This document shows, piece by piece, positions 1 to 64,000 of a stretch of DNA of 64,000 bases. The stretch's first letter is position 1, and each line of letters opens with the position of its first letter. A program made the translations under genes and the position numbers. The stretch lies in the NCBI GenBank assembly GCA_029667085.1, contig JARUHJ010000001.1:310001-374000 (forward strand). The letters run 5' to 3'. This stretch comes from Deltaproteobacteria bacterium IMCC39524. GTDB taxonomy: Bacteria; Desulfobacterota; Desulfuromonadia; Desulfuromonadales; BM103. The notes under the pieces were generated by a model. The model had not been told where the DNA came from, searched no databases, and was given only the letters and a program-made list of their open reading frames with translations.

Positions 1-183
1 AGCACTAGTATTGTCCTGCATTTTGATTCTTTCCATCCCCCATGGAAACCATCAAATATGATGTAAAAACTTTATCCCCCCAATAGATAAAGTCAAACGA
101 TAGCTTTTTATTTGCCTTCGTACATCGATTTGATTGTTCAAGATTGACCGTAACGTTTAATTCTCACTAACCTGACAAAAAGA

Positions 184-281
184 AAATTGTCACTCGGAAT
201 CGATCCAGGTGGCCATTACTTTGTTATCTTAATTTTAGCTATCAACAAGAAGCCGTTTTTAATCTCAGAAGTCGTGATTTA
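184..281 (+). repeat. Dispersed repeat family R, copy 1 (near complete)
   Basis: This copy consists of a degenerate hairpin whose right arm is intact (GGTGGCCAT, 208-216) and whose left arm has decayed, followed by the conserved tail: CTATCAACAAGAAGCCGTTTTT, then TCTCAGAAGTCGTGATTT ending near 281. It aligns along its whole length with the copy at 591-701. It lies just beyond the stop codon of the minus-strand gene at 293-466. Bases 1-183 hold no gene or signal I can support. Confidence 0.7.
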
Positions 282-292
282 ATAGAATAAAT

Positions 293-466
293 CTACGGGA
301 TCTTTGGCCCATCAATCGTGACGATATAGTCTCTGTTGCATGATCGGCATGTAGCTATGACGAAATTTTTGAGACGATAATCGGAACCTACAAAATAGTT
401 CAGAGATATGTCATTTTGGTGTTTGCAGTTTTCACAAGTTGAAGTTACCGATCCGACATCTAACAT
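293..466 (-). CDS. Small zinc-ribbon-like protein, 57 aa
   Basis: I do not recognise a named family. The protein carries two CxxC knuckles (CENC near residue 11 and CRSC near residue 40) about 26 residues apart, which is the spacing of a zinc ribbon, so it probably binds one zinc. There is no signal peptide or membrane segment. The start at 466 is chosen because an AAGGAG ribosome site (about 474-479) sits eight bases upstream; a longer in-frame extension has no such site. The gene stands alone and is bracketed by two copies of dispersed repeat family R. Function is unknown; nucleic-acid or protein binding would be typical of such ribbons. Confidence 0.6.
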   Translation of the reverse strand: MLDVGSVTSTCENCKHQNDISLNYFVGSDYRLKNFVIATCRSCNRDYIVTIDGPKIP

Positions 467-590
467 GTTTCTTCTCCTTTTGAGAGTACGATCTGACAGT
501 AGCAAATAGGTGCTCAAAAAAACCTCACAAATGGCTGATTGTTAAGGAGAAATAATAGTTTTTTAATTTAATGTACTAACACCTACTGAC

Positions 591-701
591 AATCATGGCC
601 ACCAAGGATCGAACCCTGGTGGCCATGATTTTGTGGACTATTTAGTTTCCTGAATACCTCTATCAATAAGAGCCGTTTTTCGTCTCCGAAGTTGTGATTT
701 A
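591..701 (+). repeat. Dispersed repeat family R, copy 2 (best preserved)
   Basis: A perfect 14-base inverted repeat (AATCATGGCCACCA at 591-604, TGGTGGCCATGATT at 617-630) encloses a loop reading AGGATCGAACCC. It is followed by TTTGTGG and the tail CCTCTATCAATAAGAGCCG...GAAGTTGTGATTT. The loop and right arm (603-624) are identical over 22 bases to 42541-42562. The gap 467-785 otherwise holds only the ribosome site for the next gene. The loop resembles a tRNA T-arm read on the minus strand, but no tRNA can be folded around it. Confidence 0.8.
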
Positions 702-785
702 TTGCCCCTGTATCTAGTAACTTTGGGACGATTCAAACCGCTACTTTGCAAGCGCCAGCTCCAAAAAGCCAAGGAACTGCTATAA

Positions 786-1667
786 TTGACTGTCTACACC
801 GGCCGGCGACCATTTGACATCAAGTCGAATGGACCGGCCGCCTGGCAAAGGCTCTATATGAACCGTCTGCAGCTCATGGAGATCGAAGACCAATCCTGGT
901 GCCCCGCAGCCCTGCGTAACGGGACGACTGATTTCCTGCAGACGGTGATGGCCTTGGCTGATCCCTATGCGCCAGTGCGGCCTTTGCTGCTTGAGGCCCT
1001 CAAGCGCTGTGGCACGCGGCGGATCATTGATCTCTGCTCAGGTGGCAGTGGCCCCTGGCAACGCTTTTTCCCGTCGCTCCAGCAGGCTTTGGGGCTACCG
1101 CTGCAGCTTTCGTTGACGGACCTGTACCCTAATCCCCATGCGGGCATGGAGCTCCAGCGGCAGTATCCGCAACAGGTCGGCTGGTGGCCCGAACCGGTCG
1201 ATGCACAAAGGCCACCGGAACAACTGCGGGGGTTTTACACGCTCTTTACCTCGGGGCACCATTTCAGTCCTGAGGCGCTGGGACGCATCCTGCGGCAGGC
1301 TGTGGAGAAAGGGCAGGGGATTGCACTGTTTGAATTGAGCCACAGGTCGTTTCTGGCTCTGTTTCTGGTGTTGCTGACGCCCCTGGCCGTGTTGCTGGTG
1401 ATCCCGTTCTGCCGGCCTGTTCGCCTGTCATGCCTGTTCTGGGTCTACCTGGTTCCGCTGGTACCGTTGCTGGCTCTGTTTGACGGAATTGTTTCCTGTC
1501 TTCGCACCTACAAGCCCGAAGAACTGCGCGGCATTGTCGCTCGTCTTGGGGAGAGTGGCTACAATTGGCAGATCGGCGAACAGCCCTCCGACCGCGGGCT
1601 GCCCCCGCTCACCTACCTGATCGGCATTCCCCGCAGCGACCAACCAACCGAAAGGCCTGGTTCATAA
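786..1667 (+). CDS. Class I SAM methyltransferase-like protein with membrane segments
   Basis: The first half resembles a class I S-adenosylmethionine-dependent methyltransferase: a motif I-like glycine-rich turn (IIDLCSGGSGPW, about residues 79-90) and an acidic LTDLYP motif about 30 residues later. The segment around residues 185-240 contains two strongly hydrophobic stretches that look like membrane helices, so the enzyme is probably anchored in the inner membrane. The substrate cannot be told. A TTG start at 786 with AAGGAA nine bases upstream is preferred; the first ATG (858) would remove conserved-looking sequence. It is a single gene, followed by a start-stop element and a terminator. 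It could be a catalytically inactive relative. Confidence 0.7.
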   Translation: MTVYTGRRPFDIKSNGPAAWQRLYMNRLQLMEIEDQSWCPAALRNGTTDFLQTVMALADPYAPVRPLLLEALKRCGTRRIIDLCSGGSGPWQRFFPSLQQALGLPLQLSLTDLYPNPHAGMELQRQYPQQVGWWPEPVDAQRPPEQLRGFYTLFTSGHHFSPEALGRILRQAVEKGQGIALFELSHRSFLALFLVLLTPLAVLLVIPFCRPVRLSCLFWVYLVPLVPLLALFDGIVSCLRTYKPEELRGIVARLGESGYNWQIGEQPSDRGLPPLTYLIGIPRSDQPTERPGS

Positions 1668-1801
1668 CCCAGATCCGGCTTCATCAGCGCGAAACAATCG
1701 TCCCCGCCCACGGCTATCCACAGTCCTTTCCTCCAGGATGTTTCCAATTGGCCTGTATCCTGAGTTGCCTGACAAACAGTCATGACCACCCCGACAGATT
1801 C

Positions 1802-1819
1802 AGGAGGCCTGTAATGTAA
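1802..1819 (+). other. Shine-Dalgarno followed by AUG-UAA start-stop
   Basis: A perfect AGGAGG (1802-1807) is followed six bases later by ATG (1814-1816) and immediately by TAA (1817-1819), one base before a terminator hairpin. It is either the relic of a deleted gene or a minimal start-stop ribosome trap. No coding capacity remains. Confidence 0.5.
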
Positions 1820-1858
1820 GAAAGCCTTCGATCCGGAGATTGAAGGCTTTCGTGTTTT
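1820..1858 (+). terminator. Rho-independent terminator after the methyltransferase gene
   Basis: The inverted repeat GAAAGCCTTC (1820-1829) / GAAGGCTTTC (1842-1851) is perfect over ten bases and followed by GTGTTTT. It would end transcripts from the gene at 786-1667. Confidence 0.75.
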
Positions 1859-1910
1859 ATAAATGGTGATAATTAGGAAAGACTCCCCGTTGTCCAGAAG
1901 TCGTATTGCT

Positions 1911-1991
1911 AACCATTCATCCCTTCAACACAGAAGTCACGAAACACAAGTGACTCTGGAACCAGCTATCAGCCGTTCATGATGAATGGTT
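1911..1991. other. Inverted-repeat structured region in gap 1668-2013
   Basis: AACCATTCATC (1911-1921) and GATGAATGGTT (1981-1991) form a perfect 11-base inverted repeat enclosing smaller ones (AGTCAC/GTGACT). An 11-base direct repeat GCCGTTCATGA occurs at about 1972 and 2028. It lies 3' of the minus-strand gene at 2014-2253 and could fold in its trailer. No other gene is seen in this gap. Confidence 0.4.
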
Positions 1992-2013
1992 TTGTGCTTG
2001 ATGTGTCAGTGGC

Positions 2014-2253
2014 TCAGTTGATAGCCCGCCGTTCATGACCGTTGAACAGGTGTGAGGCCTCACGTCTTGACTTGACTCGAATCGGATCTACTCCAACCGC
2101 GACCCAACCAGATTCTCTTCTGAATTTTATCACGCGATTGTTTTCGAGGAGGACGTCGAGAACTTGTGGAGTAAAATGGTGATGAGTGCCATCGCTCATG
2201 ATGACTTCGATAGGATTCTGTCCCGCTCTTCTTAGGCCTCTTCGCTCAGGCAT
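2014..2253 (-). CDS. GSU3473 family small protein, 79 aa
   Basis: The core (EVIMSDGTHHHFTPQVLDVL, then a stretch ending RRESGWVAVGVDPIR) matches what I remember of the GSU3473 family, short proteins of unknown function found mainly in Geobacter and relatives. The family signature is a D-G-x-H segment followed by FRRSSGWVxxGxDPxR. There is no signal peptide or membrane segment. The start at 2253 has GGAGG five bases upstream. Residues 1-13 are basic and probably flexible. It is a single gene. Its presence is one of the better pointers to a Desulfuromonadales-type host. Function is unknown. Confidence 0.75.
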   Translation of the reverse strand: MPERRGLRRAGQNPIEVIMSDGTHHHFTPQVLDVLLENNRVIKFRRESGWVAVGVDPIRVKSRREASHLFNGHERRAIN

Positions 2254-2440
2254 ATACGCCTCCTTGAAAAAAGGTCATTGCAGACTTCTAACCGAAACAA
2301 GGGAAAAACTTGAAGTGGATTGTATCTAAAATCAACTTACATATCTCAAGCTATCAGAAGCGCATATAGATGAAAACATCTTTTTTCATTTATGATGTGC
2401 CGGCTGTCCTGGGAGAGATTCTTCCAAAGTGACTGATAAG

Positions 2441-2476
2441 AAAAAAGCCCCGTAACAAGGAGGGGAGTTACGGGGC
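2441..2476 (-). terminator. Strong minus-strand terminator hairpin
   Basis: GCCCCGTAAC (2447-2456) / GTTACGGGGC (2467-2476) is a perfect ten-base stem; on the minus strand it is followed by TTTTTT. The plus-strand loop is AAGGAGGGGA. It lies downstream of the minus-strand gene at 2617-2859. Shape, loop and flank resemble the hairpin at 42399-42426. The rest of 2254-2616 holds only a partial family R tail. Confidence 0.75.
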
Positions 2477-2569
2477 AATAGGGTTTAATCAGGCAGGCAG
2501 TAAACGCCTACCTGTTCGTATTATACTAGAATGCTCATAAGGTGGTCAACTAGAGGTCAAATGCCTGAG

Positions 2570-2616
2570 TGATAGAGTTCGATAAGAAGCTGATTTTGCC
2601 TCAGAAGTCGTGATTT
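2570..2616 (+). repeat. Dispersed repeat family R, copy 3 (tail fragment)
   Basis: The sequence GATAAGAAGCTGATTTTGCC followed by TCAGAAGTCGTGATTT (ending 2616) matches the tails of copies 1 and 2. The hairpin half is missing or decayed to GGTGGTCAAC near 2541. The fragment abuts the stop codon of the gene at 2617. Confidence 0.55.
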
Positions 2617-2859
2617 CTAGGAGACCCTGTATATAACAACAGTCGTAGACGCTAGAAATATCCAGTGCAGGTAATCAACCCTATTCCTCTTCCTTTTTGG
2701 CAATCGCATATAATACAGGAGGGCAAATGGCGGACAACACAAAAACAGGAGCGCCTCAAAGCCTTTTGCTCTGGAATCATCCCTTGCCATGATCGCCATC
2801 CAGACATGGGTGAAAATCATAACCACTCCAGCCATTAAAGTCATTGGATCTTCAACCAT
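2617..2859 (-). CDS. Small membrane protein, 80 aa
   Basis: No family is recognised. Three hydrophobic stretches are visible (roughly residues 8-24, 33-50 and 64-79), separated by a charged DDSRAKG segment and a very basic LPKRKRNR loop. This suggests a small inner-membrane protein with positive loops on the cytoplasmic side. Neither ATG (2859 or 2844) has a strong ribosome site, so the start is uncertain. It stands alone, and a strong terminator lies about 140 bases beyond its stop. Confidence 0.45.
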   Translation of the reverse strand: MVEDPMTLMAGVVMIFTHVWMAIMARDDSRAKGFEALLFLCCPPFALLYYMRLPKRKRNRVDYLHWIFLASTTVVIYRVS

Positions 2860-3098
2860 GTGAAGGCACTCTGAAGGAAATATTGGTCATAGACAAAATC
2901 ATTTTAGTCCTAAAAACTCCACCGCTGACACACTTTAAAATTCTCAGAAATCCTCTCACATTGATTTGATGCAGTCAAACTAACAGAAATGCGAAAATCT
3001 TGCTGACACGGAGGGTGTGAGTTATGAGAAAGATGTTCCTGCAACCTCAACAGCAAGTTTTGGCGGTGCTTGGTTAGACTCGTTTATGGTAATTCAGC

Positions 3099-3851
3099 TC
3101 ATCTTCTTCGCGGTGGCCAAATGCCCTTAAGTTCGTCAGCCAAGTGATCCAAGTCAGGAAAGATGTCGCCCTTCCTGAAGCCGCAGACATCAATCGCATG
3201 GGCCATGGAGCGAACGGCATCAGAGGGAATACACATCGCAGTAAGAAACTTATTGTACGTCTCATGCGTGTCGAGAGGACCATCGAAAGAGTGAATCGTA
3301 AAGCACGCCTGCTGGACGGACATACGCATGTCGGTTTCAGCAGCCATGACAGAAAGAACCTTCTGGTTTTCAGAAGACTTGTCCGTGAATGCGGCAGCAA
3401 CCATTCCGTGACACATCTTCGCGTCGAGTGATGGTGTGATGGCTTTGCCTGTCTCGTGTTCGTTAAGCGCATGTGGATCAAGGATCCATATCACGGCATC
3501 CTCAGCGGAGACATGGGGATTATATATGTAGTCCTCCAGGGCGAAGTAGAGAGCAACCAGCGGGGATCGCGACCAATCGAGCAATCGTGTGGGAAGCCGG
3601 TAATGTTGCATCAGGCTCAACCACGATGCTACATCGTCATAACGGGGTACGCCAGAATGCTTCGTGCCTGCTCGTGCACAAAATCGATTTGTGAAGTTGC
3701 GTTCATCGTCATGGTCGTAGTCCCGCCAGATAGCTGGTTGGACATGCCATTTGCTCGAGCGATGGCCTCGGAACCAGAGGATACGCCTCTGTTCTCCTGT
3801 GAGTTCTGCCACCTCATCGATCAGTTTCCCCAGGGTTCGTATACCACTCAT
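3099..3851 (-). CDS. FRG domain-containing protein, 250 aa
   Basis: The protein carries the FRG domain, named for its F/Y-R-G motif: WFRGHRSSKWHVQPAIWR near residues 26-43, then QHYRLPTRLLDWSRSPLVAL near 82-101 with the typical QHYGLPTRLLDWT-type signature. FRG proteins are usually single-domain, cytoplasmic and of uncertain biochemistry, and many sit near phage-defence or toxin genes. Here it is an orphan with no partner gene beside it. The ATG at 3851 has GGAGG five bases upstream; an upstream TTG is less likely. The C terminus ends with a basic PPRRR tail. The family call is confident; the function is not known. Confidence 0.85.
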   Translation of the reverse strand: MSGIRTLGKLIDEVAELTGEQRRILWFRGHRSSKWHVQPAIWRDYDHDDERNFTNRFCARAGTKHSGVPRYDDVASWLSLMQHYRLPTRLLDWSRSPLVALYFALEDYIYNPHVSAEDAVIWILDPHALNEHETGKAITPSLDAKMCHGMVAAAFTDKSSENQKVLSVMAAETDMRMSVQQACFTIHSFDGPLDTHETYNKFLTAMCIPSDAVRSMAHAIDVCGFRKGDIFPDLDHLADELKGIWPPRRR

Positions 3852-3987
3852 GGAGGCCTCCACGTTCAAGAGCTATCCTGTGAAATTGGTTTATCAAAGA
3901 TATTGAACCTGAAGAGCGTTCAATGAGACGGTTGTCTTCATCTTGGGAATCGTAAATCTGAGGGTTTTGTTTGGACAATCTCTTGTT

Positions 3988-4365
3988 CTACAGATTGTGA
4001 CACGAATTACATAAGGCACTTCCTCGATTGTCAATTACAAGAATTTGACCGTCATGTGGATCCAAGCCGTGACAGGTAGCACAAGTTATTTTACCTTCCA
4101 CCAAAACTAGCTCTGGTGGAAGAAAAGACGCCCTGCGAAACTTCTCGCCAGCTTCAATATCGTCTTCATAAGGTCTGCCTGTGATATGCCCACCATGAAA
4201 TCTATTTTTCGGTTCATCTATATCCTCGTGGCAGGACAAGCATTCAGACGAAAGCTGGTCAAGCTCAAGAGCGGCAGGCCTGGCTTCAGCTTCAGCCTCC
4301 AAAGCGAATACGCCGACAGAAGATATTAGTATCAGAAGCAGAATAATGGATCGAACCGCAAACAT
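3988..4365 (-). CDS. Exported triheme c-type cytochrome, 125 aa
   Basis: Three CxxCH haem c attachment motifs are present at about residues 42-46 (CLSCH), 95-99 (CATCH) and 119-123 (CNSCH). An N-terminal hydrophobic signal peptide (residues 1-25) ends in small residues. The product should be a periplasmic electron carrier of the doubled-CxxCH type; several histidines between motifs 1 and 2 (HGGH) could act as distal ligands. The start at 4365 has a GGGGGG purine run five bases upstream; an upstream ATG would add a non-signal extension. It is a single gene. No matching oxidoreductase lies beside it, so its redox partner is unknown. Confidence 0.88.
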   Translation of the reverse strand: MFAVRSIILLLILISSVGVFALEAEAEARPAALELDQLSSECLSCHEDIDEPKNRFHGGHITGRPYEDDIEAGEKFRRASFLPPELVLVEGKITCATCHGLDPHDGQILVIDNRGSALCNSCHNL

Positions 4366-4461
4366 ATTACCCCCCAACTTACTACTCTTTTGAAAATGAT
4401 AGCGCAACTCGTCAAGATGTCATCATTTGGTAAACTTTTTAAGAAAACTAAACGAAAAGAA

Positions 4462-4541
4462 ATGGCCACCCAGATTTGACCCAGGTGGCCATGATTTTGT
4501 GTGTTAGAGGTCTTATTTAATGTCTCTGTCAATAAAAATGT
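4462..4541 (+). repeat. Dispersed repeat family R, copy 4
   Basis: The hairpin ATGGCCACC (4462-4470) / GGTGGCCAT (4484-4492) is followed by GATTTTGTGTG and a shortened tail (CTCTGTCAATAAAAATG, ending about 4541). The loop reads CAGATTTGACCCA. It lies between two minus-strand genes. Confidence 0.7.
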
Positions 4542-4626
4542 TGCAAAGAGAAATATTAGAACTGGACCTCCGAGGGGGCGAAATTTCCATGATCAAGTCA
4601 ATCAACTCAGAACGCGAACAGAGCCA

Positions 4627-4667
4627 AATGAAAAGGGCGCTTTCCGTTAAGGAGCGCCCTTTTCATT
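4627..4667. terminator. Bidirectional terminator after the RRM gene
   Basis: A perfect 15-base inverted repeat (AATGAAAAGGGCGCT at 4627-4641, AGCGCCCTTTTCATT at 4653-4667) gives a GC-rich stem flanked by A and T runs, so it can work on either strand. It lies 11 bases beyond the stop of the minus-strand gene at 4679-5017. Confidence 0.85.
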
Positions 4668-4678
4668 GCCAGTGCAAT

Positions 4679-5017
4679 CTATTTGCGACGTTTGGGTGGG
4701 CGACGTGATCTTTGTGGTTTTTTAGTCGCCGGTTTTGTCGCCGGGGTCGCAGTTCTTCTTGGCAAAGCTTCGGTAACACTGATGATGCGTTTATGCAGGG
4801 AGACGCCGTCGATTGTGTTGATGGCGTCTTTTGCTTCTGCTGCTGTTGTCATGTGGACAAAGGCACAGCCTTTGAATAATCCTGACTTCTCATCGGTGAC
4901 CATATGAATGGAACGGACCTTGCCGCAGAGGGAAAAGAGTTTGTGTAAATCCTCTTCCTCTGCTTCGAAGGGAATGTCTGCTACGTACAGGTCTTTGCTG
5001 GTCAAAGGCTTTTTCAT
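4679..5017 (-). CDS. RRM-type RNA-binding protein, 112 aa
   Basis: A single RNA recognition motif fills residues 8-85. RNP2 is LYVADIPF and RNP1 is KGCAFVHM, with the second aromatic replaced by V and H, so RNA stacking may be weaker than in canonical RRMs. The C-terminal 25 residues are a low-complexity tail rich in K, R, P, T and A that probably adds nonspecific RNA affinity. Short bacterial RRM proteins of this design occur in cyanobacteria and deltaproteobacteria and are often linked to cold or stress. It is a single gene with its own terminator; a heptamer tandem array starts 29 bases upstream of its start codon and may lie in its promoter or leader. Confidence 0.88.
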   Translation of the reverse strand: MKKPLTSKDLYVADIPFEAEEEDLHKLFSLCGKVRSIHMVTDEKSGLFKGCAFVHMTTAAEAKDAINTIDGVSLHKRIISVTEALPRRTATPATKPATKKPQRSRRPPKRRK

Positions 5018-5045
5018 GCGTTTATAGCTCCAGTGGGGCAGTTGT

Positions 5046-5129
5046 CAGTAATCAGTAATCAGTAATCAGTAATCAGTAATCAGTAATCAGTGAACAGTGA
5101 ACAGTGAACAGTGAACAGTGAACAGTGAA
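5046..5129. repeat. Heptamer tandem array, 6x CAGTAAT then 6x CAGTGAA
   Basis: Twelve uninterrupted seven-base units occupy exactly 84 bases: six CAGTAAT (5046-5087), then six CAGTGAA (5088-5129). The two unit types differ at two positions. The array fills the intergenic gap between the minus-strand genes at 4679 and 5134. Confidence 0.95.
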
Positions 5130-5133
5130 CAGG

Positions 5134-5493
5134 TTAGGTTTTATCTTTTACAAATGCTTTGCACCCCGTTGACTCGGCGTGGCTCTGATGCTCTGGGTAG
5201 GCCCGGCAATGGTCGGGTTTTACCTCTTCTATACCACACAGATGGCCTTTTTGATCGAGTCGGTCGATAAGCCAGGGGCAACGTTCGACATCGTCTCCTG
5301 ATTCAGGGTCCACCCAGGCCGTGTGAAGTTTGTTCGTTGGTCCCAAATCGAGGGTCTTGACCCAGGCCAGGATGTCATCGCGACCAGACTGGCGCCAACG
5401 CTCCAGGTCTTCATCACTGACGCAACCATTGTATGCGTCGATGAGAGTAAGGCAACATTGACCGCAGCAGCGGCAGTTGAAGGTTGAGTCCAT
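5134..5493 (-). CDS. YkgJ-family cysteine-cluster protein, 119 aa
   Basis: The N terminus carries CRCCGQCC (residues 7-14), the hallmark of the YkgJ/CxxCxxCC family of putative zinc- or iron-sulfur-binding proteins. Further conserved cysteines follow in ERCPWL and HLCGIEEVKPDHCRAYP. The family function is unsettled. There is no signal peptide. The ATG at 5493 is preferred because AGGAAA lies five bases upstream; upstream ATGs would add a hydrophobic extension without a ribosome site. It is transcribed towards the RRM gene, with a heptamer repeat array between them. Confidence 0.82.
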   Translation of the reverse strand: MDSTFNCRCCGQCCLTLIDAYNGCVSDEDLERWRQSGRDDILAWVKTLDLGPTNKLHTAWVDPESGDDVERCPWLIDRLDQKGHLCGIEEVKPDHCRAYPEHQSHAESTGCKAFVKDKT

Positions 5494-5575
5494 AGCTTTC
5501 CTGAGCATGAGAGGCGTGTTTAACCAGTATAGAACCACAGCCTTGTAATGCAAAAATAAAGCTGTGGGCTCTTTC

Positions 5576-6121
5576 TCATCCTTGAGTTTTACGTACCAGG
5601 GGGGTCACGGTAAGGGTCTGATCCTCACAACTCAACCAGATTTCGCCATCCTGAAGCGTGCATTGCAGTTGCATAGTTCGCGTCGCCAGGTTTGCCAACT
5701 CACTGCAGTTTGCTTCGGGAATTTCTATAACGGTCAAATTGTTAAAACGTTGTAGCTTGGGCGCGTTGTTCTGCCACCACAGGTCTGCGTTGCGGCCCCC
5801 ATAGATATACAGGCAAACATGCATGGCACGACTGCAGGCTTTGCGCACGCGTTTTTCGTCGGGCAGGCCGACATCTATCCATAATTCAATCTCATCACTC
5901 AGGCTTTTCTGCCAGAGGGCCGGCTCGTCATCGACACATAAGCCCTTGGTGAAGCTCAGGTGTTCATCAGCATGCAGGGCAAAGGCCAGCAATCGCACCA
6001 TCATGCGCTCGTCGGTTTCAGACGGGTGCCTGGCCAGGGTCAGCTGATGGTCGGCATAGTAGTGCCGGTTCATGTCTGATACCTGGAGATTTGCTTTGAA
6101 GATGGTGGCGCTTAGAGCCAT
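5576..6121 (-). CDS. yaeQ: YaeQ family protein, 181 aa
   Basis: The N terminus (MALSATIFKANLQVSDMNRH, then YYADHQLTLARHPSETDERM) is a close match to E. coli YaeQ (about 181 residues), and the length is identical. YaeQ adopts a PD-(D/E)xK nuclease-like fold and was once proposed as a functional analogue of RfaH, but its role is not established. It is cytoplasmic with no membrane segments. It is a monocistronic gene on the minus strand. Start at ATG 6121, followed directly by the conserved Ala-Leu-x-Ala. Confidence 0.9.
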   Translation of the reverse strand: MALSATIFKANLQVSDMNRHYYADHQLTLARHPSETDERMMVRLLAFALHADEHLSFTKGLCVDDEPALWQKSLSDEIELWIDVGLPDEKRVRKACSRAMHVCLYIYGGRNADLWWQNNAPKLQRFNNLTVIEIPEANCSELANLATRTMQLQCTLQDGEIWLSCEDQTLTVTPLVRKTQG

Positions 6122-6244
6122 TAAGGATCCTTTTGAGGGTAAACTTGAGAGAGGTTTTTCAGGCTACAATAAGAGTAACTAAAGCTTTAACAAAGATAAG
6201 CTAAGAGCTTATGAATGAAGGTGAAAATCTTTCTGGTTTTCTAA

Positions 6245-6386
6245 TTCACTCCAGTAGCTATTGTCAGGACTAATAATTCTCTTTGCTACCCGTTCGATTC
6301 TCTCACTAGAGACACAGAGGGCACAAAGCACACCTGATTGTTTTTTAGAATTCTCTGTGTCATCTGTGTCTCTGTAGCCAAAGGTT
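6245..6386. repeat. 142-bp dispersed repeat, copy 1
   Basis: This segment aligns without gaps to 26938-27079, with about 19 mismatches by eye. It starts TTCACTCCAGTAGCTATTGT and ends CCAAAGGTT. Inside, AGAGACACAGAGGGCAC and the CTCTGTGTCATCTGTGTCTC block are near-complementary and can fold. It accounts for most of the gap 6122-6467; the rest holds only a short AAGCT/AGCTT hairpin near 6200. Confidence 0.9.
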
Positions 6387-6467
6387 GTCTCTCACTATGG
6401 CCTCAGGCACCGACTTCTGGCTGCGTTCAATAATGATCGTCTCGGGTCTGTTTTTATGAAAATCATT

Positions 6468-8102
6468 TTAAAGCTTCAGGTCCGCTTCACCATTACACAT
6501 CTGCTCGCGTAGAGCGTTGATGTCGGTATTTTCGAGATATTCTTCAAAGCCCATAACACGATCGATAACGCCGCCCGGGGTGAATTCAACGATCCGGTTG
6601 GCAATTGTTGAGACGAACTTATGGTCATGGGATGTGAAAAGGATCACTTCGGAGAAGTTGATCAGGCTGTTGTTAAGAGCGGTAATGGATTCCAGGTCGA
6701 GGTGGTTGGTCGGCTCGTCGAACATGAGCACGTTGGCATTGCTCAGCATCATCCTGGAGAGCATGCAACGCACCTTTTCTCCACCGCTGAGAACGCTGGT
6801 CTTTTTGGTCGCTTCATCTCCGGAGAAGAGCATGCGGCCGAGAAAACCCCGTGCGAAGCTCTCTCCCTCGTGTGGAGGGTACTGGCAAAGCCATTCGATC
6901 AGGTTTAAGTCGTTTTTAAAGTAAGAACTGTTCTCTTTAGGAAAATAAGAGTTGGTAATCGTTACGCCCCAGCGGAAGCTGCCGCTGTCGGGTTTGATCT
7001 CCTCGGCAAGAATTTGCAAAAGCGTGGTTTTTGCGACGCTGTTGACGCCGACGAAAGCGATCTTGTCATTTTTGTTGACGATCAGGTCCAGGTTGTCGAT
7101 AACTTTGACGCCATCAACGCTTTTACTCAGCCCTTTGATCTCCAGGATGATGTCACCACAGGGTCGTTCGGGTTTAAAAACAACAAAGGGGTACTTACGT
7201 GAGGAGGTGGGCAGCGCTTCGATGTCAATCTTGTCGAGCAGCTTTTTCCGCGAAGTGGCCTGCTTGGCCTTGGAGGCGTTGGAGCTGAAACGGGCGATAA
7301 AGTCTTTAAGCTCACTGGCCTTGTCGCTGGCTTTTTTGTTCGCGTCTTGCTTTTGTTTAAGAACCAACTGACTCGCTTCGTACCAGAAGTCGTAGTTGCC
7401 GACATAGGTGCGAATCGTACCGAAGTCAATGTCAGAGATATGGGTACATGCCTGGTTCAGGAAGTGCCGATCGTGGGAAACGACGATGACAGTATTCTGA
7501 AAGCGGCCGAGAAACTCTTCCAGCCATTTGATCGATTTGAGGTCGAGGTTGTTGGTCGGCTCATCGAGCAACAGAACGTCGGGGTTGCCAAACAGTGCCT
7601 GGGCCAGAAGAACGCGAACCTTTTCACCGCCTTCGAGTTCTTTCATCTTCTTGTGGCGCAGTTCCTCTGGGATACCCAGGCCGTTGAGTAACACGGCGGC
7701 CTCAGATTCTACCTCGTAGCCGTTCATGTCGGAAAACTCAGCTTCCAGTTCACCTGAACGGACGCCGTCCTCCTCGGTGAACTCGCCTTTGGAGTAGATC
7801 GCTTCACGCTCGGTCATAACGGAGTAAAGTCGTTCGTGGCCCATGACCACCGTGTTAAAGACGGTCTCTTCGTCAAAGGCGAATTGATCCTGACGCAAAA
7901 CAGCCAGGCGCAAGCCTTTGCCGATGCTGACTTCACCTTTGTCGGCGTCTATATCTCCTGCAAGGATCTTGAGAAAAGTCGATTTGCCGGCGCCGTTGGC
8001 ACCGATCAGGCCGTAACAGTTGCCTGGAGTAAATTTGATATTAACGTTCTTGAAAATGGTCCGTTTGCCGTAGGCCAAACAGATATTTGAAGCACTGATC
8101 AT
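6468..8102 (-). CDS. ybiT: ABC-F family ATP-binding protein (YbiT type)
   Basis: Two ABC ATPase domains lie in one chain of 544 residues with no membrane segments, the layout of ABC-F proteins that act on ribosomes rather than in transport. NBD1 has Walker A GANGAGKS (about residues 36-43), signature LEGGE and Walker B LLLDEPTNNLDL. NBD2 has signature LSGGE and Walker B MFDEPTNHLDL, but its Walker A reads GVNSVAKTT, lacking two of the usual glycines. I recall similar degenerate NBD2 loops in YbiT-like proteins, so this is probably a subfamily trait. The ATG at 8102 (MISASNI) matches family starts and has GAGGA upstream. A minus-strand terminator precedes it, so it is its own transcription unit. 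Confidence 0.9.
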   Translation of the reverse strand: MISASNICLAYGKRTIFKNVNIKFTPGNCYGLIGANGAGKSTFLKILAGDIDADKGEVSIGKGLRLAVLRQDQFAFDEETVFNTVVMGHERLYSVMTEREAIYSKGEFTEEDGVRSGELEAEFSDMNGYEVESEAAVLLNGLGIPEELRHKKMKELEGGEKVRVLLAQALFGNPDVLLLDEPTNNLDLKSIKWLEEFLGRFQNTVIVVSHDRHFLNQACTHISDIDFGTIRTYVGNYDFWYEASQLVLKQKQDANKKASDKASELKDFIARFSSNASKAKQATSRKKLLDKIDIEALPTSSRKYPFVVFKPERPCGDIILEIKGLSKSVDGVKVIDNLDLIVNKNDKIAFVGVNSVAKTTLLQILAEEIKPDSGSFRWGVTITNSYFPKENSSYFKNDLNLIEWLCQYPPHEGESFARGFLGRMLFSGDEATKKTSVLSGGEKVRCMLSRMMLSNANVLMFDEPTNHLDLESITALNNSLINFSEVILFTSHDHKFVSTIANRIVEFTPGGVIDRVMGFEEYLENTDINALREQMCNGEADLKL

Positions 8103-8134
8103 GGGGTCTATTGTTCCTCGAAATAAGCGGAGTA

Positions 8135-8173
8135 GAAAAAATAAAAAACCACAGGGGCACAACCCCGTGGTTT
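8135..8173 (-). terminator. Minus-strand terminator between hrpB and the ABC-F gene
   Basis: On the minus strand the stem AAACCACGGGG / CCCCTGTGGTTT (8173 down to 8146) is followed by TTTATTTTTT. It would end transcripts arriving from the hrpB side before the ABC-F gene. Confidence 0.8.
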
Positions 8174-8282
8174 AGCGCTGCAAATCTATATCACTCTTCC
8201 TGTGGACAGGCAATGCTTTTCAGACTTTTCTGTTATAGAATCAGAACTTAATGATGGAGAGGGGGTCGGGGTTCGAGGTTCG

Positions 8283-8354
8283 GGGTTAAGGGTTAAGGGT
8301 TAAGGGTTAAGGGTTAAGGGCTCGCCAGTCCCCAGCCTCCAGCCTCCAGCCTCC
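8283..8354. repeat. Heptamer tandem arrays GGGTTAA x5 and AGCCTCC x3
   Basis: Five perfect GGGTTAA units (8283-8317) are followed, after ten bases, by AGTCCCC and three AGCCTCC units (8334-8354). Both have a period of seven, as in the array at 5046-5129. They fill the gap just beyond the hrpB stop codon. Confidence 0.92.
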
Positions 8355-8363
8355 AGAGATAAA

Positions 8364-10850
8364 TCACCGCCCCCTGGTTCTCTTTGTCGCCACCGCCTCC
8401 CAGGGGTTGTCCGGCCATGGGTGTTTGGGATACCGACCTTTCATCTCTTTTTTGACCTCGGGGTAAACGGTGTCCCAGAAACTTTTCAGGTCTTGTGTCA
8501 CTGCTAAAGGTCGACCCGCCGGAGAGAGCAGGTGGATGACGACCGGGATACGATCTTCTGCAAGCCTGGGGGTTGCAGCGAGCCCGAACAGCTCCTGAAG
8601 TTTGACGGCCAGAACCGGCAACTCTCCTGTCTTGTAATCAATCCTGATTTTTGATCCGCTCGGAACCGCAAGTTTCTCAGGAGCCATTCGGTCGAGCTTC
8701 TGCAATTTCTGCCAACCGATCCTGGCTTTCAAGGCTGCTGCGAGATCGATGCGTTTCAGGCTGTTTCGATGGCTCACCCCCGGAAGGAAGGGCGTGAGCC
8801 AAGCCTCAAGGGTTGCGCTTAACGTTTGATCTGACCAATCGTCCCAATATTCCCCTGGCAGCTGTTGGTGCAGAAAGGCGGCTCGTGCCTGCAGTTGTCG
8901 CGTAGCACGTGTCCAGGGGAGGATTTCGAGCCCCTGGCGCCGTATTAAATCGCAGATGGCGGGGATGGTGTCGTCCGTGGTTGCTGTTGCAGGGCGCTCT
9001 TGCAGAAGGATTGCTCCCAACCTGCGGACCTCACGTACGAGCACGCGGTTAGCCTGGTCATCCCAGCCGGCCTCGCGTTGCCATTCAAGCTGATCTCCGA
9101 ACAACTCTTCAATCGTGTTGTAATCCAGGGCACTGGCCAGGCTGATCTCTTCTTCACTATTATTTCGACTCACTAGTTCCGTTGCGACCAGCCATTCAGA
9201 GTCACGCACCACAGACGCGTTCGCCAGCGTGACGCCCTGGCCATTACTTAGCAGGAAACGGTCGCTGCCAGATTTTCGTCTGAGCGCTATCCTGTCCGGG
9301 TAGGCGCTGGCCAGAAGCCTGCCGATCTCCTCTGTGTCATAACTTCGATCGTTGCCTGCTTTGGTCAACTTCCTCCAGTAGCTTGCAGCTCTTCTAACAG
9401 CGGCCGTTCTCGGGGAACGGTCTCGTCGTAGAATTTCAAGGCGTTCAATCAGGTCACTTGCGCTGGTTGTGGTCGCTGCGTGCCGTGAATTGTGCATGAG
9501 ATCACGCTCTGAAAGAATGGCGACCAGGTCACTGGCAAGGCCGTGACAGTTCATATCAACACCCGTGACCAGCAGTCGAGCCAGGCGAGGGTGGGTCGGG
9601 TACCGTGACATCCTTTGCCCCAGGGGCGTTAATCTGAAATCGTCATCCACCGCCCCAAGGGTTGACAGCAGTTTTCGGGCTGCAGCCAGGTGCCCGGTCG
9701 GGGGTTGGTCCAGCCACTTCAGTTCTGCGACTTCGTGAGCCCCCCACTGAGCGAGCTCCATGGCCAGCGAAGCCAGGTCTGCCTGGCGAATTTCAGGAGG
9801 AGCGAAGGGCAGCAGGGTGCCGTGGGTGCCCTCTGACCAGAGCCGAAAACATCTGCCTGGTTTCAGCCGGCCGGCGCGACCGGCGCGTTGTTCTGCGCTG
9901 GCACGGGAAATACGCACTGTTTCCAGTCGGGTCATGCCTCGTGCTGCGTCGAAGCGAGGTCGACGCTCCCAGCCGCAGTCGACGATGCTTTCGATTCCTT
10001 CGATCGTCAAACTGGTCTCGGCAATATTGGTGGCCAAGACGACGCGACGCCGTTTGCCGGGAAGAATGGCTGCTTCCTGGTCAACGAAGGGGAGCCCTCC
10101 ATAGAGTGGGCGTAAATCTATTTTCGTGGATAGCTCTTTGAGTTGTTCGTGACAGCGTCTGATCTCGCCGGTTCCGGGGAGGAAAGCAAGGATATCACCG
10201 GTCGTCTCTTGCAGCGCATGACGAACGCCAAGGCAGGTGCTTTCGGCAATCCTGTGACGCTCCATATCGCTGAGATGATCGACAGCAACCGGAAAGGATC
10301 TGCCTTTGGCTGTGATGATCGGGCAATCGTCCAGCATTTGTGACAGGGGATCAGCATCGAGCGTTGCAGACATGACCAGTATGCGTAAATCTTCCCGCAA
10401 GCATTGCTGAGCTTCGCGGCAGAAGGCCAGGGCCGTGTCGGCTTGCATGCTACGTTCATGGAACTCATCGAAGATCACCAGCCCGACACCTTTCAGCTCG
10501 GGATCGCTCTGCAGACGTCGAATCAAGAGTCCTTCGGTGATCACTTCCAGGCGGGTTTGAGCGCTGACTTTGCGTTCGTAACGAATCGCGTAGCCAACCT
10601 TGTCACCGACCGGTTCATTGCGTAGGGACGCCATGTAACGAGCTGCATTGGTTGCGGCCAGCCGGCGTGGTTCGAGCATTAAGATTGATTGACCCTTCAG
10701 CCAGGCCTTATCGAGTAACGCCGTCGGCACACGGGTGGTTTTCCCTGACCCTGGGGGGGCTTGAAGGACGGCTGTTCCTCTTGTGCTCAAGGCGTCGCTG
10801 AGTTCGTCCAGTATGGTTTCGACGGGGAGTTGTGTGGAAGGTTTGTGCAT
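8364..10850 (-). CDS. hrpB: ATP-dependent RNA helicase HrpB
   Basis: This is a DEAH-box helicase of 828 residues, close to the usual HrpB length. The N-terminal RecA domain has Walker A QAPPGSGKTT near residue 31 and motif II DEFH (HrpB often has F here), with SATLD as motif III; the second domain has TNIAETSLTI and SAEQRAGRAGRLKPGRCFRL as motif VI. The C-terminal half carries the HrpB-specific region ending near WPDNPWEAV. HrpB is a nonessential cytoplasmic helicase with unclear substrates. The ATG at 10850 (MHKPSTQLP) places motif I at the expected distance; a longer frame upstream is not family-like. It is a single gene with heptamer repeats just beyond its stop. Confidence 0.93.
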   Translation of the reverse strand: MHKPSTQLPVETILDELSDALSTRGTAVLQAPPGSGKTTRVPTALLDKAWLKGQSILMLEPRRLAATNAARYMASLRNEPVGDKVGYAIRYERKVSAQTRLEVITEGLLIRRLQSDPELKGVGLVIFDEFHERSMQADTALAFCREAQQCLREDLRILVMSATLDADPLSQMLDDCPIITAKGRSFPVAVDHLSDMERHRIAESTCLGVRHALQETTGDILAFLPGTGEIRRCHEQLKELSTKIDLRPLYGGLPFVDQEAAILPGKRRRVVLATNIAETSLTIEGIESIVDCGWERRPRFDAARGMTRLETVRISRASAEQRAGRAGRLKPGRCFRLWSEGTHGTLLPFAPPEIRQADLASLAMELAQWGAHEVAELKWLDQPPTGHLAAARKLLSTLGAVDDDFRLTPLGQRMSRYPTHPRLARLLVTGVDMNCHGLASDLVAILSERDLMHNSRHAATTTSASDLIERLEILRRDRSPRTAAVRRAASYWRKLTKAGNDRSYDTEEIGRLLASAYPDRIALRRKSGSDRFLLSNGQGVTLANASVVRDSEWLVATELVSRNNSEEEISLASALDYNTIEELFGDQLEWQREAGWDDQANRVLVREVRRLGAILLQERPATATTDDTIPAICDLIRRQGLEILPWTRATRQLQARAAFLHQQLPGEYWDDWSDQTLSATLEAWLTPFLPGVSHRNSLKRIDLAAALKARIGWQKLQKLDRMAPEKLAVPSGSKIRIDYKTGELPVLAVKLQELFGLAATPRLAEDRIPVVIHLLSPAGRPLAVTQDLKSFWDTVYPEVKKEMKGRYPKHPWPDNPWEAVATKRTRGR

Positions 10851-11192
10851 GAGAGCTATTTTGCCACAAAACCGGATTATTGTGTCTCTTAAGTTAAACT
10901 TTGTAGCGTTGTAAATATACTGATTATGGTGGAGAAACAGGAATATCAGCCAGCCAAAAGAAAAATCTGTCCTACGCCCGTTCGCTATACTCACTTGAGA
11001 CGTAGATACTGCAGAGTCAGGGTTTTCATCTCCCCATGACTTTCTCTGCGGTCTCTGCGCCTCTGCGTGAATCCAGTTATGTGCCCTTCCTGTTTCATGA
11101 TTTTCCCTGCCAGAGCTTTTATATGCCAGACTATCCGCTATAGTTTAATCGGCCAATATAGATGATTAAACTTATCAACGAAGGGAAACTCT
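10851..11192. other. Intergenic region between hrpB and the OYE gene
   Basis: No gene is seen. Bases 11036-11076 read TTTCTCTGCGGTCTCTGCGCC followed by TCTGCGTGAATCC, a low-complexity CTCTGCG spacer repeat related to the right half of the 142-bp repeat. The 3' end holds an operator-like inverted repeat at 11142-11172. Confidence 0.6.
11142..11172 (+). promoter_or_regulatory. Operator-like inverted repeat upstream of the OYE gene
   Basis: AGTTTAATC (11142-11150) and GATTAAACT (11164-11172) are perfect nine-base inverted arms separated by 13 bases, overlapping a possible -10 box (TATAGT, 11139-11144) and ending 20 bases before the start codon. The position fits a repressor site. Confidence 0.45.
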
Positions 11193-12263
11193 ATGTCTAG
11201 CGATCTTCTTTTTTCTCCATTTCAGTTGAAAAGCTTTACCCTGCGCAACCGCCTCGGTGTCGCACCCATGACCCGCATGTCTTCGCCGGGAGACAGCATC
11301 CCACGCCAGGATGTCTTTGATTTTCTGGTTCGTCGGGCGGAAAAGGGCGCATCGATTGTTTATACAGAGGCAATCGTCACCGATTACGAGAGCAGTCAGG
11401 GGTACCCCCGACAATCAAGGATGGTTACCCAGAAACAGATTGATGCCTGGAGTTCTGTTGTCGAGGACATACGTGACCATGGCGGCATCTCTATTATGCA
11501 GATGTTCCACTGTGGCCGCATGGCTTGGCCTGAGGTCAATCCTGCCGAACGCTCGATTGCTCCGAGCCGTATTGCTCCCAAACAGCTTAATCCGATGACC
11601 GGGAAAGCCTACCCCTTGCCTGAAGAGATGAGTCAGTTTGATATCGATCATGTCATTAACGGTTTTGTTGAAACGGCCAAAGGGGCCGTATTGGCAGGTT
11701 TTGATGGTGTCGAGATTCATGGTGCGCATGGTTACCTGATCAACCAGTTTCTCTCGAGCTATTCAAATCAACGTGATGACAGCTATGGGGGTTCTGTGGA
11801 GAACCGCTTTCGTTTAGCCCGTGAAGTGATTGACGCTGTCGCTCTGGTCATGCCGGAAGATCGCCTTTTGACTTTCCGTGTTTCCAACTGGGGGATCGCT
11901 GATATGGAGGTTTCTCTTTTCGACAGCGCTGAGGACTGGCAGGAGATGATCGGTTTGTTGGTCAGAACTCCCATCGACGCCATCTCTTTGTCCACTTACA
12001 ACTTCAAAGACAAGGCCTTTGGGACGGATCAGACCATGTCGCAATTGACCCGGGAAGTGACTCCCTTGCCACTCATGATTTGCGGGCAGATTTACGATCG
12101 AAAAAGCGCTGAGGAGGCCCTTGAATTTGCTGATATCGCTTTGAGCAGCAAATCAATTCTGCTTAACCCCGACTGGGTCTCTGACGTGCGTGATGGCAAA
12201 GAACTTCCTCTTCATAAATCGGAAGAAGCTGGTGTCGCTTATACTGACGAGCCCTTGCCCTGA
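11193..12263 (+). CDS. NADH:flavin oxidoreductase, Old Yellow Enzyme family
   Basis: A TIM-barrel FMN enzyme of 356 residues. Recognisable OYE segments include APMTRMSSP near residue 24, the FDGVEIHGAHGYLINQFLSS block near residue 170 (with the H-x-x-H pair that binds substrate carbonyls) and DSYGGSVENRFR directly after it. OYE enzymes reduce activated C=C bonds with NAD(P)H; the natural substrate is usually unknown. The short C terminus lacks the iron-sulfur and extra domains of 2,4-dienoyl-CoA reductases, so this is the classical single-domain type. An inverted repeat sits 20 bases upstream of the start, suggesting control by a dedicated repressor. It is monocistronic. Confidence 0.9.
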   Translation: MSSDLLFSPFQLKSFTLRNRLGVAPMTRMSSPGDSIPRQDVFDFLVRRAEKGASIVYTEAIVTDYESSQGYPRQSRMVTQKQIDAWSSVVEDIRDHGGISIMQMFHCGRMAWPEVNPAERSIAPSRIAPKQLNPMTGKAYPLPEEMSQFDIDHVINGFVETAKGAVLAGFDGVEIHGAHGYLINQFLSSYSNQRDDSYGGSVENRFRLAREVIDAVALVMPEDRLLTFRVSNWGIADMEVSLFDSAEDWQEMIGLLVRTPIDAISLSTYNFKDKAFGTDQTMSQLTREVTPLPLMICGQIYDRKSAEEALEFADIALSSKSILLNPDWVSDVRDGKELPLHKSEEAGVAYTDEPLP

Positions 12264-12375
12264 CATTTTTTTATCTCGAGGTGGCTTTACGAAGAGGGCA
12301 AAGAAAACTGCGATTCTGTATTGATCGTTTTCTTCTGATTCTGTTGCTCTTATAAACAGTCTCCGTTAATATCCA

Positions 12376-12834
12376 GTGATGAACAAAGTGAAACCAGAAA
12401 ACTGGACGCCGGCCATTTTAAGTTCTCTCGTCTCTGATGTGGTTGCTGCTGTTGAAAATGGTGAGATAGATTCGGCATTCGATAACATCGAAATGACGGG
12501 CGGCTGTTTGTCGCGAAGCAAAAACACCAAAAATTTCACCAAGAATTACCTTATGGCTTGTATCCAGGCGGGTGTCCAGGGTGTTTCTGAAGCAGGCAAA
12601 GATACCGCCCTTGGCGTGGTGAATGCTTTCAGGCTAATGAATTCAGAGGCGCCTTTGGATGAGCTCCCGGAAAATTACAAAGTCGTTGCCATTAAACTCC
12701 CCCACACAAATGGCAATCCTGACGTTGAGATCTATATCAAGGAAGGCGACAGGGTCCTTTATGGTGAGAAGGTCTTGCCGCGCGGCATCCTGACTGAAAA
12801 TTTTTTGAATATAACGGGTGCCAGCCTTTTGTAA
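12376..12834 (+). CDS. Conserved-looking hypothetical protein, about 152 aa
   Basis: I do not recognise a family. The protein is soluble, with no signal peptide or membrane segment. The N-terminal half looks helical and contains a GGCLSRSKNTKNF segment. The C-terminal third (KVVAIKLPHTNGNPDVEIYI, then a KEGDRVLYGEK segment) looks like a small beta-rich domain. The start may be GTG 12376 or the directly following ATG 12379. It lies upstream of a DnaQ-like exonuclease in the same direction with a 76-base gap, so the two may be cotranscribed. Codon use matches its neighbours, so it is likely a real gene. Confidence 0.6.
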   Translation: MMNKVKPENWTPAILSSLVSDVVAAVENGEIDSAFDNIEMTGGCLSRSKNTKNFTKNYLMACIQAGVQGVSEAGKDTALGVVNAFRLMNSEAPLDELPENYKVVAIKLPHTNGNPDVEIYIKEGDRVLYGEKVLPRGILTENFLNITGASLL

Positions 12835-12910
12835 GAGCTCGTCGTTTGCCACTTTAACTGATTGCAGGCTGTTGTCCTGTTAACTTCCATTCCCAGAGGT
12901 TTCTGCAAAG

Positions 12911-13582
12911 ATGTCCGAACAGAAGTTGATCTTTATCGATGTTGAGACGACCGGTGTGAATCCGGAACGTAATGGCCTGACCCAGATCTCCGGTTGCGTG
13001 CAAATCGGTGACGAAGTCAAAGAGTCTTTCGATTATTTTGTGCGCCCGTATCCTCAGGATGCAATCGAAATGGCGGCCCTGGAAGTGACCGGCATGGACC
13101 GAAGACAGTTCCTGCCACCCGATCATCCTGATCACCTTGCGGTCCCCGGCCAGCTGTTTGAGGACCCCAAAGATATTTATGTGCGTCTTTCGACGATGTT
13201 TTCAAAATACGCCAGTCAGTATGACAAGTCTGACAAGTTTCAGTTTGTCGGTTACAACGCCCATAGCTTTGATATGCCTTTTATGAGGCGTTTCTGGGAG
13301 AAGAATGGTGACCGTTTCTTTGGTAGCTGGTTCTGGTATCCCTGTCTTGACGTTATGCTGGTTTGGGCGCAGATTCTACAGGAGACGCGTGCCGATCTGA
13401 GCAACTTCAAGTTGGCGACGGTTGCAAAGCATTGCGGTATTGATGTTGATGACAGCCGTTTGCACGATTCTCAGTACGATATTGAGCTGACCCGTGAGCT
13501 CTGGTTGGCTGCGCGACAGATCGTTGATCGGGGGAATAAGGATCAGCCTGCATGGAAGCAGGGTGAGCTTTTTGATTTTTGA
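12911..13582 (+). CDS. DnaQ-like 3'-5' exonuclease, 223 aa
   Basis: The DEDDh exonuclease motifs are all visible: Exo I FIDVETTG (D10, E12), Exo II GYNAHSFDMPFMRRF in the middle, and Exo III with HDSQYDIELT near the C terminus supplying the catalytic His and Asp. This fold degrades DNA or RNA from 3' ends using two metal ions. It is a stand-alone nuclease domain, without polymerase or helicase fusion, and is cytoplasmic. The long insert between Exo I and Exo II (PDHPDHLAVPGQLFEDPKD) is unusual for RNase T or epsilon subunits. A second DnaQ-like gene lies 1.1 kb downstream. The substrate is not predictable. Confidence 0.87.
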   Translation: MSEQKLIFIDVETTGVNPERNGLTQISGCVQIGDEVKESFDYFVRPYPQDAIEMAALEVTGMDRRQFLPPDHPDHLAVPGQLFEDPKDIYVRLSTMFSKYASQYDKSDKFQFVGYNAHSFDMPFMRRFWEKNGDRFFGSWFWYPCLDVMLVWAQILQETRADLSNFKLATVAKHCGIDVDDSRLHDSQYDIELTRELWLAARQIVDRGNKDQPAWKQGELFDF

Positions 13583-14068
13583 TAGCCTACGCTTCCCCCC
13601 TTAGCCCGAGGCCCTTGTGGACCTCTCCAGCAGTGCTTGCTTCACGTTCGGTATAGTTTATCTTCTTGCTGCTAAAAAGAAGAGTCGAGAGGCCCCCTGA
13701 ACCGGGCCGGATTCCATTCTCTTCCGTAATTAAAAGCCACTGAAACCAGGCAAAAGAATATGCTCTCCGCTAGGAGAAGGCTTTTTTGCATACTTTTGCT
13801 GCCGGGCAAAAGTATGGCGTCTGGCGGTACGCGAACCGCCGGTTCTGGTTTAGTTTTGTGAGCCACCAATATCGAACCATGCTTCTGTTCTAAAACCACC
13901 CCTAATGTTTTACTTCGCGAAACCAGCTAACCCCATACAGTAAAGAGGTTTTATCAAATTACGTTTTTTCTTGAAATCTGCACCACCCCGGTTGCCCCAT
14001 CGGCTTGACCAGCTTAGAATTAATACAAACACAACGCTTCTTCCTCTTGATTGTTACAGGAGGCTGAC
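13583..14068. other. 485-bp intergenic region with hairpins
   Basis: No convincing gene. Two hairpins stand out: CATACTTTTGC (13789-13799) / GCAAAAGTATG (13806-13816), perfect over 11 bases, and GGCGGT (13823-13828) / ACCGCC (13835-13840). Neither is followed by a T run. A small open frame on the minus strand lacks a ribosome site and its composition follows the hairpins, so I leave it out. Confidence 0.5.
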
Positions 14069-14524
14069 ATGATCAATGTTAAAGCAATTTCCCAGCACGC
14101 GCAGATTCATCTGTGCCTGCTCTTTACAAGCATTCTCTTGATTGTGATGCCGGTTTTAAATAAAACTCCGAGTCAGCATGTTGCTGAGAAGTCAGTGTTG
14201 GCTGCTGCAGAGTTTCTCTTTCTGGTTGATACGGAAGAGTACGCAGAAAGCTGGGAGGTCTCATCAGCAGTTTTACAGAAAATGCTGACTCAGCAGGCGT
14301 GGAGTGAGAAAATCTCAGAGTTGCGTACTTTTCTCGGCCCTATTATTGAAAGGGTGCAGCAGAACATCGCTTATACTGACGATGCCAGTGATGTGCCTTC
14401 GGGTGAGTACGTGGTGATGACTTTTGTCTCAAAGTTTGAGCTGAGAGAACGGGTCACTGAAACCATTACACTTCTACTCGGCGATGATAATCGCTGGCAG
14501 GTGGTTGGCTATTTTCTCCGCTAG
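14069..14524 (+). CDS. DUF4019 domain-containing exported protein
   Basis: After an N-terminal signal-anchor (about residues 14-31, LCLLFTSILLIVMPVL) the protein matches DUF4019. The family pattern is A-x-x-x-L-x-L-x-D near the start (AAEFLFLVDTEEYAESWEVS), a W-x-x-x-x-x-x-L-R segment, GEYVVMTFVSKF and a terminal WQVVGYFLR. DUF4019 proteins are small periplasmic proteins of unknown function with a cystatin/NTF2-like look. The ATG at 14069 has GGAGG five bases upstream. It is a single gene ahead of an exonuclease gene. Confidence 0.8.
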   Translation: MINVKAISQHAQIHLCLLFTSILLIVMPVLNKTPSQHVAEKSVLAAAEFLFLVDTEEYAESWEVSSAVLQKMLTQQAWSEKISELRTFLGPIIERVQQNIAYTDDASDVPSGEYVVMTFVSKFELRERVTETITLLLGDDNRWQVVGYFLR

Positions 14525-14681
14525 TTTATGGCCTCCTTGTGCCAACTGGTGGTCGTACAGCGACATTAAAGGTTTTCCCCCCTGTTTTTCAAGCGGGTCA
14601 GGGACTTGTTTGTCAGCCTCGATGTCGCATTGTTCGTCATAAATTCTTGCCAAATAAACCACAGCCCTCTATAACTCTTTT

Positions 14682-15308
14682 ATGCAATCAACCCACCAGG
14701 AAACTATCGTTGTTCTTGACTTTGAAACCACTGGAATCTCTCCCGATTACGGTGACCGAGCGATAGAAATCGGTGCCGTAAAGATCAGGGGAGGGCAGAT
14801 TCTGGAACGCTTTCAAAGCTTGATGAATCCCGGCGTTCGCGTGAGTCAATTTATTGAAAATTACACCGGGATTACCAACCAGATGGTGCAGGCTGCGCCC
14901 GATGCTGCCGAGGTTATGCGGGCGTTTGCCGATTTTATCGGCGATAAGCCGCTGGTTGCTCACAACGCTTCTTTTGACAGGCGATTCCTGAACACGGAGT
15001 TTGCCCTTATCGGGCAAGGTTCCAGGGATAACTTTGGTTGTTCCATGCTGATTTCTCGCAGGGTTTATCCCGATGCACCTAACCACAAGTTGGAAACCCT
15101 GGTGCGCTACAAGGATCTGCAGACTGATGGCACCTTTCACAGGGCATTGGCTGATGCTGAGATGACTGCATATCTCTGGATGAGTATGTCTGAGGACTTG
15201 CGTTCCTTGTATGGATTTGATCAGGTGCCCTTTGTTTTGATGCGCGATTTGGCAAAGGTTCCCAAGGCACAGGTGGGCGCTTATCTTCTGAGGCTTTTGA
15301 ACGCCTAA
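14682..15308 (+). CDS. DnaQ/PolC-type 3'-5' exonuclease, 208 aa
   Basis: The DEDDh motifs are complete: Exo I VLDFETTGISP (D13, E15), Exo II PLVAHNASFDRRFL, and Exo III with FHRALADAEMTAYLW giving the catalytic H and D. The sequence around YTGITNQMVQAAPDAAEV is typical of the proofreading exonuclease domain of PolC and of stand-alone epsilon-like proteins. It has no domain beyond the nuclease except a short C-terminal helix. It is followed 28 bases later by the DUF1460 gene in the same direction. Role: DNA 3'-end trimming or proofreading accessory; the exact partner is not visible here. Confidence 0.88.
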   Translation: MQSTHQETIVVLDFETTGISPDYGDRAIEIGAVKIRGGQILERFQSLMNPGVRVSQFIENYTGITNQMVQAAPDAAEVMRAFADFIGDKPLVAHNASFDRRFLNTEFALIGQGSRDNFGCSMLISRRVYPDAPNHKLETLVRYKDLQTDGTFHRALADAEMTAYLWMSMSEDLRSLYGFDQVPFVLMRDLAKVPKAQVGAYLLRLLNA

Positions 15309-15335
15309 GTTGTTTTTTTAATTTCTGGAGTTGAG

Positions 15336-16139
15336 ATGTTTCTCTTTTTGTTTAAGAAGGTTAAGGTCTCTCTCTTAATGTTGTGTGTCACCTTGTCTTT
15401 TGCCTTGGCTTCTTATGCCGAGGTTGTCAAACTGGGCTCCTGGAACGAATCCACCCTCGCGCAAATCATTTTTTCTTCGCAGCAGACAGATAGGCCTGGC
15501 GACGTTATCGTTGCACTCTCCGGTCATTTCAAAGACTCCCCGTATGCTGAGAATACCTTGTTGGGCGGTCCCAACGACCCTGAAGAGTTTGTTCTTAACC
15601 TCTCTGAATTCGATTGCTTCACCTTTCTTGACGTCGTTGAGTCTTTACGTCGTTCTTCGAACTACGAAGAATTTGCCGACAACCTAAAAGCTGTTCGCTA
15701 CTTTGATGGCACGGTGTCCTACGAAAAACGCAGACATTTTTTTAGCGATTGGGTTGTCGGTGATGCTCTGATTGAGGATGTTACTGTCTTGGTTGCTAAA
15801 GGGCAAGCTGTGTCCGTTAATAAACGCCTCAATCAAAAAGACGATGGCTCTCTCTGGTTGGCTGGTCTTGACGTTGTGCCACGGCAGGTTGACTACCTCC
15901 CGACCTTGAGCGTCGATAAGGAGGTCCTTTCTCTGCTGCATTCCGGAGACTATATTGGCATATACAGCCCCCTTGGTGGTCTTGATGTCAGCCATACCGG
16001 GATCATCGTCAAGGGTGAGGGACGAACCTTCATCCGTCATGCCTCTTCACGCAGTGAAACAGGCCGGGTGGTTGACGAAGACTTACTTCAATACCTGCAG
16101 GGTAAGCCTGGCCTGATTGTGTACCGCGTTAAGCCATGA
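15336..16139 (+). CDS. DUF1460 family exported putative amidase
   Basis: A signal peptide (residues 1-28, ending SYAEV) is followed by a DUF1460 domain. This family has an NlpC/P60-like cysteine peptidase fold and is annotated as N-acetylmuramoyl-alanine amidase-like. The conserved cysteine lies in LSEFDCFTFLDVVES and the histidine in LDVSHTGIIVKG, followed by FIRHASS, matching the expected order Cys then His. It should act in the periplasm on murein or an amide-linked cell-wall fragment. The start at 15336 has GGAG six bases upstream. Its last four bases (ATGA) overlap the start of the downstream EamA gene, so the two are translationally coupled. Confidence 0.87.
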   Translation: MFLFLFKKVKVSLLMLCVTLSFALASYAEVVKLGSWNESTLAQIIFSSQQTDRPGDVIVALSGHFKDSPYAENTLLGGPNDPEEFVLNLSEFDCFTFLDVVESLRRSSNYEEFADNLKAVRYFDGTVSYEKRRHFFSDWVVGDALIEDVTVLVAKGQAVSVNKRLNQKDDGSLWLAGLDVVPRQVDYLPTLSVDKEVLSLLHSGDYIGIYSPLGGLDVSHTGIIVKGEGRTFIRHASSRSETGRVVDEDLLQYLQGKPGLIVYRVKP

Positions 16140-17038
16140 CACGGATCAAAGACCGTCCATACCTGCTTTTAACACTGGCCGTCCTCTTCTGGGCCGGGAA
16201 CTTTATCCTGGGAAGAGCCTTTCATACGGAGATCCCGCCCATCGCACTGGCTTTCTGGCGCTGGGTTGGTGCCGCAATACTTGTCACCTGGCCAGCGCTG
16301 CCTCATTTACGGCGTGATCGTCAAGCTTTGCTCAATGCATGGCCTGCTGTCCTTCTTCTTTCTCTCCTTGGCATAGCTGCTTTCAACACACTCGCATACA
16401 GCGGTCTGCAATACACCCAGGCCATCAATGCTTTTCTGCTGCAATCAATGATGCCGGTCCTGATTGTGCTCTTTTCCTTTTTGATTTTCCGCGAGAAGGT
16501 TACGCGCCTGCAAAGTCTTGGTATCCTGGTTTCGCTCTGTGGGGCCGTATTGATCACCGCACGTGGCGATTTTGAAAGACTGCAATCTTTATCTTTTAAT
16601 CGTGGCGACCTTTTGGTCTTTGCCGCAATTGCATGCTATGCAGGCTATTCGGTCATGTTGCGTAAACGGCCACATGCGCATCCCCTGGCTTTTATTGCGA
16701 CGACCTTCTGGCTTGGCTCTATTTTTCTTGTTCCCCTCTACCTCTGGGAGGCCTTAACCGTATCCAGTATGGAGCTCAACCCATCAACACTGTTGGTGCT
16801 CGCTTACGTCATGGTTTTTCCTTCAATCGTTTCTTACCTTTGCTTCAATCGTGGGGTTGAACTGGTCGGGGCCAATCGTGCTGGCCTCTTTATCCATCTG
16901 ATGCCCGTGTTCGGCGGGTTGATGGCTGTTGTTTTTCTCGGTGAAGCCTTCGGCTGGTATCACGGGGTCGGAGTTGTTCTGATTGGACTGGGTATCTACC
17001 TGGCAACTCGCAAGAAAGCCTCTGGCGTCGCCAATTAA
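16136..17038 (+). CDS. EamA/DMT superfamily transporter, 300 aa
   Basis: About ten hydrophobic helices make two repeated EamA domains. The N terminus (LLTLAVLFWAGNFILGRAFH) has the family's W-x-G-N-F motif, and FSFLIFREKVTRLQSLGI ends the first repeat in the usual place. RhaT/EamA exporters move small metabolites or amino acids across the inner membrane; the substrate is unknown. Translation is probably coupled to the upstream DUF1460 gene through an ATGA overlap. A second, more distant EamA gene is at 60004. The C terminus is short and basic (RKKASG). Confidence 0.9.
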   Translation: MTRIKDRPYLLLTLAVLFWAGNFILGRAFHTEIPPIALAFWRWVGAAILVTWPALPHLRRDRQALLNAWPAVLLLSLLGIAAFNTLAYSGLQYTQAINAFLLQSMMPVLIVLFSFLIFREKVTRLQSLGILVSLCGAVLITARGDFERLQSLSFNRGDLLVFAAIACYAGYSVMLRKRPHAHPLAFIATTFWLGSIFLVPLYLWEALTVSSMELNPSTLLVLAYVMVFPSIVSYLCFNRGVELVGANRAGLFIHLMPVFGGLMAVVFLGEAFGWYHGVGVVLIGLGIYLATRKKASGVAN

Positions 17039-17143
17039 CGCAGTAGCAGAGAGAAAACCAATGCATTCTGGCTTTGAAACTTGTATAAATATGGAATCTT
17101 TTTCTGCGATTAATTTATCCACCTTTAAATAGCAAGGGTTCTT

Positions 17144-17515
17144 ATGAAGAAACACGATACGATTTTGATGTATGGCTTATCCGGGATCAGCATCCTCAGC
17201 TCTTTCCTCTTCATCATGTATGGCATGAACATCATCCTGTCTGACACAGCTGCTCACGGTTTGATGGTGTTTGCCTATGTTACGACAGCCTATGGCCTCG
17301 CCAATGTGACTATTCTAAGCCTTGCGTGGAGTACCCGGGAGAAATGGGCCAGCACAGCGAACAAGTTTATCGCTCTTTGCTACCTGGGTGTCTTCGTCAT
17401 GGATATGCTCAATAAAGGCATGAAGAGTCACCTCGGCGCTGTCGGTATCCTGGTTGTCGCAGTCATCCTGCTTGCAAACTGGTTCGCAGTCACAAAAGTC
17501 ATTGAACGTGACTGA
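17144..17515 (+). CDS. Four-helix small membrane protein, 123 aa
   Basis: No family recognised. Four hydrophobic helices are visible (roughly residues 8-30, 39-60, 70-90 and 97-117) with short loops; charged residues such as STREKWAS lie between helices 2 and 3. The layout resembles small DoxX- or DUF-type inner-membrane proteins. It has its own start about 100 bases after the EamA gene and precedes the ornithine cyclodeaminase gene. No ribosome site stronger than AAGGG (about eight bases before the ATG at 17144) is present. Confidence 0.65.
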   Translation: MKKHDTILMYGLSGISILSSFLFIMYGMNIILSDTAAHGLMVFAYVTTAYGLANVTILSLAWSTREKWASTANKFIALCYLGVFVMDMLNKGMKSHLGAVGILVVAVILLANWFAVTKVIERD

Positions 17516-17554
17516 GTGCGGGCTGTTTTATCTGTCTTCTCGTTAGCGTCCCGC

Positions 17555-17585
17555 TTGACATTCCCTGTTCGCTTGAGAATATGAA
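17555..17585 (+). promoter_or_regulatory. Possible sigma-70 promoter for the arginine-catabolic pair
   Basis: TTGACA (17555-17560) is a perfect -35; the best -10 is TATGAA (17580-17585) with a 19-base spacer, which is long. It lies 41 bases upstream of the ornithine cyclodeaminase start. Confidence 0.35.
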
Positions 17586-17625
17586 GTAAAGCTCGTTTTA
17601 TGCTTTCTCTAAGGAGATTCCTGTT

Positions 17626-18717
17626 ATGTCCGTTATTCCTGGTTACAATCCTCCTGATTTTACCGCGCCACACCTGGTTAACGCTCCTGTTGTTTCGGTT
17701 GAGGTTGTGCCGGCTGACGGAGTCGTGCCTAGAAATTTTCATGGCACGTCAAATCATCCTGAGTATGTTCACCTGGGTGACGGGCACTGGGTGCTTGCTC
17801 CGGAAAGCCGAATGGATGCGGTGATGGTTCTGGATGGGATGTCTGTCGATGTCGTCGAGGCTCGTCGGGTTCGCAAGGGCGATCAGGTGGTCGTTGGACG
17901 GACTGAACATGGAGAAGAGGGCATTTACGTTCATGTTGAGGGTTTTCAGCCCCCAGCTAAAGAAAGTGCAGATAAGTTCACCTTTCGTACCCGCGGCACA
18001 CGAGAGACGCCTTTCTCCCGCCATTATGACAACCTGTACGACGTCCTTCGTCATGACCGTGACCATGGTCACATCGTCTGGGTCCTCGGACCTGCTGTTG
18101 CATTCGACAAGGACAGCCGTGATGCCATGCAGGGCCTCGTCGAAAATGGTTACTGTCACGGACTCCTGGCGGGCAACGCTCTGGCCACTCACGACCTCGA
18201 GGCGGCTTTTTTTCAGACCGGACTGGGGCAGGACATTTATTCCCAAACGCTGAGGCCTCTTGGTCATTACAACCATCTCGATATCATCAATGAAGTGCGC
18301 AGTCGTGGTTCGATTCCCAAAACCATTGAAGACCTGGGCTTAAAAGACGGCATCATCTATGCTTGTGAAAAGCATGATGTGCCTTATGTGTTGGCAGGCT
18401 CCATTCGCGATGATGGCCCTCTCCCTGAGGTGATCTCAGACGTTTACAAGGCACAGGACGCCATGCGTGAGCACGCCCGAAAAGCGACCACGGTGGTCGC
18501 TCTCGCGACGCAACTTCATTCGATCGCTTTCGGTAATATGGTTCCAAGTTACCGTGTCGCTGAAGATGGTCATGTGCGCCCGGTGTTCTTCTATATCGTT
18601 GATATGTCGGAGTTCAGTGCCGATAAACTGGCAAACCGCGGCTCTGCGCAGGCCGTTGCAATATTGACCAATGCGCAGGATTTCATGGTCAACCTGTGGA
18701 ACAATCTTAAAGAGTGA
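17626..18717 (+). CDS. LOR/SDH-type ornithine cyclodeaminase (TIGR00300 family)
   Basis: The chain matches the TIGR00300/LOR-SDH-like family. It has an N-terminal domain with FHGTSNHPEYVHLGDGHWVL near residues 43-62 and MDAVMVLDG near 71, a KGDQVVVG strand, then a Rossmann-like domain with GHIVWVLGPAVAFD and the LLAGNALATHDLEAAFFQT signature. Members include the archaeal-type ornithine cyclodeaminase and the C-terminal domain of cyanobacterial AgrE/ArgZ, which convert ornithine to proline plus ammonia with NAD. That fits the arginase gene 18 bases downstream: arginine to ornithine plus urea, then ornithine to proline. Cytoplasmic; 363 residues. The family call is solid; the exact reaction is inferred from context. 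Confidence 0.85.
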   Translation: MSVIPGYNPPDFTAPHLVNAPVVSVEVVPADGVVPRNFHGTSNHPEYVHLGDGHWVLAPESRMDAVMVLDGMSVDVVEARRVRKGDQVVVGRTEHGEEGIYVHVEGFQPPAKESADKFTFRTRGTRETPFSRHYDNLYDVLRHDRDHGHIVWVLGPAVAFDKDSRDAMQGLVENGYCHGLLAGNALATHDLEAAFFQTGLGQDIYSQTLRPLGHYNHLDIINEVRSRGSIPKTIEDLGLKDGIIYACEKHDVPYVLAGSIRDDGPLPEVISDVYKAQDAMREHARKATTVVALATQLHSIAFGNMVPSYRVAEDGHVRPVFFYIVDMSEFSADKLANRGSAQAVAILTNAQDFMVNLWNNLKE

Positions 18718-18735
18718 AGCAGGTGGGGTGAGCTT

Positions 18736-19626
18736 ATGAAAAAGGCCGTGCAGATTATTGGTGTTCCCGTCGATCTGGGCCAGTCGCATCGCGGTGTCGA
18801 TATGGGGCCTGGAGCTTTACGCTACGCTGGGCTCGCTGCCCGACTGGAAAAGCTTGGTTACGAAGTCCACGACTCGGGCAACCTCAAGGTCCCGGTTCGT
18901 GAATCACTCAATCACGAACGTCAGAGCAACTATCTCCCCTCTATGCGACAAATTTGCGAGGAGGCCTGTGCCGCAGGCCAGCAGGCTGTTGCCAATGGTT
19001 ATATTCCTATCTTTCTTGGTGGAGACCATTCAATCGCGGTTGGTACCATCTCCGGTGTTACACAGGAGGAACCCTGCGGTGTCCTCTGGGTTGACGCTCA
19101 TGGCGACTTCAACACCATGGCGACCTCAAGCTCTGGCAACATCCATGGCATGTCCCTGGCGTTATTGTTTGGTCATGGTTACCCGGATCTTGTCGATATC
19201 GGTCGGCCTGGTGCGAGCCTCTTGGCGGAAGATGTTGTCATGATCGGTGTTCGCGACCTTGATGCAAAAGAGCGTGATAATCTGCGTGAGAGCGGCATTA
19301 CTGTCTATACGATGCGAGATATTGATGAACGGGGCATGTGGAAAGTTGCCGGTGAAGCTCTTGAACGCTTGAGCCACCGCAAGCGTTTGCATGTCAGCCT
19401 GGACATTGACGCGCTGGACCCACAGGCGTCACCCGGCGCCGGAACCCTGGTGCCCGGAGGTTTGACCTATCGCGAGGCCCAACTGTTGATGGAGCTGGTG
19501 GCAGACACCCGACGCCTGAGTTCTCTCGACATCGTCGAGATTAACCCTATTCTTGACACCCACAACAAAACAGCTATTTGTGCAGTTGAATTGACGGCCT
19601 CCCTCTTTGGTAAGCAGATTATCTGA
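18736..19626 (+). CDS. rocF: Arginase, RocF type
   Basis: The ureohydrolase manganese ligands are all present: GGDHS with H98, DAHGDFN with D120, H122 and D124, and SLDIDALDP with D223 and D225. The N terminus (IIGVPVDLGQSHRGVDMGPG) is arginase-like rather than agmatinase-like, and the length of 296 is typical of RocF. Reaction: L-arginine plus water to ornithine plus urea, in the cytoplasm. It lies 18 bases behind an ornithine cyclodeaminase and surely shares its transcript, making a two-step arginine-to-proline route. An AGGTGGGG ribosome site precedes ATG 18736. Agmatinase remains a less likely alternative. Confidence 0.9.
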   Translation: MKKAVQIIGVPVDLGQSHRGVDMGPGALRYAGLAARLEKLGYEVHDSGNLKVPVRESLNHERQSNYLPSMRQICEEACAAGQQAVANGYIPIFLGGDHSIAVGTISGVTQEEPCGVLWVDAHGDFNTMATSSSGNIHGMSLALLFGHGYPDLVDIGRPGASLLAEDVVMIGVRDLDAKERDNLRESGITVYTMRDIDERGMWKVAGEALERLSHRKRLHVSLDIDALDPQASPGAGTLVPGGLTYREAQLLMELVADTRRLSSLDIVEINPILDTHNKTAICAVELTASLFGKQII

Positions 19627-19633
19627 TCTGTTT

Positions 19634-20290
19634 TTACGCCAGAGGAATGACGTAGAAAAGCACCGCGAAGAAGTGCAGGATGCTGCCCAGCAAGACAAAG
19701 CCGTGCCAGATGGCATGATGGTAACGCAAACTTTTCCAGAGATAGAAAATCACTCCAGATGTGTAAGCCAATCCACCTGATAAAAGTAAGATCAGCCCCC
19801 CTGTGGCAACGGAGTCGAGCATCGGCTTGATTGCGATGACAACCACCCAGCCCATGCCGATATAGAGCGACAGGGAGATGCCCTGCCAGCGCCGCAAGAG
19901 CGACACCTGGAAAAGTACGCCTAGCAAGGCCAGTGACCAGACGATACCGAAGAGAGACCAGCCCCAAACTCCACGCAGGTTGACAAGCATGAAGGGTGTA
20001 TAGGTTCCCGCGATCAGTAGGAATATGGCGGAATGGTCGAGAACTCGCATGATGCTTTTTGCACGGGGAATCTGGATGCTGTGATAAAGGGTGGAGAATG
20101 CGTACTGTAGAATTAAGGTCGTCGCAAAGATAGTGCAACTGACCAGGTGCCAGGTGTTGCCAAATCGACTGGCGAAGTTAATGAGTACGGCCATGCCAGT
20201 AATCGCAAGCAGTAGCCCGAAACCATGGGTAATACTATTGGCTATCTCTTCACCAACGCTGTAGCGAGGGATGTCTTGTTCGGTTCGCAT
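19634..20290 (-). CDS. Hemolysin III family (TrhA/YqfA-like) membrane protein
   Basis: Seven hydrophobic helices in 218 residues with the PAQR/hemolysin III signature: EEIANSITHGFGLLLAITG near residue 13, STLYHSI followed by LDHSAIFLLIAGTYTPFML, and HAIWHGFVLLGSILHFFAV near the C terminus. These histidines and Asp form the buried metal site typical of the superfamily. E. coli YqfA/TrhA influences membrane energetics and fatty-acid metabolism; true haemolysis is doubtful. The gene converges on arginase with only seven bases between the stops. Monocistronic. Confidence 0.92.
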   Translation of the reverse strand: MRTEQDIPRYSVGEEIANSITHGFGLLLAITGMAVLINFASRFGNTWHLVSCTIFATTLILQYAFSTLYHSIQIPRAKSIMRVLDHSAIFLLIAGTYTPFMLVNLRGVWGWSLFGIVWSLALLGVLFQVSLLRRWQGISLSLYIGMGWVVVIAIKPMLDSVATGGLILLLSGGLAYTSGVIFYLWKSLRYHHAIWHGFVLLGSILHFFAVLFYVIPLA

Positions 20291-20566
20291 TATTCGTCTC
20301 CACTATCTTTGCGGGCACAATGCTGATCCTATGGTTTTTATTATGCCTTGAACCCAACAGGCAGAAGGTAAAACTTTTGTAACGACAATTAACGTGGTGA
20401 CGGTTTGTATTGTCATTGAACCATTAAGACAATTTACCAAATAAATTCATGTTGTTTTAACTTTCCGTGGTAATTTTGTCTGAGCTTTTCACTGCGCTAC
20501 CGTGACTCTGCATTGAATGTTTTTTTCCAAGTTTTTTATCAGTATGCCTATTGAGGAGAATGACTT

Positions 20567-21523
20567 TTGGCAGGAACCAGTTTACTCACCCTGATAGATG
20601 ATATCGCGAGCCTTCTTGATGACATCGCCCTGATGACCAAGGTTGCGGCCAAAAAAACCGCTGGAGTGCTTGGTGATGATCTGGCGCTGAACGCGGAGCA
20701 GGTGAGCGGAGTTCGTGCCGAGCGCGAGCTTCCTGTTGTGTGGGCTGTTGCAAAAGGGTCGTTTAAGAACAAGCTGATTCTCGTTCCCGCAGCCCTTTTG
20801 CTGAGCGTATTCATGTCATGGGTTATCACCCCGTTGCTGATGCTCGGGGGAGCTTTTTTGTGCTTTGAAGGTTTTGAGAAGGTTGCCCATAGTCTTTTGC
20901 ACCGCAAGGAGGAGAAGGGGCAGAGGAGGGCTGAGAGAATTAAGGTCTTGGCCGATCCAAAGGCGGATGTGGTCGGGCTTGAACGCAAAAAAATCAAAGG
21001 TGCTATCAGAACAGATTTCATCCTCTCAACTGAGATTATTGTTATAGTTCTCGGAACTGTTCAGGACTCTCCCATGGTAATTCAGATCGCCGTGGTCTCA
21101 GGAATGGCCCTGCTTATAACAGTCGGTGTCTATTCGCTTGTTGCGGGCATCGTCAAGATTGATGATGTTGGTCTGTATCTTGTCAAGGTCCCTGAGCCTG
21201 ACGCATGGGGAAGGGTGCGCCGAAAGATCGGCGCTGGTCTGTTAAGTCTTGCTCCACTGTTGATGAAAACCCTCTCGGTTGTAGGTACGGCCGCGATGTT
21301 CCTGGTTGGCGGCGGTATCTTGATGCATGGACTTCCCGGCACGCATGAACTAACGCACCATTTGGTGGGGCCATTTCGGAGCATCCCCTTCGTTGGAGAT
21401 GTCGCATCTGCAATGATGCCGACCCTCATGAACGCTATTGTCGGTGTCCTCGCCGGTGGCCTTTTGGTGGGTATGGCAACGATGGGAAAAAGTTTCCTCG
21501 TAAAGCTGAAAGTGACCTCCTAG
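20567..21523 (+). CDS. DUF808 (YedI-like) membrane protein
   Basis: The N terminus (MAGTSLLTLIDDIASLLDDI) and the following AKKTAGVLGDDLALNAEQVS are nearly the same as E. coli YedI, a DUF808 inner-membrane protein of unknown function. Hydrophobic helices lie near residues 70-100, 150-190, 225-250 and 290-312. The match fixes the start at a TTG (20567) with GGAGAA six bases upstream; there is no ATG in frame near it. 318 residues, monocistronic. Confidence 0.9.
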   Translation: MAGTSLLTLIDDIASLLDDIALMTKVAAKKTAGVLGDDLALNAEQVSGVRAERELPVVWAVAKGSFKNKLILVPAALLLSVFMSWVITPLLMLGGAFLCFEGFEKVAHSLLHRKEEKGQRRAERIKVLADPKADVVGLERKKIKGAIRTDFILSTEIIVIVLGTVQDSPMVIQIAVVSGMALLITVGVYSLVAGIVKIDDVGLYLVKVPEPDAWGRVRRKIGAGLLSLAPLLMKTLSVVGTAAMFLVGGGILMHGLPGTHELTHHLVGPFRSIPFVGDVASAMMPTLMNAIVGVLAGGLLVGMATMGKSFLVKLKVTS

Positions 21524-21602
21524 CCTTTTTTTAATGATATCGAGTGGTGTTTTTTTGAAATTGCTGTTGTGGATTGATGCTGACACCAGCCCCTAGCCCC
21601 AG

Positions 21603-21986
21603 TCACTCCTCCTCAGACCTTAACTTATCTTTCTTGGGGAGAGGGCGCTTGTTCCCATCGCTGTCGACCTGCGCGAAGGTGATGGTGGTTGAGAAGACGT
21701 CGGTCTCTGATGAGGAGCCCGGAGCATCAGCGAAGACATCGACGGTGTACTGGACGGATGACTGGCCGCGTTTAATCGGTTGGATGTTAAAGCGCAGGAT
21801 CGAGCCGTTGGCTACCGGCCTGCGGAAGCTGATCTGGTCCATGCCGACCGTGACGAGAGGGCAGCCAGGGAAATCGAGGGAGGCGACCAGCCAGGCGTAT
21901 TCATCAACCCACTGTAAGAGTGCTCCGCCAAAAAGAAATCCGTAGTGGTTGAGATGTTCCTGACGGACAATTGCGTAGTTGTTCAT
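21603..21986 (-). CDS. Acyl-CoA thioesterase, hotdog fold
   Basis: A single hotdog domain of 127 residues with the YciA/BACH pattern: H-x-N-x-x-G-x-x-F-G-G-x-L (HLNHYGFLFGGALLQWVDE, residues 11-29), then VTVGMDQISFRRPV near residue 46 and TTITFAQVD at the last strand. The conserved Asn/Asp and the GG turn support thioesterase activity toward an acyl-CoA. Cytoplasmic. It lies 23 bases downstream of a response regulator gene on the same strand and may be cotranscribed with it. The acyl substrate is unknown. Confidence 0.85.
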   Translation of the reverse strand: MNNYAIVRQEHLNHYGFLFGGALLQWVDEYAWLVASLDFPGCPLVTVGMDQISFRRPVANGSILRFNIQPIKRGQSSVQYTVDVFADAPGSSSETDVFSTTITFAQVDSDGNKRPLPKKDKLRSEEE

Positions 21987-22009
21987 AGGTTACTTTCGAT
22001 GCGGTGGGG

Positions 22010-22423
22010 CTATTCGGAAAATGCTTCGATCCGGGCTTGGCATTGTTCGATCCATTCGAACATCTCTTTCATCTCAAATGGCTTGCGCATGTAATGAATT
22101 CCCAACTCATTTAACTCATTCATGTAGTGAATTGTCAGGTAGCCGCTGATAATGGCAACGTTGCCCTTGGCAAGAGGCCAGCAGCCAGAAGCCTTGAGTT
22201 TTTTACAGAACTCGATCCCTTCAATTTTTGGCATTACGATATCCGCAATCAGGACGTCGGCACAGGGCTCGCCCTCTGGGCAGGGGCAGTTCAGTTGGTT
22301 GAAATATTTAAACTCAGTCGGGTCTGCGAGAGCTGTCACTTCATGCCCTTTACTCTCGAGTGCAGTTTTAAGCATGTTGCGGATGTTCTCATCATCATCA
22401 AAAACCAGAATCTTTAATTTCAT
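22010..22423 (-). CDS. Single-domain response regulator with a Cys-rich insert
   Basis: A stand-alone receiver domain (137 residues) with the acidic pair D9/D10, phosphoacceptor D61 in LIADIVMP, the switch Ser/Thr in VAIISGY and the Lys in YMRKPFEMKE. There is no output domain, as in CheY-type proteins. Between helix 1 and strand 3 it has an unusual CPCPEGEPC insert just before the phosphorylation strand; I recall similar inserts in some Desulfuromonadales regulators, but their role is unknown. The ATG at 22423 has GAGGGA five bases upstream. It is probably cotranscribed with the thioesterase gene. The cognate kinase is not beside it. Confidence 0.85.
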   Translation of the reverse strand: MKLKILVFDDDENIRNMLKTALESKGHEVTALADPTEFKYFNQLNCPCPEGEPCADVLIADIVMPKIEGIEFCKKLKASGCWPLAKGNVAIISGYLTIHYMNELNELGIHYMRKPFEMKEMFEWIEQCQARIEAFSE

Positions 22424-22501
22424 TTCGTCCCTCGTAATATCAGATTGCTTGAAGCGAAGCACTATTCTACCATAAAATATCAGGTGTGGAAGTTGTAGAG
22501 T

Positions 22502-23425
22502 TCAGACCCAACACTTATCCGTCAGACTGCCATCTGTTAACGTTGTTGGTTTTCTCCACATGTATTTTATGACTTCGCGTACGTCTTTGATGCTTTTTTC
22601 TTCTCCGCGGCCTGCCATCCATCCGAGACAAAGGGGAATCTCTCCCCAACCATTACTCCAGATCGAGACCTGTCCATTCTCTGCCAGAGCGCGGGCTTCG
22701 TCGTCGCGCATGATGGCGACACCCTGTCCGGCAGCGACAAGTTCACGCACGATCTGCTCGTCGACAGCGGTGACCGATTGGTTGGGCAGGGTGCGATAAT
22801 CCTGGATCTTGTCCTGCAGGAGCTTGAAAAAGGGGAAGTTGTTATCAACCCAGATCCAGGGTAGTTCTGCAACCTCTGGCCAATCCAGATCTTTTCCTTC
22901 CCGGTTGAACTTGTTGGGGATGACGACACATGTTCGTACCTGCTTGATTATAAGCGAATCAATGTCTGTGTTCTGGTTCTCACCATAGAAAAACCCGAGA
23001 TCGATTTGACCGTGGCGTAGCTTCTGTGGAGTGTCTGCTGACTGGCAGAGATGAAAGATGACGTTTGTGTCCTTGTGCAGCAAATTCAGACGCTGATTCG
23101 TGGCGCTGATCCTGAGAAAGCCAGGATCAGTGTTAAGACCGATTGAGATGGTAGCCGTGATGCCGCGAGACATCGCCTCTGCTCGTTGCTGTAACTGGCC
23201 AGCAGCTTCGAGAACGTCCTGGGCATGAGTCATCAGGATGCGACCCTGGTCTGTAAGCGCCATCCCCCTTGACGTTCTCGAGAAGAGGGGAACTCCGAGC
23301 TCCTCTTCGAGCAGCTTGATCTGGCTGGAGAGTGCAGACTGGCTCAAGTGCAGAGTCTCAGCAGCACGGGTCAGGTTCTTTTCGTGGGCGATGGTCAAGA
23401 AGGACTTCAATTGGTAAAGCTCCAT
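22502..23425 (-). CDS. LysR family transcriptional regulator
   Basis: An N-terminal winged helix-turn-helix (residues 1-60: MELYQLKSFLTIAHEKNLTR, AAETLHLSQSALSSQIKLLE) is followed by a PBP2-like effector domain to residue 307. It is divergent from an MFS transporter gene, and a perfect LysR-type palindrome (CGTTCGAT-TTT-ATCGAACG) lies 12 bases upstream of its start codon, so it likely represses itself and controls the transporter. The effector is unknown. Confidence 0.92.
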   Translation of the reverse strand: MELYQLKSFLTIAHEKNLTRAAETLHLSQSALSSQIKLLEEELGVPLFSRTSRGMALTDQGRILMTHAQDVLEAAGQLQQRAEAMSRGITATISIGLNTDPGFLRISATNQRLNLLHKDTNVIFHLCQSADTPQKLRHGQIDLGFFYGENQNTDIDSLIIKQVRTCVVIPNKFNREGKDLDWPEVAELPWIWVDNNFPFFKLLQDKIQDYRTLPNQSVTAVDEQIVRELVAAGQGVAIMRDDEARALAENGQVSIWSNGWGEIPLCLGWMAGRGEEKSIKDVREVIKYMWRKPTTLTDGSLTDKCWV

Positions 23426-23436
23426 AAAAACTCCTT

Positions 23437-23455
23437 CGTTCGATTTTATCGAACG
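23437..23455. promoter_or_regulatory. LysR-type operator palindrome
   Basis: CGTTCGAT (23437-23444) and ATCGAACG (23448-23455) form a perfect palindrome with a three-base centre. It contains a T-N11-A LysR box and lies in the divergent lysR/MFS region, 12 bases from the lysR start. Confidence 0.65.
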
Positions 23456-23562
23456 CTAACCTCTGAAAGTTCTATTGGATCTTCAGGATATTATCAAGTA
23501 ATAAAGCACAAACAGAGCTTTGTTGGTTGCGTTTCTATTTCCTTTTCAAGTTCGATATTATT

Positions 23563-23568
23563 TATAAT
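23563..23568 (+). promoter_or_regulatory. Candidate -10 box for the MFS gene
   Basis: A perfect TATAAT lies 46 bases before the chosen MFS start codon. No good -35 hexamer sits at 16-18 bases upstream, as would be expected for an activator-dependent promoter under the divergent LysR regulator. Confidence 0.4.
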
Positions 23569-23613
23569 GCTGATGACATTCTGGTCAGCATGTTTTTCGT
23601 GGAGCCGCCGTTT

Positions 23614-24978
23614 ATGAGTCATGAAGTCGAAAGCTGTCAACAAACGACAAGAGGCTGGGCGTCCGTTGTCCTTCGCCCGGCGGACTTCCTGCCGTCATCT
23701 CTGACGAATGCCTTGTCGTATCGCTGGCTGGTTTTTGCAGTGCTCGCCTGTGGTTATGTCCTGGTGTATTTCCATCGCCTTTGCCCGGCGGTCGTTGCTG
23801 TCGATATGATGAGTGATCTGCAAACGGGCGGCGCTTTACTTGGCTTGTTGGGTTCCGCCTATTTTTACCCTTACGCCCTTATGCAGATACCCGCAGGTTT
23901 GCTTGCTGATTCCTGGGGCGCAAGACGCACGGTCACTCTGTTTACCCTGATTGCCTTTGTGGGCGCTCTGATCATCGGATTGGCACCAAATGTCACTGTC
24001 GCTATTGTTGGCCGTATTCTTGTTGGTTTAGGTGTTTCCATGCTCTTTGTGCCGACGATGAAGATCCTTACAGAGTGGTTCCGGCCTCATGAATTCGCAA
24101 GAATGACCGGCATTCTCTTGGCTATGGGCGGGCTTGGCTCTCTCGTGTCAGCGACGCCCCTGGCCCTTTTGACCGGATGGTTCGGCTGGCGCATGGCTTT
24201 TGTTGCTGTCGCCGGTTTAACTTTGCTGCTGTCTTTGTGCGTCTGGATGGTTGTCCGTGATCGTCCCGCCGATATGGGCTGGTCGATTCCCGGCAAGGCA
24301 AAGGTTGGGTCCATGGTTGATATTAGTCTTGCGAATGGTGTTAAACAGGTCTTGGCTAGTGGAAACTTCTGGTTGCTGGCAGGGTGGTTCTTTTTTCAGT
24401 CAGCGGTCTTCTTCTCGTTTGCAGGGCTGTGGGGCGGACCTTATCTTAACCATGTGTACAGCCTTGACCGTGTCGGAGCGGGGCAGATCCTCTCGATGCT
24501 GGCCGTTGGCCTGATCGTTGGAAGCCCAATGCAGACATGGTTCTCGAATAGAGTCTGCAAAGGACGCAAACCTGTCTTGATTCTTTCAAGCGTTGTTACC
24601 AGTGGCATCACTGGCCTGTTGGTGTTTTCAACAGCAGGTCTCTCACTCAATACTTTGTCGCTGATCTGTTTCCTGATGGGTATGTTTACCAGCGCCTCCG
24701 TGGTGATTGGTTTCTCTGCGACGAAAGAGCTTTTCCCTGTGCAGATTGCCGGCACATCGATCGGCTTGATCAATCTCTTTCCGTTTGCCGGCGGAGCAGT
24801 TTTCCAGCCTGTGCTTGGCTGGATTCTGCAAAGCCACGAAGTCTCTGAGAATGTATACTCCGTCGCTGGCTATCAATCGGCCTTTGTCGTATTGCTCTGC
24901 TGTGGACTCACTGCGCTTTGCTGCGCAGGAATCATGAGAGAAACGATGAAGAACGGTCACCTGGTGTACGGTCACTAA
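23614..24978 (+). CDS. MFS transporter
   Basis: A major facilitator of 454 residues with about 12 hydrophobic helices. The helix 2-3 loop reads ADSWGARRT, a form of the family D-R-x-G-R-R motif, and the second half begins near GNFWLLAGWFFFQSAVFF. The N-terminal FHRLCPAVVAVDMM segment resembles the NarK-unrelated anion/cyanate type MFS proteins, so the substrate is open. The ATG at 23614 has GGAG nine bases upstream; ATG 23590 is possible. It is divergent from a LysR gene that probably regulates it, suggesting an inducible uptake or efflux function for the LysR ligand. Confidence 0.88.
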   Translation: MSHEVESCQQTTRGWASVVLRPADFLPSSLTNALSYRWLVFAVLACGYVLVYFHRLCPAVVAVDMMSDLQTGGALLGLLGSAYFYPYALMQIPAGLLADSWGARRTVTLFTLIAFVGALIIGLAPNVTVAIVGRILVGLGVSMLFVPTMKILTEWFRPHEFARMTGILLAMGGLGSLVSATPLALLTGWFGWRMAFVAVAGLTLLLSLCVWMVVRDRPADMGWSIPGKAKVGSMVDISLANGVKQVLASGNFWLLAGWFFFQSAVFFSFAGLWGGPYLNHVYSLDRVGAGQILSMLAVGLIVGSPMQTWFSNRVCKGRKPVLILSSVVTSGITGLLVFSTAGLSLNTLSLICFLMGMFTSASVVIGFSATKELFPVQIAGTSIGLINLFPFAGGAVFQPVLGWILQSHEVSENVYSVAGYQSAFVVLLCCGLTALCCAGIMRETMKNGHLVYGH

Positions 24979-24995
24979 CCCTCGATACCGAAAGA

Positions 24996-25391
24996 TTAAT
25001 GCTTGTTGAAAATCTGGCAACTGGTTGCACGGCTTGAGGGTAACAGGTGCCGATACCTTGCAAAGACCGCGTATCCGGCGCGAGCAGTGTGGTTGATGCC
25101 AGGTAAGCCTACGAATGAAGACAGCAGCGGGTATAGGGGTGAAGGGAGGGCCTCCCAGAGACGCCTGAAAGCTTCAACCCCGGAATAATAATGACCATCT
25201 GCATCACGTGCCTGCAGCTTCTCCTGAAATTCATCTATTGTTTTGCCGAAAGCCTCGGCGTCGAAATCAGCACTCGCAATATTAACGAACTTGACACGTT
25301 GGTCTGCGATCGAACGATAGTAACGGATCTCGGTGCTGCAGACTCCGCAGGCCCCATCGTAAAAGAGTGTCAGTGGATAGTTGATCTTCAT
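24996..25391 (-). CDS. DCC family thiol-disulfide oxidoreductase-like protein (DUF393)
   Basis: The N terminus carries the DCC signature DGACGVCSTEI (D12-G-x-C-x-x-C), after which the family is named. It has a thioredoxin-like fold predicted to do thiol-disulfide exchange. The C-terminal RAGYAVFARYRHLLP segment is also family-typical. 131 residues, no signal peptide, cytoplasmic. It converges with the MFS gene, 18 bases apart. It lies divergently from the selenoprotein operon; both encode thioredoxin-like CxxC/CxxU proteins, but no functional link is shown by the sequence. Confidence 0.88.
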   Translation of the reverse strand: MKINYPLTLFYDGACGVCSTEIRYYRSIADQRVKFVNIASADFDAEAFGKTIDEFQEKLQARDADGHYYSGVEAFRRLWEALPSPLYPLLSSFVGLPGINHTARAGYAVFARYRHLLPSSRATSCQIFNKH

Positions 25392-25533
25392 AGCCTGGTC
25401 CTCATCGTGTTCAAGAAGGGTGTGTTCATCAGATATTATAACTGAATTGGATTTTGCGTGCTTGTTCTCACCGGAGGACTGAGCTGTTTCAAGAGTTTTC
25501 TTTTCACTTTGACCTTTCGCCTTTCTTTCTGCA

Positions 25534-25543
25534 TGCTATAAAT
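25534..25543 (+). promoter_or_regulatory. Extended -10 promoter of the selenoprotein operon
   Basis: TGCTATAAAT (TG at 25534-25535, TATAAAT at 25537-25543) is an extended -10 box 27 bases upstream of the first gene of the operon. TTGACC at about 25509 is too far to be its -35, which extended -10 promoters do not need. Confidence 0.5.
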
Positions 25544-25570
25544 ACACTGTATGACAGATGAAAGAGGGCC

Positions 25571-25852
25571 ATGGATCTTATCAGTCGATTGAATGCCGCA
25601 ACCTTGATTGCCCAGCAGGAAGATGATCTTCCCGATTTTCTGGCCGTGCGTGTTTATGCTATTGCTGAACAGTTGTCGGGGAGCCCTGTCTTTCAAGTCG
25701 AGATAGAAGAATTAATAGAACAACTGTCTCTCTACGACACCTATGGCCAGACCGGTTATATCGGTATGGGCGTCAACAATTACATCCTTGAAGGCACGAT
25801 CTTACGTATTGAAAAGAAGTTGTCCAATTGTGCCCAAGGGGCAAGGGAGTGA
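25571..25852 (+). CDS. Small hypothetical protein, first gene of the selenoprotein operon
   Basis: 93 residues, soluble and mostly helical by composition, with an acidic FQVEIEELIEQLSLYDTYG segment and a GYIGMGVNNYILEGTILR segment. No family recognised. It has a good promoter upstream, and its stop codon lies two bases before the start of the SelW-like selenoprotein gene, so the two are translated from one message. The SDR gene follows 15 bases further on. It is a real gene by position and codon use; function unknown. Confidence 0.6.
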   Translation: MDLISRLNAATLIAQQEDDLPDFLAVRVYAIAEQLSGSPVFQVEIEELIEQLSLYDTYGQTGYIGMGVNNYILEGTILRIEKKLSNCAQGARE

Positions 25853-25854
25853 GT

Positions 25855-26076
25855 ATGAAAGCGAGTATTGAATATTGCACGATGTGAGGTTATGAAGTGC
25901 GTGCTGTCAGTTTGGCGGCATTACTGAAGAAACATTGCGGCAATGATGTTGAATTGATCCCGTCGACCGGTGGCGTCTTTGAAGTTGTGGTTGATGGTGT
26001 GCTTGTCTATTCAAAAAAAGAGACCGGAGAGTTTCCCGATGAACAACAGCTGGTGAAACAACTGGTTAACTCATAA
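25855..26076 (+). CDS. SelW/SelT/SelH (Rdx) family selenoprotein with in-frame UGA-Sec
   Basis: Reading through the TGA at 25885-25887 as selenocysteine gives a complete 73-residue Rdx-family protein. It begins with a beta strand and the redox motif C8-T-M-U11 (IEYCTMU), then GYEVRAVSLAALLKK, the family GGVFEV strand, a VDGVLVYSKK hairpin, and ETGEFPDEQQLVKQL. Every conserved Rdx landmark lies in one frame on both sides of the TGA. An AGGGAG ribosome site lies five bases before ATG 25855. Thirteen bases after the UGA a hairpin (GTGCTGTC 25901-25908, loop AGTTT, GGCGGCAT 25914-25921) sits where bacterial SECIS elements lie. Expected function: a small thioredoxin-like selenoenzyme. selABC must be elsewhere in the genome. 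Second gene of a likely three-gene operon. Alternative: a pseudogene with a Cys-to-stop change. Confidence 0.88.
25901..25921 (+). promoter_or_regulatory. Candidate bacterial SECIS hairpin
   Basis: In RNA, GUGCUGUC pairs with GGCGGCAU (eight pairs, four of them G-U) around a loop AGUUU. It begins 13 bases after the UGA Sec codon, close to the E. coli fdhF spacing, and carries GU in the loop as SelB-binding hairpins do. The wobble-rich stem makes it a candidate, not proof. Confidence 0.5.
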
Positions 26077-26090
26077 TTGAAAGGTGGGTC

Positions 26091-26855
26091 ATGTCTGAAA
26101 AAACGGTTTTGATTACCGGCGCCTCTGCCGGTTTCGGCGAAGCCTGTGCCCGGATTTTTGCTGCTGAAGGAGCTCGCCTTATTCTGACTGCACGACGGTC
26201 TGAGAGGCTCGCGGCTTTACGTGATGAGCTAAAAGAGAGTGCTGCCGGGGTTCATATTGTTCAACTGGATGTGCGTGACCGAGCCGGTGTCGAAGGGCTG
26301 GTTGAGTCTCTCCCGGAAGATTTTCAGGCGATCGATGTGCTGGTTAACAACGCTGGCCTGGCGTTAGGCCTTGAACCCGCTCACCAGGTTGATATGGAAG
26401 ACTGGGAAATCATGGTTGATACCAATATCAAAGGCCTGATGTACTGCACCCGCGCGATTCTGCCCGGCATGGTGGAACGGAACCGGGGTCATATCGTCAA
26501 TATCAGCTCTACGGCAGGCTCTTGGCCCTATCCTGGCGGGAATGCTTACGGGGGCACCAAAGCCTTTGTGACTCAGTTTTCCCGTAACCTGAGAGCCGAT
26601 TTGGCTGGTAAGAAAGTCAGGGTAACGTGTATTCAGCCCGGTATGGCGGAAACCGAATTCTCCAATGTTCGTTTTAAAGGGGATGATGATAAGGCGGATC
26701 AATTTTATAAAGGAACAGATCCTTTGACTGCTCTTGATATTGCTGAGACTGTGGCTTGGGTGGTTGGTCGGCCGGCTCACGTAAATATCAATTCACTTGA
26801 AATTATGCCTGTGAGTCAATCCTGGGGGGCGATGACGATTCATCGTGAGGACTAG
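26091..26855 (+). CDS. Short-chain dehydrogenase/reductase (YdfG-like)
   Basis: A classical SDR of 254 residues: cofactor motif GASAGFG (10-16), NNAG (86-89), NISS with the catalytic Ser near 139-140, and Y153-x-x-x-K157. The residues around TARRSERL (34-41) suggest NADP. The overall sequence follows E. coli YdfG, the NADP-dependent serine/3-hydroxy acid dehydrogenase that also clears malonic semialdehyde; the specific substrate is inferred. The start lies 15 bases after the selenoprotein stop, so it is probably the third gene of that operon. A terminator follows 31 bases beyond the stop. Confidence 0.88.
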   Translation: MSEKTVLITGASAGFGEACARIFAAEGARLILTARRSERLAALRDELKESAAGVHIVQLDVRDRAGVEGLVESLPEDFQAIDVLVNNAGLALGLEPAHQVDMEDWEIMVDTNIKGLMYCTRAILPGMVERNRGHIVNISSTAGSWPYPGGNAYGGTKAFVTQFSRNLRADLAGKKVRVTCIQPGMAETEFSNVRFKGDDDKADQFYKGTDPLTALDIAETVAWVVGRPAHVNINSLEIMPVSQSWGAMTIHRED

Positions 26856-26886
26856 GATAGTCACCAATGCGATCAGCACGTTTGTC

Positions 26887-26918
26887 AGGGCCGACCCCGT
26901 ACAGGGCTGGCCCTTTTT
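26887..26918 (+). terminator. Terminator of the selenoprotein-SDR operon
   Basis: AGGGCC (26887-26892) and GGCCCT (26909-26914), with an inner CCC/GGG pair, form a GC-rich stem followed by TTTTTATTTTA. Confidence 0.8.
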
Positions 26919-26937
26919 ATTTTATCTGGTTACCCAC

Positions 26938-27079
26938 TTCACTCCAGTAGCTATTGTCAGGATTAATAATCCTTTTTACCACCCGTTCGTTTCTCTCACT
27001 AGAGGCACAGAGGGCACAGAGCACACCTGATGGTTCTTTAAATGTCTCTGTGTTCTCAGTGTCTCTGCGGTCAAAGGTT
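26938..27079. repeat. 142-bp dispersed repeat, copy 2
   Basis: It aligns end to end, without gaps, with 6245-6386. It occupies the centre of the gap 26856-27287. The remaining part, 27080-27287, has no gene; 27214-27236 looks like an isolated tRNA T-arm (minus strand) without a matching acceptor or anticodon stem. Confidence 0.9.
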
Positions 27080-27287
27080 TTCTTCGAATGGTCCGCACTC
27101 GAGCGAAGTGGATAGCAGAATCTTTTAAGCAGTCTCGAAATGCAGGGGCAACAAGAAATTCCCAAACTGGCAAAATGCATACTTCCAAACAATGCCATAA
27201 GAAAATAGTAAACCGGATGGCTGGATTCGAACCAGTGTCCCCCTGCTCCCGAAGAGGGTAAAGCGTTAATCGTATAAGGAACAGCCA

Positions 27288-28088
27288 TCAGTCCGGTGCG
27301 CCGGGGAGCAACTCAACGCAAACCTCTAAACTGGTCAAGATCTCTCCAGCCCCAAACTGATGGAATATCGACACATCTGCCGCATCACGACCATAGGCGA
27401 TAGCGATCCTCCCACCTTTCATCTGGTTTTGTGTGGGGTCGAAGGTATACCAGCGCCCGCCAACATAAGCCTCGAACCATGCGTGCAGGTCCATAGGATA
27501 CAGACCATAAAGGTAACCAACAACCAGCCGGGCAGGGATGCTGATGCTACGGCAGAGCGCCACGCCAATATGAGCAAGATCACGGCATACGCCTTCACCA
27601 CGCATATTGACCTCAGTGGCGGAGACAGGAAAAGGACTCGATCCGGGTGTGTACCGGATGGAGTTTCGCACCCAACGGTCGATGCTCGCGACTTGATCGT
27701 AACCGGGTTGCTCTCCGGCTACGATGTCCCGCGCGAGATCACCAAAGCGGTCCGATTCGCAATACCGACTGGGAAGTAAATAGGCAAGGACTGATTCGGG
27801 AAGGTTCTGAATCTCAACGAAATAAGCTCCCGGAGCCATGTCGAACTCATCTGCAGTCATGACTTCAGCCGAGGTGTGAATGGAAAAGGCCCCTTCCGGT
27901 GCGACCAGGCGCTGGCAGAGGTTGCCATAGCCATCCGTATATTCCACAACGGCAACGTGAGGAGAGAGTGTGTAAGACTCACGTGCAACCCATTGATGCG
28001 AACCGCTGCGAGGACGTAACATCAAGACCAAAGGCGTACATGCATCCATGTGAAAATTGATATCACATGTCGCTTTAATCCATGTCAT
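27288..28088 (-). CDS. Transglutaminase-like protein, 266 aa (last gene of the peptide-ligase cluster)
   Basis: The transglutaminase-like cysteine peptidase triad is intact: C168 in GEGVCRDLAHIGVALCRS, H202 in MDLHAWFEAY and D217 in YTFDPTQ. An N-terminal beta-sandwich-like region (residues 1-95) precedes the core. It is cytoplasmic, with no signal peptide. In the families studied by comparative genomics, such proteins travel with circularly permuted ATP-grasp and alpha-E proteins and are predicted to cleave or transfer an amide-linked peptide made by the ligase. It is the sixth and last gene of the minus-strand cluster, 43 bases after the alpha-E gene. The paralogue at 30660-31583 is clearly divergent, so this is an old duplication. 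Confidence 0.88.
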   Translation of the reverse strand: MTWIKATCDINFHMDACTPLVLMLRPRSGSHQWVARESYTLSPHVAVVEYTDGYGNLCQRLVAPEGAFSIHTSAEVMTADEFDMAPGAYFVEIQNLPESVLAYLLPSRYCESDRFGDLARDIVAGEQPGYDQVASIDRWVRNSIRYTPGSSPFPVSATEVNMRGEGVCRDLAHIGVALCRSISIPARLVVGYLYGLYPMDLHAWFEAYVGGRWYTFDPTQNQMKGGRIAIAYGRDAADVSIFHQFGAGEILTSLEVCVELLPGAPD

Positions 28089-28131
28089 AGGTCGAAATCC
28101 TGATGCTGATCATTGTCAGTCATACGAAACA

Positions 28132-29109
28132 TCATTCCAAAGTTCTTGATTCAGTCGTGGTATCGGCAATCTGCGGGCTGAAGAACTCTGCTTGCACCGC
28201 TGCGCCAAGAGCGTTGATCCGAGTCTGTGTACTGTCGAGATATTCGTGTAATCCGTGCTCAAAAATATCTTCCAGGGAAGCAAAATTAAACTCAGAGAGC
28301 AACTTGCCAAGCTGTTGTTCCGCTTTGTTGGCAAAGGTCCCTCGCTGACTTCCGGTGATGTTGTTCATCGAAATCATCGCTGTCACAATACAGAAGTGAA
28401 CAGCCCGGGGGAAGTGTTTGTCCAGCATGAGAAAATCAACGATCTTTTCAGGGTCAATCCGGCCGTGCCGCTTGCGGTACATCTCAAAAGCGCTGGCCGA
28501 CCTCAATAATGCACCCCAGAGGATATTGTCGTAAGAGCTCCCGATATAATCGACGGATGGCAGCAGGATGAAATATTTGACGTCGAGTATCCGGGAGGTC
28601 TTGTCGGCTCTTTCCAACATGCGACCAAGACGGCCAAAATGCCAGCCTTCACCATGGTTCATGGTTGAATCAGTGGTGCCGCTGAAGGTATGGCTGGCAT
28701 TCATGATATCAACAAAAAACTGGTGTGGCAGGTCCATCGACACTTCCTGGGCTGCGGTGTTGATCATCAGGTAAAAAGTGTTGAGATGCTCCCACATCTC
28801 TGAACTGATGTACTCGCGAACTGAACGGGCGTTTTCCCGGGCCGAGCGGACGCAGGAATAAATCGAGTTGGGGTTGTTGCGATCGAAAACCAGAAATTCT
28901 ATGGCGTTTTCCCGGTTGGCTTCACCATAGAGCTTTTGGAACAGTTCGTGGTCTCCAGTGGTATTGATTAATGGTTGCCATTGATGACTGGCGCTGTCGG
29001 GAATATCAAGGGTCATGTGGTAGTTGGCATCAATAAAACGGGCAACATTCTCAGCACGTTCAATATAGCGATTCAACCAGTAGATAGAGTTGGCGACACG
29101 ACTCAGCAT
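28132..29109 (-). CDS. Alpha-E domain protein, 325 aa
   Basis: The whole chain is an all-helical alpha-E domain: it starts [20 protein letters not shown], the hallmark W-x-x-R-Y-x-E-R-A-E motif (residues 11-20), and repeats charged helices such as LGRMLERADKTSRILDVKYF near the middle. The domain has no known activity and is found almost only beside or fused to circularly permuted ATP-grasp ligases, so it is thought to be their partner or substrate adaptor. Its ATG overlaps the stop of the upstream ATP-grasp gene by one base (TAATG), indicating coupled translation and a fixed stoichiometry. Confidence 0.9.
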   Translation of the reverse strand: MLSRVANSIYWLNRYIERAENVARFIDANYHMTLDIPDSASHQWQPLINTTGDHELFQKLYGEANRENAIEFLVFDRNNPNSIYSCVRSARENARSVREYISSEMWEHLNTFYLMINTAAQEVSMDLPHQFFVDIMNASHTFSGTTDSTMNHGEGWHFGRLGRMLERADKTSRILDVKYFILLPSVDYIGSSYDNILWGALLRSASAFEMYRKRHGRIDPEKIVDFLMLDKHFPRAVHFCIVTAMISMNNITGSQRGTFANKAEQQLGKLLSEFNFASLEDIFEHGLHEYLDSTQTRINALGAAVQAEFFSPQIADTTTESRTLE

Positions 29110-30593
29110 TATAATCCCTCCTCTTCTTTCAGGGCAGATTCAGGAGAGGGGCCACCTTCAGCATTAAGAACCCAGGTGTCCTTACTCCCGCCCCCCTGCG
29201 AGGAGTTGACGACCAAAGAGCCTTTCTTCAATGCGACCCTGGTCAACCCACCGGGCAGAACGTAGGTGCTTTTTGCACCGAAGAGGATATAGGGACGGAG
29301 ATCGACGTGACGCCCCTCGAAGTGATCATCTACTAATACTGGAACTCGAGATAAGGCAAGAGTCGGCTGGGCAATATAGGTGCGTGGACTGGCTTTGATC
29401 CGCCGGGCAAATTCTTCCCGTTCGGCTTTTGAAGCGTGCGGTCCAATCAGCATGCCGTAGCCGCCCGATTCGTTGACCGCTTTGACCACCAGCTTGTCCA
29501 GATTCTCGAGAACGTATTTGCGGTCGTCATCACGCCAGCAGGCGTAGGTGGGAACATTGTTGATGATCGGATCTTCGCCGAGGTAATAGCGGATAATCTC
29601 CGGGACATAGGCATAGACAGCCTTGTCATCGGCAACACCGGTGCCCGGTGCGTTGGCCAACGCGACTTTCCCTTTACTGTAGGCTTTCATCAATCCCGGG
29701 ACTCCGAGCATGGAGTCGGCACGGAACGCTTTCGGATCCATGAAATCATCATCGATTCTCCGGTAGATGACATCGACCCGCTCAAGGCCCTTGGTCGTGC
29801 GCATCATCACTTCGCCGCGATGGACGACCAAATCGCCACCTTCGACCAAGGGCACACCCATTTGCTGGGCAAGAAAGCTGTGCTCAAAATAGGCTGAATT
29901 GTAAATTCCCGGGGTCCAGACAACGGCGACCGGCGATCGAACTCCCGGCGGAGCCATTTCCTGCAACATTTCCAGGAGTCGGCTGGGATAATCGGTCACC
30001 GGTTGGACACTGCAGGCATCAAATACCATCGGAAAGGTTCGCTTCATGAGCAGCCGATTTTCCAGTACGTAAGAAACACCTGACGGGCATCTCAGGTTAT
30101 CTTCCAGGACGAAAAATTCACCAGACCCGTCTCTGACCAGATCAGTCCCGGTGATATGGCACCAGATGCCGCAGGGGGGTTCCAGGCCGATACAGGGTTT
30201 GCGGAAGCCATCCGCGGAGAAAATCAGTTCTGCAGGGACGATGCCGTCCTTTATGATTTTCTGATCATTGTAAACATCATGGATAAAACTGTTGAGGGCG
30301 GTGATCCGCTGTGTCAGCCCTCGCTCAAGAACGTCCCACTCTTTGGCCTGAACAATACGAGGCACAATATCGAAAGGGAAAATCTTTTCAGTTTGTGCTT
30401 CACTACCATACACATTAAAGGTGATTCCGAGGTTCAGGAGCGCAATTTCAGCCGCTTTCTGGCGCCTTTGCAGTTCCGACTCCGGTAAAGCATTAACCCT
30501 CTGGATCAGAAGGTCAGCGCCTGGACGCGGCTTACCTTGTGAGTCAAAGACTTCATCGTAGAAACCCTCTGTATCATAACCATCAAATCTCAT
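29109..30593 (-). CDS. Circularly permuted type 2 ATP-grasp protein, 494 aa
   Basis: The chain contains the landmarks of the circularly permuted ATP-grasp type 2 family: [20 protein letters not shown] near residue 123, [20 protein letters not shown] near 158-177, [20 protein letters not shown], and the C-terminal block [17 protein letters not shown] followed by [10 protein letters not shown] and the RPYILFG strand. It should use ATP to join a carboxylate to an amine through an acyl-phosphate, possibly peptide to peptide or to protein; no product is known. Cytoplasmic. It is the fourth gene of the cluster, coupled to alpha-E downstream. It is a divergent paralogue of the N-terminal half of the protein at 31580-34174. 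Confidence 0.92.
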
Positions 30594-30659
30594 CTGAGGC
30601 TCCTTGCTGAAAAATGTCTGTCAATCCCGCTTGAGATCAGGAACAAAATCGATGTGCGG

Positions 30660-31583
30660 TCAGGCCTTTTGTGACTGACTTTGCGATTGGTCATTGAGGA
30701 GGTTATCAGGAATTCTGGCAACGTCCACCGAAACGACCACTTTATGTTTTCCGCCGCCCAGAGCAACTCCCCTTAAGGGGGATACATCTGCAAAATCGCG
30801 TCCCCAGGCGACGGTAATATGCTGCTCACCGGGGATCTTATTGTTGGTCGGGTCAAAGTCGATCCAGCTGGCATCCGCAGCGTAAACGGAAAACCAAGCG
30901 TGCGAGGCATCAGCGCCAATCAATCGTGCCTGGCCCGGTGGTGGCGCGGTTTCAATGTAACCGCTGACGTAACGAGCCGCCAGGCCGATTGAGCGCAGAC
31001 AAGCAACGCCAATATGGGCAAAATCCTGACAGACCCCACTACGGGTCACCATGATCTCAGAAAGTGGTGTGTCGATCGTTGTACTCTCCTGGTCGTAGGT
31101 GAAATCACTATAAATTCGCTGCATCAGGTCCGCTGCAGCCTCACCGATTGGGCGGCCCTCAGGGAAAGATGTCTTGGCATATGCCTCAAGCGCCTGAGAT
31201 TTTTGAGCCAAAGGCGAATCATACAGAAAAGGCAAAGCCTCTAGCGTTAGCGGGCTTCTATCGCTGGCCAGGTGTTTTCGTACTGACTCCCAGGACCGTT
31301 GATTCGCCGCTACGAAAAGGTTGGGATCTGCAGAGACCGAGACCTCACTGGCCGCCGTTACGTTCAACCCGTCATGGGGGTGTTGGATAGCAAAGTGGCT
31401 GACACGATTGCCAAAGGCGTCTATCCGCTCGCGTAGGTCGGAGGGGTAAGGTTCAATCCGCAGCTCACTCGTCAGGCATTTCTGTCTTAAGGTATCACGA
31501 GGCAATAAGCAGGCTTCATTGCGACACAGGGCAACCGGTGTGCTGTAGTTGTATTGAGTCGAGTGGGTTACGCGGTATTTCAT
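30660..31583 (-). CDS. Transglutaminase-like protein, 307 aa
   Basis: An N-terminal beta domain (MKYRVTHSTQYNYSTPVALC, the usual bacterial transglutaminase N region) is followed by the catalytic core with C185 in SGVCQDFAHIGVACLRS, H228 in ASHAWFSVY and D244 in IDFDPTNN. The C terminus contains the DFADVSPLRGVALGGG segment typical of this subfamily and a glutamine-serine-rich tail. The start codon overlaps the stop of the upstream ATP-grasp/alpha-E gene by four bases. Third gene of the cluster. Predicted to hydrolyse or transfer the amide bond formed by the ligases; activity unproven. Confidence 0.92.
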   Translation of the reverse strand: MKYRVTHSTQYNYSTPVALCRNEACLLPRDTLRQKCLTSELRIEPYPSDLRERIDAFGNRVSHFAIQHPHDGLNVTAASEVSVSADPNLFVAANQRSWESVRKHLASDRSPLTLEALPFLYDSPLAQKSQALEAYAKTSFPEGRPIGEAAADLMQRIYSDFTYDQESTTIDTPLSEIMVTRSGVCQDFAHIGVACLRSIGLAARYVSGYIETAPPPGQARLIGADASHAWFSVYAADASWIDFDPTNNKIPGEQHITVAWGRDFADVSPLRGVALGGGKHKVVVSVDVARIPDNLLNDQSQSQSQKA

Positions 31584-34174
31584 GACTTTTTCCAGTGCGC
31601 AACGGCACCCAGTCGCTGCGGCGCTAGGGTTGGGCTGAAATAAAGTTGCGTCAAGGCCTCAGAAAGTTTTTCAAGCCGCTCTTTTTGTACTGTCAGGAGC
31701 TCCTCTAACAACGGATGACAGTTGTCGCTTATTGACAACTGGGCCAGTTGTTTAAGGTCCGCACTGCTGAGCTCTGCACAGGCCTCGCTGATCAGTCGTC
31801 CATCTTCTCTTGTCTGTGCTGTTGGCTGATCCTGCGGCAGCTCTGCAATCATTCTCTGCAGTTGATGCAGTTGATAGGCAAGTGCCCTGGGATAGTTTTT
31901 ATCCGTTAATAACAATTCCAGAATTGACGGAAGTTGTATGAATGAACGGTAACGTCGTCTATAGGTAATAAGGCTGTTGCTGGTAGATAGAACGGTTGCA
32001 AACATCTGTGCTTCCATAGAGGGCTTGTAATAAGGAACCAGCGTTGCCCGTAACAGGGCAATCAGATTGAGGGCGCGTTCGAGGCTCCGCCCGATTTTCA
32101 GAAGCAACCAATCGGTTTCCCGCGCCATGTTGTCATTATTCAGACCACTGAATGCGGAGAGTTGCAGAAGCAACTGATTGATGCTGTCATGTAAGCGGCC
32201 GCTGCCAATGAGGGAGATCGATACTTTTGGGTTCCAGTTCTGCTGAATATTGTCGACAATTCGCCATGCGTCTACGGGGAGGGTGTCCCTGATGATATAG
32301 GCAGAATAGCCAAAACTCCGTAACAACGAGCGCAGGCTTCCCGGTCTATCGGTATCGCTGGTCAAAGACATGAGCTCAGCGCGAGGGTCCGCCAGCTTTT
32401 CTACGGCACCTTCGCCTATAAATCCAGGATAGGTCGATGTGACACGAGTTAATGCCTGTAATAAATGTTCCAGGCTCAGGCGATCATCAGGGTCACGAAA
32501 TTCATTGTATTCAATGAGGTTTGTAAGGATCGATCGAAGCAGGAGGGCGGTTGCTTCGGCGCGTTCGGCATAACGACCCGTCCAGAACAGATTCTCAGCG
32601 GCACGGCTCGGCAGCGAGCCTAACAAAGGTTCAATGAGACGATCTGGAGGAGCTTGCTGCCAGAGGTTTACCTGCTTGGCCGGTTCCGTGGTCAGAACCC
32701 ATGTGTCTTTGCTGTACCCGCCTTCCTTCGATGTGAGTAAGCCGCCTTCGTTATCGTTAATTCTGGTCAAGCCCCCGGACATGGCAACATAGGATTGATC
32801 CTTTGCTGTCAGGAAGGTGCTTAAAATGAAGGGTCGATGTTCTATCGTGTCGGTCACAAACGTAGGCACGGTTGCCAGGTTGGCAGGTTCCTGACCAACA
32901 TAAAGATGCGGGTTGGCGAGAATCCTCTCACGGCAGGCACTGAGTTGGGATTCGCTGAGTTGTCCCGGTATCATTTCAGGGAGGCCCGGGAGTGGATGGA
33001 TTGGTTTTATAACCAGCTTGTTCAGATTCTGCAGCACGAATTCGCGCTCACGCGGTTGTCCACACCACCAGGTGGCAACGGACGGCAGGCGCAATTCTTC
33101 GCCCAATAAATGACGTGAAATTCCTGGTAAGAAAGCCATCATAGCCGGGTTCTGCAACACGCTGCTGCCAACAGCATTAGACGTTGTGACGTTGCCACGC
33201 CGGACGGCTTCCAGCAGTCCTGGAATGCCAAACAAGGAGGATCCACGAAGCTCGAGGGGATCGCAAAGCGTCTCTTCGAGCCGATTTAGTATGACATCAA
33301 CCTGGCGCAGCCCGCCGACTGATTTGAGCCAGACACAGCCGTCACGAACAACCAGGTCCCCACCCTGGACCAGGGTATAACCAAGATAGGAAGCGAGATA
33401 AGCATGTTCAAAATAAAGGGCATGCTCCGGGCCGGGAGTCAGTACTACGATGCGTGGTTCGGTTTGATTGTTCCTCGCCAGAAGTGTCAGCCTGTTCCGT
33501 AAGGCGCGAAAAAACATGGCCAGGCGGTGGACCTGAAAATCCTGATATAGCCTTGGAAAACTACGCGTCATGACGACACGATTTTCTAACGCGTATCCGG
33601 AGCCAAAGGGAGGGGTGGAATAATCATCAAGAACCCAGAATCGGCCATCTTTCGCTCTTGCAATATTTGCAGAATAAAAGTTCAGGTGTCTTCCACCTGG
33701 AGGCAGAAGCCCAACGCAAGGCCAGAGAAAACCTTTGTGAGTAAAGGCCGCCTCCGGAGGCAGTAAGCCATCTTGAATCAGCTTCCGCGGTCCGTAAATG
33801 TCGGCAAGAATCAGGTTGAGCAATTCTGCACGCTGCACCAATCCCTGCTCAACCAGAGACCATTCCTCGCTTTCAATAACCAATGGAATTGGGTCGAACT
33901 GCCAGTCACGTGATGTGTCTGCGGGGCCAAAAAGATTATGGGTTGCGCCATTTTCACGTAAAAGCCGTTGAGCTTCTTTGCGGCGTTTTGCCAATCTTTT
34001 GTTTCCCAGCTTCTCCAGCGTCTGCAAGAGGATCTTCTCATGCGGGAGGTGTTTCTCACCCCCGACACCAAGTTCATTGTATTTGCCCAACTCTCTCTCA
34101 TAAGACTGGGGGCCGGATTTTTTGCGCCTATCTGTTTCTATCGTCACGTTTATTGTCTCTCTCAGCCAGATCAA
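31580..34174 (-). CDS. Fusion of circularly permuted ATP-grasp and alpha-E domains, 864 aa
   Basis: Residues about 30-510 are a circularly permuted ATP-grasp (FTHKGFLWPCVGLLPPGGRH, WVLDDYSTPPFGSGYALENR, LVVRDGCVWLKSVGGLRQVD, LVIKPIHPLPG). Residues about 530-860 are an alpha-E domain starting with SRAAENLFWTGRYAERAEAT, the same motif as the free alpha-E protein. The two are separate genes in the other module at 28132-30593, so this is the fused form of the same pair. The ATP-binding loop VIKPIHPLPGLPEMI lacks the glycine-rich ESGGYGM of its paralogue, which hints at altered or weak catalysis. The start is uncertain: TTG 34174, or GTG 34147 with GAGAGA upstream. Second gene of the cluster. Confidence 0.9.
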   Translation of the reverse strand: MIWLRETINVTIETDRRKKSGPQSYERELGKYNELGVGGEKHLPHEKILLQTLEKLGNKRLAKRRKEAQRLLRENGATHNLFGPADTSRDWQFDPIPLVIESEEWSLVEQGLVQRAELLNLILADIYGPRKLIQDGLLPPEAAFTHKGFLWPCVGLLPPGGRHLNFYSANIARAKDGRFWVLDDYSTPPFGSGYALENRVVMTRSFPRLYQDFQVHRLAMFFRALRNRLTLLARNNQTEPRIVVLTPGPEHALYFEHAYLASYLGYTLVQGGDLVVRDGCVWLKSVGGLRQVDVILNRLEETLCDPLELRGSSLFGIPGLLEAVRRGNVTTSNAVGSSVLQNPAMMAFLPGISRHLLGEELRLPSVATWWCGQPREREFVLQNLNKLVIKPIHPLPGLPEMIPGQLSESQLSACRERILANPHLYVGQEPANLATVPTFVTDTIEHRPFILSTFLTAKDQSYVAMSGGLTRINDNEGGLLTSKEGGYSKDTWVLTTEPAKQVNLWQQAPPDRLIEPLLGSLPSRAAENLFWTGRYAERAEATALLLRSILTNLIEYNEFRDPDDRLSLEHLLQALTRVTSTYPGFIGEGAVEKLADPRAELMSLTSDTDRPGSLRSLLRSFGYSAYIIRDTLPVDAWRIVDNIQQNWNPKVSISLIGSGRLHDSINQLLLQLSAFSGLNNDNMARETDWLLLKIGRSLERALNLIALLRATLVPYYKPSMEAQMFATVLSTSNSLITYRRRYRSFIQLPSILELLLTDKNYPRALAYQLHQLQRMIAELPQDQPTAQTREDGRLISEACAELSSADLKQLAQLSISDNCHPLLEELLTVQKERLEKLSEALTQLYFSPTLAPQRLGAVAHWKKS

Positions 34175-34198
34175 GATCTTCGAGCCAGGTAGAAATTG

Positions 34199-37100
34199 TT
34201 ATTTCGGCGCTGCGCAACGCAAATCGAGGGTGTAGGGAAATTCGTTGCTCGGCTCTTCCAAAGGAGGAGCCATCTGCCCCGGAGGATGCCCGTGCGGGAA
34301 GAATTCGCCGAGGTTGACAAAGTCTGCCTGCGGCTGAATCGGGCCAGGCGTGTGTTCAGTGACCGTAAACAAAGCCCCCCGTCGCGACTCTGCGGTAATG
34401 GCATTGACTGGGAAATCATCATAATTTCGCCCACCAGGATGGGCAACATGATAAGTACAGCCGCCGATAGAGCGTCCCGTCCAGCTGTCAATAACATCAA
34501 ACACCAGCGGTGAATGCGGCTTGATGGTCGGGTGTAGTGCCGAAGGCGGTTGCCAGGCACGATAGCGGACACCAACGACGAACTCGTCCTTACGGCCGGT
34601 CTTGCGTAGAGGCAATCGACGGCCATTGCAGGTAATGACATGACGTCCTTCCGTCAGGCCAGTGGCGTGTACCTGTAACCGTTCCACCGAGGAGTCGACA
34701 AAACGTGCTGTTCCCTGGCTGGAGACTTCTTCACCCAAAACATGCCAGGGTTCGATGGCAAAGCGCAATTCCAGCTCAATATCGTCAATTTGCACGGTTC
34801 CGTAACGGGGGAAGCGGAACTCAAAGAAGGGGTCGAGCCAGTCGAGCTGGAAGGGGTATCCGGCTTTCTGCAAGTCTGCAACGACCTCTTTCATGTCCTG
34901 ACGCGCGTAGTATGGCAGCAAGAAACGGTCATGAAGTTCGGTCCCCCAGCGAACCAGGTCCTGCTTGTAGGGCTGTTTCCAGAACCAGGCGAGCAGGGTC
35001 CGCAGTAACAGGTTCTGCACCAGGCTCATTCGAGCATGGGGTGGCATCTCGAAGGCTCTCAGCTCAAGTATCCCAAGGCGACCTGTGGCACTGTCGGGTG
35101 AGAAGAGCTTATCGATACAAAACTCGGCACGATGAGTATTACCGGTGACATCGATCAACAGGTTTCGCAGCAGGCGATCGACCAGCCAGGGCTCGGCAAC
35201 TTCTCCGTCTGGCATCTGTTGAAAGGCGATTTCAAGTTCGTAAAGAGAGTCGTTACGGGCCTCATCGATCCGTGGTGCTTGACTGGTCGGGCCGACAAAC
35301 ATTCCGGAAAAGAGGTAGGAGAGTCCGGGGTGGTGCTGCCAATAAGTAATCAGGCTGCGCAATAAGTCGGGCCGCCGCAACATCGGACTGTCGGCAGGCG
35401 TTTCTCCGCCCAGGGTAATGTGGTTGCCACCACCGGTGCCCGTGTGACGACCGTCCTGCATGAACTTTTCCGTGCCGAGACGACACTGTCGGGCTTCTTC
35501 GTAGAGCCTGGTGGTGTTCTCAACCAGCTCAGGCCAGCTTTTGGCTGGATGGATGTTGACTTCGATGACACCGGGGTCGGGTGTGACGGCCAGGCGCTCC
35601 AGCCGGTAATCGCGGGCTGGCTCGTAGCCTTCAATGACCACCGGCAATTTGAGCTCTGCAGCCGTTTTTTCAACCGCGGCAATCAAATGGAGATACTGCT
35701 CCAGGGTGCTCAACGGTGGCATGAAAATGTGTAAACGGCCATCCCGAGATTCAACACAAAGCGCGGTGTGTGATACCTCGACCTCAGCGGATGTCTCCTC
35801 TTCAGTGCTTGCGCTCTCGACAGCTTTGTCGTGGTAGTCCTCAAGCTCCGGAAGTTCCTCAAACGGGTCTCGCTCATAAAAAGGCTCGCGCTTCTCAGGA
35901 GCAACCCAGGGGAGCGAGTCGAGAGGAAGGCGCATCCCCATGGCAGAATCGCCTGGGATCAGAAACATCTGCTCACGTCTGAAATTCCAGGGGCTGCTTT
36001 GCCAGGAGTTTATATTCTCGTTCCATTTTAACGGCAAGGCATAGCCGATGGGAGTCCCCAACCCTTTACCCAATGCCTGTGCCAGCGCACGACGAGCGGT
36101 AGGGTCTTTGAGGTCGGCTTTGAGTGGGTCAAGGTTGTCCGGAACGGTTCCTTCTTGCCACAGCCAGTAAAGAACATCTTCATAGCCAGGCACCAGATAA
36201 TCTTTTCTGATGGCCAATTGTTGTGTCAGGTGCTCAGAAAAATTCAGCGCATCGGTGTGGGTGAACTGATAGTCACGATTGATGTCAGCCAGCAGCTCAA
36301 TGTCACGCCAGATCGGGGTGTTGTCTTTGCGCCAGAAGCAGCTATAGGCCCAACGTGGCATAAGTTCGCCCGGGTACCATTTGCCCTGGCCGTAGTGGAG
36401 CAGGCCACCGGGGCCAAAGGCCTCGCGTAAACGAAGCAGCAGGTTGTTGGCCAGTTCTCTTTTATGCGGGCCGTCAGCTTCAGTGTTCCACTCAGCACCT
36501 TCCATGTCGTCGATCGAGACAAAGGTCGGTTCTCCGCCCATGGTCAAGCGGACATCAGCAGCCACCAGTTCATGGTCAACTTGCTGACCCAAAGCGTTGG
36601 CGGTCTGCCATTGCTCATCGCTGTAGGGTTTGGTGACTCGCGGATCCTCATGGAAACGTGTCACAGTGTTGCTGTGCTCAAACTCCACCTCACAAGCCTC
36701 AGTTGCCCCGGTCACTGGAGCCGCGCTTAAGGGATGCGGGGTGCAGGCCAGAGGGATGTGTCCTTCGCCGGCAAGAAGGCCGGATGTTGGGTCAAGACCT
36801 ATCCAGCCCGCGCCCGGAATATAGACCTCGGCCCATGCATGCAGATCGGTAAAGTCTGTTTCCGGACCGGAGGGCCCGTCCAGCGATTTTTCATCGGCAG
36901 AGAGTTGAATCAAATAGCCACTGACAAATCGAGCAGCCAGGCCCCGCAAACGGAGAATCTGCACCAGCAGCCAGGCCGAATCACGGCAGGAACCGAGTGC
37001 CAGCTGCAGGGTTTTTTCACAGCTTTGCACGCCAGGCTCCATACGGACGGAATAGTCGACGGTTTTGTTGAGCTGCTGATTAATATCAATCAGGAAGTCG

Positions 37101-37525
37101 ATCGTTCTTTTTTTACTGCAGTCGGAATTGGCCAGCCACTTTTTCAGTAGCGGACCGGGGACGACTTGCTTGAAATATGGAGCGAGTTCCATGAGCTCCA
37201 GTTTGCTGTAAGTAAACGGATATTCCTCTGCATATTCTTCGATGAAAAAATCGAAGGGGTTATAGGCGGCCATGTCGGCGATCACTTCAACTTCGATGCT
37301 CAATTCGCGAGTTTTCTCGGGGAAAACCAATCGGGCCAGATAGTTGCCGAAAGCATCTTGCTGCCAGTTGATAAAATGATTCTCCGGTTTCACTTTAAGG
37401 GAATAGGCATGAATCGGGGTACGGCTGTGAGGCGCAGGTCGCAAGCGTATGACGTGCGGGAAAAGAGAAATTGGACGGTCAAATTTATAGTAAGTGTTGT
37501 GATTACAGGCAACGCGTATTGACAT
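34199..37525 (-). CDS. Transglutaminase-DUF2126 putative amidoligase, 1108 aa
   Basis: The N-terminal 300 residues form a transglutaminase module: GSCRDSAWLLVQILRLRGLA with the catalytic Cys, DLHAWAEVYIPGAGWIGLDP with His and Asp. The rest is DUF2126, a putative amidoligase of the glutamine-synthetase-like COOH-NH2 ligase fold. Its marks are LTMGGEPTFVSIDDMEGAEW near residue 330, KWYPGELMPRWAYSCFWRKD near 380, and GGGNHITLGGETPADSPMLR near 700. The full length of about 1100 is standard. So a bond-making and a bond-breaking amide domain sit in one chain. First gene of the six-gene cluster, with 24 bases to the next. ATG 37525 follows an AAGGA-like ribosome site. Confidence 0.93.
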   Translation of the reverse strand: MSIRVACNHNTYYKFDRPISLFPHVIRLRPAPHSRTPIHAYSLKVKPENHFINWQQDAFGNYLARLVFPEKTRELSIEVEVIADMAAYNPFDFFIEEYAEEYPFTYSKLELMELAPYFKQVVPGPLLKKWLANSDCSKKRTIDFLIDINQQLNKTVDYSVRMEPGVQSCEKTLQLALGSCRDSAWLLVQILRLRGLAARFVSGYLIQLSADEKSLDGPSGPETDFTDLHAWAEVYIPGAGWIGLDPTSGLLAGEGHIPLACTPHPLSAAPVTGATEACEVEFEHSNTVTRFHEDPRVTKPYSDEQWQTANALGQQVDHELVAADVRLTMGGEPTFVSIDDMEGAEWNTEADGPHKRELANNLLLRLREAFGPGGLLHYGQGKWYPGELMPRWAYSCFWRKDNTPIWRDIELLADINRDYQFTHTDALNFSEHLTQQLAIRKDYLVPGYEDVLYWLWQEGTVPDNLDPLKADLKDPTARRALAQALGKGLGTPIGYALPLKWNENINSWQSSPWNFRREQMFLIPGDSAMGMRLPLDSLPWVAPEKREPFYERDPFEELPELEDYHDKAVESASTEEETSAEVEVSHTALCVESRDGRLHIFMPPLSTLEQYLHLIAAVEKTAAELKLPVVIEGYEPARDYRLERLAVTPDPGVIEVNIHPAKSWPELVENTTRLYEEARQCRLGTEKFMQDGRHTGTGGGNHITLGGETPADSPMLRRPDLLRSLITYWQHHPGLSYLFSGMFVGPTSQAPRIDEARNDSLYELEIAFQQMPDGEVAEPWLVDRLLRNLLIDVTGNTHRAEFCIDKLFSPDSATGRLGILELRAFEMPPHARMSLVQNLLLRTLLAWFWKQPYKQDLVRWGTELHDRFLLPYYARQDMKEVVADLQKAGYPFQLDWLDPFFEFRFPRYGTVQIDDIELELRFAIEPWHVLGEEVSSQGTARFVDSSVERLQVHATGLTEGRHVITCNGRRLPLRKTGRKDEFVVGVRYRAWQPPSALHPTIKPHSPLVFDVIDSWTGRSIGGCTYHVAHPGGRNYDDFPVNAITAESRRGALFTVTEHTPGPIQPQADFVNLGEFFPHGHPPGQMAPPLEEPSNEFPYTLDLRCAAPK

Positions 37526-38033
37526 AATAATCCTTATTAAAACCCTTGATTGAAAGCAGGCAACAAAAAGATAAGTTTTTAATCGATAGCATTCTTGTTA
37601 ACGGCTAAATATACCATATCCTCGAAAATTGATAATGGTTATGAATCGCAATAATTTCGAACCATAGCGCATTTGTTCCCCAACGCTTTAGTCTAGCGTT
37701 AAGCTGGAGCATCACCAACAATACACAGATGATGTAATTCTTTGAGGTGTGAACGGGAATGCAGATGTTTAGTGTCCAGGTGAGAGGCCCGTCGAAACGT
37801 TCGTCCCAGGTCCAGCCCTGAGGTGAAAATCTGGGGCGGGGAGGGGAGGTCGAATTGTGGAAATGAAAAAGCCCCAACCGCTGGTGTCTGGGGAATATCT
37901 CGTTGAATGACCGGCTGTCTCCTTTCATTGTTTATTTGAGGCGACAACTATGCTGACACAGGGAGGTGTGGTGTTTTGCGAGTTTACTGATAATTCTGCA
38001 ATGTAAGAATTACGCATGGGGAAAGTGGAGTTA
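37526..38033. other. 508-bp intergenic region upstream of the peptide-ligase cluster
   Basis: No convincing gene. It should hold the promoter of the cluster. A minus-strand terminator-like hairpin lies at 37867-37895 (CCCCA/TGGGG with inner ACC/GGT, then CTTTTTC), probably the end of transcripts from the aspartase side. The small open frames within it lack ribosome sites and I do not call them. Confidence 0.5.
37867..37895 (-). terminator. Probable terminator downstream of aspA
   Basis: On the minus strand CCCCA-gac-ACC-agc-GGT-TGGGG is followed by CTTTTTC. It is weaker than the other terminators in the window because of the bulge. Confidence 0.4.
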
Positions 38034-38258
38034 CTAAATAAGTTCTCCCAATGTGGGGAGGCAAGGCCTACTTACCTGAAGGCCTCCATTGAATACGTAA
38101 CTCTCTTTTCCGTCTCCGGTTCGCGTGCATCGGTTACGAATTTTATTAAGTTGAACCGCACATAGGTTGTGGTCAACTTGGTGGCTCTCTTTAAGTATTG
38201 GCCTACAGTGTTGTATATGAGGAGTTGGTATAAATGTGCCTTTCTCCCGCATGACCAA
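38034..38258 (-). CDS. Possible small protein, 74 aa
   Basis: No family recognised. A TTG at 38258 has GAGGA six bases upstream, giving 74 residues; the first ATG (38252) would give 72. The product is soluble and rich in H, R and C (three to four cysteines), with no clear domain. It begins 33 bases after the aspartase stop and could be the last gene of that operon. Composition is not clearly coding, so this may be noncoding sequence. Confidence 0.25.
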   Translation of the reverse strand: MVMREKGTFIPTPHIQHCRPILKESHQVDHNLCAVQLNKIRNRCTRTGDGKESYVFNGGLQVSRPCLPTLGELI

Positions 38259-38291
38259 TGGTGTTCCTCAATACATTAGCGAGTGAAGCCA

Positions 38292-40166
38292 TTAGTTCTT
38301 ATTGTCGGGGATTTCCCTGGGGTCCGTCATGTTTTCAGGGCGCAGCATCTCATCGAGTTGTTCTTTAGAGAGCAGGCCTTTCTCTAGAACCAGGGAATAG
38401 ACGCTGCCGCCTGTTTTGAGAGCCTCCTTGGCAATAGCGGCTGACTGTTCGTAACCGATAACTGGTACCAACGCAGTGACCAGGCCGATACTGTTCTCCA
38501 CATAGCCACGGCAGATATCGCGGTTGGCCTCAATGCCAACGATACAACGAGAAGCAAGGGTTACACAGGCATTTTTAAGGATCATCATGCCGTGTAGCAG
38601 GTCGAAAGCGATGACCGGTTCGGCCATGCAAAGTTCCAGTTCACTGGCTTCGGCTGCCATAGAAACAACGGCATCGTAACCCATGACCTGATAACAAATC
38701 TGGCTGACCAACTCAGGAATAACTGGATTGACCTTGCCGGGCATAATCGATGACCCTGGCTGCATTGGTGGAAGGTTGAGCTCGTTGAGCCCACAGCGTG
38801 GACCAGATGATAGCCAGCGAAGATCGTTGCAAATCTTGGAAATCTGCACCGCGCTCCTTTTCAGGGTCGCCGACATTTGCACAAAAGTTCCGGCATTCTG
38901 GGTTGCTTCGACAAGGTTCTCGGCTCGGCGTAGTTCAAAACCACTGACTTCGGAAAGCTTTTCTGTCACCAGGTTGGCGTACCCGGGCGGACTGTTGATT
39001 CCGGTCCCGATGGCTGTTGCCCCCATGTTGATGGCGAGAAATTCGTAAGCAGCTCTTTCTATGGCGCTAATGGCACTGCCGACCATCACAGCGTAAGCAC
39101 CGAACTCCTGGCCGAGGGTCATCGGAACGGCATCCTGATTCTCGGTCCGACCCATCTTCAAAACATCGCTGAATTCTTCAGCCTTCAACTCCAGGGCTTG
39201 ACGAAGCTCCTCCATCGCCCTGGCCAGTTCTCGATTTGACAGCAGAACAGCAAGTTTGATCGAGGTTGGATAAGCGTCGTTGGTTGACTGGGAACAGTTG
39301 ACATGATCATTGGGGTGCAAGTGTTCATATTCTCCCTTGCGATACCCCATGATCTCGAGACCGCGATTAGCGATCACTTCATTGGCGTTCATGTTGGTTG
39401 ATGTCCCGGCTCCGCCCTGAAACATGTCGACGGTGAAATGCTCCCGTAATTTGCCGTCCAGAAGCTCGTCACATGCACTGCAGATCGCTTGTGCTTTTCC
39501 CTCGTCGAGAACTCCCAGTTGCTGATTTGCCAGTGCCGCAGCCTTCTTCGTCATGGCAAGACCTTCAACCAGATGCTCAAAATTACTGACAAAAACACCT
39601 GAAATCGCGAAATTCTCCATAGCCCTCTGGGTCTGAACTCCGTAGTAAGCATGGTCTGGAATTTCGCGTTGGCCCAGAGAATCGTGTTCCAGACGATAAC
39701 CTCCTACCTCACGGGCCTCCTGGTCATCCTGGTAGATCTGATCGGACAGACTGCGCAAACGCCTGTTGATGCCGACCGCGACCCGCGCAACGATCCGGTA
39801 GAAGAGGTCAGGTTTCTCTTCTCGGTAAGCATCAAGCTTTTCTTTGGAGATCTGCCAAACGGTTGTCCCGTGGCGGGTAAAGGCTCCTGTGCTATGAGCG
39901 TCGTCGCCCAAAAAGGCCCCTTCACTGATCAGCGTTCCTGGAATCAGGGAACCGATGTGTCTGGAGGAGCCGTGCAGGCCCCGAACTAACTCGACATCGC
40001 CATCCAGAACGATCCCGGCCCAGGACCTGGGAGTCGACTCTTGAAAGAGCCAGTCATTGGCTTGATATGTTTGCGTTTCACCTTCTTTAAAAAAGATTCG
40101 GAGATCTTCTTCACTGATGCCCGTGCCTTTGGCCGCTTGTTTAATGATCTGTTCTTCGAGGATCAT
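38292..40166 (-). CDS. aspA: Aspartate ammonia-lyase with N-terminal cyclic-nucleotide-binding-like domain
   Basis: Residues about 155-610 are a full aspartase of the fumarase/aspartase superfamily: HYxVDMFQGGAGTSTNMNANE-type segment near residue 244, HPNDHVNCSQSTNDAYPTS near 281, and the signature GSSIMPGKVNP near 478. It converts aspartate to fumarate plus ammonia. Residues 20-145 form a Crp-like jelly roll (VLDGDVELVRG, HIGSLIPGTLISEGAFLG, WQISKEKL) plus helices. The phosphate-binding cassette lacks the usual R-S/T-A triplet (DAHSTGAF instead), so cAMP may not be the ligand. At 624 residues it is about 150 longer than usual. It lies 33 bases after the dcu gene, so fumarate is made and exchanged by one operon. 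Confidence 0.9.
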   Translation of the reverse strand: MILEEQIIKQAAKGTGISEEDLRIFFKEGETQTYQANDWLFQESTPRSWAGIVLDGDVELVRGLHGSSRHIGSLIPGTLISEGAFLGDDAHSTGAFTRHGTTVWQISKEKLDAYREEKPDLFYRIVARVAVGINRRLRSLSDQIYQDDQEAREVGGYRLEHDSLGQREIPDHAYYGVQTQRAMENFAISGVFVSNFEHLVEGLAMTKKAAALANQQLGVLDEGKAQAICSACDELLDGKLREHFTVDMFQGGAGTSTNMNANEVIANRGLEIMGYRKGEYEHLHPNDHVNCSQSTNDAYPTSIKLAVLLSNRELARAMEELRQALELKAEEFSDVLKMGRTENQDAVPMTLGQEFGAYAVMVGSAISAIERAAYEFLAINMGATAIGTGINSPPGYANLVTEKLSEVSGFELRRAENLVEATQNAGTFVQMSATLKRSAVQISKICNDLRWLSSGPRCGLNELNLPPMQPGSSIMPGKVNPVIPELVSQICYQVMGYDAVVSMAAEASELELCMAEPVIAFDLLHGMMILKNACVTLASRCIVGIEANRDICRGYVENSIGLVTALVPVIGYEQSAAIAKEALKTGGSVYSLVLEKGLLSKEQLDEMLRPENMTDPREIPDNKN

Positions 40167-40199
40167 GATTATGACTCCTTTATTATCAATTGACTGGTG

Positions 40200-41507
40200 T
40201 TAAAGGATAATCCCACCAAACACAAACCCCAGGATAACTGCAGCAACGATAGTCACTGTGCCGGGGATCAGAAACGGGTGATTGAAAACAAGTTTACCGA
40301 TCTGCGTCGACCCGGTATCGTCGAACTCAACAGCGGCAATGAGAGTTGGATAAGTCGGCAACACGAAGAGGGCACTAACGGCAGAAAAGGCTGCTATCGC
40401 GGCAATAGGAGAGACGCCAAGAGCCATGGCTGCCGGCATCAGAGCCTTGGTGGTAGCTGCCTGAGAATAGAGCAACATAGAAGCGAAGAACAGAACCACG
40501 GCCAATGTCCAGGGGTTTGACTCGAGTATTTCTCCGGCAAAGATGTTGATCTCTTCAATGTGGGCCGTGACAAAAGTCGTGCCGAGCCAGGCGACCCCGA
40601 GGACACAGATACAGGCGCTCATGCCCGACTTGAAGGTTGCGGCATTAAGGATTCTTTTTGCATCGACCTTGCACAAGAGAGTGATCAGGGACGCTGCAGC
40701 CAGCATAAAGGTAACAATCGCATCGTTGCGCGAGAGAATCGGCTCCTTGATCAGGCCGATTGTGTCACTGGTTGCTGTTGCATAAAAAACCACGCAGATA
40801 ATACTGAGGGCAAAAATCAACACCGACCTTTTTGCTTCCGTGGGAATCTCCTGTTGATTGTCCTCTTCCACGTCTATATTGACCTGTCCTTTCGCCAGAC
40901 GTTCCTGGTAGATGGGGTCATCTTTAAGATCCTTACCCATGAAGTTGGCAACAACCGCTCCAATCATGACCGCCAGGAAGCTGCTGGGAATCGAAATCAT
41001 CAGTAACTCGACATAGTCGACACCAAATTTTTCCAACTCACTGGAGAAAAACACCACGGCTGCAGATATCGGGGATGCGGTAATGGCGATCTGAGAAGCG
41101 ACAGTGGCAATCGAAAGAGGGCGTGAAGGTCTGATCCCCTCACGTTTAGCGACTTCAGCGATGACCGGTAACGTTGAAAAGGCAGTGTGACCAGTGCCCG
41201 CAAAAATAGTCATCCAGTAAGTGACGACCGGGGCCAGGAAGGTGATATATTTCGGTTTGCTTTTCAAAATAGTTGCGGCAATGTGTACGAGGTAATCAAG
41301 CCCCCCTGCTTCCTGCATAGCAGCGATCGCAGCGATGACCCCCATGATGATGAGGATGACATCCACCGGGATCGCCCCCGGCTCAAGGCCGAAGCCGAAA
41401 GCGAGGACCAGAACACCAAATCCGCCGGCAAAACCGATACCGATGCTCCCCATCCGGGCACCGAGCCAGATAAAAAACAGCACGACCAGTAACTCAACGA
41501 TCCACAT
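40200..41507 (-). CDS. dcuA: Anaerobic C4-dicarboxylate transporter, DcuA/DcuB family
   Basis: A membrane protein of 435 residues with about ten to twelve helices. The Dcu family marks are visible: FGVLVLAFGFGLEPGAIPVD near residue 35, TYWMTIFAGTGHTAFSTLPV near 103-122 and a C-terminal LPTYPTLIAAVEFDDTGSTQ. Dcu carriers exchange fumarate, malate or aspartate for succinate under anaerobic conditions. It is the first gene of the operon with the aspartase, matching aspartate uptake and deamination to fumarate for respiration. DcuA and DcuB cannot be told apart with certainty here; the pairing with aspA favours DcuA. An AAAGGAG ribosome site precedes ATG 41507. Confidence 0.9.
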   Translation of the reverse strand: MWIVELLVVLFFIWLGARMGSIGIGFAGGFGVLVLAFGFGLEPGAIPVDVILIIMGVIAAIAAMQEAGGLDYLVHIAATILKSKPKYITFLAPVVTYWMTIFAGTGHTAFSTLPVIAEVAKREGIRPSRPLSIATVASQIAITASPISAAVVFFSSELEKFGVDYVELLMISIPSSFLAVMIGAVVANFMGKDLKDDPIYQERLAKGQVNIDVEEDNQQEIPTEAKRSVLIFALSIICVVFYATATSDTIGLIKEPILSRNDAIVTFMLAAASLITLLCKVDAKRILNAATFKSGMSACICVLGVAWLGTTFVTAHIEEINIFAGEILESNPWTLAVVLFFASMLLYSQAATTKALMPAAMALGVSPIAAIAAFSAVSALFVLPTYPTLIAAVEFDDTGSTQIGKLVFNHPFLIPGTVTIVAAVILGFVFGGIIL

Positions 41508-41556
41508 ACAATGTCTCCTTTTGTACGAATAAATCAGCTGAACACAAGCGCTGTCA

Positions 41557-42084
41557 TCAAGGAATCACGTAACTGCCACTCAAGTCCAAAGTCTGACCAG
41601 TTATCGTTGTTTTTCTGCCGTTTTCATTTAATTGAGTGGAGACGGATGACCAACTGTAGGAAAGTTCTCCACTGATTCCTTCCAGTTTATTGCTGCCACC
41701 AAGGATGGTTCCGGTGACTCGTTTGTCTGTCTGTATTGCACTACTTTGCAGTGAGAGATAGATCTCCGCCCCATCAAGGTCCTTCCAGACACAACGGGCA
41801 GTGGCGCCGGTCGCAGAGTCTGATAGACCGATACATTCAGCCCAGTAATCATTTTTTTTGCCGAGACGTGACTCAAGATTTACATGACCGGAAAACTTGA
41901 AGGTGTAAATCTGTATGTCGCTGTTGGAGATAAAAACCTCTTTGACGCCATTAGCAATCCATCTTCCACTAAATTCACCAGCTTCTGCTGCATACCCGAC
42001 AGTTTGAAAACCAAAGACAAGGAAAAGAACGACGAAGCTGATTACCCTGGAATGCCAACTCAACGATAGACTGTAGTTGCCCAT
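41557..42084 (-). CDS. Exported hypothetical protein, 175 aa
   Basis: A signal peptide (residues 1-33, ending VGYAAEA) is followed by a beta-rich region with repeated strands (FSGRWIANGVKEVFI, YTFKFSGHVNLES, LEGISGELSYSWS). Two cysteines (in WAECIG and ARCVWK) may form a disulfide in the periplasm. No family recognised; the pattern resembles small lipocalin-like or META-like exported domains. An AAGGAGGAATAAGG ribosome site precedes ATG 42084. It lies 49 bases upstream of the dcu gene on the same strand, so cotranscription is possible. Confidence 0.65.
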   Translation of the reverse strand: MGNYSLSLSWHSRVISFVVLFLVFGFQTVGYAAEAGEFSGRWIANGVKEVFISNSDIQIYTFKFSGHVNLESRLGKKNDYWAECIGLSDSATGATARCVWKDLDGAEIYLSLQSSAIQTDKRVTGTILGGSNKLEGISGELSYSWSSVSTQLNENGRKTTITGQTLDLSGSYVIP

Positions 42085-42398
42085 CCTTATTCCTCCTTAA
42101 AGTGAGCTTATTGCTCTGACGGAATTTTAGAGTTAGTTCAGATTTGAGAATGTTAACTATTTGTCGAGAGTATACAAGGGTTCTGAATGATGTCTATTGA
42201 CCCGTTGGCGATAAAAAAAGGGGGGGTAACCAGAGAAGATGGGGCAGGGTTGGGGAGAAGATACTTGCAAAGGTTTAAGGTGCAGACGCTCATTGACTCG
42301 AATCAAGTCATGCGGATTATTATTTATCCCCTCGCTTTGTTAGGAGGGTGTGGAATTTGCTGAAAAAAATAGATGGTCGTGCATTGTCATAAAAAAAA

Positions 42399-42426
42399 CC
42401 CCACAGCCAGGAGGGTGGCTGCGGGG
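42399..42426. terminator. Hairpin with minus-strand T run and SD-like loop
   Basis: CCCCACAGCCA (42399-42409) / TGGCTGCGGGG (42416-42426) pairs with one mismatch; on the minus strand TTTTTTTT follows, so it works as a terminator for leftward transcripts. On the plus strand the loop is GGAGGG and the flank GGGTAACGGGTTATT resembles the hairpin at 2447-2476. Bases 42085-42390 hold no gene I can support. Confidence 0.6.
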
Positions 42427-42462
42427 TAACGGGTTATTATGGGTTTTTTTAGGAGGTAGAAC

Positions 42463-42531
42463 ATGAAGAAAAGTGTTCTGGTTGAAATATTACTCTTTTG
42501 GTCAGGTATGTCAACAAGAAAAACAAAATGA
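42463..42531 (+). CDS. Possible 22-aa leader or small peptide
   Basis: An AGGAGG ribosome site (42451-42456) is perfectly placed six bases before ATG 42463; the frame reads MKKSVLVEILLFWSGMSTRK and ends in KTK at 42531. It is short, with a basic start and a hydrophobic core. It lies 37 bases after a hairpin and ends at a family R repeat. It may be a small membrane peptide, a leader or chance. Confidence 0.35.
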   Translation: MKKSVLVEILLFWSGMSTRKTK

Positions 42532-42562
42532 AATTACCATCAAGGATCGAACCCTGGTGGCC
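42531..42562 (+). repeat. Dispersed repeat family R, copy 5 (hairpin half)
   Basis: Bases 42541-42562 are identical over 22 bases to 603-624 of copy 2 (loop plus right arm). The left arm is degraded (ATTACCATCA). The tail is replaced by TTTTTCATTAAGG. Confidence 0.7.
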
Positions 42563-42620
42563 TTTTTCATTAAGGACATTCATAAGGTCGCCAATTAAAA
42601 TCTAACGGACTTAATAAGGC

Positions 42621-42782
42621 TTATCCTTTAACTCCCCATCGCGCAATCAACTCAAACTTTTCTGAATCATCAAGCCATTCGGCGTTAATCATGTGTCTAC
42701 CGCTTTTCCATGGCTGCAAATTAACCGCTCCTAGGGCAATCAAAAGTACAAACAAACAGAAAACAAGAATAAGTAAGACCAT
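42621..42782 (-). CDS. Small single-span membrane protein, 53 aa
   Basis: ATG 42782 has GGAG six bases upstream (CCACCAGGAGTCAATC). The product starts with one strong hydrophobic helix (MVLLILVFCLFVLLIALGAV, residues 1-20) and continues with a cytoplasmic or periplasmic tail NLQPWKSGRHMINAEWLDDS followed by EKFELIARWGVKG. No family recognised. It is divergent from the ArgP-like gene. The tidy ribosome site and helix-plus-charged-tail design support a real gene despite its size. Confidence 0.5.
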   Translation of the reverse strand: MVLLILVFCLFVLLIALGAVNLQPWKSGRHMINAEWLDDSEKFELIARWGVKG

Positions 42783-42855
42783 GATTGACTCCTGGTGGTT
42801 AGGCTTTTAATTACTTCCCGTAAGTCGCAATCTATTAACAAAGACAATAAAAGTA

Positions 42856-42885
42856 TAATTAATTGTTTTTCTTGTGCATTAATTA
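42856..42885. promoter_or_regulatory. AT-rich inverted repeat upstream of the ArgP-like gene
   Basis: TAATTAAT (42856-42863) and ATTAATTA (42878-42885) are perfect inverted arms 14 bases apart, ending 15 bases before the start codon. It may be an autoregulatory LysR-type site, but A/T-only repeats arise easily by chance. Confidence 0.3.
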
Positions 42886-42900
42886 TGCTAATGATGTGCC

Positions 42901-43788
42901 ATGATTGATTACAAACTATTAGAAGCCTTAGCAATGGTTGTTCAGGAAGGTGGCTTTGAAAAAGCAGCGACCTTGATGAACCTGACCCAGTCTGCGGTAT
43001 CTCAAAGGGTCAGGCTTCTAGAAGAGCGTGCGGGCAAAATTCTTCTCTCTAGAACATCTCCACCCCAGCCTACAGAAGCCGGGCAAAAGCTCATCAAGCA
43101 CTATTTGCAGGTAAGGTTGCTCGAGGATAGCCTCGAAGAGGGGATAAGTGACTCTGATGATTCCACCCCTGTCAGATTGTCGTTGGGAATTAACGCCGAC
43201 AGCCTGTCCAGTTGGTTTTTGCCTGCCATAGGAGACCTTTTAGAGGATGGCAAGATTCTGATTGATATGCATGTTGATGATCAGGAACAAACCCACAAAT
43301 TACTTAGAGGCGGAGTCGTTGTCGGCTGCATTAGTGACTTAGCCTCTCCAATGCAAGGGTGCAAGGTGGATTTTTTAGGGGCGATGAAATATCGCCTCCT
43401 GGCTCGTCCGGAATTTATTGCGAAATGGTTCCCGGAGGGGTTGACAGCTTCTGCCGCTGAGAATGCTCCGGCGGTAATGTTTACTCGCAAAGACATGCTT
43501 CACTATAAAATCCTACAACGAGTGCTTGGCGAAGCTATTAAAGTTAAAGCGATTCATTACGTTCCTTCAAATGATCAATTCATGAAGATGATTAGTTCAG
43601 GTTACGCTTACGGCATGGTTCCTGATTGGCAAAGTAAAGTCTTGCGATCAAAAGGCGAGGTTGTCGAGGTTCATGGAAGAGCGCATGATTCTGTAAAACA
43701 CTATTGGCATTGCTGGAACATCGATTCCATGCCCTTGAAGACACTATCAAAGCGGCTTGTGAATAAAGCAAAAATCTTGCTCTCCTGA
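42901..43788 (+). CDS. LysR family regulator, ArgP-like
   Basis: A winged helix-turn-helix (residues 1-60; MIDYKLLEALAMVVQEGGFE, KAATLMNLTQSAVSQRVRLLE) is followed by an effector domain with features of the ArgP/IciA subfamily, including SRTSPPQPTEAGQKLIKHY and YVPSNDQFMKMISSGYAYGM. ArgP senses lysine and arginine in E. coli and controls the exporter ArgO. No LysE/ArgO gene lies beside it; MarC at 45083 is the nearest transporter-like gene but is separated by a lipoprotein gene. The arginase pathway at 17.6 kb is another conceivable target. 295 residues, start ATG 42901. Confidence 0.88.
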   Translation: MIDYKLLEALAMVVQEGGFEKAATLMNLTQSAVSQRVRLLEERAGKILLSRTSPPQPTEAGQKLIKHYLQVRLLEDSLEEGISDSDDSTPVRLSLGINADSLSSWFLPAIGDLLEDGKILIDMHVDDQEQTHKLLRGGVVVGCISDLASPMQGCKVDFLGAMKYRLLARPEFIAKWFPEGLTASAAENAPAVMFTRKDMLHYKILQRVLGEAIKVKAIHYVPSNDQFMKMISSGYAYGMVPDWQSKVLRSKGEVVEVHGRAHDSVKHYWHCWNIDSMPLKTLSKRLVNKAKILLS

Positions 43789-43962
43789 GTTTAAGCGTAC
43801 TTGACAAGTTTCAAATATAGGTAAGAGTTTTCTTTGGCTGTAGATACTTACGTTTACAAAGGATTGTTGAAAAGAAACTTCTGTTGAGTGTTTCTAAGGG
43901 ATTAGAACCCAGGCTAAAAACATAAATAATTCCAAGTTCTTTTAATCTTGAGGTGGGCTAAT

Positions 43963-44970
43963 ATGGCATTTTTATCTTGTCGCTTTTCCCTACAGCAAAG
44001 TTTCTTACTTTTTCTGATTAGCTGTATCTTTGGGTGCGCATCTGGAGGCATCCAGAGCCCAACGGGTGACCCGCTGCCAGATGTGCTTGCGGCGCTTAAA
44101 AGTGGCCAGATAAGATTGTCTTGTGATGCAGCTTGTGCCGTCTCATGGAGAACAACACGACATCAGGTCAAAGCTTTACATGACAATGAACTTTGGAATC
44201 ATTTGGCAATAGAAGTATCGAGGGTTGGCTATAAGGTAGATTTAGCCTATTACTACTTAGGGCGTGCCGCCGAGGGATTGGGGTTCTACGACTCAGCCAG
44301 CATTTATTATAATCTGGCTTTGGCTGATATATATGAGTGCGATGGAATCATTAATAACTGTGATGGTTTTGTTTTTCCCCGTGATGCAAGAAGCAGGTTA
44401 GAGCATGTTGAAGCGTTAGAATATTCAAAAAAGTTGGCCAACAAACAAAAGTTAGCTAATGAAGAGAGATACGAAATAAAAGATAAAAAAATAGCTGAAT
44501 CTAAATTGAAAGAAGAACAGGAACTTTATAAAAAAGTTAGAAAAATACCAGCCCGTTACGTTGAAGAGAATAGAGATGGTTATAAAAAATTATCGGAAAT
44601 GAATCCTGACAAAGAAACCTACAGGAAGAAATATAAATACTATAGCGAGTTAGCGGAGAGTAGGGGCAAAAAGAAAAGCACTAAGATCGTTTCAAGTTCT
44701 TCATATAATGTAGATGAAAAACCAAGCAGTGGAGATAAAGGAACTTTAGACGAATTGGAAGCAATGGGGGCTTTTACCAAAGATTCTAAAACGAGTTCAA
44801 TCTCTGTAGAAACTGGCTTCTGGAATACATTGGATTATCAACAAAAGAACGCGTTTTGCTACAAGGTTCAGAAGACATATCCAGAATACGCCAATTCAAT
44901 TTTAGATAAATATTCTGGGAGAAAGCTTGCGGAATCAAACATACACGGGGAAATCAGTGCAATTAGATAG
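43963..44970 (+). CDS. Lipoprotein with TPR-like and coiled-coil regions
   Basis: A lipoprotein signal (residues 1-28) ends in a lipobox ISCIFGC. Residues 80-130 look like TPR helices (LAYYYLGRAAEGLGFYDSAS). A highly charged K/E-rich coiled coil follows at about 150-200, then the motif IPARYVEENRDGYKKLSEMN plus PDKETYRKKYKYYSEL, a small helical unit seen in many bacterial proteins (I-P-x-x-x-x-x-N-x-x-x-Y-x-x-L-x-x-x-x-P). The C terminus is Ser-rich, then polar. ATG 43963 has GAGGTGG seven bases upstream. Lower GC than neighbours. Membrane-anchored; function unknown. Confidence 0.7.
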   Translation: MAFLSCRFSLQQSFLLFLISCIFGCASGGIQSPTGDPLPDVLAALKSGQIRLSCDAACAVSWRTTRHQVKALHDNELWNHLAIEVSRVGYKVDLAYYYLGRAAEGLGFYDSASIYYNLALADIYECDGIINNCDGFVFPRDARSRLEHVEALEYSKKLANKQKLANEERYEIKDKKIAESKLKEEQELYKKVRKIPARYVEENRDGYKKLSEMNPDKETYRKKYKYYSELAESRGKKKSTKIVSSSSYNVDEKPSSGDKGTLDELEAMGAFTKDSKTSSISVETGFWNTLDYQQKNAFCYKVQKTYPEYANSILDKYSGRKLAESNIHGEISAIR

Positions 44971-45082
44971 ATGCCTCTCTTATTTATGTAAGTGTCTAAG
45001 GATTGTTGGTTAGGTGAGGTGTTTTCGCAAGGCTGCGGCACTGTTGTTTAACCCAAAATAACCACTTCTTACGGAGGTCTCT

Positions 45083-45715
45083 ATGCTTACCCATGCAGCG
45101 CTGGCGAGTTTCGCAGCAGCCCTCTTCTCCATGATGAACCCACTAGGCAATATTGGCGTCTTTGCTGGCATGACAGCAGGTCGGACGGATTCTGAAAATA
45201 AGCGAACTGCTTGGGCGTGTGCTATGGCCGTCGCGATTACCTTGCTAATTGTGACTTGGGGTGGCCCAATGCTGTTTAAATTCTTTGGTGTCACCGTCGA
45301 TTCGCTCCGCTCTGCCGGAGGCTTGATTGTACTCATCATTGGCCTGCATATGCTTTTTAATAAATCAGAACACAAGCAATCGGATGAAGAGCTTGAGGAA
45401 TCCGAATCTCAAGAATCGATTGCGGTCGTGCCACTCGCAATCCCGATGGTTGCCGGACCAGGCACAATGGCAACCGTTCTTGTCGCAGCCCAGCAAAACC
45501 AGGCTGTACTAGGTAAACTTGAGGTTTCGGCTGTAATCATATTCTTTTCCGTGTTGTGTGGGATTTTGTTCAGCTTCGCTACGCCTGTTTCGAGGCGATT
45601 GGGCGCGTCCGGAATGGGCGTTGTTACGAGAGTCATGGGGCTGGTTCTTGCCGCAATCGCTATGGGGATGTTGACTGAAGGGCTCAAGGCCCTATTGCCA
45701 GGACTGGCCAGTTAA
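45083..45715 (+). CDS. MarC family integral membrane protein
   Basis: Six hydrophobic helices in 210 residues. The family marks are present: MNPLGNIGVFAGMTAG near residue 18 and VPLAIPMVAGPGTMATVLVA near 113-132, both with conserved N/G/P turns inside helices. MarC/YchE proteins are called NAAT transporters, with amino-acid transport suggested for some members; the old multidrug-resistance link has been withdrawn. GGAGG lies before ATG 45083. Monocistronic. Confidence 0.9.
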   Translation: MLTHAALASFAAALFSMMNPLGNIGVFAGMTAGRTDSENKRTAWACAMAVAITLLIVTWGGPMLFKFFGVTVDSLRSAGGLIVLIIGLHMLFNKSEHKQSDEELEESESQESIAVVPLAIPMVAGPGTMATVLVAAQQNQAVLGKLEVSAVIIFFSVLCGILFSFATPVSRRLGASGMGVVTRVMGLVLAAIAMGMLTEGLKALLPGLAS

Positions 45716-46026
45716 CATTGTGAATCACCTAATTAATTCATAGGTAGCTATTCTTCCCTGTCTCTATATTCGTGTGTAATTGGTTGAGATGTTGGAATTG
45801 AGCATCAAGCTTAATTTTTCTCATAACTCAGGGTTTGTAAGAAGTTTGTATTTCTGCCACACCGAGCACCAACAATACAAGACAGGTGAATAAATAAGTA
45901 GCTTCCTTTTCTACAAATCAGAAGTTCGCGAGATCGAACCTTCAGCGGCGCCATACAATTAAAAATCCAGAACTGTATTGTTGCTTGGGCTTACTCTTGT
46001 GCACTCTTCAGAGTGATAATTCTGCT
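45716..46026. other. 311-bp intergenic region between marC-like and ppsA
   Basis: No gene is seen. A hairpin CACTCT-TC-AGAGTG (46002-46015) sits 11 bases beyond the ppsA stop without a T run. Around 45924-45946, GAAGTTCG / CGAACCTTC forms another short hairpin reminiscent of a T-arm, but no tRNA can be built. Confidence 0.5.
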
Positions 46027-48423
46027 TTAGTTTGCTGCCAGTCGCTCTTCCTCCTTGGCCAGTCGACGTATTACACCGATCACGCTGTCTGGGTTAAGTG
46101 AGATAGAATCAATACCATTTTCTACCAGAAATGCCGCGAAATCAGGGAAGTCGCTCGGCGCCTGGCCACAGATGCCGATCTTGGTGCCGGTCTGCTTGGC
46201 GCTACAGATCGCCTGGCTGATCAATGCCTTAATCGCCGGATCGCGTTCGTCGAACAGCTCTTTGAGAATTTCCGAATCTCGGTCGACGCCGAGCGTGAGT
46301 TGGGTCAGATCGTTGGAGCCGATTGAGAAGCCGTCGAAACGGGCAGCGAATTGCTCAGCGAGAATCACGTTTGAAGGGAGCTCGACCATGACGTAGATTT
46401 CCAACCCCTTCTCACCACGCACCAAGCCGTTCGTTGCCATCTCCTCGAGGACCTTGTCCGCCTCGTCCAGGGTGCGGCAGAAGGGAATCATTACGATCAC
46501 GTTGCCCAGCCCGATGTTTTCTCGGACCCGCTTGATGGCGGCACATTCCAGGGCGAAGCCTGCGCGGTAGCGGTCGCTATAGTAGCGCGAAGCGCCACGG
46601 AAGCCAAGCATCGGGTTCTCCTCGGCAAACTCGAACTGGCGACCGCCGATCAGCTCGGCGTACTCGTTGGTCTTGAAGTCGCTCATACGTACGATGACAG
46701 GCTCCGGATACTGGCTGGCGGCGATCACCGCGAGCCCTTGGGCGAGTTGGTCGACGAAGTACTCAGTCTTGTCGGTATAGCCGCGTGTCAGTGCGCGGAT
46801 TTGCTTCCTGGCGACCTTGTCCTCGAGCTGGTCGTACTCTACCAGCGCCATGGGATGGGCCTTGATGATGTTGTTAATGATGAATTCCATCCGCGCCAAG
46901 CCGACCCCGCGACAGGGCAGCCGCCACCAGCGGAAGGCTGCTGACGGTGTGGCGAGGTTGAGCATAATTCGGGTGCGGATAGTCGGCAGTTCATCGAGGT
47001 GGATCTCCTCTTCAGCAAATTTGAGCCGGCCTGCGTAGATCTTGCCTTGGTCGCCTTCTGCGCAGGAAAGGGTCACCTCCTGTCCGTTCTTGAGTTCGGC
47101 GGTGCAGTGGCTGGTTCCGACCACTGCAGCAATGCCAAGCTCACGGCTGACGATTGCAGCATGCGAGGTGCGACCACCGTGGTCTGTGATGATGCCGGAA
47201 GCCTTCTTCATGATCGGCACCCAGTCGGGGTCGGTTATGCTCGTGACCAGGATGCTGCCTTCATTGAAACGATCTATCTCGTTGCTGCTTTTGATCACCT
47301 GAACAGGGCCTGAGGTGATTGCCTCGCCGATGGCAAGGCCGGTGAGCAGCAACCGGCCAGATTCGCAAAGATGGTAGTTGTGCAGAACTCCGGCCTTGCC
47401 GCGGGTCTGGACCGTCTCCGGACGGGCCTGAACTATGAACAGCTTTCCGCTGTTTCCGTCCTTGGCCCACTCGATGTCCATCGGTTGACCGTAGTGTTTT
47501 TCGATGGCCGTTGCCCAGCGTGCGAGCTGCAGGATTTCGGCATCCTCCAGCACAAAGGCGTGACGCTCATTTGCGGCGGTATCAAGGTTGCGAGTTGAGT
47601 GGCCGGTTGCGCGGGAGTAAACCAGCTTCTTCTCCTTGTTGCCTAGTTTCTTACGCAATATCGGTGTCAAATCCGGCCAGGCAAGAAGTGGTTTGAACAC
47701 CAGGTAGTTGTCCGGGTTAACGGTGCCCTGTACGACATTTTCGCCCAGTCCCCAGGCAGCATCGATTACCACCACGCCGGGGAAGCCGGTCTCGGTGTCC
47801 AACGTGAACATCACCCCGGCCCCCGCCAGATCGCTGCGCACCATGGCCTGCACGCCGATTGACAGCGCTACCTGCAGGTGATCGAAGCCGTGGATGTCCC
47901 GGTAGCTGATCGCCCTGTCGGTGAAAAGCGAAGCGTAGCACTTGCGGCAGGCTTCGAGCAGTTCGGTTTCGCCGGAGATGTTGAGGAAGGTCTCCTGTTG
48001 GCCGGCAAAGCTTGCCTCAGGAAGGTCCTCAGCCGTGGCACTGCTGCGAACCGCCACATCGATCTCTTCACGTTCGTTTCGGCGGCTAAGCTCTCGATAA
48101 GCCGTGATGATCTCCGTGGCAAGTTGCTCGGGCCAAGTGCTGCGGAGGATCAGGCGACGGATAGCTTCGCCGATCTGCGACAGCGATTGCTTGCGCTCGC
48201 GGTAAGCGGCAAGGGCAACGCCGATCGGATCTTCTAGCCGGTTGGTTGTCAGGAACTGCCGGTAGGCGTCTGCCGTGGTTGCGAAACCGGCCGGTACATG
48301 GATACCGCTCTCCTTGAGTGCTGCCGTCAACTCACCAAGAGAGGCATTCTTGCCACCTACCACTGACACATCACTCCGATCCAGCTCTTCGTACCAGCGG
48401 ATCAGGTTCTTGTTGGTCGTCAT
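46027..48423 (-). CDS. ppsA: Phosphoenolpyruvate synthase
   Basis: 798 residues, close to E. coli PpsA. The N-terminal ATP-binding domain has VVGGKNASLGELTAAL near residue 16 and RSSATAEDLPEASFAGQQET near 120. The swivelling domain has the phospho-His motif GGRTSHAAIVSRELGIAAVVG near 420. The C-terminal PEP/pyruvate barrel has the SNDLTQLTLGVDRDS block and ends with GICGQAPSDFPDFAAFLVEN, carrying the catalytic Cys region. It makes PEP from pyruvate and ATP, the entry to gluconeogenesis, which suits growth on acetate or pyruvate. ATG 48423 has AGAGGA five bases upstream. Monocistronic. Confidence 0.95.
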   Translation of the reverse strand: MTTNKNLIRWYEELDRSDVSVVGGKNASLGELTAALKESGIHVPAGFATTADAYRQFLTTNRLEDPIGVALAAYRERKQSLSQIGEAIRRLILRSTWPEQLATEIITAYRELSRRNEREEIDVAVRSSATAEDLPEASFAGQQETFLNISGETELLEACRKCYASLFTDRAISYRDIHGFDHLQVALSIGVQAMVRSDLAGAGVMFTLDTETGFPGVVVIDAAWGLGENVVQGTVNPDNYLVFKPLLAWPDLTPILRKKLGNKEKKLVYSRATGHSTRNLDTAANERHAFVLEDAEILQLARWATAIEKHYGQPMDIEWAKDGNSGKLFIVQARPETVQTRGKAGVLHNYHLCESGRLLLTGLAIGEAITSGPVQVIKSSNEIDRFNEGSILVTSITDPDWVPIMKKASGIITDHGGRTSHAAIVSRELGIAAVVGTSHCTAELKNGQEVTLSCAEGDQGKIYAGRLKFAEEEIHLDELPTIRTRIMLNLATPSAAFRWWRLPCRGVGLARMEFIINNIIKAHPMALVEYDQLEDKVARKQIRALTRGYTDKTEYFVDQLAQGLAVIAASQYPEPVIVRMSDFKTNEYAELIGGRQFEFAEENPMLGFRGASRYYSDRYRAGFALECAAIKRVRENIGLGNVIVMIPFCRTLDEADKVLEEMATNGLVRGEKGLEIYVMVELPSNVILAEQFAARFDGFSIGSNDLTQLTLGVDRDSEILKELFDERDPAIKALISQAICSAKQTGTKIGICGQAPSDFPDFAAFLVENGIDSISLNPDSVIGVIRRLAKEEERLAAN

Positions 48424-48661
48424 GAGGTCCTCTCGAATCAGGGTGGTTACAAACAAAAAATAAATTTTGTCTCGTGTATACATTTCTATCAACTGCACTT
48501 GGGAAGTCAACTGTCGCCGGTCTTCGCAAGGGGACGCTTTCCATCTGTTTGTCAGGGGAAGTCAGTGTGAAAAACGAGAGTAGCCTTTTGCCTGTTTTCC
48601 GGTGTCCCTAGTAGACCAACTACAAAACAAGCTGGTTCCTTTGGATGCCAGCACATTTCTC

Positions 48662-48763
48662 GTAAATCAAGACTGGTGAGAAGAAAAGCGGCTTCTTACT
48701 GATAGAGGTATTCAGTAAACTCTTTAATCCACAAAAGTATGGCCACCCGCTACCAGGTGGCCA
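48662..48763 (-). repeat. Dispersed repeat family R, copy 6 (near complete, inverted)
   Basis: The hairpin TGGCCACC (48740-48747) / GGTGGCCA (48756-48763) has its tail on the left: reading the minus strand, ATACTTTTGTGGAT, then TGAATACCTCTATCAGTAAG and AAGCCGCTTTTCTTCTC with TTGATTTA follow in the same order as copy 2. Its orientation is opposite to copies 1-4. The gap 48424-48861 holds nothing else I can support. Confidence 0.75.
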
Positions 48764-48861
48764 CTTCTTTGTCTGCCGTGGGTTGTTTCTCCAAACCCTA
48801 TGATGAGTCATTTCTGCTACTCGTGCTATATTTGTGGATAGCTTAAAAAAAGAGGTAGCCG

Positions 48862-49530
48862 ATGAGAATACTTCCCCTGCTTTTATTCCTTGTTCTAACT
48901 CCTGCAAATTTCACGTGGGCGGAGTCAACTGTCAACTGTCACTGTTTCCAGGATCGGACGTATGATCCACAGCGTACCTATGCGGCTGATCCCTATTTTC
49001 TAGCGACCACCCAAAATGCTCTCTTGGCGAACTTGTTTGGTCTAAGTAAGAAGGACGTGGTAAGTGCCAAGATGGGAGGCGCTAACGGAGACAGCTTGTG
49101 GGTCGGTCATTACCTGGCGAAAAAGAGCGGGAAGACACCCGATGAGATCAAACCTCTCTTTTCAACAGGGGAAGGCTGGGGTTCGGTTGTTAAACAGTTA
49201 AACATTGACCCTGAACAACTTGGACCTCTTTTCGTGGCGGCTCTAAATGACAAACATAAGTTGGCGACGATTGTGGTCGATGAGCAGTTGATGGAGAACC
49301 TCGATGTAGAGATGTTGCAGTTAAAACAGTTGCGTGACCAGGGAGCGGACAATCAACAGACGGTTATTGCGGTTTTCCTTGGCCATTTGAGTAATCCGGA
49401 ACCAGTCGAGCTATTTAGCCAAATTGAGAACGGGCAGTCCAGTTGGGGGAATTTACTCGCTGAACAGGGTCTTTTTAATGGCTCTGAAATCGAGGAGAAA
49501 TGGCGCCAAATCCTCAGTAAAAGCAAGTAA
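48862..49530 (+). CDS. Exported hypothetical protein, 222 aa
   Basis: A signal peptide (residues 1-20, cleaved near TWAES) is followed by STVNCHCFQDRTYDPQRTYA, then helical repeats. The chain contains two similar GW/SWGxLL-type segments: STGEGWGSVVKQLNIDPEQL near residue 100 and ENGQSSWGNLLAEQGLFNG near 190, which suggests an internal duplication of a short helical unit also seen in some Geobacter-type exported proteins. No named family recognised. An AGAGG site precedes ATG 48862. Family R repeats lie 98 bases upstream and just downstream, so the gene is flanked by repeats on both sides. Confidence 0.65.
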   Translation: MRILPLLLFLVLTPANFTWAESTVNCHCFQDRTYDPQRTYAADPYFLATTQNALLANLFGLSKKDVVSAKMGGANGDSLWVGHYLAKKSGKTPDEIKPLFSTGEGWGSVVKQLNIDPEQLGPLFVAALNDKHKLATIVVDEQLMENLDVEMLQLKQLRDQGADNQQTVIAVFLGHLSNPEPVELFSQIENGQSSWGNLLAEQGLFNGSEIEEKWRQILSKSK

Positions 49531-49540
49531 AGCATATTTA

Positions 49541-49601
49541 CAGAAAAGGCTTCTGTGGTTGGACAAAATGATGGCCACCTGGATTTCTTCCGAGTGGCCA
49601 T
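49541..49601 (-). repeat. Dispersed repeat family R, copy 7
   Basis: The hairpin ATGGCCAC (49571-49578) / GTGGCCAT (49594-49601) has minus-strand flank CATCATTTTGTCC and a short decayed tail (AGAAGCCTTTTC). It begins about ten bases after the stop of the gene at 48862-49530. Confidence 0.55.
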
Positions 49602-49723
49602 TTGTTATTTGTCAGGATTTATTAGAAGGACATCAAACTTAAGAAGCTTAGGCTAGTACTTCTTCCAAAAAAATTAGACTTCTTGCCCCTTTTTTTTGTT
49701 CCTCTCGAGCCAGGAAACAATAG

Positions 49724-49753
49724 TTGACAGCGCGTACAATAGAGACTCTATTG
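49724..49753 (+). promoter_or_regulatory. Promoter with an overlapping 17-base palindrome, upstream of the CNNM gene
   Basis: TTGACA (49724-49729) is a perfect -35 box. The 17-base perfect palindrome CAATAGAGACTCTATTG (49737-49753) covers the spacer and the -10 position (TCTATT, 17 bases from the -35). A dimeric repressor bound here would block RNA polymerase. The gene starts 118 bases downstream. Confidence 0.55.
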
Positions 49754-49870
49754 AAAAACAGGCAAGCAAATACAATGCTGATACAATTAGCTAAAGCTTA
49801 ATAGTTTCTTTGTTCAGATGGGTAGACAAATGGCTACCATATATATCCCTCTTTATTAGGAGGTTTGCCG

Positions 49871-50923
49871 ATGTTTTTGTTAATCATCTACATCGTCATT
49901 GCTTTGGGCTTCTCTTTTCTATGTTCGATAGCCGAAGCAGTGCTGCTTAGCGTCACGGAACCATATATTGCTTTACAGGAGTCACAGCACAAGCCTTCTG
50001 CAAATCTCATTCGCCGGCTCAAGGCAGACATCAACAAACCTCTAGCAGCTATTCTAACTCTCAACACCATTGCGCACACTGTGGGTGCAGCGGGAGCTGG
50101 CGCACAAGCCACGAAAATCTTTGGTAGCGCGTACCTTGGCATCGCGTCCGCGATCCTGACTTTACTAATTCTCGTGTTTTCAGAGATCATTCCCAAGACT
50201 CTAGGAGCACATTATTGGCGTCAGCTTGCGCCACCGACTGCATACGGTCTCAAACTTCTGGTCTGGACGCTTTATCCCTTCGTCAAGCTAACGGAGTTAT
50301 TAACCCGCAGCCTGACCGAGGGACCAACCTTGCGGGGAATCAATCGTAAGGAGTTGATGGCCTTAGCCGAACTCAGTGAGAGGGAAGGAACTCTCGCCAC
50401 CAAAGAATCGGTTATTATGCAGAATCTTCTACGCATGCATGAGACCCCGGCTAAAGCGGCCACGACACCGCGGACTGTTGTCTTTTCCATTCCACATAAT
50501 CTAACGGTCGGCCAATATTTTGCGGAGTTCGAGAACAAACCGTTCTCTCGAATACCTGTCTATATTAATGAGCCTGAGAACCTGAAAGGCTTTGTTTTGC
50601 GCAGTGATCTGCTGCTCGCCCAGGCACGTGGTGAAATGGAACGGCCTGTCGCTGATTTTCTAAGGGATATTCCTAAGATATTTGAACAGCTAGACATCTC
50701 ACACGCCTTTGATCGCTTTCTCAAAGAGCGCGTGCACATTATGATGGTGCTGGATGAACATGGTGGACTCTCCGGTGTTCTGACCCTCGAGGATGTTCTG
50801 GAAACTCTTCTTGGCCTGGAGATCATTGATGAGTTCGATGATAACGAGGACATGCAGCTCTTTGCACGTAATCTCTGGAAACGTCGAGCCCAAAAACTAG
50901 GACTCAAAATCGACGATCAATGA
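49871..50923 (+). CDS. CNNM/CorB-like membrane protein with CBS domains
   Basis: An N-terminal DUF21/CNNM domain (residues 1-165) has about four hydrophobic helices and the SFLCSIAEAVLLSVTEPYIA segment. It is followed by a linker and two CBS motifs (ENKPFSRIPVYINEPENLKG; MMVLDEHGGLSGVLTLEDVL). The family includes Mg2+ exporters and transporters such as CorB/CorC and the misnamed hemolysins. The C-terminal CorC_HlyC domain common in relatives is missing; the chain ends soon after the second CBS at residue 350. AGGAGG lies seven bases before ATG 49871. A palindromic operator-like site lies upstream. Monocistronic with a strong terminator. Confidence 0.9.
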   Translation: MFLLIIYIVIALGFSFLCSIAEAVLLSVTEPYIALQESQHKPSANLIRRLKADINKPLAAILTLNTIAHTVGAAGAGAQATKIFGSAYLGIASAILTLLILVFSEIIPKTLGAHYWRQLAPPTAYGLKLLVWTLYPFVKLTELLTRSLTEGPTLRGINRKELMALAELSEREGTLATKESVIMQNLLRMHETPAKAATTPRTVVFSIPHNLTVGQYFAEFENKPFSRIPVYINEPENLKGFVLRSDLLLAQARGEMERPVADFLRDIPKIFEQLDISHAFDRFLKERVHIMMVLDEHGGLSGVLTLEDVLETLLGLEIIDEFDDNEDMQLFARNLWKRRAQKLGLKIDDQ

Positions 50924-50971
50924 CATTTGTCTGATCTGGAGCTAAGGTCAATGTAGTTTTTCTTAACTTGA

Positions 50972-51021
50972 ACGACTTGTGAGAGGAAAATCGGCTTATT
51001 ATTGTATTTAGGAGACAATAG
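50972..51021 (-). repeat. Dispersed repeat family R, copy 8 (tail only, inverted)
   Basis: ACGACTTGTGAGAGGAAAAT followed by CGGCTTATTATTG matches the reverse complement of the copy 1 tail (ACGACTTCTGAGA...AACGGCTTCTTGTTG). No hairpin half is visible. It lies 48 bases beyond the CNNM stop. Confidence 0.55.
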
Positions 51022-51093
51022 ACAGCACAGAAAAAGCTGTTACAAGTTACATTATCTTCTGCCTTATGATCCCTTCATAAAGCAGAGAGGCTT

Positions 51094-51136
51094 GCCCTGC
51101 TCCCACCCCCCCCCCTCCGGTGAGCGGGGCTTTTTT
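51094..51136 (+). terminator. Terminator of the CNNM gene, with a ten-C loop run
   Basis: GCCCTGCTC (51094-51102) / GAGCGGGGC (51122-51130) pairs with one wobble and is followed by TTTTTT. The loop contains ten consecutive C residues (51106-51115). Confidence 0.8.
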
Positions 51137-51242
51137 ATTTATCAGGGGAAGTAAGAACCTTTCTCACGTTGAATTACAGCATAAATGACGTAAGCTTTAC
51201 AGGAGTCTATTCTTATTAGTGTTTTTCTTCAGGAAGCATTCA

Positions 51243-51914
51243 ATGAAACGGATCTCTTTTTTGGTGCGACGCTTGATATTACCAAGTCTACTGTCATTCC
51301 CCTCCTTAGTTGACAAGAAGGAATTACACCCGATCTCTTTACCTGAGCCTCAAATTGAAGGGGGCAGGCCTTTGATGCAAGCTCTGAAAAAACGAAGGTC
51401 ATTGAGGCGCTTCGACCCGCAATCGCTGCCATTGCCAGTGCTCTCCAACCTACTTTGGGCAGCGTTGGGTGTCAATCGAGTCAAGCAGGGAAAACGTACC
51501 GCTCCCACGGCTAGGAATAGACAAGAAATCGATATTTACATTGTTATGACTGATGGTGTCTATGAGTATGATGCCAAGAGCCATTGTCTCAGACCGGTTT
51601 TGGGTGTTGATATCCGGGCGATAGCCGGGCGAAGCAGATTTGTAAGCGAAGCGCCTATCAGCTTAGTTTATGTTGCCGAAATGGGACTTTTCGATCAAAA
51701 AAATGAGTCTGATAAAATTCTCTATTCAGCGGCTGACACAGGGTTTGTTAGTCAAAACGTCTATCTCTTTTGTGCATCAGAAGGGCTGGCGACCTGCGTG
51801 TATGGCGATATTGACAGGGACTCTTTGGCAAAAGCGATGAAGCTAGACCCCACGCAAAAAATTATTCTTGGCCAATCAATAGGGTTCCTCGCAGCGCCAG
51901 AGCTATCTGGGTAA
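51243..51914 (+). CDS. Nitroreductase family protein (SagB/ThcOx-like)
   Basis: An FMN-dependent nitroreductase fold of 223 residues: ALKKRRSLRRFDPQSLPLPV near residue 40, LSNLLWAALGVNRV, then a TAPTARNRQEIDIYIV strand and QNVYLFCASEGLATCVYGDI near 180. The pattern follows SagB-type dehydrogenases more than NfsA/NfsB. The N terminus (MKRISFLVRRLILPSLLSFP) looks like a signal peptide or anchor, so the enzyme may be exported or membrane-bound, which is unusual for the family. ATG 51243 has AGGAAG six bases upstream; GTG 51219 is a longer alternative. Substrate unknown. Confidence 0.82.
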   Translation: MKRISFLVRRLILPSLLSFPSLVDKKELHPISLPEPQIEGGRPLMQALKKRRSLRRFDPQSLPLPVLSNLLWAALGVNRVKQGKRTAPTARNRQEIDIYIVMTDGVYEYDAKSHCLRPVLGVDIRAIAGRSRFVSEAPISLVYVAEMGLFDQKNESDKILYSAADTGFVSQNVYLFCASEGLATCVYGDIDRDSLAKAMKLDPTQKIILGQSIGFLAAPELSG

Positions 51915-52133
51915 GTCTAGTCATTGATTTTTTTACACGCTGCATTTCTTATTTGCCACTATTTACGGTAAACATTACCCCTCCTTGATTCTAAGGGTAG
52001 GGGCATTCCTATGAGTACTAGTGCAACTCTTTCTTACATCATCTAGGGATATTTAGTATGCGGATGGCAAGGTACAAAACCAGACACTGTCTGTCAGATA
52101 AAATCCCGATTACCACAATTTATTAGACGAAAC

Positions 52134-52167
52134 GATGGCCACCAGGGTTTGCCCATTGGTGGCCATC
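52134..52167 (-). repeat. Dispersed repeat family R, copy 9 (hairpin)
   Basis: A perfect 11-base stem: GATGGCCACCA (52134-52144) / TGGTGGCCATC (52157-52167), loop GGGTTTGCCCAT. On the minus strand GTTTCGTCTAATAAA follows, similar to the copy 2 flank. It lies between the convergent genes at 51914 and 52194. Confidence 0.65.
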
Positions 52168-52193
52168 ATTCACTGGTCGGCACCAACAGGACT

Positions 52194-52469
52194 TTACTTG
52201 TCTGTAATTATAAAACCCATATTACCAATCATTACTTTCTCGTTCTTGTCACCCAACCAGAGTCGAACAGAACGCTCCCCAACCAGTTCAAATCTCATGC
52301 TTTCGTCTTCAATAGTAGCGACCTTGTTTCCCGCTTCGGTATAAACCTCAACGACTCGGTGCGTACCGATCGTGTCAGCCTTCAGGTCATAGGCCTTCTG
52401 TTGGGCGCTCTCACAGCCAACCAAAAGCATGAGCATAGCAAAAAAGCAAACTACCAATAATCTCTTCAT
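52194..52469 (-). CDS. Small lipoprotein, 91 aa
   Basis: The N terminus is a clear lipoprotein signal: MKRLLVVCFFAMLMLLVGCE, with lipobox LVGC and the modified Cys at residue 19. The mature part is about 70 residues of beta-rich sequence (HRVVEVYTEAGNKVATIEDE, then a strand pair to the end) with no recognised domain. The residue after the Cys is Glu, so outer-membrane sorting is expected. Start 52469 has a GGGGAAA purine run upstream. Monocistronic, convergent with the nitroreductase. Confidence 0.72.
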   Translation of the reverse strand: MKRLLVVCFFAMLMLLVGCESAQQKAYDLKADTIGTHRVVEVYTEAGNKVATIEDESMRFELVGERSVRLWLGDKNEKVMIGNMGFIITDK

Positions 52470-52711
52470 GGATTTCCCCTTTCTATTGATTGAGTCAGTT
52501 TTTAACCTACCACAAAGTGAATCAACAGTTTGTTAAAGAAACCATGTTTATTCTCTAGAACCATTCTTGCGTTGCAGGTTTTCTAGTTGTTTATGGCTAT
52601 ATGTTTTTGCTGAAACTACTTGTAGAACACCCAAGCCTTTGGCCTCTTCTGTTGACGCTGTTGATCCTCTTGATTTAAGGTTATAGAGTCATATCTTCCG
52701 GGAGATTGTGA

Positions 52712-55537
52712 ATGAAAATTTCAATACGTTTTGTACTGTTGTTTAGTTTTCTTGCCGTTATCTGGGGTACTTTTTTTCTCACCACCACCTCATCACAGAT
52801 CACCTCTGAACAAGTTCTTAAAGATCATTCCCATCTCATTATGGAGAATATCGCCTCCTATGCCATGGAACAGAGCCAGAATTACCTAAGTAAGGCACAG
52901 AGAGCAACGGAGTTGACCAAGAGCTTATTGAGGTCACAGGTCCTCGTTCAGGAAAACAGTCGTACGCTGGAGAATTACTTTCTTGAGCAGTTGCTGAGCT
53001 ACCCGGATATTTCCGGTATTTACCTCGGAACACCCGATGGCGATTTCTTCTTTGTTAGCCGCAATGATAAATATTCAGATGGTGGCATCAGAACCAAAAT
53101 TATCAGTCACGAAGCAGGTGAGCGGAAGGTGCGTTATCTGTGGCGCGATGCACAGCGTAACCTGATCGCTGAAGAAGTTGACGCGACCGATACCTACGAC
53201 CCGCGCGTCCGCCCTTGGTATAAAGGCGCAATAGCCGAAAACGATATTTTCTGGAGTGACCCTTATATTTTCTATACCTCACAAAAGCCAGGCATAACCA
53301 TCAGTGGCCCGACCTATAACCTGAATGGTCAGTTGCGTGGCATCGTTGGCGTTGATATTGAGATCGATAAACTTTCAACATTTATCTCCAACTTGCGCAT
53401 TGGGGTCAATGGCTATGCCTTTATGCTCAACCAGAATCGAGATGTCGTCGCCTTTCATGACGTTGAGCAGCTCAAATTTGTCGAGTCAGGGGACAAGGCG
53501 AGCTTGCGCCTGGTGAAGATTGATGAGTTTCAGGATAAGCTCAGCCGTGCCGCTTTTGCGGCGCTAGGCGTCGCGCAGGACGAAACGAGCAAAATCCTGC
53601 TTGATCGCCCGGAATACGTGAGCTTCACAGTCGAAGATGAAAACTATCAGGCGATGTTTACGCCCTTTCCTGATCCTCAATGGCCCTGGATCATTGGCAT
53701 GTACCTGCCAGACAATGATTACCTGGGAGCACTGAAGCAGGACAGGGTCAACAACTACCTGCTCACTTTTGCCATTTCGGTGATGGCGAGTATTTTGATT
53801 CTCTTTATTGCTCGATCCATTGCGCGGCCACTCATCGGTCTTCGACGCTACGCTGAGGATATTTCCGCTGGAGATTTCGATCCTGTAGAAGATCATGTCT
53901 TGTCTCAGTGTCGGTTCAGGGAGGTGAGCGAGACGGCCGTTCGTTTTGATGGGTTGATGGGTGAGCTCTATCAAGCGCGCGAAGACCAGATAAAAGCGGA
54001 GGAGAGTCTGCGCCGCAAGGAAATTGAGTACACCTCACTGGTTGAAAATCTTAAAGTTGGGATTTTTCGTATTAGCCTGGAGGGTAAAATCCTCAGTGCA
54101 AACCCTGCGTTTGCTATTATGGCTGGTTGCTCGAGTGTTGACGAGCTTAAGAAATACAACATCACGAGATTCTTTTTCAATTATGATGATCGTCAGCAGC
54201 TGCGAGAGACTTTGCGTGTGAATCGAGAGGTTAGTAATTGGGAATTGCAGTTTATACCCATTGGGCAGAAGGAGCCGGCTTGGGCTTCGATCTATGGTTT
54301 GTTGAAGGAGGATTCAACGGATTGCTTTGTCGAGGGGATGGTTGAAGATATCACGGTGCGAAAGCACTCAGAAGAGATGTTGATTCTTTCTGAGCGAATG
54401 GCTGCTGTCGGGACTATGGCAAGTGGTGTGGCTCATGAATTCAATAACCTCCATGTTGGCGTACTCGGATATTCTGATTTGGGAACCCGTCTCGAAGATA
54501 TCTCGGAGACTGCACGGACCTATTTTAAAACGATTCACAGTGCGTCATTGCGTGCGCGCGATTTGACTCAAAATTTATTGAGTTATACGAACCAGCAGAG
54601 CTCTAAAATGCTGTCCGCTGATCTGAATACGACAACGCGTGAAAGCTTTACGTTAGTTGAGCGAGAACTGATCAAAGACGGGGTTGATGTCGAATGTGAC
54701 TTTGGCGATATTCCGGCTTTACTGATGGATCGTGCTCAAATTGGTCAGGTGGTACTTAATTTCTTAATCAACGCGCATCATTCCTTGATTGATTGTCCTG
54801 AAAAAAAGATTCGCATCAGTACTGGTGTAAGCGAAGGCCAGGCCTGGGTTCAGGTAGCAGATTCCGGATGTGGAATTCCGAAAGATAAGTACAAAAAGAT
54901 TTTCACTCCCTTCTTTTCCACCAAGGGGGAACATGCCCATTCTGACTCACCACAGGCGAAAGTCCGTGGGTCTGGTTTGGGCCTTGCTGTTAGCCATACG
55001 ATTGTAAACAATCACAATGGCCGGATCGAGGTGGACAGCCAGGTCGGCGTTGGTAGTAAATTTATCCTTTACCTCCCTCTCAACGTTGCAGGTGGGAAGG
55101 TGTTAGAGCCTCAATGTGAACAAGCAATGCCCTTTGACAGTTCTGGGCAGGGGAGACGGGTTCTGATCATTGATGACGAACAGGAAATTCGTGAACTGAT
55201 CATGCTGGTTCTGACCATGCAGGGCTATGAAGTGATAACGACCGACGATGGCAATGAGGGCCTGGAGATTATTCGCAACGAGGGGGTTGACCTGGTGCTG
55301 GTCGATTTACAGATGCCAAAAATGAGTGGGTTCGATTTTCTCAGTCATTTGAAGACCATAGATGAAGAACGTAGGCCAGTTGTTATGGTTGTGACAGGCA
55401 AGGTCTTTGACGACACAGTGAGTGAGTTAGACGATTTGAACATTTATTGCTCTCTGAGGAAGCCCTTTGCCATAGACGAACTCCGGTTGTTGGTCCATTC
55501 GGCGATTGTACAGAAACTGTCTGCAGTGGAGACATGA
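52712..55537 (+). CDS. Hybrid sensor histidine kinase (dCache-HAMP-PAS-HK-REC)
   Basis: 941 residues. TM1 is at about 7-27, a periplasmic dCache sensor at about 35-340 (VDATDTYDPRVRPWYKGAI, ITISGPTYNLNGQLRGIVGV), TM2 at about 347-368, HAMP at about 369-420 and PAS at about 445-560. The kinase has the phospho-His H575 in GVAHEFNNLHVGVLG, the N box VLNFLINAHHSLI, and G boxes VADSGCGIPKDKYKKIFTPF and GSGLGLAVSHTIV. A C-terminal receiver has DDEQE and phosphoacceptor D865 in LVLVDLQMPKMSG. dCache sensors bind amino acids, organic acids or amines. It is orphan: no regulator gene adjoins it, so phosphotransfer goes elsewhere or stays within the chain. Confidence 0.93.
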   Translation: MKISIRFVLLFSFLAVIWGTFFLTTTSSQITSEQVLKDHSHLIMENIASYAMEQSQNYLSKAQRATELTKSLLRSQVLVQENSRTLENYFLEQLLSYPDISGIYLGTPDGDFFFVSRNDKYSDGGIRTKIISHEAGERKVRYLWRDAQRNLIAEEVDATDTYDPRVRPWYKGAIAENDIFWSDPYIFYTSQKPGITISGPTYNLNGQLRGIVGVDIEIDKLSTFISNLRIGVNGYAFMLNQNRDVVAFHDVEQLKFVESGDKASLRLVKIDEFQDKLSRAAFAALGVAQDETSKILLDRPEYVSFTVEDENYQAMFTPFPDPQWPWIIGMYLPDNDYLGALKQDRVNNYLLTFAISVMASILILFIARSIARPLIGLRRYAEDISAGDFDPVEDHVLSQCRFREVSETAVRFDGLMGELYQAREDQIKAEESLRRKEIEYTSLVENLKVGIFRISLEGKILSANPAFAIMAGCSSVDELKKYNITRFFFNYDDRQQLRETLRVNREVSNWELQFIPIGQKEPAWASIYGLLKEDSTDCFVEGMVEDITVRKHSEEMLILSERMAAVGTMASGVAHEFNNLHVGVLGYSDLGTRLEDISETARTYFKTIHSASLRARDLTQNLLSYTNQQSSKMLSADLNTTTRESFTLVERELIKDGVDVECDFGDIPALLMDRAQIGQVVLNFLINAHHSLIDCPEKKIRISTGVSEGQAWVQVADSGCGIPKDKYKKIFTPFFSTKGEHAHSDSPQAKVRGSGLGLAVSHTIVNNHNGRIEVDSQVGVGSKFILYLPLNVAGGKVLEPQCEQAMPFDSSGQGRRVLIIDDEQEIRELIMLVLTMQGYEVITTDDGNEGLEIIRNEGVDLVLVDLQMPKMSGFDFLSHLKTIDEERRPVVMVVTGKVFDDTVSELDDLNIYCSLRKPFAIDELRLLVHSAIVQKLSAVET

Positions 55538-55782
55538 GTCGTCTGAACTTTACCGACTGTTTCAGAAATTACTGTTTTTGTGTATTACATGACCGGGAGG
55601 TCCGGGAGACATTGGTGTCGAAATATTGCTGTTTTCGCTGACCCGCAGCATTACATTCTCGTCGCCCTTTTCTATTCTCTGCAGCTGATCAAAAATAACC
55701 CCGCTCTCATGAGGTGGCCCAGGGCAAAGTCTCTGTGCCTTAAAATGAGGGGAAAGCGAAGCTGGCAGAGCCTGGTTTCCTG

Positions 55783-56109
55783 CTAGCCCCAAACCATCCC
55801 GCCCACCCAGTAAAGCAACATTCCTACCAGCACCGTTCCGCCAAGGCTTCTCGTCTTCAAAGAAAACAGCAAGGTTGGAATTGCGACTAAAAGCTCGAGC
55901 TTGCCGAGGGTAAAGCTACGTGTGGCCGCATCGGTAAGGAGTGATGGTGCAATCAGTGCGCTTAAGATTGCGACCGGGATCAGGCTGAGCCAGTCTGTCA
56001 GCCATTGAGGCATCTTTTTGTGGGCCAGGTAAAGCAAGGGCAGGGCTCGGGGCAGGTAGGTGGCCAGGCCCATGCCTCCGAAGAGGAGGAGGTAGTCGTT
56101 AAAAGTCAT
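55783..56109 (-). CDS. azlD: Branched-chain amino acid exporter subunit AzlD
   Basis: A 108-residue membrane protein with three to four helices. The AzlD family signature lies at the start: LLLFGGMGLATYLPRALPLL near residues 7-26, with the T-Y-x-P-R motif, followed by LIPVAILSALIAPSLL. AzlD works with AzlC as a two-part exporter for branched-chain amino acids. Its start overlaps the AzlC stop by four bases (ATGA), and AGGAGGAG lies just upstream inside azlC, so translation is coupled. Confidence 0.9.
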   Translation of the reverse strand: MTFNDYLLLFGGMGLATYLPRALPLLYLAHKKMPQWLTDWLSLIPVAILSALIAPSLLTDAATRSFTLGKLELLVAIPTLLFSLKTRSLGGTVLVGMLLYWVGGMVWG

Positions 56110-56810
56110 TGACTCCTCCTGTAGCGTTTTTTCAGAAGGTAGCCGATGGTCGCAGCGCTCATTGACGCGCCGACAATGTAGGAGTCCCCAGGGATGAGGA
56201 GATACCATAAAGTTGAAAGCCCGGCGGCCAGGATTCCGGTGATTACATAAATACGCCCTTGCAGTTGGAAAACCAGCAGGCAGATAAACATACCAGTCAG
56301 GGCATAATCGACGCCCAAGGCTCCCTGAGGGACAAACTGTCCGATCAGGGCGCCACAGATGGTTGCCATTATCCAGACACTGTTCGCCATGTGATTGACG
56401 ATTAATGCCTGCCAACGGCCCCAGTTGCCTTCTCTGAACTTTGTCAGGTTAACTGCGAAGCTTTCATCTGTCACGCCGTAGGAATAAAGAGCCAGAAACT
56501 TGCGGTTAACCCCCTGAAGGTAAACGGCCAGTGCTGAGCTCATAAGAACATGACGCAGGTTAACAACAAAAGTGGTGAGTATGATAGCGGCAGTGGAGGA
56601 GCCAGCGGCGATCATGGCGACGCAGATAAATTGAGCGCTGCCGGCAAATACCATGACAGACATCATCGCTACGGCCCACCATGGCAGACCAGCTTTTTGG
56701 GCGAGGACACCCAGGGCAAGGCCAATAGGGAGGTAACCCAGGCAGATTGGCCAGGCTGCAGCTGCGCCCTGGCGGAGAATTTGTTTGTTTTTAATGGAGG
56801 TTTTATTCAT
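56106..56810 (-). CDS. azlC: Branched-chain amino acid exporter subunit AzlC
   Basis: A membrane protein of 234 residues with about six helices. The AzlC marks are present: GYLPIGLALGVLAQKAGLPW near residue 25, VFAGSAQFICVAMI and VNLRHVLMSSALAVYL. The ATG at 56810 is preferred on family length, though its ribosome site is weak; a GTG further up would add a hydrophobic extension. A repeat-like inverted element begins 19 bases upstream of the start and probably contains or disrupts the promoter. Coupled to azlD. Confidence 0.9.
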   Translation of the reverse strand: MNKTSIKNKQILRQGAAAAWPICLGYLPIGLALGVLAQKAGLPWWAVAMMSVMVFAGSAQFICVAMIAAGSSTAAIILTTFVVNLRHVLMSSALAVYLQGVNRKFLALYSYGVTDESFAVNLTKFREGNWGRWQALIVNHMANSVWIMATICGALIGQFVPQGALGVDYALTGMFICLLVFQLQGRIYVITGILAAGLSTLWYLLIPGDSYIVGASMSAATIGYLLKKRYRRSQ

Positions 56811-56828
56811 GAGCCGATAAATTACAAT

Positions 56829-57034
56829 CACGAAGAGCACGAAGGACTCGAAGTTGAGCTTTTTTTTACTGAACCCGTAAGGACTCAGCTTTGTTGCTGA
56901 GCAGGTGGCAGGTTATATGCAATATCTCGATAATTCAAGTCACACAACTGCCCTTTCATGCGACTCGATTGTGTCCACCGGGTTGTTGTTGCCATATACA
57001 AAAGCCATTCTCTGTGAACTTCGTGCTCTTCTTG
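56829..57034. repeat. 206-bp segment bounded by near-perfect inverted repeats
   Basis: CACGAAGAGCACGAAG (56829-56844) and CTTCGTGCTCTTCTTG (57019-57034) are inverted with 15 of 16 matches. Nothing codes inside; a small hairpin (CTCAGC...GCTGAG) lies near 56880-56905. The layout resembles a MITE-like noncoding element or a pair of low-complexity spacer repeats. It fills most of the gap 56811-57112. Confidence 0.6.
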
Positions 57035-57062
57035 GTTAAATAAATACTAAGCTTTGAAAAAT

Positions 57063-57090
57063 AAAAAAGAGCGCCCGAAGGCGCCCTTAG
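57063..57090 (-). terminator. Terminator of the amino acid ABC transporter operon
   Basis: GCGCC (57071-57075) / GGCGC (57080-57084) with a tetraloop; on the minus strand (loop TTCG) it is followed by TCTTTTTT. It lies 23 bases beyond the ATPase stop. Confidence 0.75.
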
Positions 57091-57112
57091 ATGTTAACTG
57101 TTAAAGTTACTT

Positions 57113-57847
57113 TTAAAGAACTTGACGCAAGAAAGCCTTGGTTCGTTCTTCCTGTGGAGCCGTAAAGAAATGCTCGGGAGTGCCTTCCTCGACCAGCTTC
57201 CCCTGATCCATAAAAAGCACGCGGTCGGCGACTTCGCGAGCAAAGCCCATCTCATGGGTCACCACGACCATGGTCATGCCTTCGCGGGCCAGCTGTTTCA
57301 TAACTTCCAGAACCTCACCAACCATTTCCGGGTCCAGGGCGCTGGTCGGTTCGTCAAAGAGCATGATCTTCGGATCCATGGCCAGGGCACGAGCGATGGC
57401 GACGCGTTGCTGCTGGCCACCGGAGAGGCGAATCGGGTATTCGTGCTCTTTCTCTGAGATGCCGACTTTCTTCAGCAGCATGCGACCCTTTTCCTCTGCT
57501 TCAGCGTCTTTACGCTTACGAACCACCTGTTGGGCGAGGACGATGTTTTGCAGCACTGTCTTGTGCGGGAAGAGGTTAAATTGCTGGAAGACCATGCCGA
57601 CTTCACGACGGACCCGGTTGAGATCAGTTTTTTTTGACGTCAGGTCAACGCCCTCAATCTCGATTTTCCCAGAGGTTGCGCTCTCAAGGCCATTCAGGCA
57701 ACGCAGGTAGGTCGATTTCCCGGAGCCTGAAGGGCCGATGATAACGACAACTTCGCTGGGCTTGATATGAGCGGTAACGCCATCGACAGCGTGTACTGTC
57801 TGACCGCGACCGATAAATGTCTTTTTTAGGTCAACTGTCTTAATCAC
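57113..57847 (-). CDS. Polar amino acid ABC transporter ATP-binding protein (GlnQ-like)
   Basis: A complete ABC ATPase of 244 residues: Walker A GPSGSGKS near 38-45, Q loop [10 protein letters not shown], signature [15 protein letters not shown], Walker [15 protein letters not shown] and H loop [14 protein letters not shown]. It matches GlnQ/HisP-type polar amino acid transporters. The start is a GTG at 57847 that overlaps the permease stop by eight bases, with GGAGG ten bases upstream; this gives the family N terminus V-I-K-T-V-D-L-K-K. Last gene of the three-gene operon (binding protein, permease, ATPase). Confidence 0.93.
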
Positions 57848-58799
57848 TGACTGCGAGCCTCCGTTCCACCCAGGCAATCACCTGGGAAAGCACCGACGTC
57901 AGCATCAGGTAAAGGAAAGCGACGACGAACCAGATCTCGAAGGTGGCGAAGGTTGAGGTGATAACCTCCCGGCCGCTCTTGGTGAGATCCGTAATAGCGA
58001 TAATCGAAACCAGGGATGAATCCTTGATCAGACTGATAAACTGGCCGGCCAATGGGGGCAGGGTACGTTTAAAGGCCTGTGGCAGGATGATGTAGATCAT
58101 CGCCTGGGGGACATTCATGCCAAGAGATCGTGCGGCCTCCATCTGACCCTTGGGGATCGACTGAATGCCGGCGCGAATAATCTCTGCAACGTAAGCACCG
58201 GCAAAAATTGCCAGGGCGCTGATGCCGGCAATAATACGGCTGATATCGAGAACGGTGCCGAGAAAGAAATAGAAGATGAAAATCTGTACCAACAGGGGGG
58301 TGCCACGAATCAACTCAATATAGGTAACGGAAAGACTGCGTAAGGTCGGGTTATTTGAAACCCTGCACAGCCCTGTTACCAGGCCTATGATCATGCCGAA
58401 GATGCTAGCGACAGCAGAAATCCAAAGCGTGACCCATAAACCTTTCAGTAGTGGCCCGGCCCGCCATTCGAAAACAGCGCCAAGGTAATCACCTTCAAAG
58501 AGGTCTTCTCCTTCGCTGACTTCAACGGCATGACTATCGACTTCAAAAGTCTTCTCTTCACCGTTCTCGCTCACCACTCTGATCTGTGTTTGGTCACCAA
58601 GGTTTGATACCGAGGCAACAACACCGTCAAAGGGCGTCGGGATCAGTGTCTCATTGTTGTAAATGAAGTACTGGGGAACACGATTCCAACGCCAGGTGTA
58701 GTCAATCTTTTTGGTGGCAATCCACAGCCCCGCACACAACATGAAGAGGATGAAGAGGGTCAGAAAGTGCCAGGGGATATTTTTAGTAATTATCTTCAA
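57840..58799 (-). CDS. Polar amino acid ABC transporter permease
   Basis: 319 residues. The C-terminal 215 form a standard HisM/GlnP-type permease with five helices and the EAA loop ([20 protein letters not shown]). The N-terminal 110 residues are an extra part: one helix (residues 10-27) then a periplasmic beta-rich domain ([20 protein letters not shown]) before the permease core. Such extended permeases occur in some deltaproteobacteria and epsilonproteobacteria; the extra domain may contact the binding protein. Second gene of the operon, 80 bases after the binding protein gene with a hairpin between. Confidence 0.9.
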
Positions 58800-58829
58800 A
58801 ATGTGTATTCCCGCGGTTCAGAAAGAAAG

Positions 58830-58865
58830 ATGGCGGGGTCGCTTCATAAGGAGCAACCCCGCCAT
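58830..58865 (-). promoter_or_regulatory. Intergenic hairpin between binding protein and permease genes
   Basis: ATGGCGGGGT (58830-58839) / ACCCCGCCAT (58856-58865) is a perfect ten-base stem with an inner GCTTC...GGAGC pairing. On the minus strand TCTTTCTTTC follows, so it is a weak or partial terminator or a 3' stabiliser that would keep the binding protein more abundant than the permease. Confidence 0.7.
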
Positions 58866-58879
58866 ACTTTTATGCTCTA

Positions 58880-59680
58880 TTACTGGAGCTCTTTAAGCCA
58901 TGCATCACTCAAGAACCACTTTTTGTAAATCTTGTCGTAGGTGCCGTCGTTCTTTGCCTGGACCAGGAAGTTGTCCAGCCAGTTGATGAAGTCGGCGTTG
59001 CCTTTATTAACGGCCCATGCCAGAGGCTCATAGGTGAAAGGCTCGTCGAGCAGTTCCAGTTTGCCCTGACCTTTTTCAGCAAACGCAATGGCGTTGAAAG
59101 GCAAGTCGTAGACGAATGCGTCAATTTTGCCGTTAAGCAGATCCATAACGCCTTCCTGCTCGGTCTCAAAAGAGATGTACTCGCAGTTTGGAATCATGCG
59201 CTTGGTGGCTTGCTCACCGGTTGTACCGAGCTTGGAAGCAACCTTGTACTTCTTGTTGTTCAGGTCTTTGTAGGATTTGACTTCGCCTGCCAATTTCTTG
59301 TCGATCAGGATGCTCTGGCCAATAACGATATAGGGCTTGGCAAAGCTGATCTTCATGTTGCGTTCCTGCGTCAGGGTCATGCCGCTCATGATTATGTCAA
59401 ACTTCTTGGTGATCAGGGCAGGGATGATGCCGTCCCATGCAGTGCTGACCAGCTCAAGCTTAACGCCCATGGCTTTTGCGATACGCTTCGCCATATCGAC
59501 GTCGAACCCGATGATCTCACCTTTTTTGTTGGTCATTTCAAAAGGCATATAGCCAGGCTCCATGCCGACACGCAGGGTGCCGCGTTCAAGGATGTCGTCG
59601 AGTGTGTCCGCAGCAGCGACACCGGGCAGGACTACACAAAGAGCCAGCAGGCAGGCAATCAGTAGTTTGACTTGTTTCAT
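58880..59680 (-). CDS. Periplasmic amino-acid-binding protein (SBP family 3)
   Basis: A signal peptide (residues 1-23, MKQVKLLIACLLALCVVLPG, cleaved near VAAAD) is followed by a solute-binding fold of family 3: GTLRVGMEPGYMPFEMTNKK, GFDVDMAKRIAKAMGVKLEL, FDIIMSGMTLTQERN and the KVASKLGTTGEQA hinge. The residues match the HisJ/GlnH amino-acid-binding pattern (polar). AAGGAGG lies before ATG 59680. First gene of the ABC operon, so the ligand is a polar amino acid that the sequence alone does not name. Confidence 0.93.
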   Translation of the reverse strand: MKQVKLLIACLLALCVVLPGVAAADTLDDILERGTLRVGMEPGYMPFEMTNKKGEIIGFDVDMAKRIAKAMGVKLELVSTAWDGIIPALITKKFDIIMSGMTLTQERNMKISFAKPYIVIGQSILIDKKLAGEVKSYKDLNNKKYKVASKLGTTGEQATKRMIPNCEYISFETEQEGVMDLLNGKIDAFVYDLPFNAIAFAEKGQGKLELLDEPFTYEPLAWAVNKGNADFINWLDNFLVQAKNDGTYDKIYKKWFLSDAWLKELQ

Positions 59681-59743
59681 GTTTGTTCCTCCTTGATAGA
59701 AAATGTAGGGATAGCTAAGCCGAACCGTTCGGCAAAAAAACAT

Positions 59744-59899
59744 TTAGTAAGATTTTCCTTCATCGAGAAGTTCGGAAATTGACATTTGGACGTTGCACTG
59801 GGGACAGCGAGGCAGATCTTCAATCGGGAGATAAACAATCTCGGTGTAGCGACATCTCGGGCAAATAACTTCAATTGGCTCTTTTTTGCCACGATTCAT
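59744..59899 (-). CDS. Small zinc-ribbon protein, 51 aa
   Basis: Two CxxC knuckles (CPRC at 13-16 and CPQC at 32-35) 15 residues apart form a short zinc ribbon: EVICPRCRYTEIVYLPIEDL followed by PRCPQCNVQM and ISELLDEGKSY. I recall near-identical short proteins (ELLDEGKSY tail) in Geobacter-type genomes. ATG 59899 has only a weak AGAGA upstream. It lies upstream of the ABC operon on the same strand with 63 bases between and may be cotranscribed. Function unknown. Confidence 0.7.
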   Translation of the reverse strand: MNRGKKEPIEVICPRCRYTEIVYLPIEDLPRCPQCNVQMSISELLDEGKSY

Positions 59900-60003
59900 A
59901 ATAAAGTTCTCTCAAGATTGTAGAGAAAATAATTGATATAACAGAACTCTGCTTATACCATAGCGCCTTCGCCTGAAACAAGACTCTAACAGTTTTACAC
60001 CGG

Positions 60004-60921
60004 ATGTGTATGGATTTAAAGAACAAACGGCAGTTTCACGCTGAATTTATGCTGGCGACCGTGACCCTCTTCTGGGGCGCGACTTTCCCCATCGTCAAAG
60101 ACGCTATCGTCGAAATGCCGGTTATGGCCTTCCTCTGGGTGCGATTTGCCATGGCTGCCATACTTCTGTTCTTTATTGCCGGACGAGCCAGACTGGCAAC
60201 TCTCGACCGCCGTGGCTGGCGACTTGGTGTCCTGCTCGGGACTTTGCTCTTTTCTTCTTATCTCTTTCAGACTTTTGGCCTGGAACGTACGTCTTCTGCC
60301 AATGCAGGCTTTCTCACTGGGTTGGGCGTGGTGTGGGTTCCTTTGATGGCGGGGCCTATACTAAAAAAGCCCGCGGCTTTTGGTTCTAAAATTGGTGTCG
60401 TGCTGGCCTTGACTGGTCTTTTTCTGCTGACCTGGCACACTCCCTGGACAATCAACTACGGGGATCTTCTGGTTGTGGTCTGTTCCTTTTTTGTCGCGCT
60501 GCACATTATTGGCCTCGATGCCTTTACCAAGGGTTACGACGCGCGAGCCCTGACCTTCGTGCAAATCCTGACCATGGCCATCCTCGGTTGTATCGGCAGT
60601 CTTGCCTTTGAACCGACCTCCTGGCCACAGGAGTGGACCAGCTCACTGATTTTCGCCTTTGCCATTACTGCCGTTTTTGCGACAGCCTACGCATTCTGGG
60701 CGATGACGACCTTTCAGAACCGCACGACACCGACCCGTGCGGCGCTTATCTACACCCTTGAACCTGTCTTTGCAGCGATCTTCTCGGTCTGGTTGGCCGG
60801 TGACCGCCTGACGGCGATTGGCTGGTTCGGTGGCGCGATGATAGTCTTTGGCATGATCGTCGCGGAAGTCTGGCCTCTTATGGCTCAGAAGAAGGAAGCT
60901 CTTAGTCACAGTTCGGGGTAA
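60004..60921 (+). CDS. EamA/DMT superfamily transporter, 305 aa
   Basis: Ten hydrophobic helices in two EamA repeats. LATVTLFWGATFPIVKDAIV near residue 18 is the first helix with the family W-G-x-x-F pattern, and TPTRAALIYTLEPVFAAIFS near 245 is the signature of the second repeat. It is an inner-membrane exporter for a small metabolite; substrate unknown. It is only distantly similar to the EamA protein at 16136. Start may be ATG 60004 or 60010. Monocistronic. Confidence 0.9.
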   Translation: MCMDLKNKRQFHAEFMLATVTLFWGATFPIVKDAIVEMPVMAFLWVRFAMAAILLFFIAGRARLATLDRRGWRLGVLLGTLLFSSYLFQTFGLERTSSANAGFLTGLGVVWVPLMAGPILKKPAAFGSKIGVVLALTGLFLLTWHTPWTINYGDLLVVVCSFFVALHIIGLDAFTKGYDARALTFVQILTMAILGCIGSLAFEPTSWPQEWTSSLIFAFAITAVFATAYAFWAMTTFQNRTTPTRAALIYTLEPVFAAIFSVWLAGDRLTAIGWFGGAMIVFGMIVAEVWPLMAQKKEALSHSSG

Positions 60922-61028
60922 GTGCCTGTCGTTGGGGTTCTAGAGCTTGCCGTCTGAAAAAGCCTGCCTTTAATAGTGAGGCTTTTCTGTTATATTGCAA
61001 CTTTCCACTTATTGATCATGGAGGTTTT

Positions 61029-61418
61029 ATGTCAGGGAAAATCGGTTACAAAGACCTGGTTGCAGAGGCCGAACAACATATAGAGACGATCACGGTCGAG
61101 GCCGCTCTTGCTTCTTTTGACTCGCCAGATGTGGTCTTCGTTGATTTGCGTGATGTCAGAGAGTTGAAGAGAGAAGGGAAAATCCCCGGGGCCTTCCACT
61201 GTCCTCGTGGCCTGCTTGAATTCTGGATCGACGCAGAAAGTCCTTATTACAACAAGATCTTTGGGGAAGATAAGCGCTTTATCTTTTATTGTAACCTCGG
61301 CTGGCGCTCTGCGCTGGCGGCTGATGTTGCTCAAAAGCTTGGGTTGAAAAGTGTCTGCCATATTGATGGTGGTTTCGAGGCCTGGAAGAGTGCCGGTGGG
61401 GCCGTTGAAGAGAAATAA
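61029..61418 (+). CDS. Rhodanese-like protein, 129 aa
   Basis: A single rhodanese domain: DVVFVDLRDVRELKREGKIP near residue 34-53, GAFHCPRGLLEFWID, then the active-site loop FYCNLGWRSALAA with the catalytic Cys at about residue 88, and HIDGGFEAWK near the end. The loop C-N-L-G-W-R is one of the six-residue sulfurtransferase loops, so it may carry a persulfide. No signal peptide, cytoplasmic. It is followed 36 bases later by a flavoprotein gene in the same direction, and the two may share a transcript. Confidence 0.9.
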   Translation: MSGKIGYKDLVAEAEQHIETITVEAALASFDSPDVVFVDLRDVRELKREGKIPGAFHCPRGLLEFWIDAESPYYNKIFGEDKRFIFYCNLGWRSALAADVAQKLGLKSVCHIDGGFEAWKSAGGAVEEK

Positions 61419-61454
61419 AACAGCTTCTGAATTAACCTTATTATGGAGGAAGAT

Positions 61455-62054
61455 ATGTATGCGATCGCAGTAAATGGCAGCCCGCGTTCAGGTGGTAATA
61501 CGGAACTACTGCTTAAAGAGGTTCTTGGTGAGCTTGATACAGCCGGTTGGGACACGGAGTTGGTTAAGGTTGGCGGGACTGCGATTCGTGGTTGCATTGC
61601 CTGCCAGCAGTGTTTTAAGAACAAAGACAATTTATGTGCGGTCAATTCGGACAACTTTAACGACATCTTTACGAAAATGCTGCGGGCCGATGCCATGATT
61701 CTCGGCTCTCCGACTTATTTTGCTGCCGTCTCCGCGGATTTAAAAGCCCTGATCGAAAGAGCTGGTTATGTTGCCTATGCCAATGATCAGGCTTTTGCCG
61801 GCAAGCTTGGGGCGGCCGTTGTTGCTGTCAGGAGAGGTGGCGCGACTCATGCCTACGACACCATTAATCACATGTTCCAAATGTCCAGAATGATACTCCC
61901 CGGCTCAACCTACTGGAATATGGGCTTTGGCCTGGAAAAAGGGGACGTCCTTGAAGATGAAGAGGGTTTAGCCAACATGCGTCATCTTGGTAAAAGTATC
62001 GATTGGTTGGGTCGTAACATTAAGGCCTCTCATGACAGTTATCCAAAATTCTGA
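61455..62054 (+). CDS. Flavodoxin-like reductase, iron-sulfur-flavoprotein type
   Basis: An NADPH-dependent FMN reductase/flavodoxin fold of 199 residues: VNGSPRSGGNTELLLKEVLG at the start (FMN phosphate loop) and GSPTYFAAVSADLKALIERA near 80 (FMN ring contact). Between them lies CIACQQCFKNKDNLC, with spacing C-x2-C-x2-C-x7-C, the compact motif that holds a [4Fe-4S] cluster in iron-sulfur flavoproteins of anaerobes. It should pass electrons between a two-electron donor and a one-electron acceptor. GGAGG lies five bases before ATG 61455. Partner unknown; a rhodanese gene is just upstream. Confidence 0.87.
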   Translation: MYAIAVNGSPRSGGNTELLLKEVLGELDTAGWDTELVKVGGTAIRGCIACQQCFKNKDNLCAVNSDNFNDIFTKMLRADAMILGSPTYFAAVSADLKALIERAGYVAYANDQAFAGKLGAAVVAVRRGGATHAYDTINHMFQMSRMILPGSTYWNMGFGLEKGDVLEDEEGLANMRHLGKSIDWLGRNIKASHDSYPKF

Positions 62055-62090
62055 TTTTTTGCAGCTAAGCGCTGAAAGAGAAAAGACAAT

Positions 62091-62432
62091 ATGAGTGAAT
62101 TGCCAAAATGTCCTGAATGTGGGTCAGAGTATACTTACGAAGACAGGGAGATGTTTGTTTGCCCTGAGTGTGCTCACGAATGGAGTATGATTGCCGGTGA
62201 AGAGAGTGCTGATGCCGCCAGGGTTATTAAGGATGCGAACGGTAATATCCTGCAGGATGGTGATACCGTAACCGTGATCAAGGATCTCAAGGTCAAGGGC
62301 TCTTCGCTGGTTGTTAAGGTCGGGGCGAAAGCCAAGAATATCCGCTTGGTCGATGGCGATCACGACATCGATTGTAAAATCGATGGTATCGGCGCTATGA
62401 AATTGAAGTCGGAGTTTGTTAAAAAAGCCTGA
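62091..62432 (+). CDS. yjdM: Zinc ribbon protein YjdM (PhnA family)
   Basis: 113 residues with an N-terminal zinc ribbon (CPEC at 7-10, CPEC near 24-27) and the family C-terminal domain [20 protein letters not shown] followed by [20 protein letters not shown]. YjdM (formerly PhnA, alkylphosphonate utilisation) is a widespread small protein whose real role is unsettled; the phosphonate link is historical. It starts 36 bases after the flavoprotein gene, same strand. Cytoplasmic. Confidence 0.93.
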
Positions 62433-62628
62433 AGCCCGGCAGCCTGTCGGACAATCAATAAGCTGGCTGCAAATTCATCTGTTTGGTCCCTATCTCAGTT
62501 CCTTTTCGACCCATAGCTACGGCTATTACTCAATCTATAAAGCTTGGCAGGGGGTAGGACTGCAACCTAAGGAGTACAAGCGGGAGTCTGGGGCTCAAAT
62601 CTGCCTATGAAAAAAGCGAACATTCTTC

Positions 62629-63516
62629 TCAAAAGTGATAATTCAGAGTCACAGACAGATCGTTACGTAATTTGCGAGAGAGGGAAAGGTTCCATTTTTG
62701 TGCAGCATTTGCAGCACCGTAGATGTTGCCGACATAAAAGGGCACGCCAATGCCACCTACGATTCCGGCCAGAGCGTAGTTTTTATTATCAATTGCGGCA
62801 ATAGTGGCAGCTATAAATAAACCATTTACCGCGAAAGCCATCAGGCCGTCTTTGTAATGATTCGCGTAGACTTGGCCACTGCCCGGGATGATGGCAGACA
62901 TCGTCCCGGCCAGCCCCGGGGATTTCTTGGGCTGTGCTTCGTACGCATCGATCAGGCTGAATAGCTCCTGGGTTACAGGCACGCTGACTTTCTCTGGATA
63001 GGTGACCTGGAAATCGTTCAGCTCAGACCGTACTTTGGCAATGTCATCATGTTCTGCAGCGTTCAGGACGATGCCTAAATGAGCATTGGCTGCGTCCGGA
63101 TGGCTTGCATTAAACATCCGGGAACGTTCATAAGCCAGGGTCGCGGCGTCATGCCTGCCGAGTTTCTCGTAACTCAATCCCTCATGCAAAGCTGCGCTGC
63201 TGAAATAGCTTGCTGCGTAGGTTTGTCGAACCTTGGCAAAGCTTTTTACCGCCGACTCGTAATCTTTGCCATTGTAATAGGCTAAACCAATCTGGTAGAG
63301 GGCTCCAGGCAGATGCTCCGAATCCGGGAAGAGGAAGATCAGCTTTTTGTATTCGGTGATTGCGCGGTAGTAATCCTCTTCTGCCATGAAGGCCTGTCCC
63401 AGGGCCATCTGGATATCATCAGTCAGCACAATGCTCTGTGCTGCACTCGAAGTGGTGGGGTGGCAGACCAGAAGAAACCCGAAGAGGACGATTATGGGTG
63501 CAGTCAATTTGCTCAT
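62629..63516 (-). CDS. Exported TPR protein with C-terminal membrane domain
   Basis: A signal peptide (residues 1-26) precedes three to four TPR units (MALGQAFMAEEDYYRAITEY, LYQIGLAYYNGKDYESAVKS, HEGLSYEKLGRHDAATLAYE) to about residue 190. A C-terminal region follows with GTMSAIIPGSGQVYANHYKD and two hydrophobic segments, similar to DUF5683-type membrane domains that begin with the same P-G-x-G-Q motif. It is likely anchored in a membrane with the TPRs in the periplasm. Its start overlaps the stop of the upstream YidD-like gene by four bases. Role unknown; the pairing suggests envelope assembly. Confidence 0.75.
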   Translation of the reverse strand: MSKLTAPIIVLFGFLLVCHPTTSSAAQSIVLTDDIQMALGQAFMAEEDYYRAITEYKKLIFLFPDSEHLPGALYQIGLAYYNGKDYESAVKSFAKVRQTYAASYFSSAALHEGLSYEKLGRHDAATLAYERSRMFNASHPDAANAHLGIVLNAAEHDDIAKVRSELNDFQVTYPEKVSVPVTQELFSLIDAYEAQPKKSPGLAGTMSAIIPGSGQVYANHYKDGLMAFAVNGLFIAATIAAIDNKNYALAGIVGGIGVPFYVGNIYGAANAAQKWNLSLSRKLRNDLSVTLNYHF

Positions 63517-63974
63517 AATGTGCCCAGCAGGTTTTTGGCGACGGGGTCATACAGGGCCCCATTCGGGAGCCGAACGTAATCCGTGCCCGGTTCAGTCCAG
63601 TGGTTACAACGCATCAGACGATCGGCCGTCATGACGATACCGAGGAAAGGGCCTTGGTCATCCACTGCCTCATAACCGAATTGTGAACATGTTGGTGAGA
63701 AGCTGCAGCGAGGCCCATCAATAGGTGAAATCCATTTCTGGAAAAAATGCACGCTGCCCAGTAGTGCCGATCGTAGCGTTGATGCTTCTGTTACGGCAAC
63801 AGAGGCCGGAGATGACGAGACCAGATCACTCTTTGGTGCCTTCATGCCATTGGTTTCCAAACCTTGTGCCGGGTTGGTCATGCTCAGAAAGATCCAGGCA
63901 AAAAGAAACCCCACACAAAAACTGGCCGGGTTTCGTTTGTGCGTGGTGTCTGAAGTTTTATTCAAACCAGGCAT
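63513..63974 (-). CDS. yidD: YidD-domain protein with an N-terminal signal/anchor, 153 aa
   Basis: Residues 72-140 form the YidD domain: FFQKWISPIDGPRCSFSPTC, SQFGYEAVDDQGPFLGIVMT and RLMRCNHW, with its three conserved cysteines. YidD normally is a cytoplasmic, membrane-associated factor of 70-90 residues that helps YidC-dependent insertion. This one carries about 70 extra N-terminal residues with a hydrophobic stretch (FCVGFLFAWIFLSM) and a Ser/Ala-rich linker, so it may be exported or anchored. The start at 63974 has no clear ribosome site. It overlaps the downstream TPR gene by four bases. Confidence 0.82.
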   Translation of the reverse strand: MPGLNKTSDTTHKRNPASFCVGFLFAWIFLSMTNPAQGLETNGMKAPKSDLVSSSPASVAVTEASTLRSALLGSVHFFQKWISPIDGPRCSFSPTCSQFGYEAVDDQGPFLGIVMTADRLMRCNHWTEPGTDYVRLPNGALYDPVAKNLLGTL

Positions 63975-64000
63975 GACGCAATTCTGTAAGACTGTTAGCA

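Follow-up and report, generated by a model that had tools for sequence, protein, structure and literature searches.

A predicted SelW-like selenoprotein gene with an in-frame UGA in a Desulfuromonadales genome, and a candidate lineage with two such codons

Does a short stretch of DNA that a plain list of open reading frames leaves blank encode a selenoprotein, with an in-frame UGA read as selenocysteine (Sec)? The stretch lies in a window of 64 kb (G000:C1:310001-374000), and coordinates are positions in this window unless another contig is named. None of the listed open reading frames of at least 60 amino acids overlaps 25855-26076, in any frame. The frame that begins at 25855 has just one internal stop, the TGA at 25885-25887, which is at the second position of a CxxU motif. 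If this codon is read through, the product is MKASIEYCTMUGYEVRAVSLAALLKKHCGNDVELIPSTGGVFEVVVDGVLVYSKKETGEFPDEQQLVKQLVNS*. The features of the putative gene are as follows.

25855-26076, + strand: predicted SelW-like (Rdx) selenoprotein gene, 73 amino acids with one Sec; stop codon TAA at 26074-26076
25885-25887, + strand: UGA codon predicted to encode Sec, residue 11 of the CxxU motif (C8-T-M-U11)
25846-25849, + strand: ribosome-binding site, GGAG core, read directly; 5 bases before the ATG

The protein obtained by read-through matches PF10262 (Rdx) with E = 1.1e-21 over profile positions 3-72 of 74, and it scores 69.9 bits against TIGR02174 from NCBIfam (the cut-off is 34.2). This bears out the original prediction that the frame gives an Rdx-family protein with a CxxU motif if TGA is Sec. 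Another NCBIfam model, NF041051 (SelTWH_Campy), scored 79.7, under its cut-off of 88. No plasmid records matched at E = 1e-5. On the evidence of sequence and conservation described below, 25855-26076 is almost certainly a functional gene for an Rdx/SelW-like selenoprotein. The original prediction also held that standard gene calling would miss it. This is correct for plain listing of open reading frames, which shows a gap here; NCBIfam models for the family do exist, one of them with "(seleno)protein" in its name, and curated pipelines may catch the gene. The genome gains one well-supported selenoprotein, and recoded genes can be found by a reader of the raw sequence.

SelW-like (Rdx) proteins have a thioredoxin-like fold, with the CxxU motif between strand 1 and helix 1. 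By analogy, the product would be a thioredoxin-like thiol/selenol oxidoreductase, and its Cys8-Sec11 pair would form a selenenylsulfide that is probably reduced by cellular thiols. Matches to the sequences of solved structures range from 2fa8 (E = 4.8e-12), which is one of several Cys-containing Rdx proteins that share the family by sequence but have CxxC instead of CxxU, down to animal Selenoprotein W (2npb, E = 0.0026), which is an Rdx protein of low sequence similarity. According to the available excerpts of the papers, SelW-like CxxU selenoproteins from bacteria have been on record since at least 2005-2006 (PMC1088965, PMC1794560) and are also listed in PMC2398784, PMC9312934, and PMC13188914. 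Thus, the window gene is a further member of a known family, and it remains an ordinary CxxU member. In the excerpt of PMC2398784, SelW-like proteins are the most abundant selenoprotein family in marine data, with 427 sequences in the table for the Global Ocean Sampling. The excerpt of PMC1088965 describes their function as unclear, with a redox role suggested by CxxU and an interaction with glutathione, and that of PMC1794560 records SelW-like proteins in Geobacter sulfurreducens and Desulfotalea psychrophila. The window gene shares its family (PF10262, TIGR02174), the CxxU motif, the single Sec, and a SECIS element directly after the UGA with these bacterial proteins. We found no difference of kind; what belongs to the window's species is the sequence itself and the linkage to a short-chain dehydrogenase (SDR) gene. 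SELENOW also carries CxxU (PMC8508763, excerpt), and eukaryotic SECIS elements are in the 3' UTR (PMC1088965, excerpt), whereas the element here directly follows the UGA. PMC12013277 was searched for SelW, with no result.

To see how the in-frame stop is conserved, we read 110 loci codon by codon: 30 from a search of relatives and the best 80 of 84 from a second search. (These include the window's own locus, and they partly overlap, as some places were fetched twice.) The loci span Thermodesulfobacteriota, Acidobacteriota, Bacillota, Actinomycetota, Chloroflexota, Verrucomicrobiota, and other groups. Residue 11 is encoded by TGA in 109 of the 110 loci and by TGC in the other one (L124, from Rhodobacteraceae). 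Because the query had Cys at residue 11, the search was not biased toward TGA. The rarity of the Cys form agrees with PMC1794560, whose available text states that Cys homologs of SelW-like proteins are very few or absent in organisms that use Sec. A random stop in close relatives, which would have counted against the original prediction, was not seen: the relatives carry either TGA or Cys at this residue. The relatives search found a match in 50 of 98 genomes, including 9 of 11 in the genus (the window's own genome among them); the two genomes from the genus that had no match are both fragmented assemblies, and one of them is 59% complete. Across the class, 90 of 277 genomes had matches, and 97 of the 100 matches contained TGA (96 had one, and 1 had two). 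We checked the position of the codon for 35 of the 96 matches with one TGA (L022-L051, L137, L138, and L162-L164). Of the three TGA-free matches, two are partial and do not cover residue 11 (G031:C41 and G087), and the third (G122:C210) is a true Cys form, with TGC. Besides L124, residue 11 is Cys in a second locus, in the same class (L160), and in three relatives in the PDB whose alignments we inspected.

L132 (G001:C44:94629-94832, - strand), a second copy of Rdx, carries TGA at residue 11 as well as residue 14 and has altered bases in the hairpin stem; it is perhaps a decaying duplicate. The match at L133 (G031:C41:55382-55504, + strand) is limited to residues 28-70 of the protein, and this is perhaps what remains of a duplicate.

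The gene is closely spaced with its neighbors on the same strand, which are these.

25571-25852, + strand: upstream gene of the GSU3529 family (NF045727, 72.8 bits; cut-off 44)
26091-26855, + strand: downstream SDR gene, YdfG-like (PF00106, 4.2e-59)

The upstream gene stops with the TGA at 25850-25852, 2 bases ahead of the ATG, which agrees with the original description. A literature search with the term GSU3529 found no paper. The best NCBIfam match of the downstream gene is NF007829 (YdfG), with 371.4 bits, which is under the cut-off of 411; this gene is the probable operon partner of the selenoprotein gene. We compared flanks of about 1.5 kb for loci L022-L051. The SDR gene lies downstream in 11 of the 12 nearest loci (L022-L033); in the same set, a DCC1-like gene lies upstream on the opposite strand in 9, and a gene of the GSU3529 family lies upstream in 5. 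Neither the SDR gene nor the GSU3529-family gene was found in the next 18 loci (L034-L051), and DCC1 was found in one of them. By kinship, the SDR gene is linked in 9 of 9 loci from the window's genus and in 2 of 2 from a second genus (g3), and the linkage is absent from loci of two other genera in the family (L030 and L046). Since the SDR gene is found in near loci and not beyond, the linkage is local to near relatives. Within the window's genus, the selenoprotein gene would be cotranscribed with the dehydrogenase. The window's own DCC1-like gene (24996-25391, - strand; PF04134, 9.7e-22) is annotated as a thiol-disulfide oxidoreductase, and together with the selenoprotein gene it may possibly form a redox neighborhood.

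The tight coupling to neighboring genes fits with another role for a genuine Sec codon: the main product might be a truncated peptide of 10 residues, and the locus might act as a selenium sensor, with read-through affecting the dehydrogenase downstream. A further point in favor is that the efficiency of UGA decoding depends on selenium. However, the full-length protein is conserved across phyla, which implies that the full-length product matters, and the neighbors differ outside of the near relatives. We therefore consider a sensor unlikely and favor a gene for a full-length selenoprotein.

A hairpin follows the UGA.

25896-25925, + strand: predicted bacterial SECIS hairpin; core stem 25903-25909/25913-25919, apical loop GUU at 25910-25912

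When the UGA and the following 45 nt are folded with RNAfold, this hairpin forms with -13.2 kcal/mol. Its continuous 9-bp stem (13 bp if a one-base bulge is included) starts 13 bases past the UGA, as had been predicted, and the apical loop sits 22 nt past the UGA. The idea that it is a bacterial SECIS element held up in two ways: the hairpin agrees with all four bSECIS constraints that are quoted in the available part of PMC13188914, and its core helix covaries (see below). One of the 30 near loci misses the energy limit of -7.5 (L034, at -7.0 kcal/mol). Rfam yielded no hits for the window at the gathering threshold. Compared with dinucleotide shuffles, the window's hairpin has z = -1.91, and 8 of 200 shuffles were as good; when the window's own sequence is recoded synonymously, 24% of the variants fold equally well. 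Across 109 sequences, the minimum free energy relative to synonymous recodings had a mean z of -0.83 and was below zero in 85, versus mean z values of -0.14, -0.51, and +0.23 for control windows of the same length (60 sequences each). The folding energy of the whole hairpin is weak evidence for a SECIS element, so we tested a position-specific helix instead.

For covariation, we used 84 distinct stretches of 48 bases, which is what remained of the 110 loci after dropping the Cys locus (L124) and identical rows; the MAFFT alignment of these is gap-free. In the 7-bp core helix (columns 19-25/29-35), 88.3% of cells are paired, versus 76.3% in shuffled alignments, and the covariation score is 0.425, versus 0.205 for shuffles and at most 0.116 if the partners are slid by 1-3 columns. 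Both sides have changed in 59 cells, as compared to 16 in shuffles. For each of these three measures, none of 500 shuffles was as high. The number of further pair types was 15, versus 11.2 (2 of 500 shuffles were as high). Four pairs had one or more double changes, a count that is not above the shuffles (mean 4.4; 463 of 500 were as high). Two of the pairs each link two third codon positions: 21-33 (C-G 52, U-A 19, U-G 4, G-C 2, A-U 1) and 24-30 (C-G 62, G-C 16, U-G 4). Pairing between third codon positions is not well explained by constraint on the protein, although the same change recurs in near relatives, and these cells are therefore not independent. Unaided, RNAalifold recovered the inner five pairs of the core helix. 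In a synonymous-recoding test on the 28 distinct rows of L022-L051, there were 6.57 of 7 pairs, versus 4.88 expected, and all 28 rows were above their own null mean; with all rows, there were 6.18 pairs, versus 4.53 expected, and 83 of 84 were above. The bases of the outermost pair (19-35) fail to pair in 43 of the 84 sequences, and in the window's hairpin the longer outer stem lies outside the conserved part.

These results bear on whether the locus is simply an Rdx gene of the Cys type that has recently gained a nonsense mutation or that contains a sequencing error. A single stop in an otherwise complete frame would look like this, and one relative does contain a seemingly degenerate second copy (L132). 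However, all but one of the 110 loci, which come from many assemblies and many phyla, carry the same TGA, and the core helix of the hairpin after it covaries. This makes the explanation extremely improbable, and we rejected a chance stop or sequencing error.

If the UGA encodes Sec, then the genome should contain the decoding machinery, as the original prediction had stated for SelA, SelB, and tRNA-Sec. All three are present in this genome (G000; 3.78 Mb, rated as 99.99% complete), and so is selD. In a profile search, selA (620.6 bits), selB (405.5 bits), and selD (361.8 bits) were all above the curated cut-offs, and they adjoin each other on contig C2 (158492-162931). The tRNA-Sec gene is at C2 192595-192686 (75.3 bits with Rfam, where the gathering score is 47), and ARAGORN likewise called this gene a tRNA-Sec (anticodon tca). 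Once bound to the hairpin, SelB would deliver Sec-tRNA(UCA) to the UGA. A second match to the Rfam model for tRNA-Sec was also over the cut-off (48.2 bits), and we rejected it, as it is a tRNA-Trp with anticodon CCA. Decoding of the UGA as some other residue (Trp, for example) or by unspecific read-through is scarcely credible, and we rejected Trp. Although a frame that opens under an altered code leaves the identity of the residue undecided, TGA ends the upstream gene, Cys occupies the site in the only locus of the 110 without TGA as well as in L160 and the three PDB relatives, the genome has tRNA-Sec(UCA) with SelA, SelB, and SelD, and its tRNA-Trp has the anticodon CCA.

The selD gene (L010, G000:C2:158492-159415, - strand) has an in-frame TGA of its own, in the context TSG*AAK, and looks like a selenoprotein-type SelD. 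This TGA is a second, independent predicted UGA-Sec site in the genome.

While reading the loci, we noticed that two from Verrucomicrobiales MAG CPC300 carry TGA twice, at residue 8 and again at residue 11, or UxxU (L097:3001-3213 and L098:313-525, both + strand). A search of 74 genomes from this Verrucomicrobiales-related family found SelW-like matches in 22. UxxU is present in 12 of the 22 (13 loci, including L139-L147, L152, and L153), Cys8 with TGA at residue 11 is present in 9 (L148-L151, L154-L157, and G334), and the remaining genome (G323) has a partial match that does not cover the site. The two UGAs are 6 bases apart and are followed by a single hairpin, whose apical loop is 22 nt past the second UGA and 31 nt past the first. 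Every one of the 13 UxxU loci retains 6 of the 7 core pairs along with the GTT loop. As a point against, 4 of these loci have a 45-nt fold that falls short of the -7.5 limit (L135 and L136, -7.2; L141, -6.0; L143, -6.7). These sequences probably represent a SelW-like lineage with UGA at both active-site positions, which would be a diselenide SelW with two adjacent recoded stops and a single SECIS element. This lineage is more unusual than the window gene. The available excerpts of PMC9312934 and PMC13188914 give SelW-like proteins as CxxU, and in that of PMC2398784, UxxU is applied to a Prx-like family. A literature search for SelW or SelW-like with UxxU matched PMC2398784 and PMC7539508 only, which is not proof that the lineage is unpublished. 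If confirmed, the lineage provides a set of small proteins from nature with which to test how a single SECIS element serves two UGAs. In a tree built from few columns, 10 of 12 UxxU rows fall in one group (99/85 support), and the other two are placed elsewhere with weak support. As for Sec genes in the UxxU genomes, one gene was examined in one genome: selB in G098, which scored 334.8 bits and was over the cut-off.
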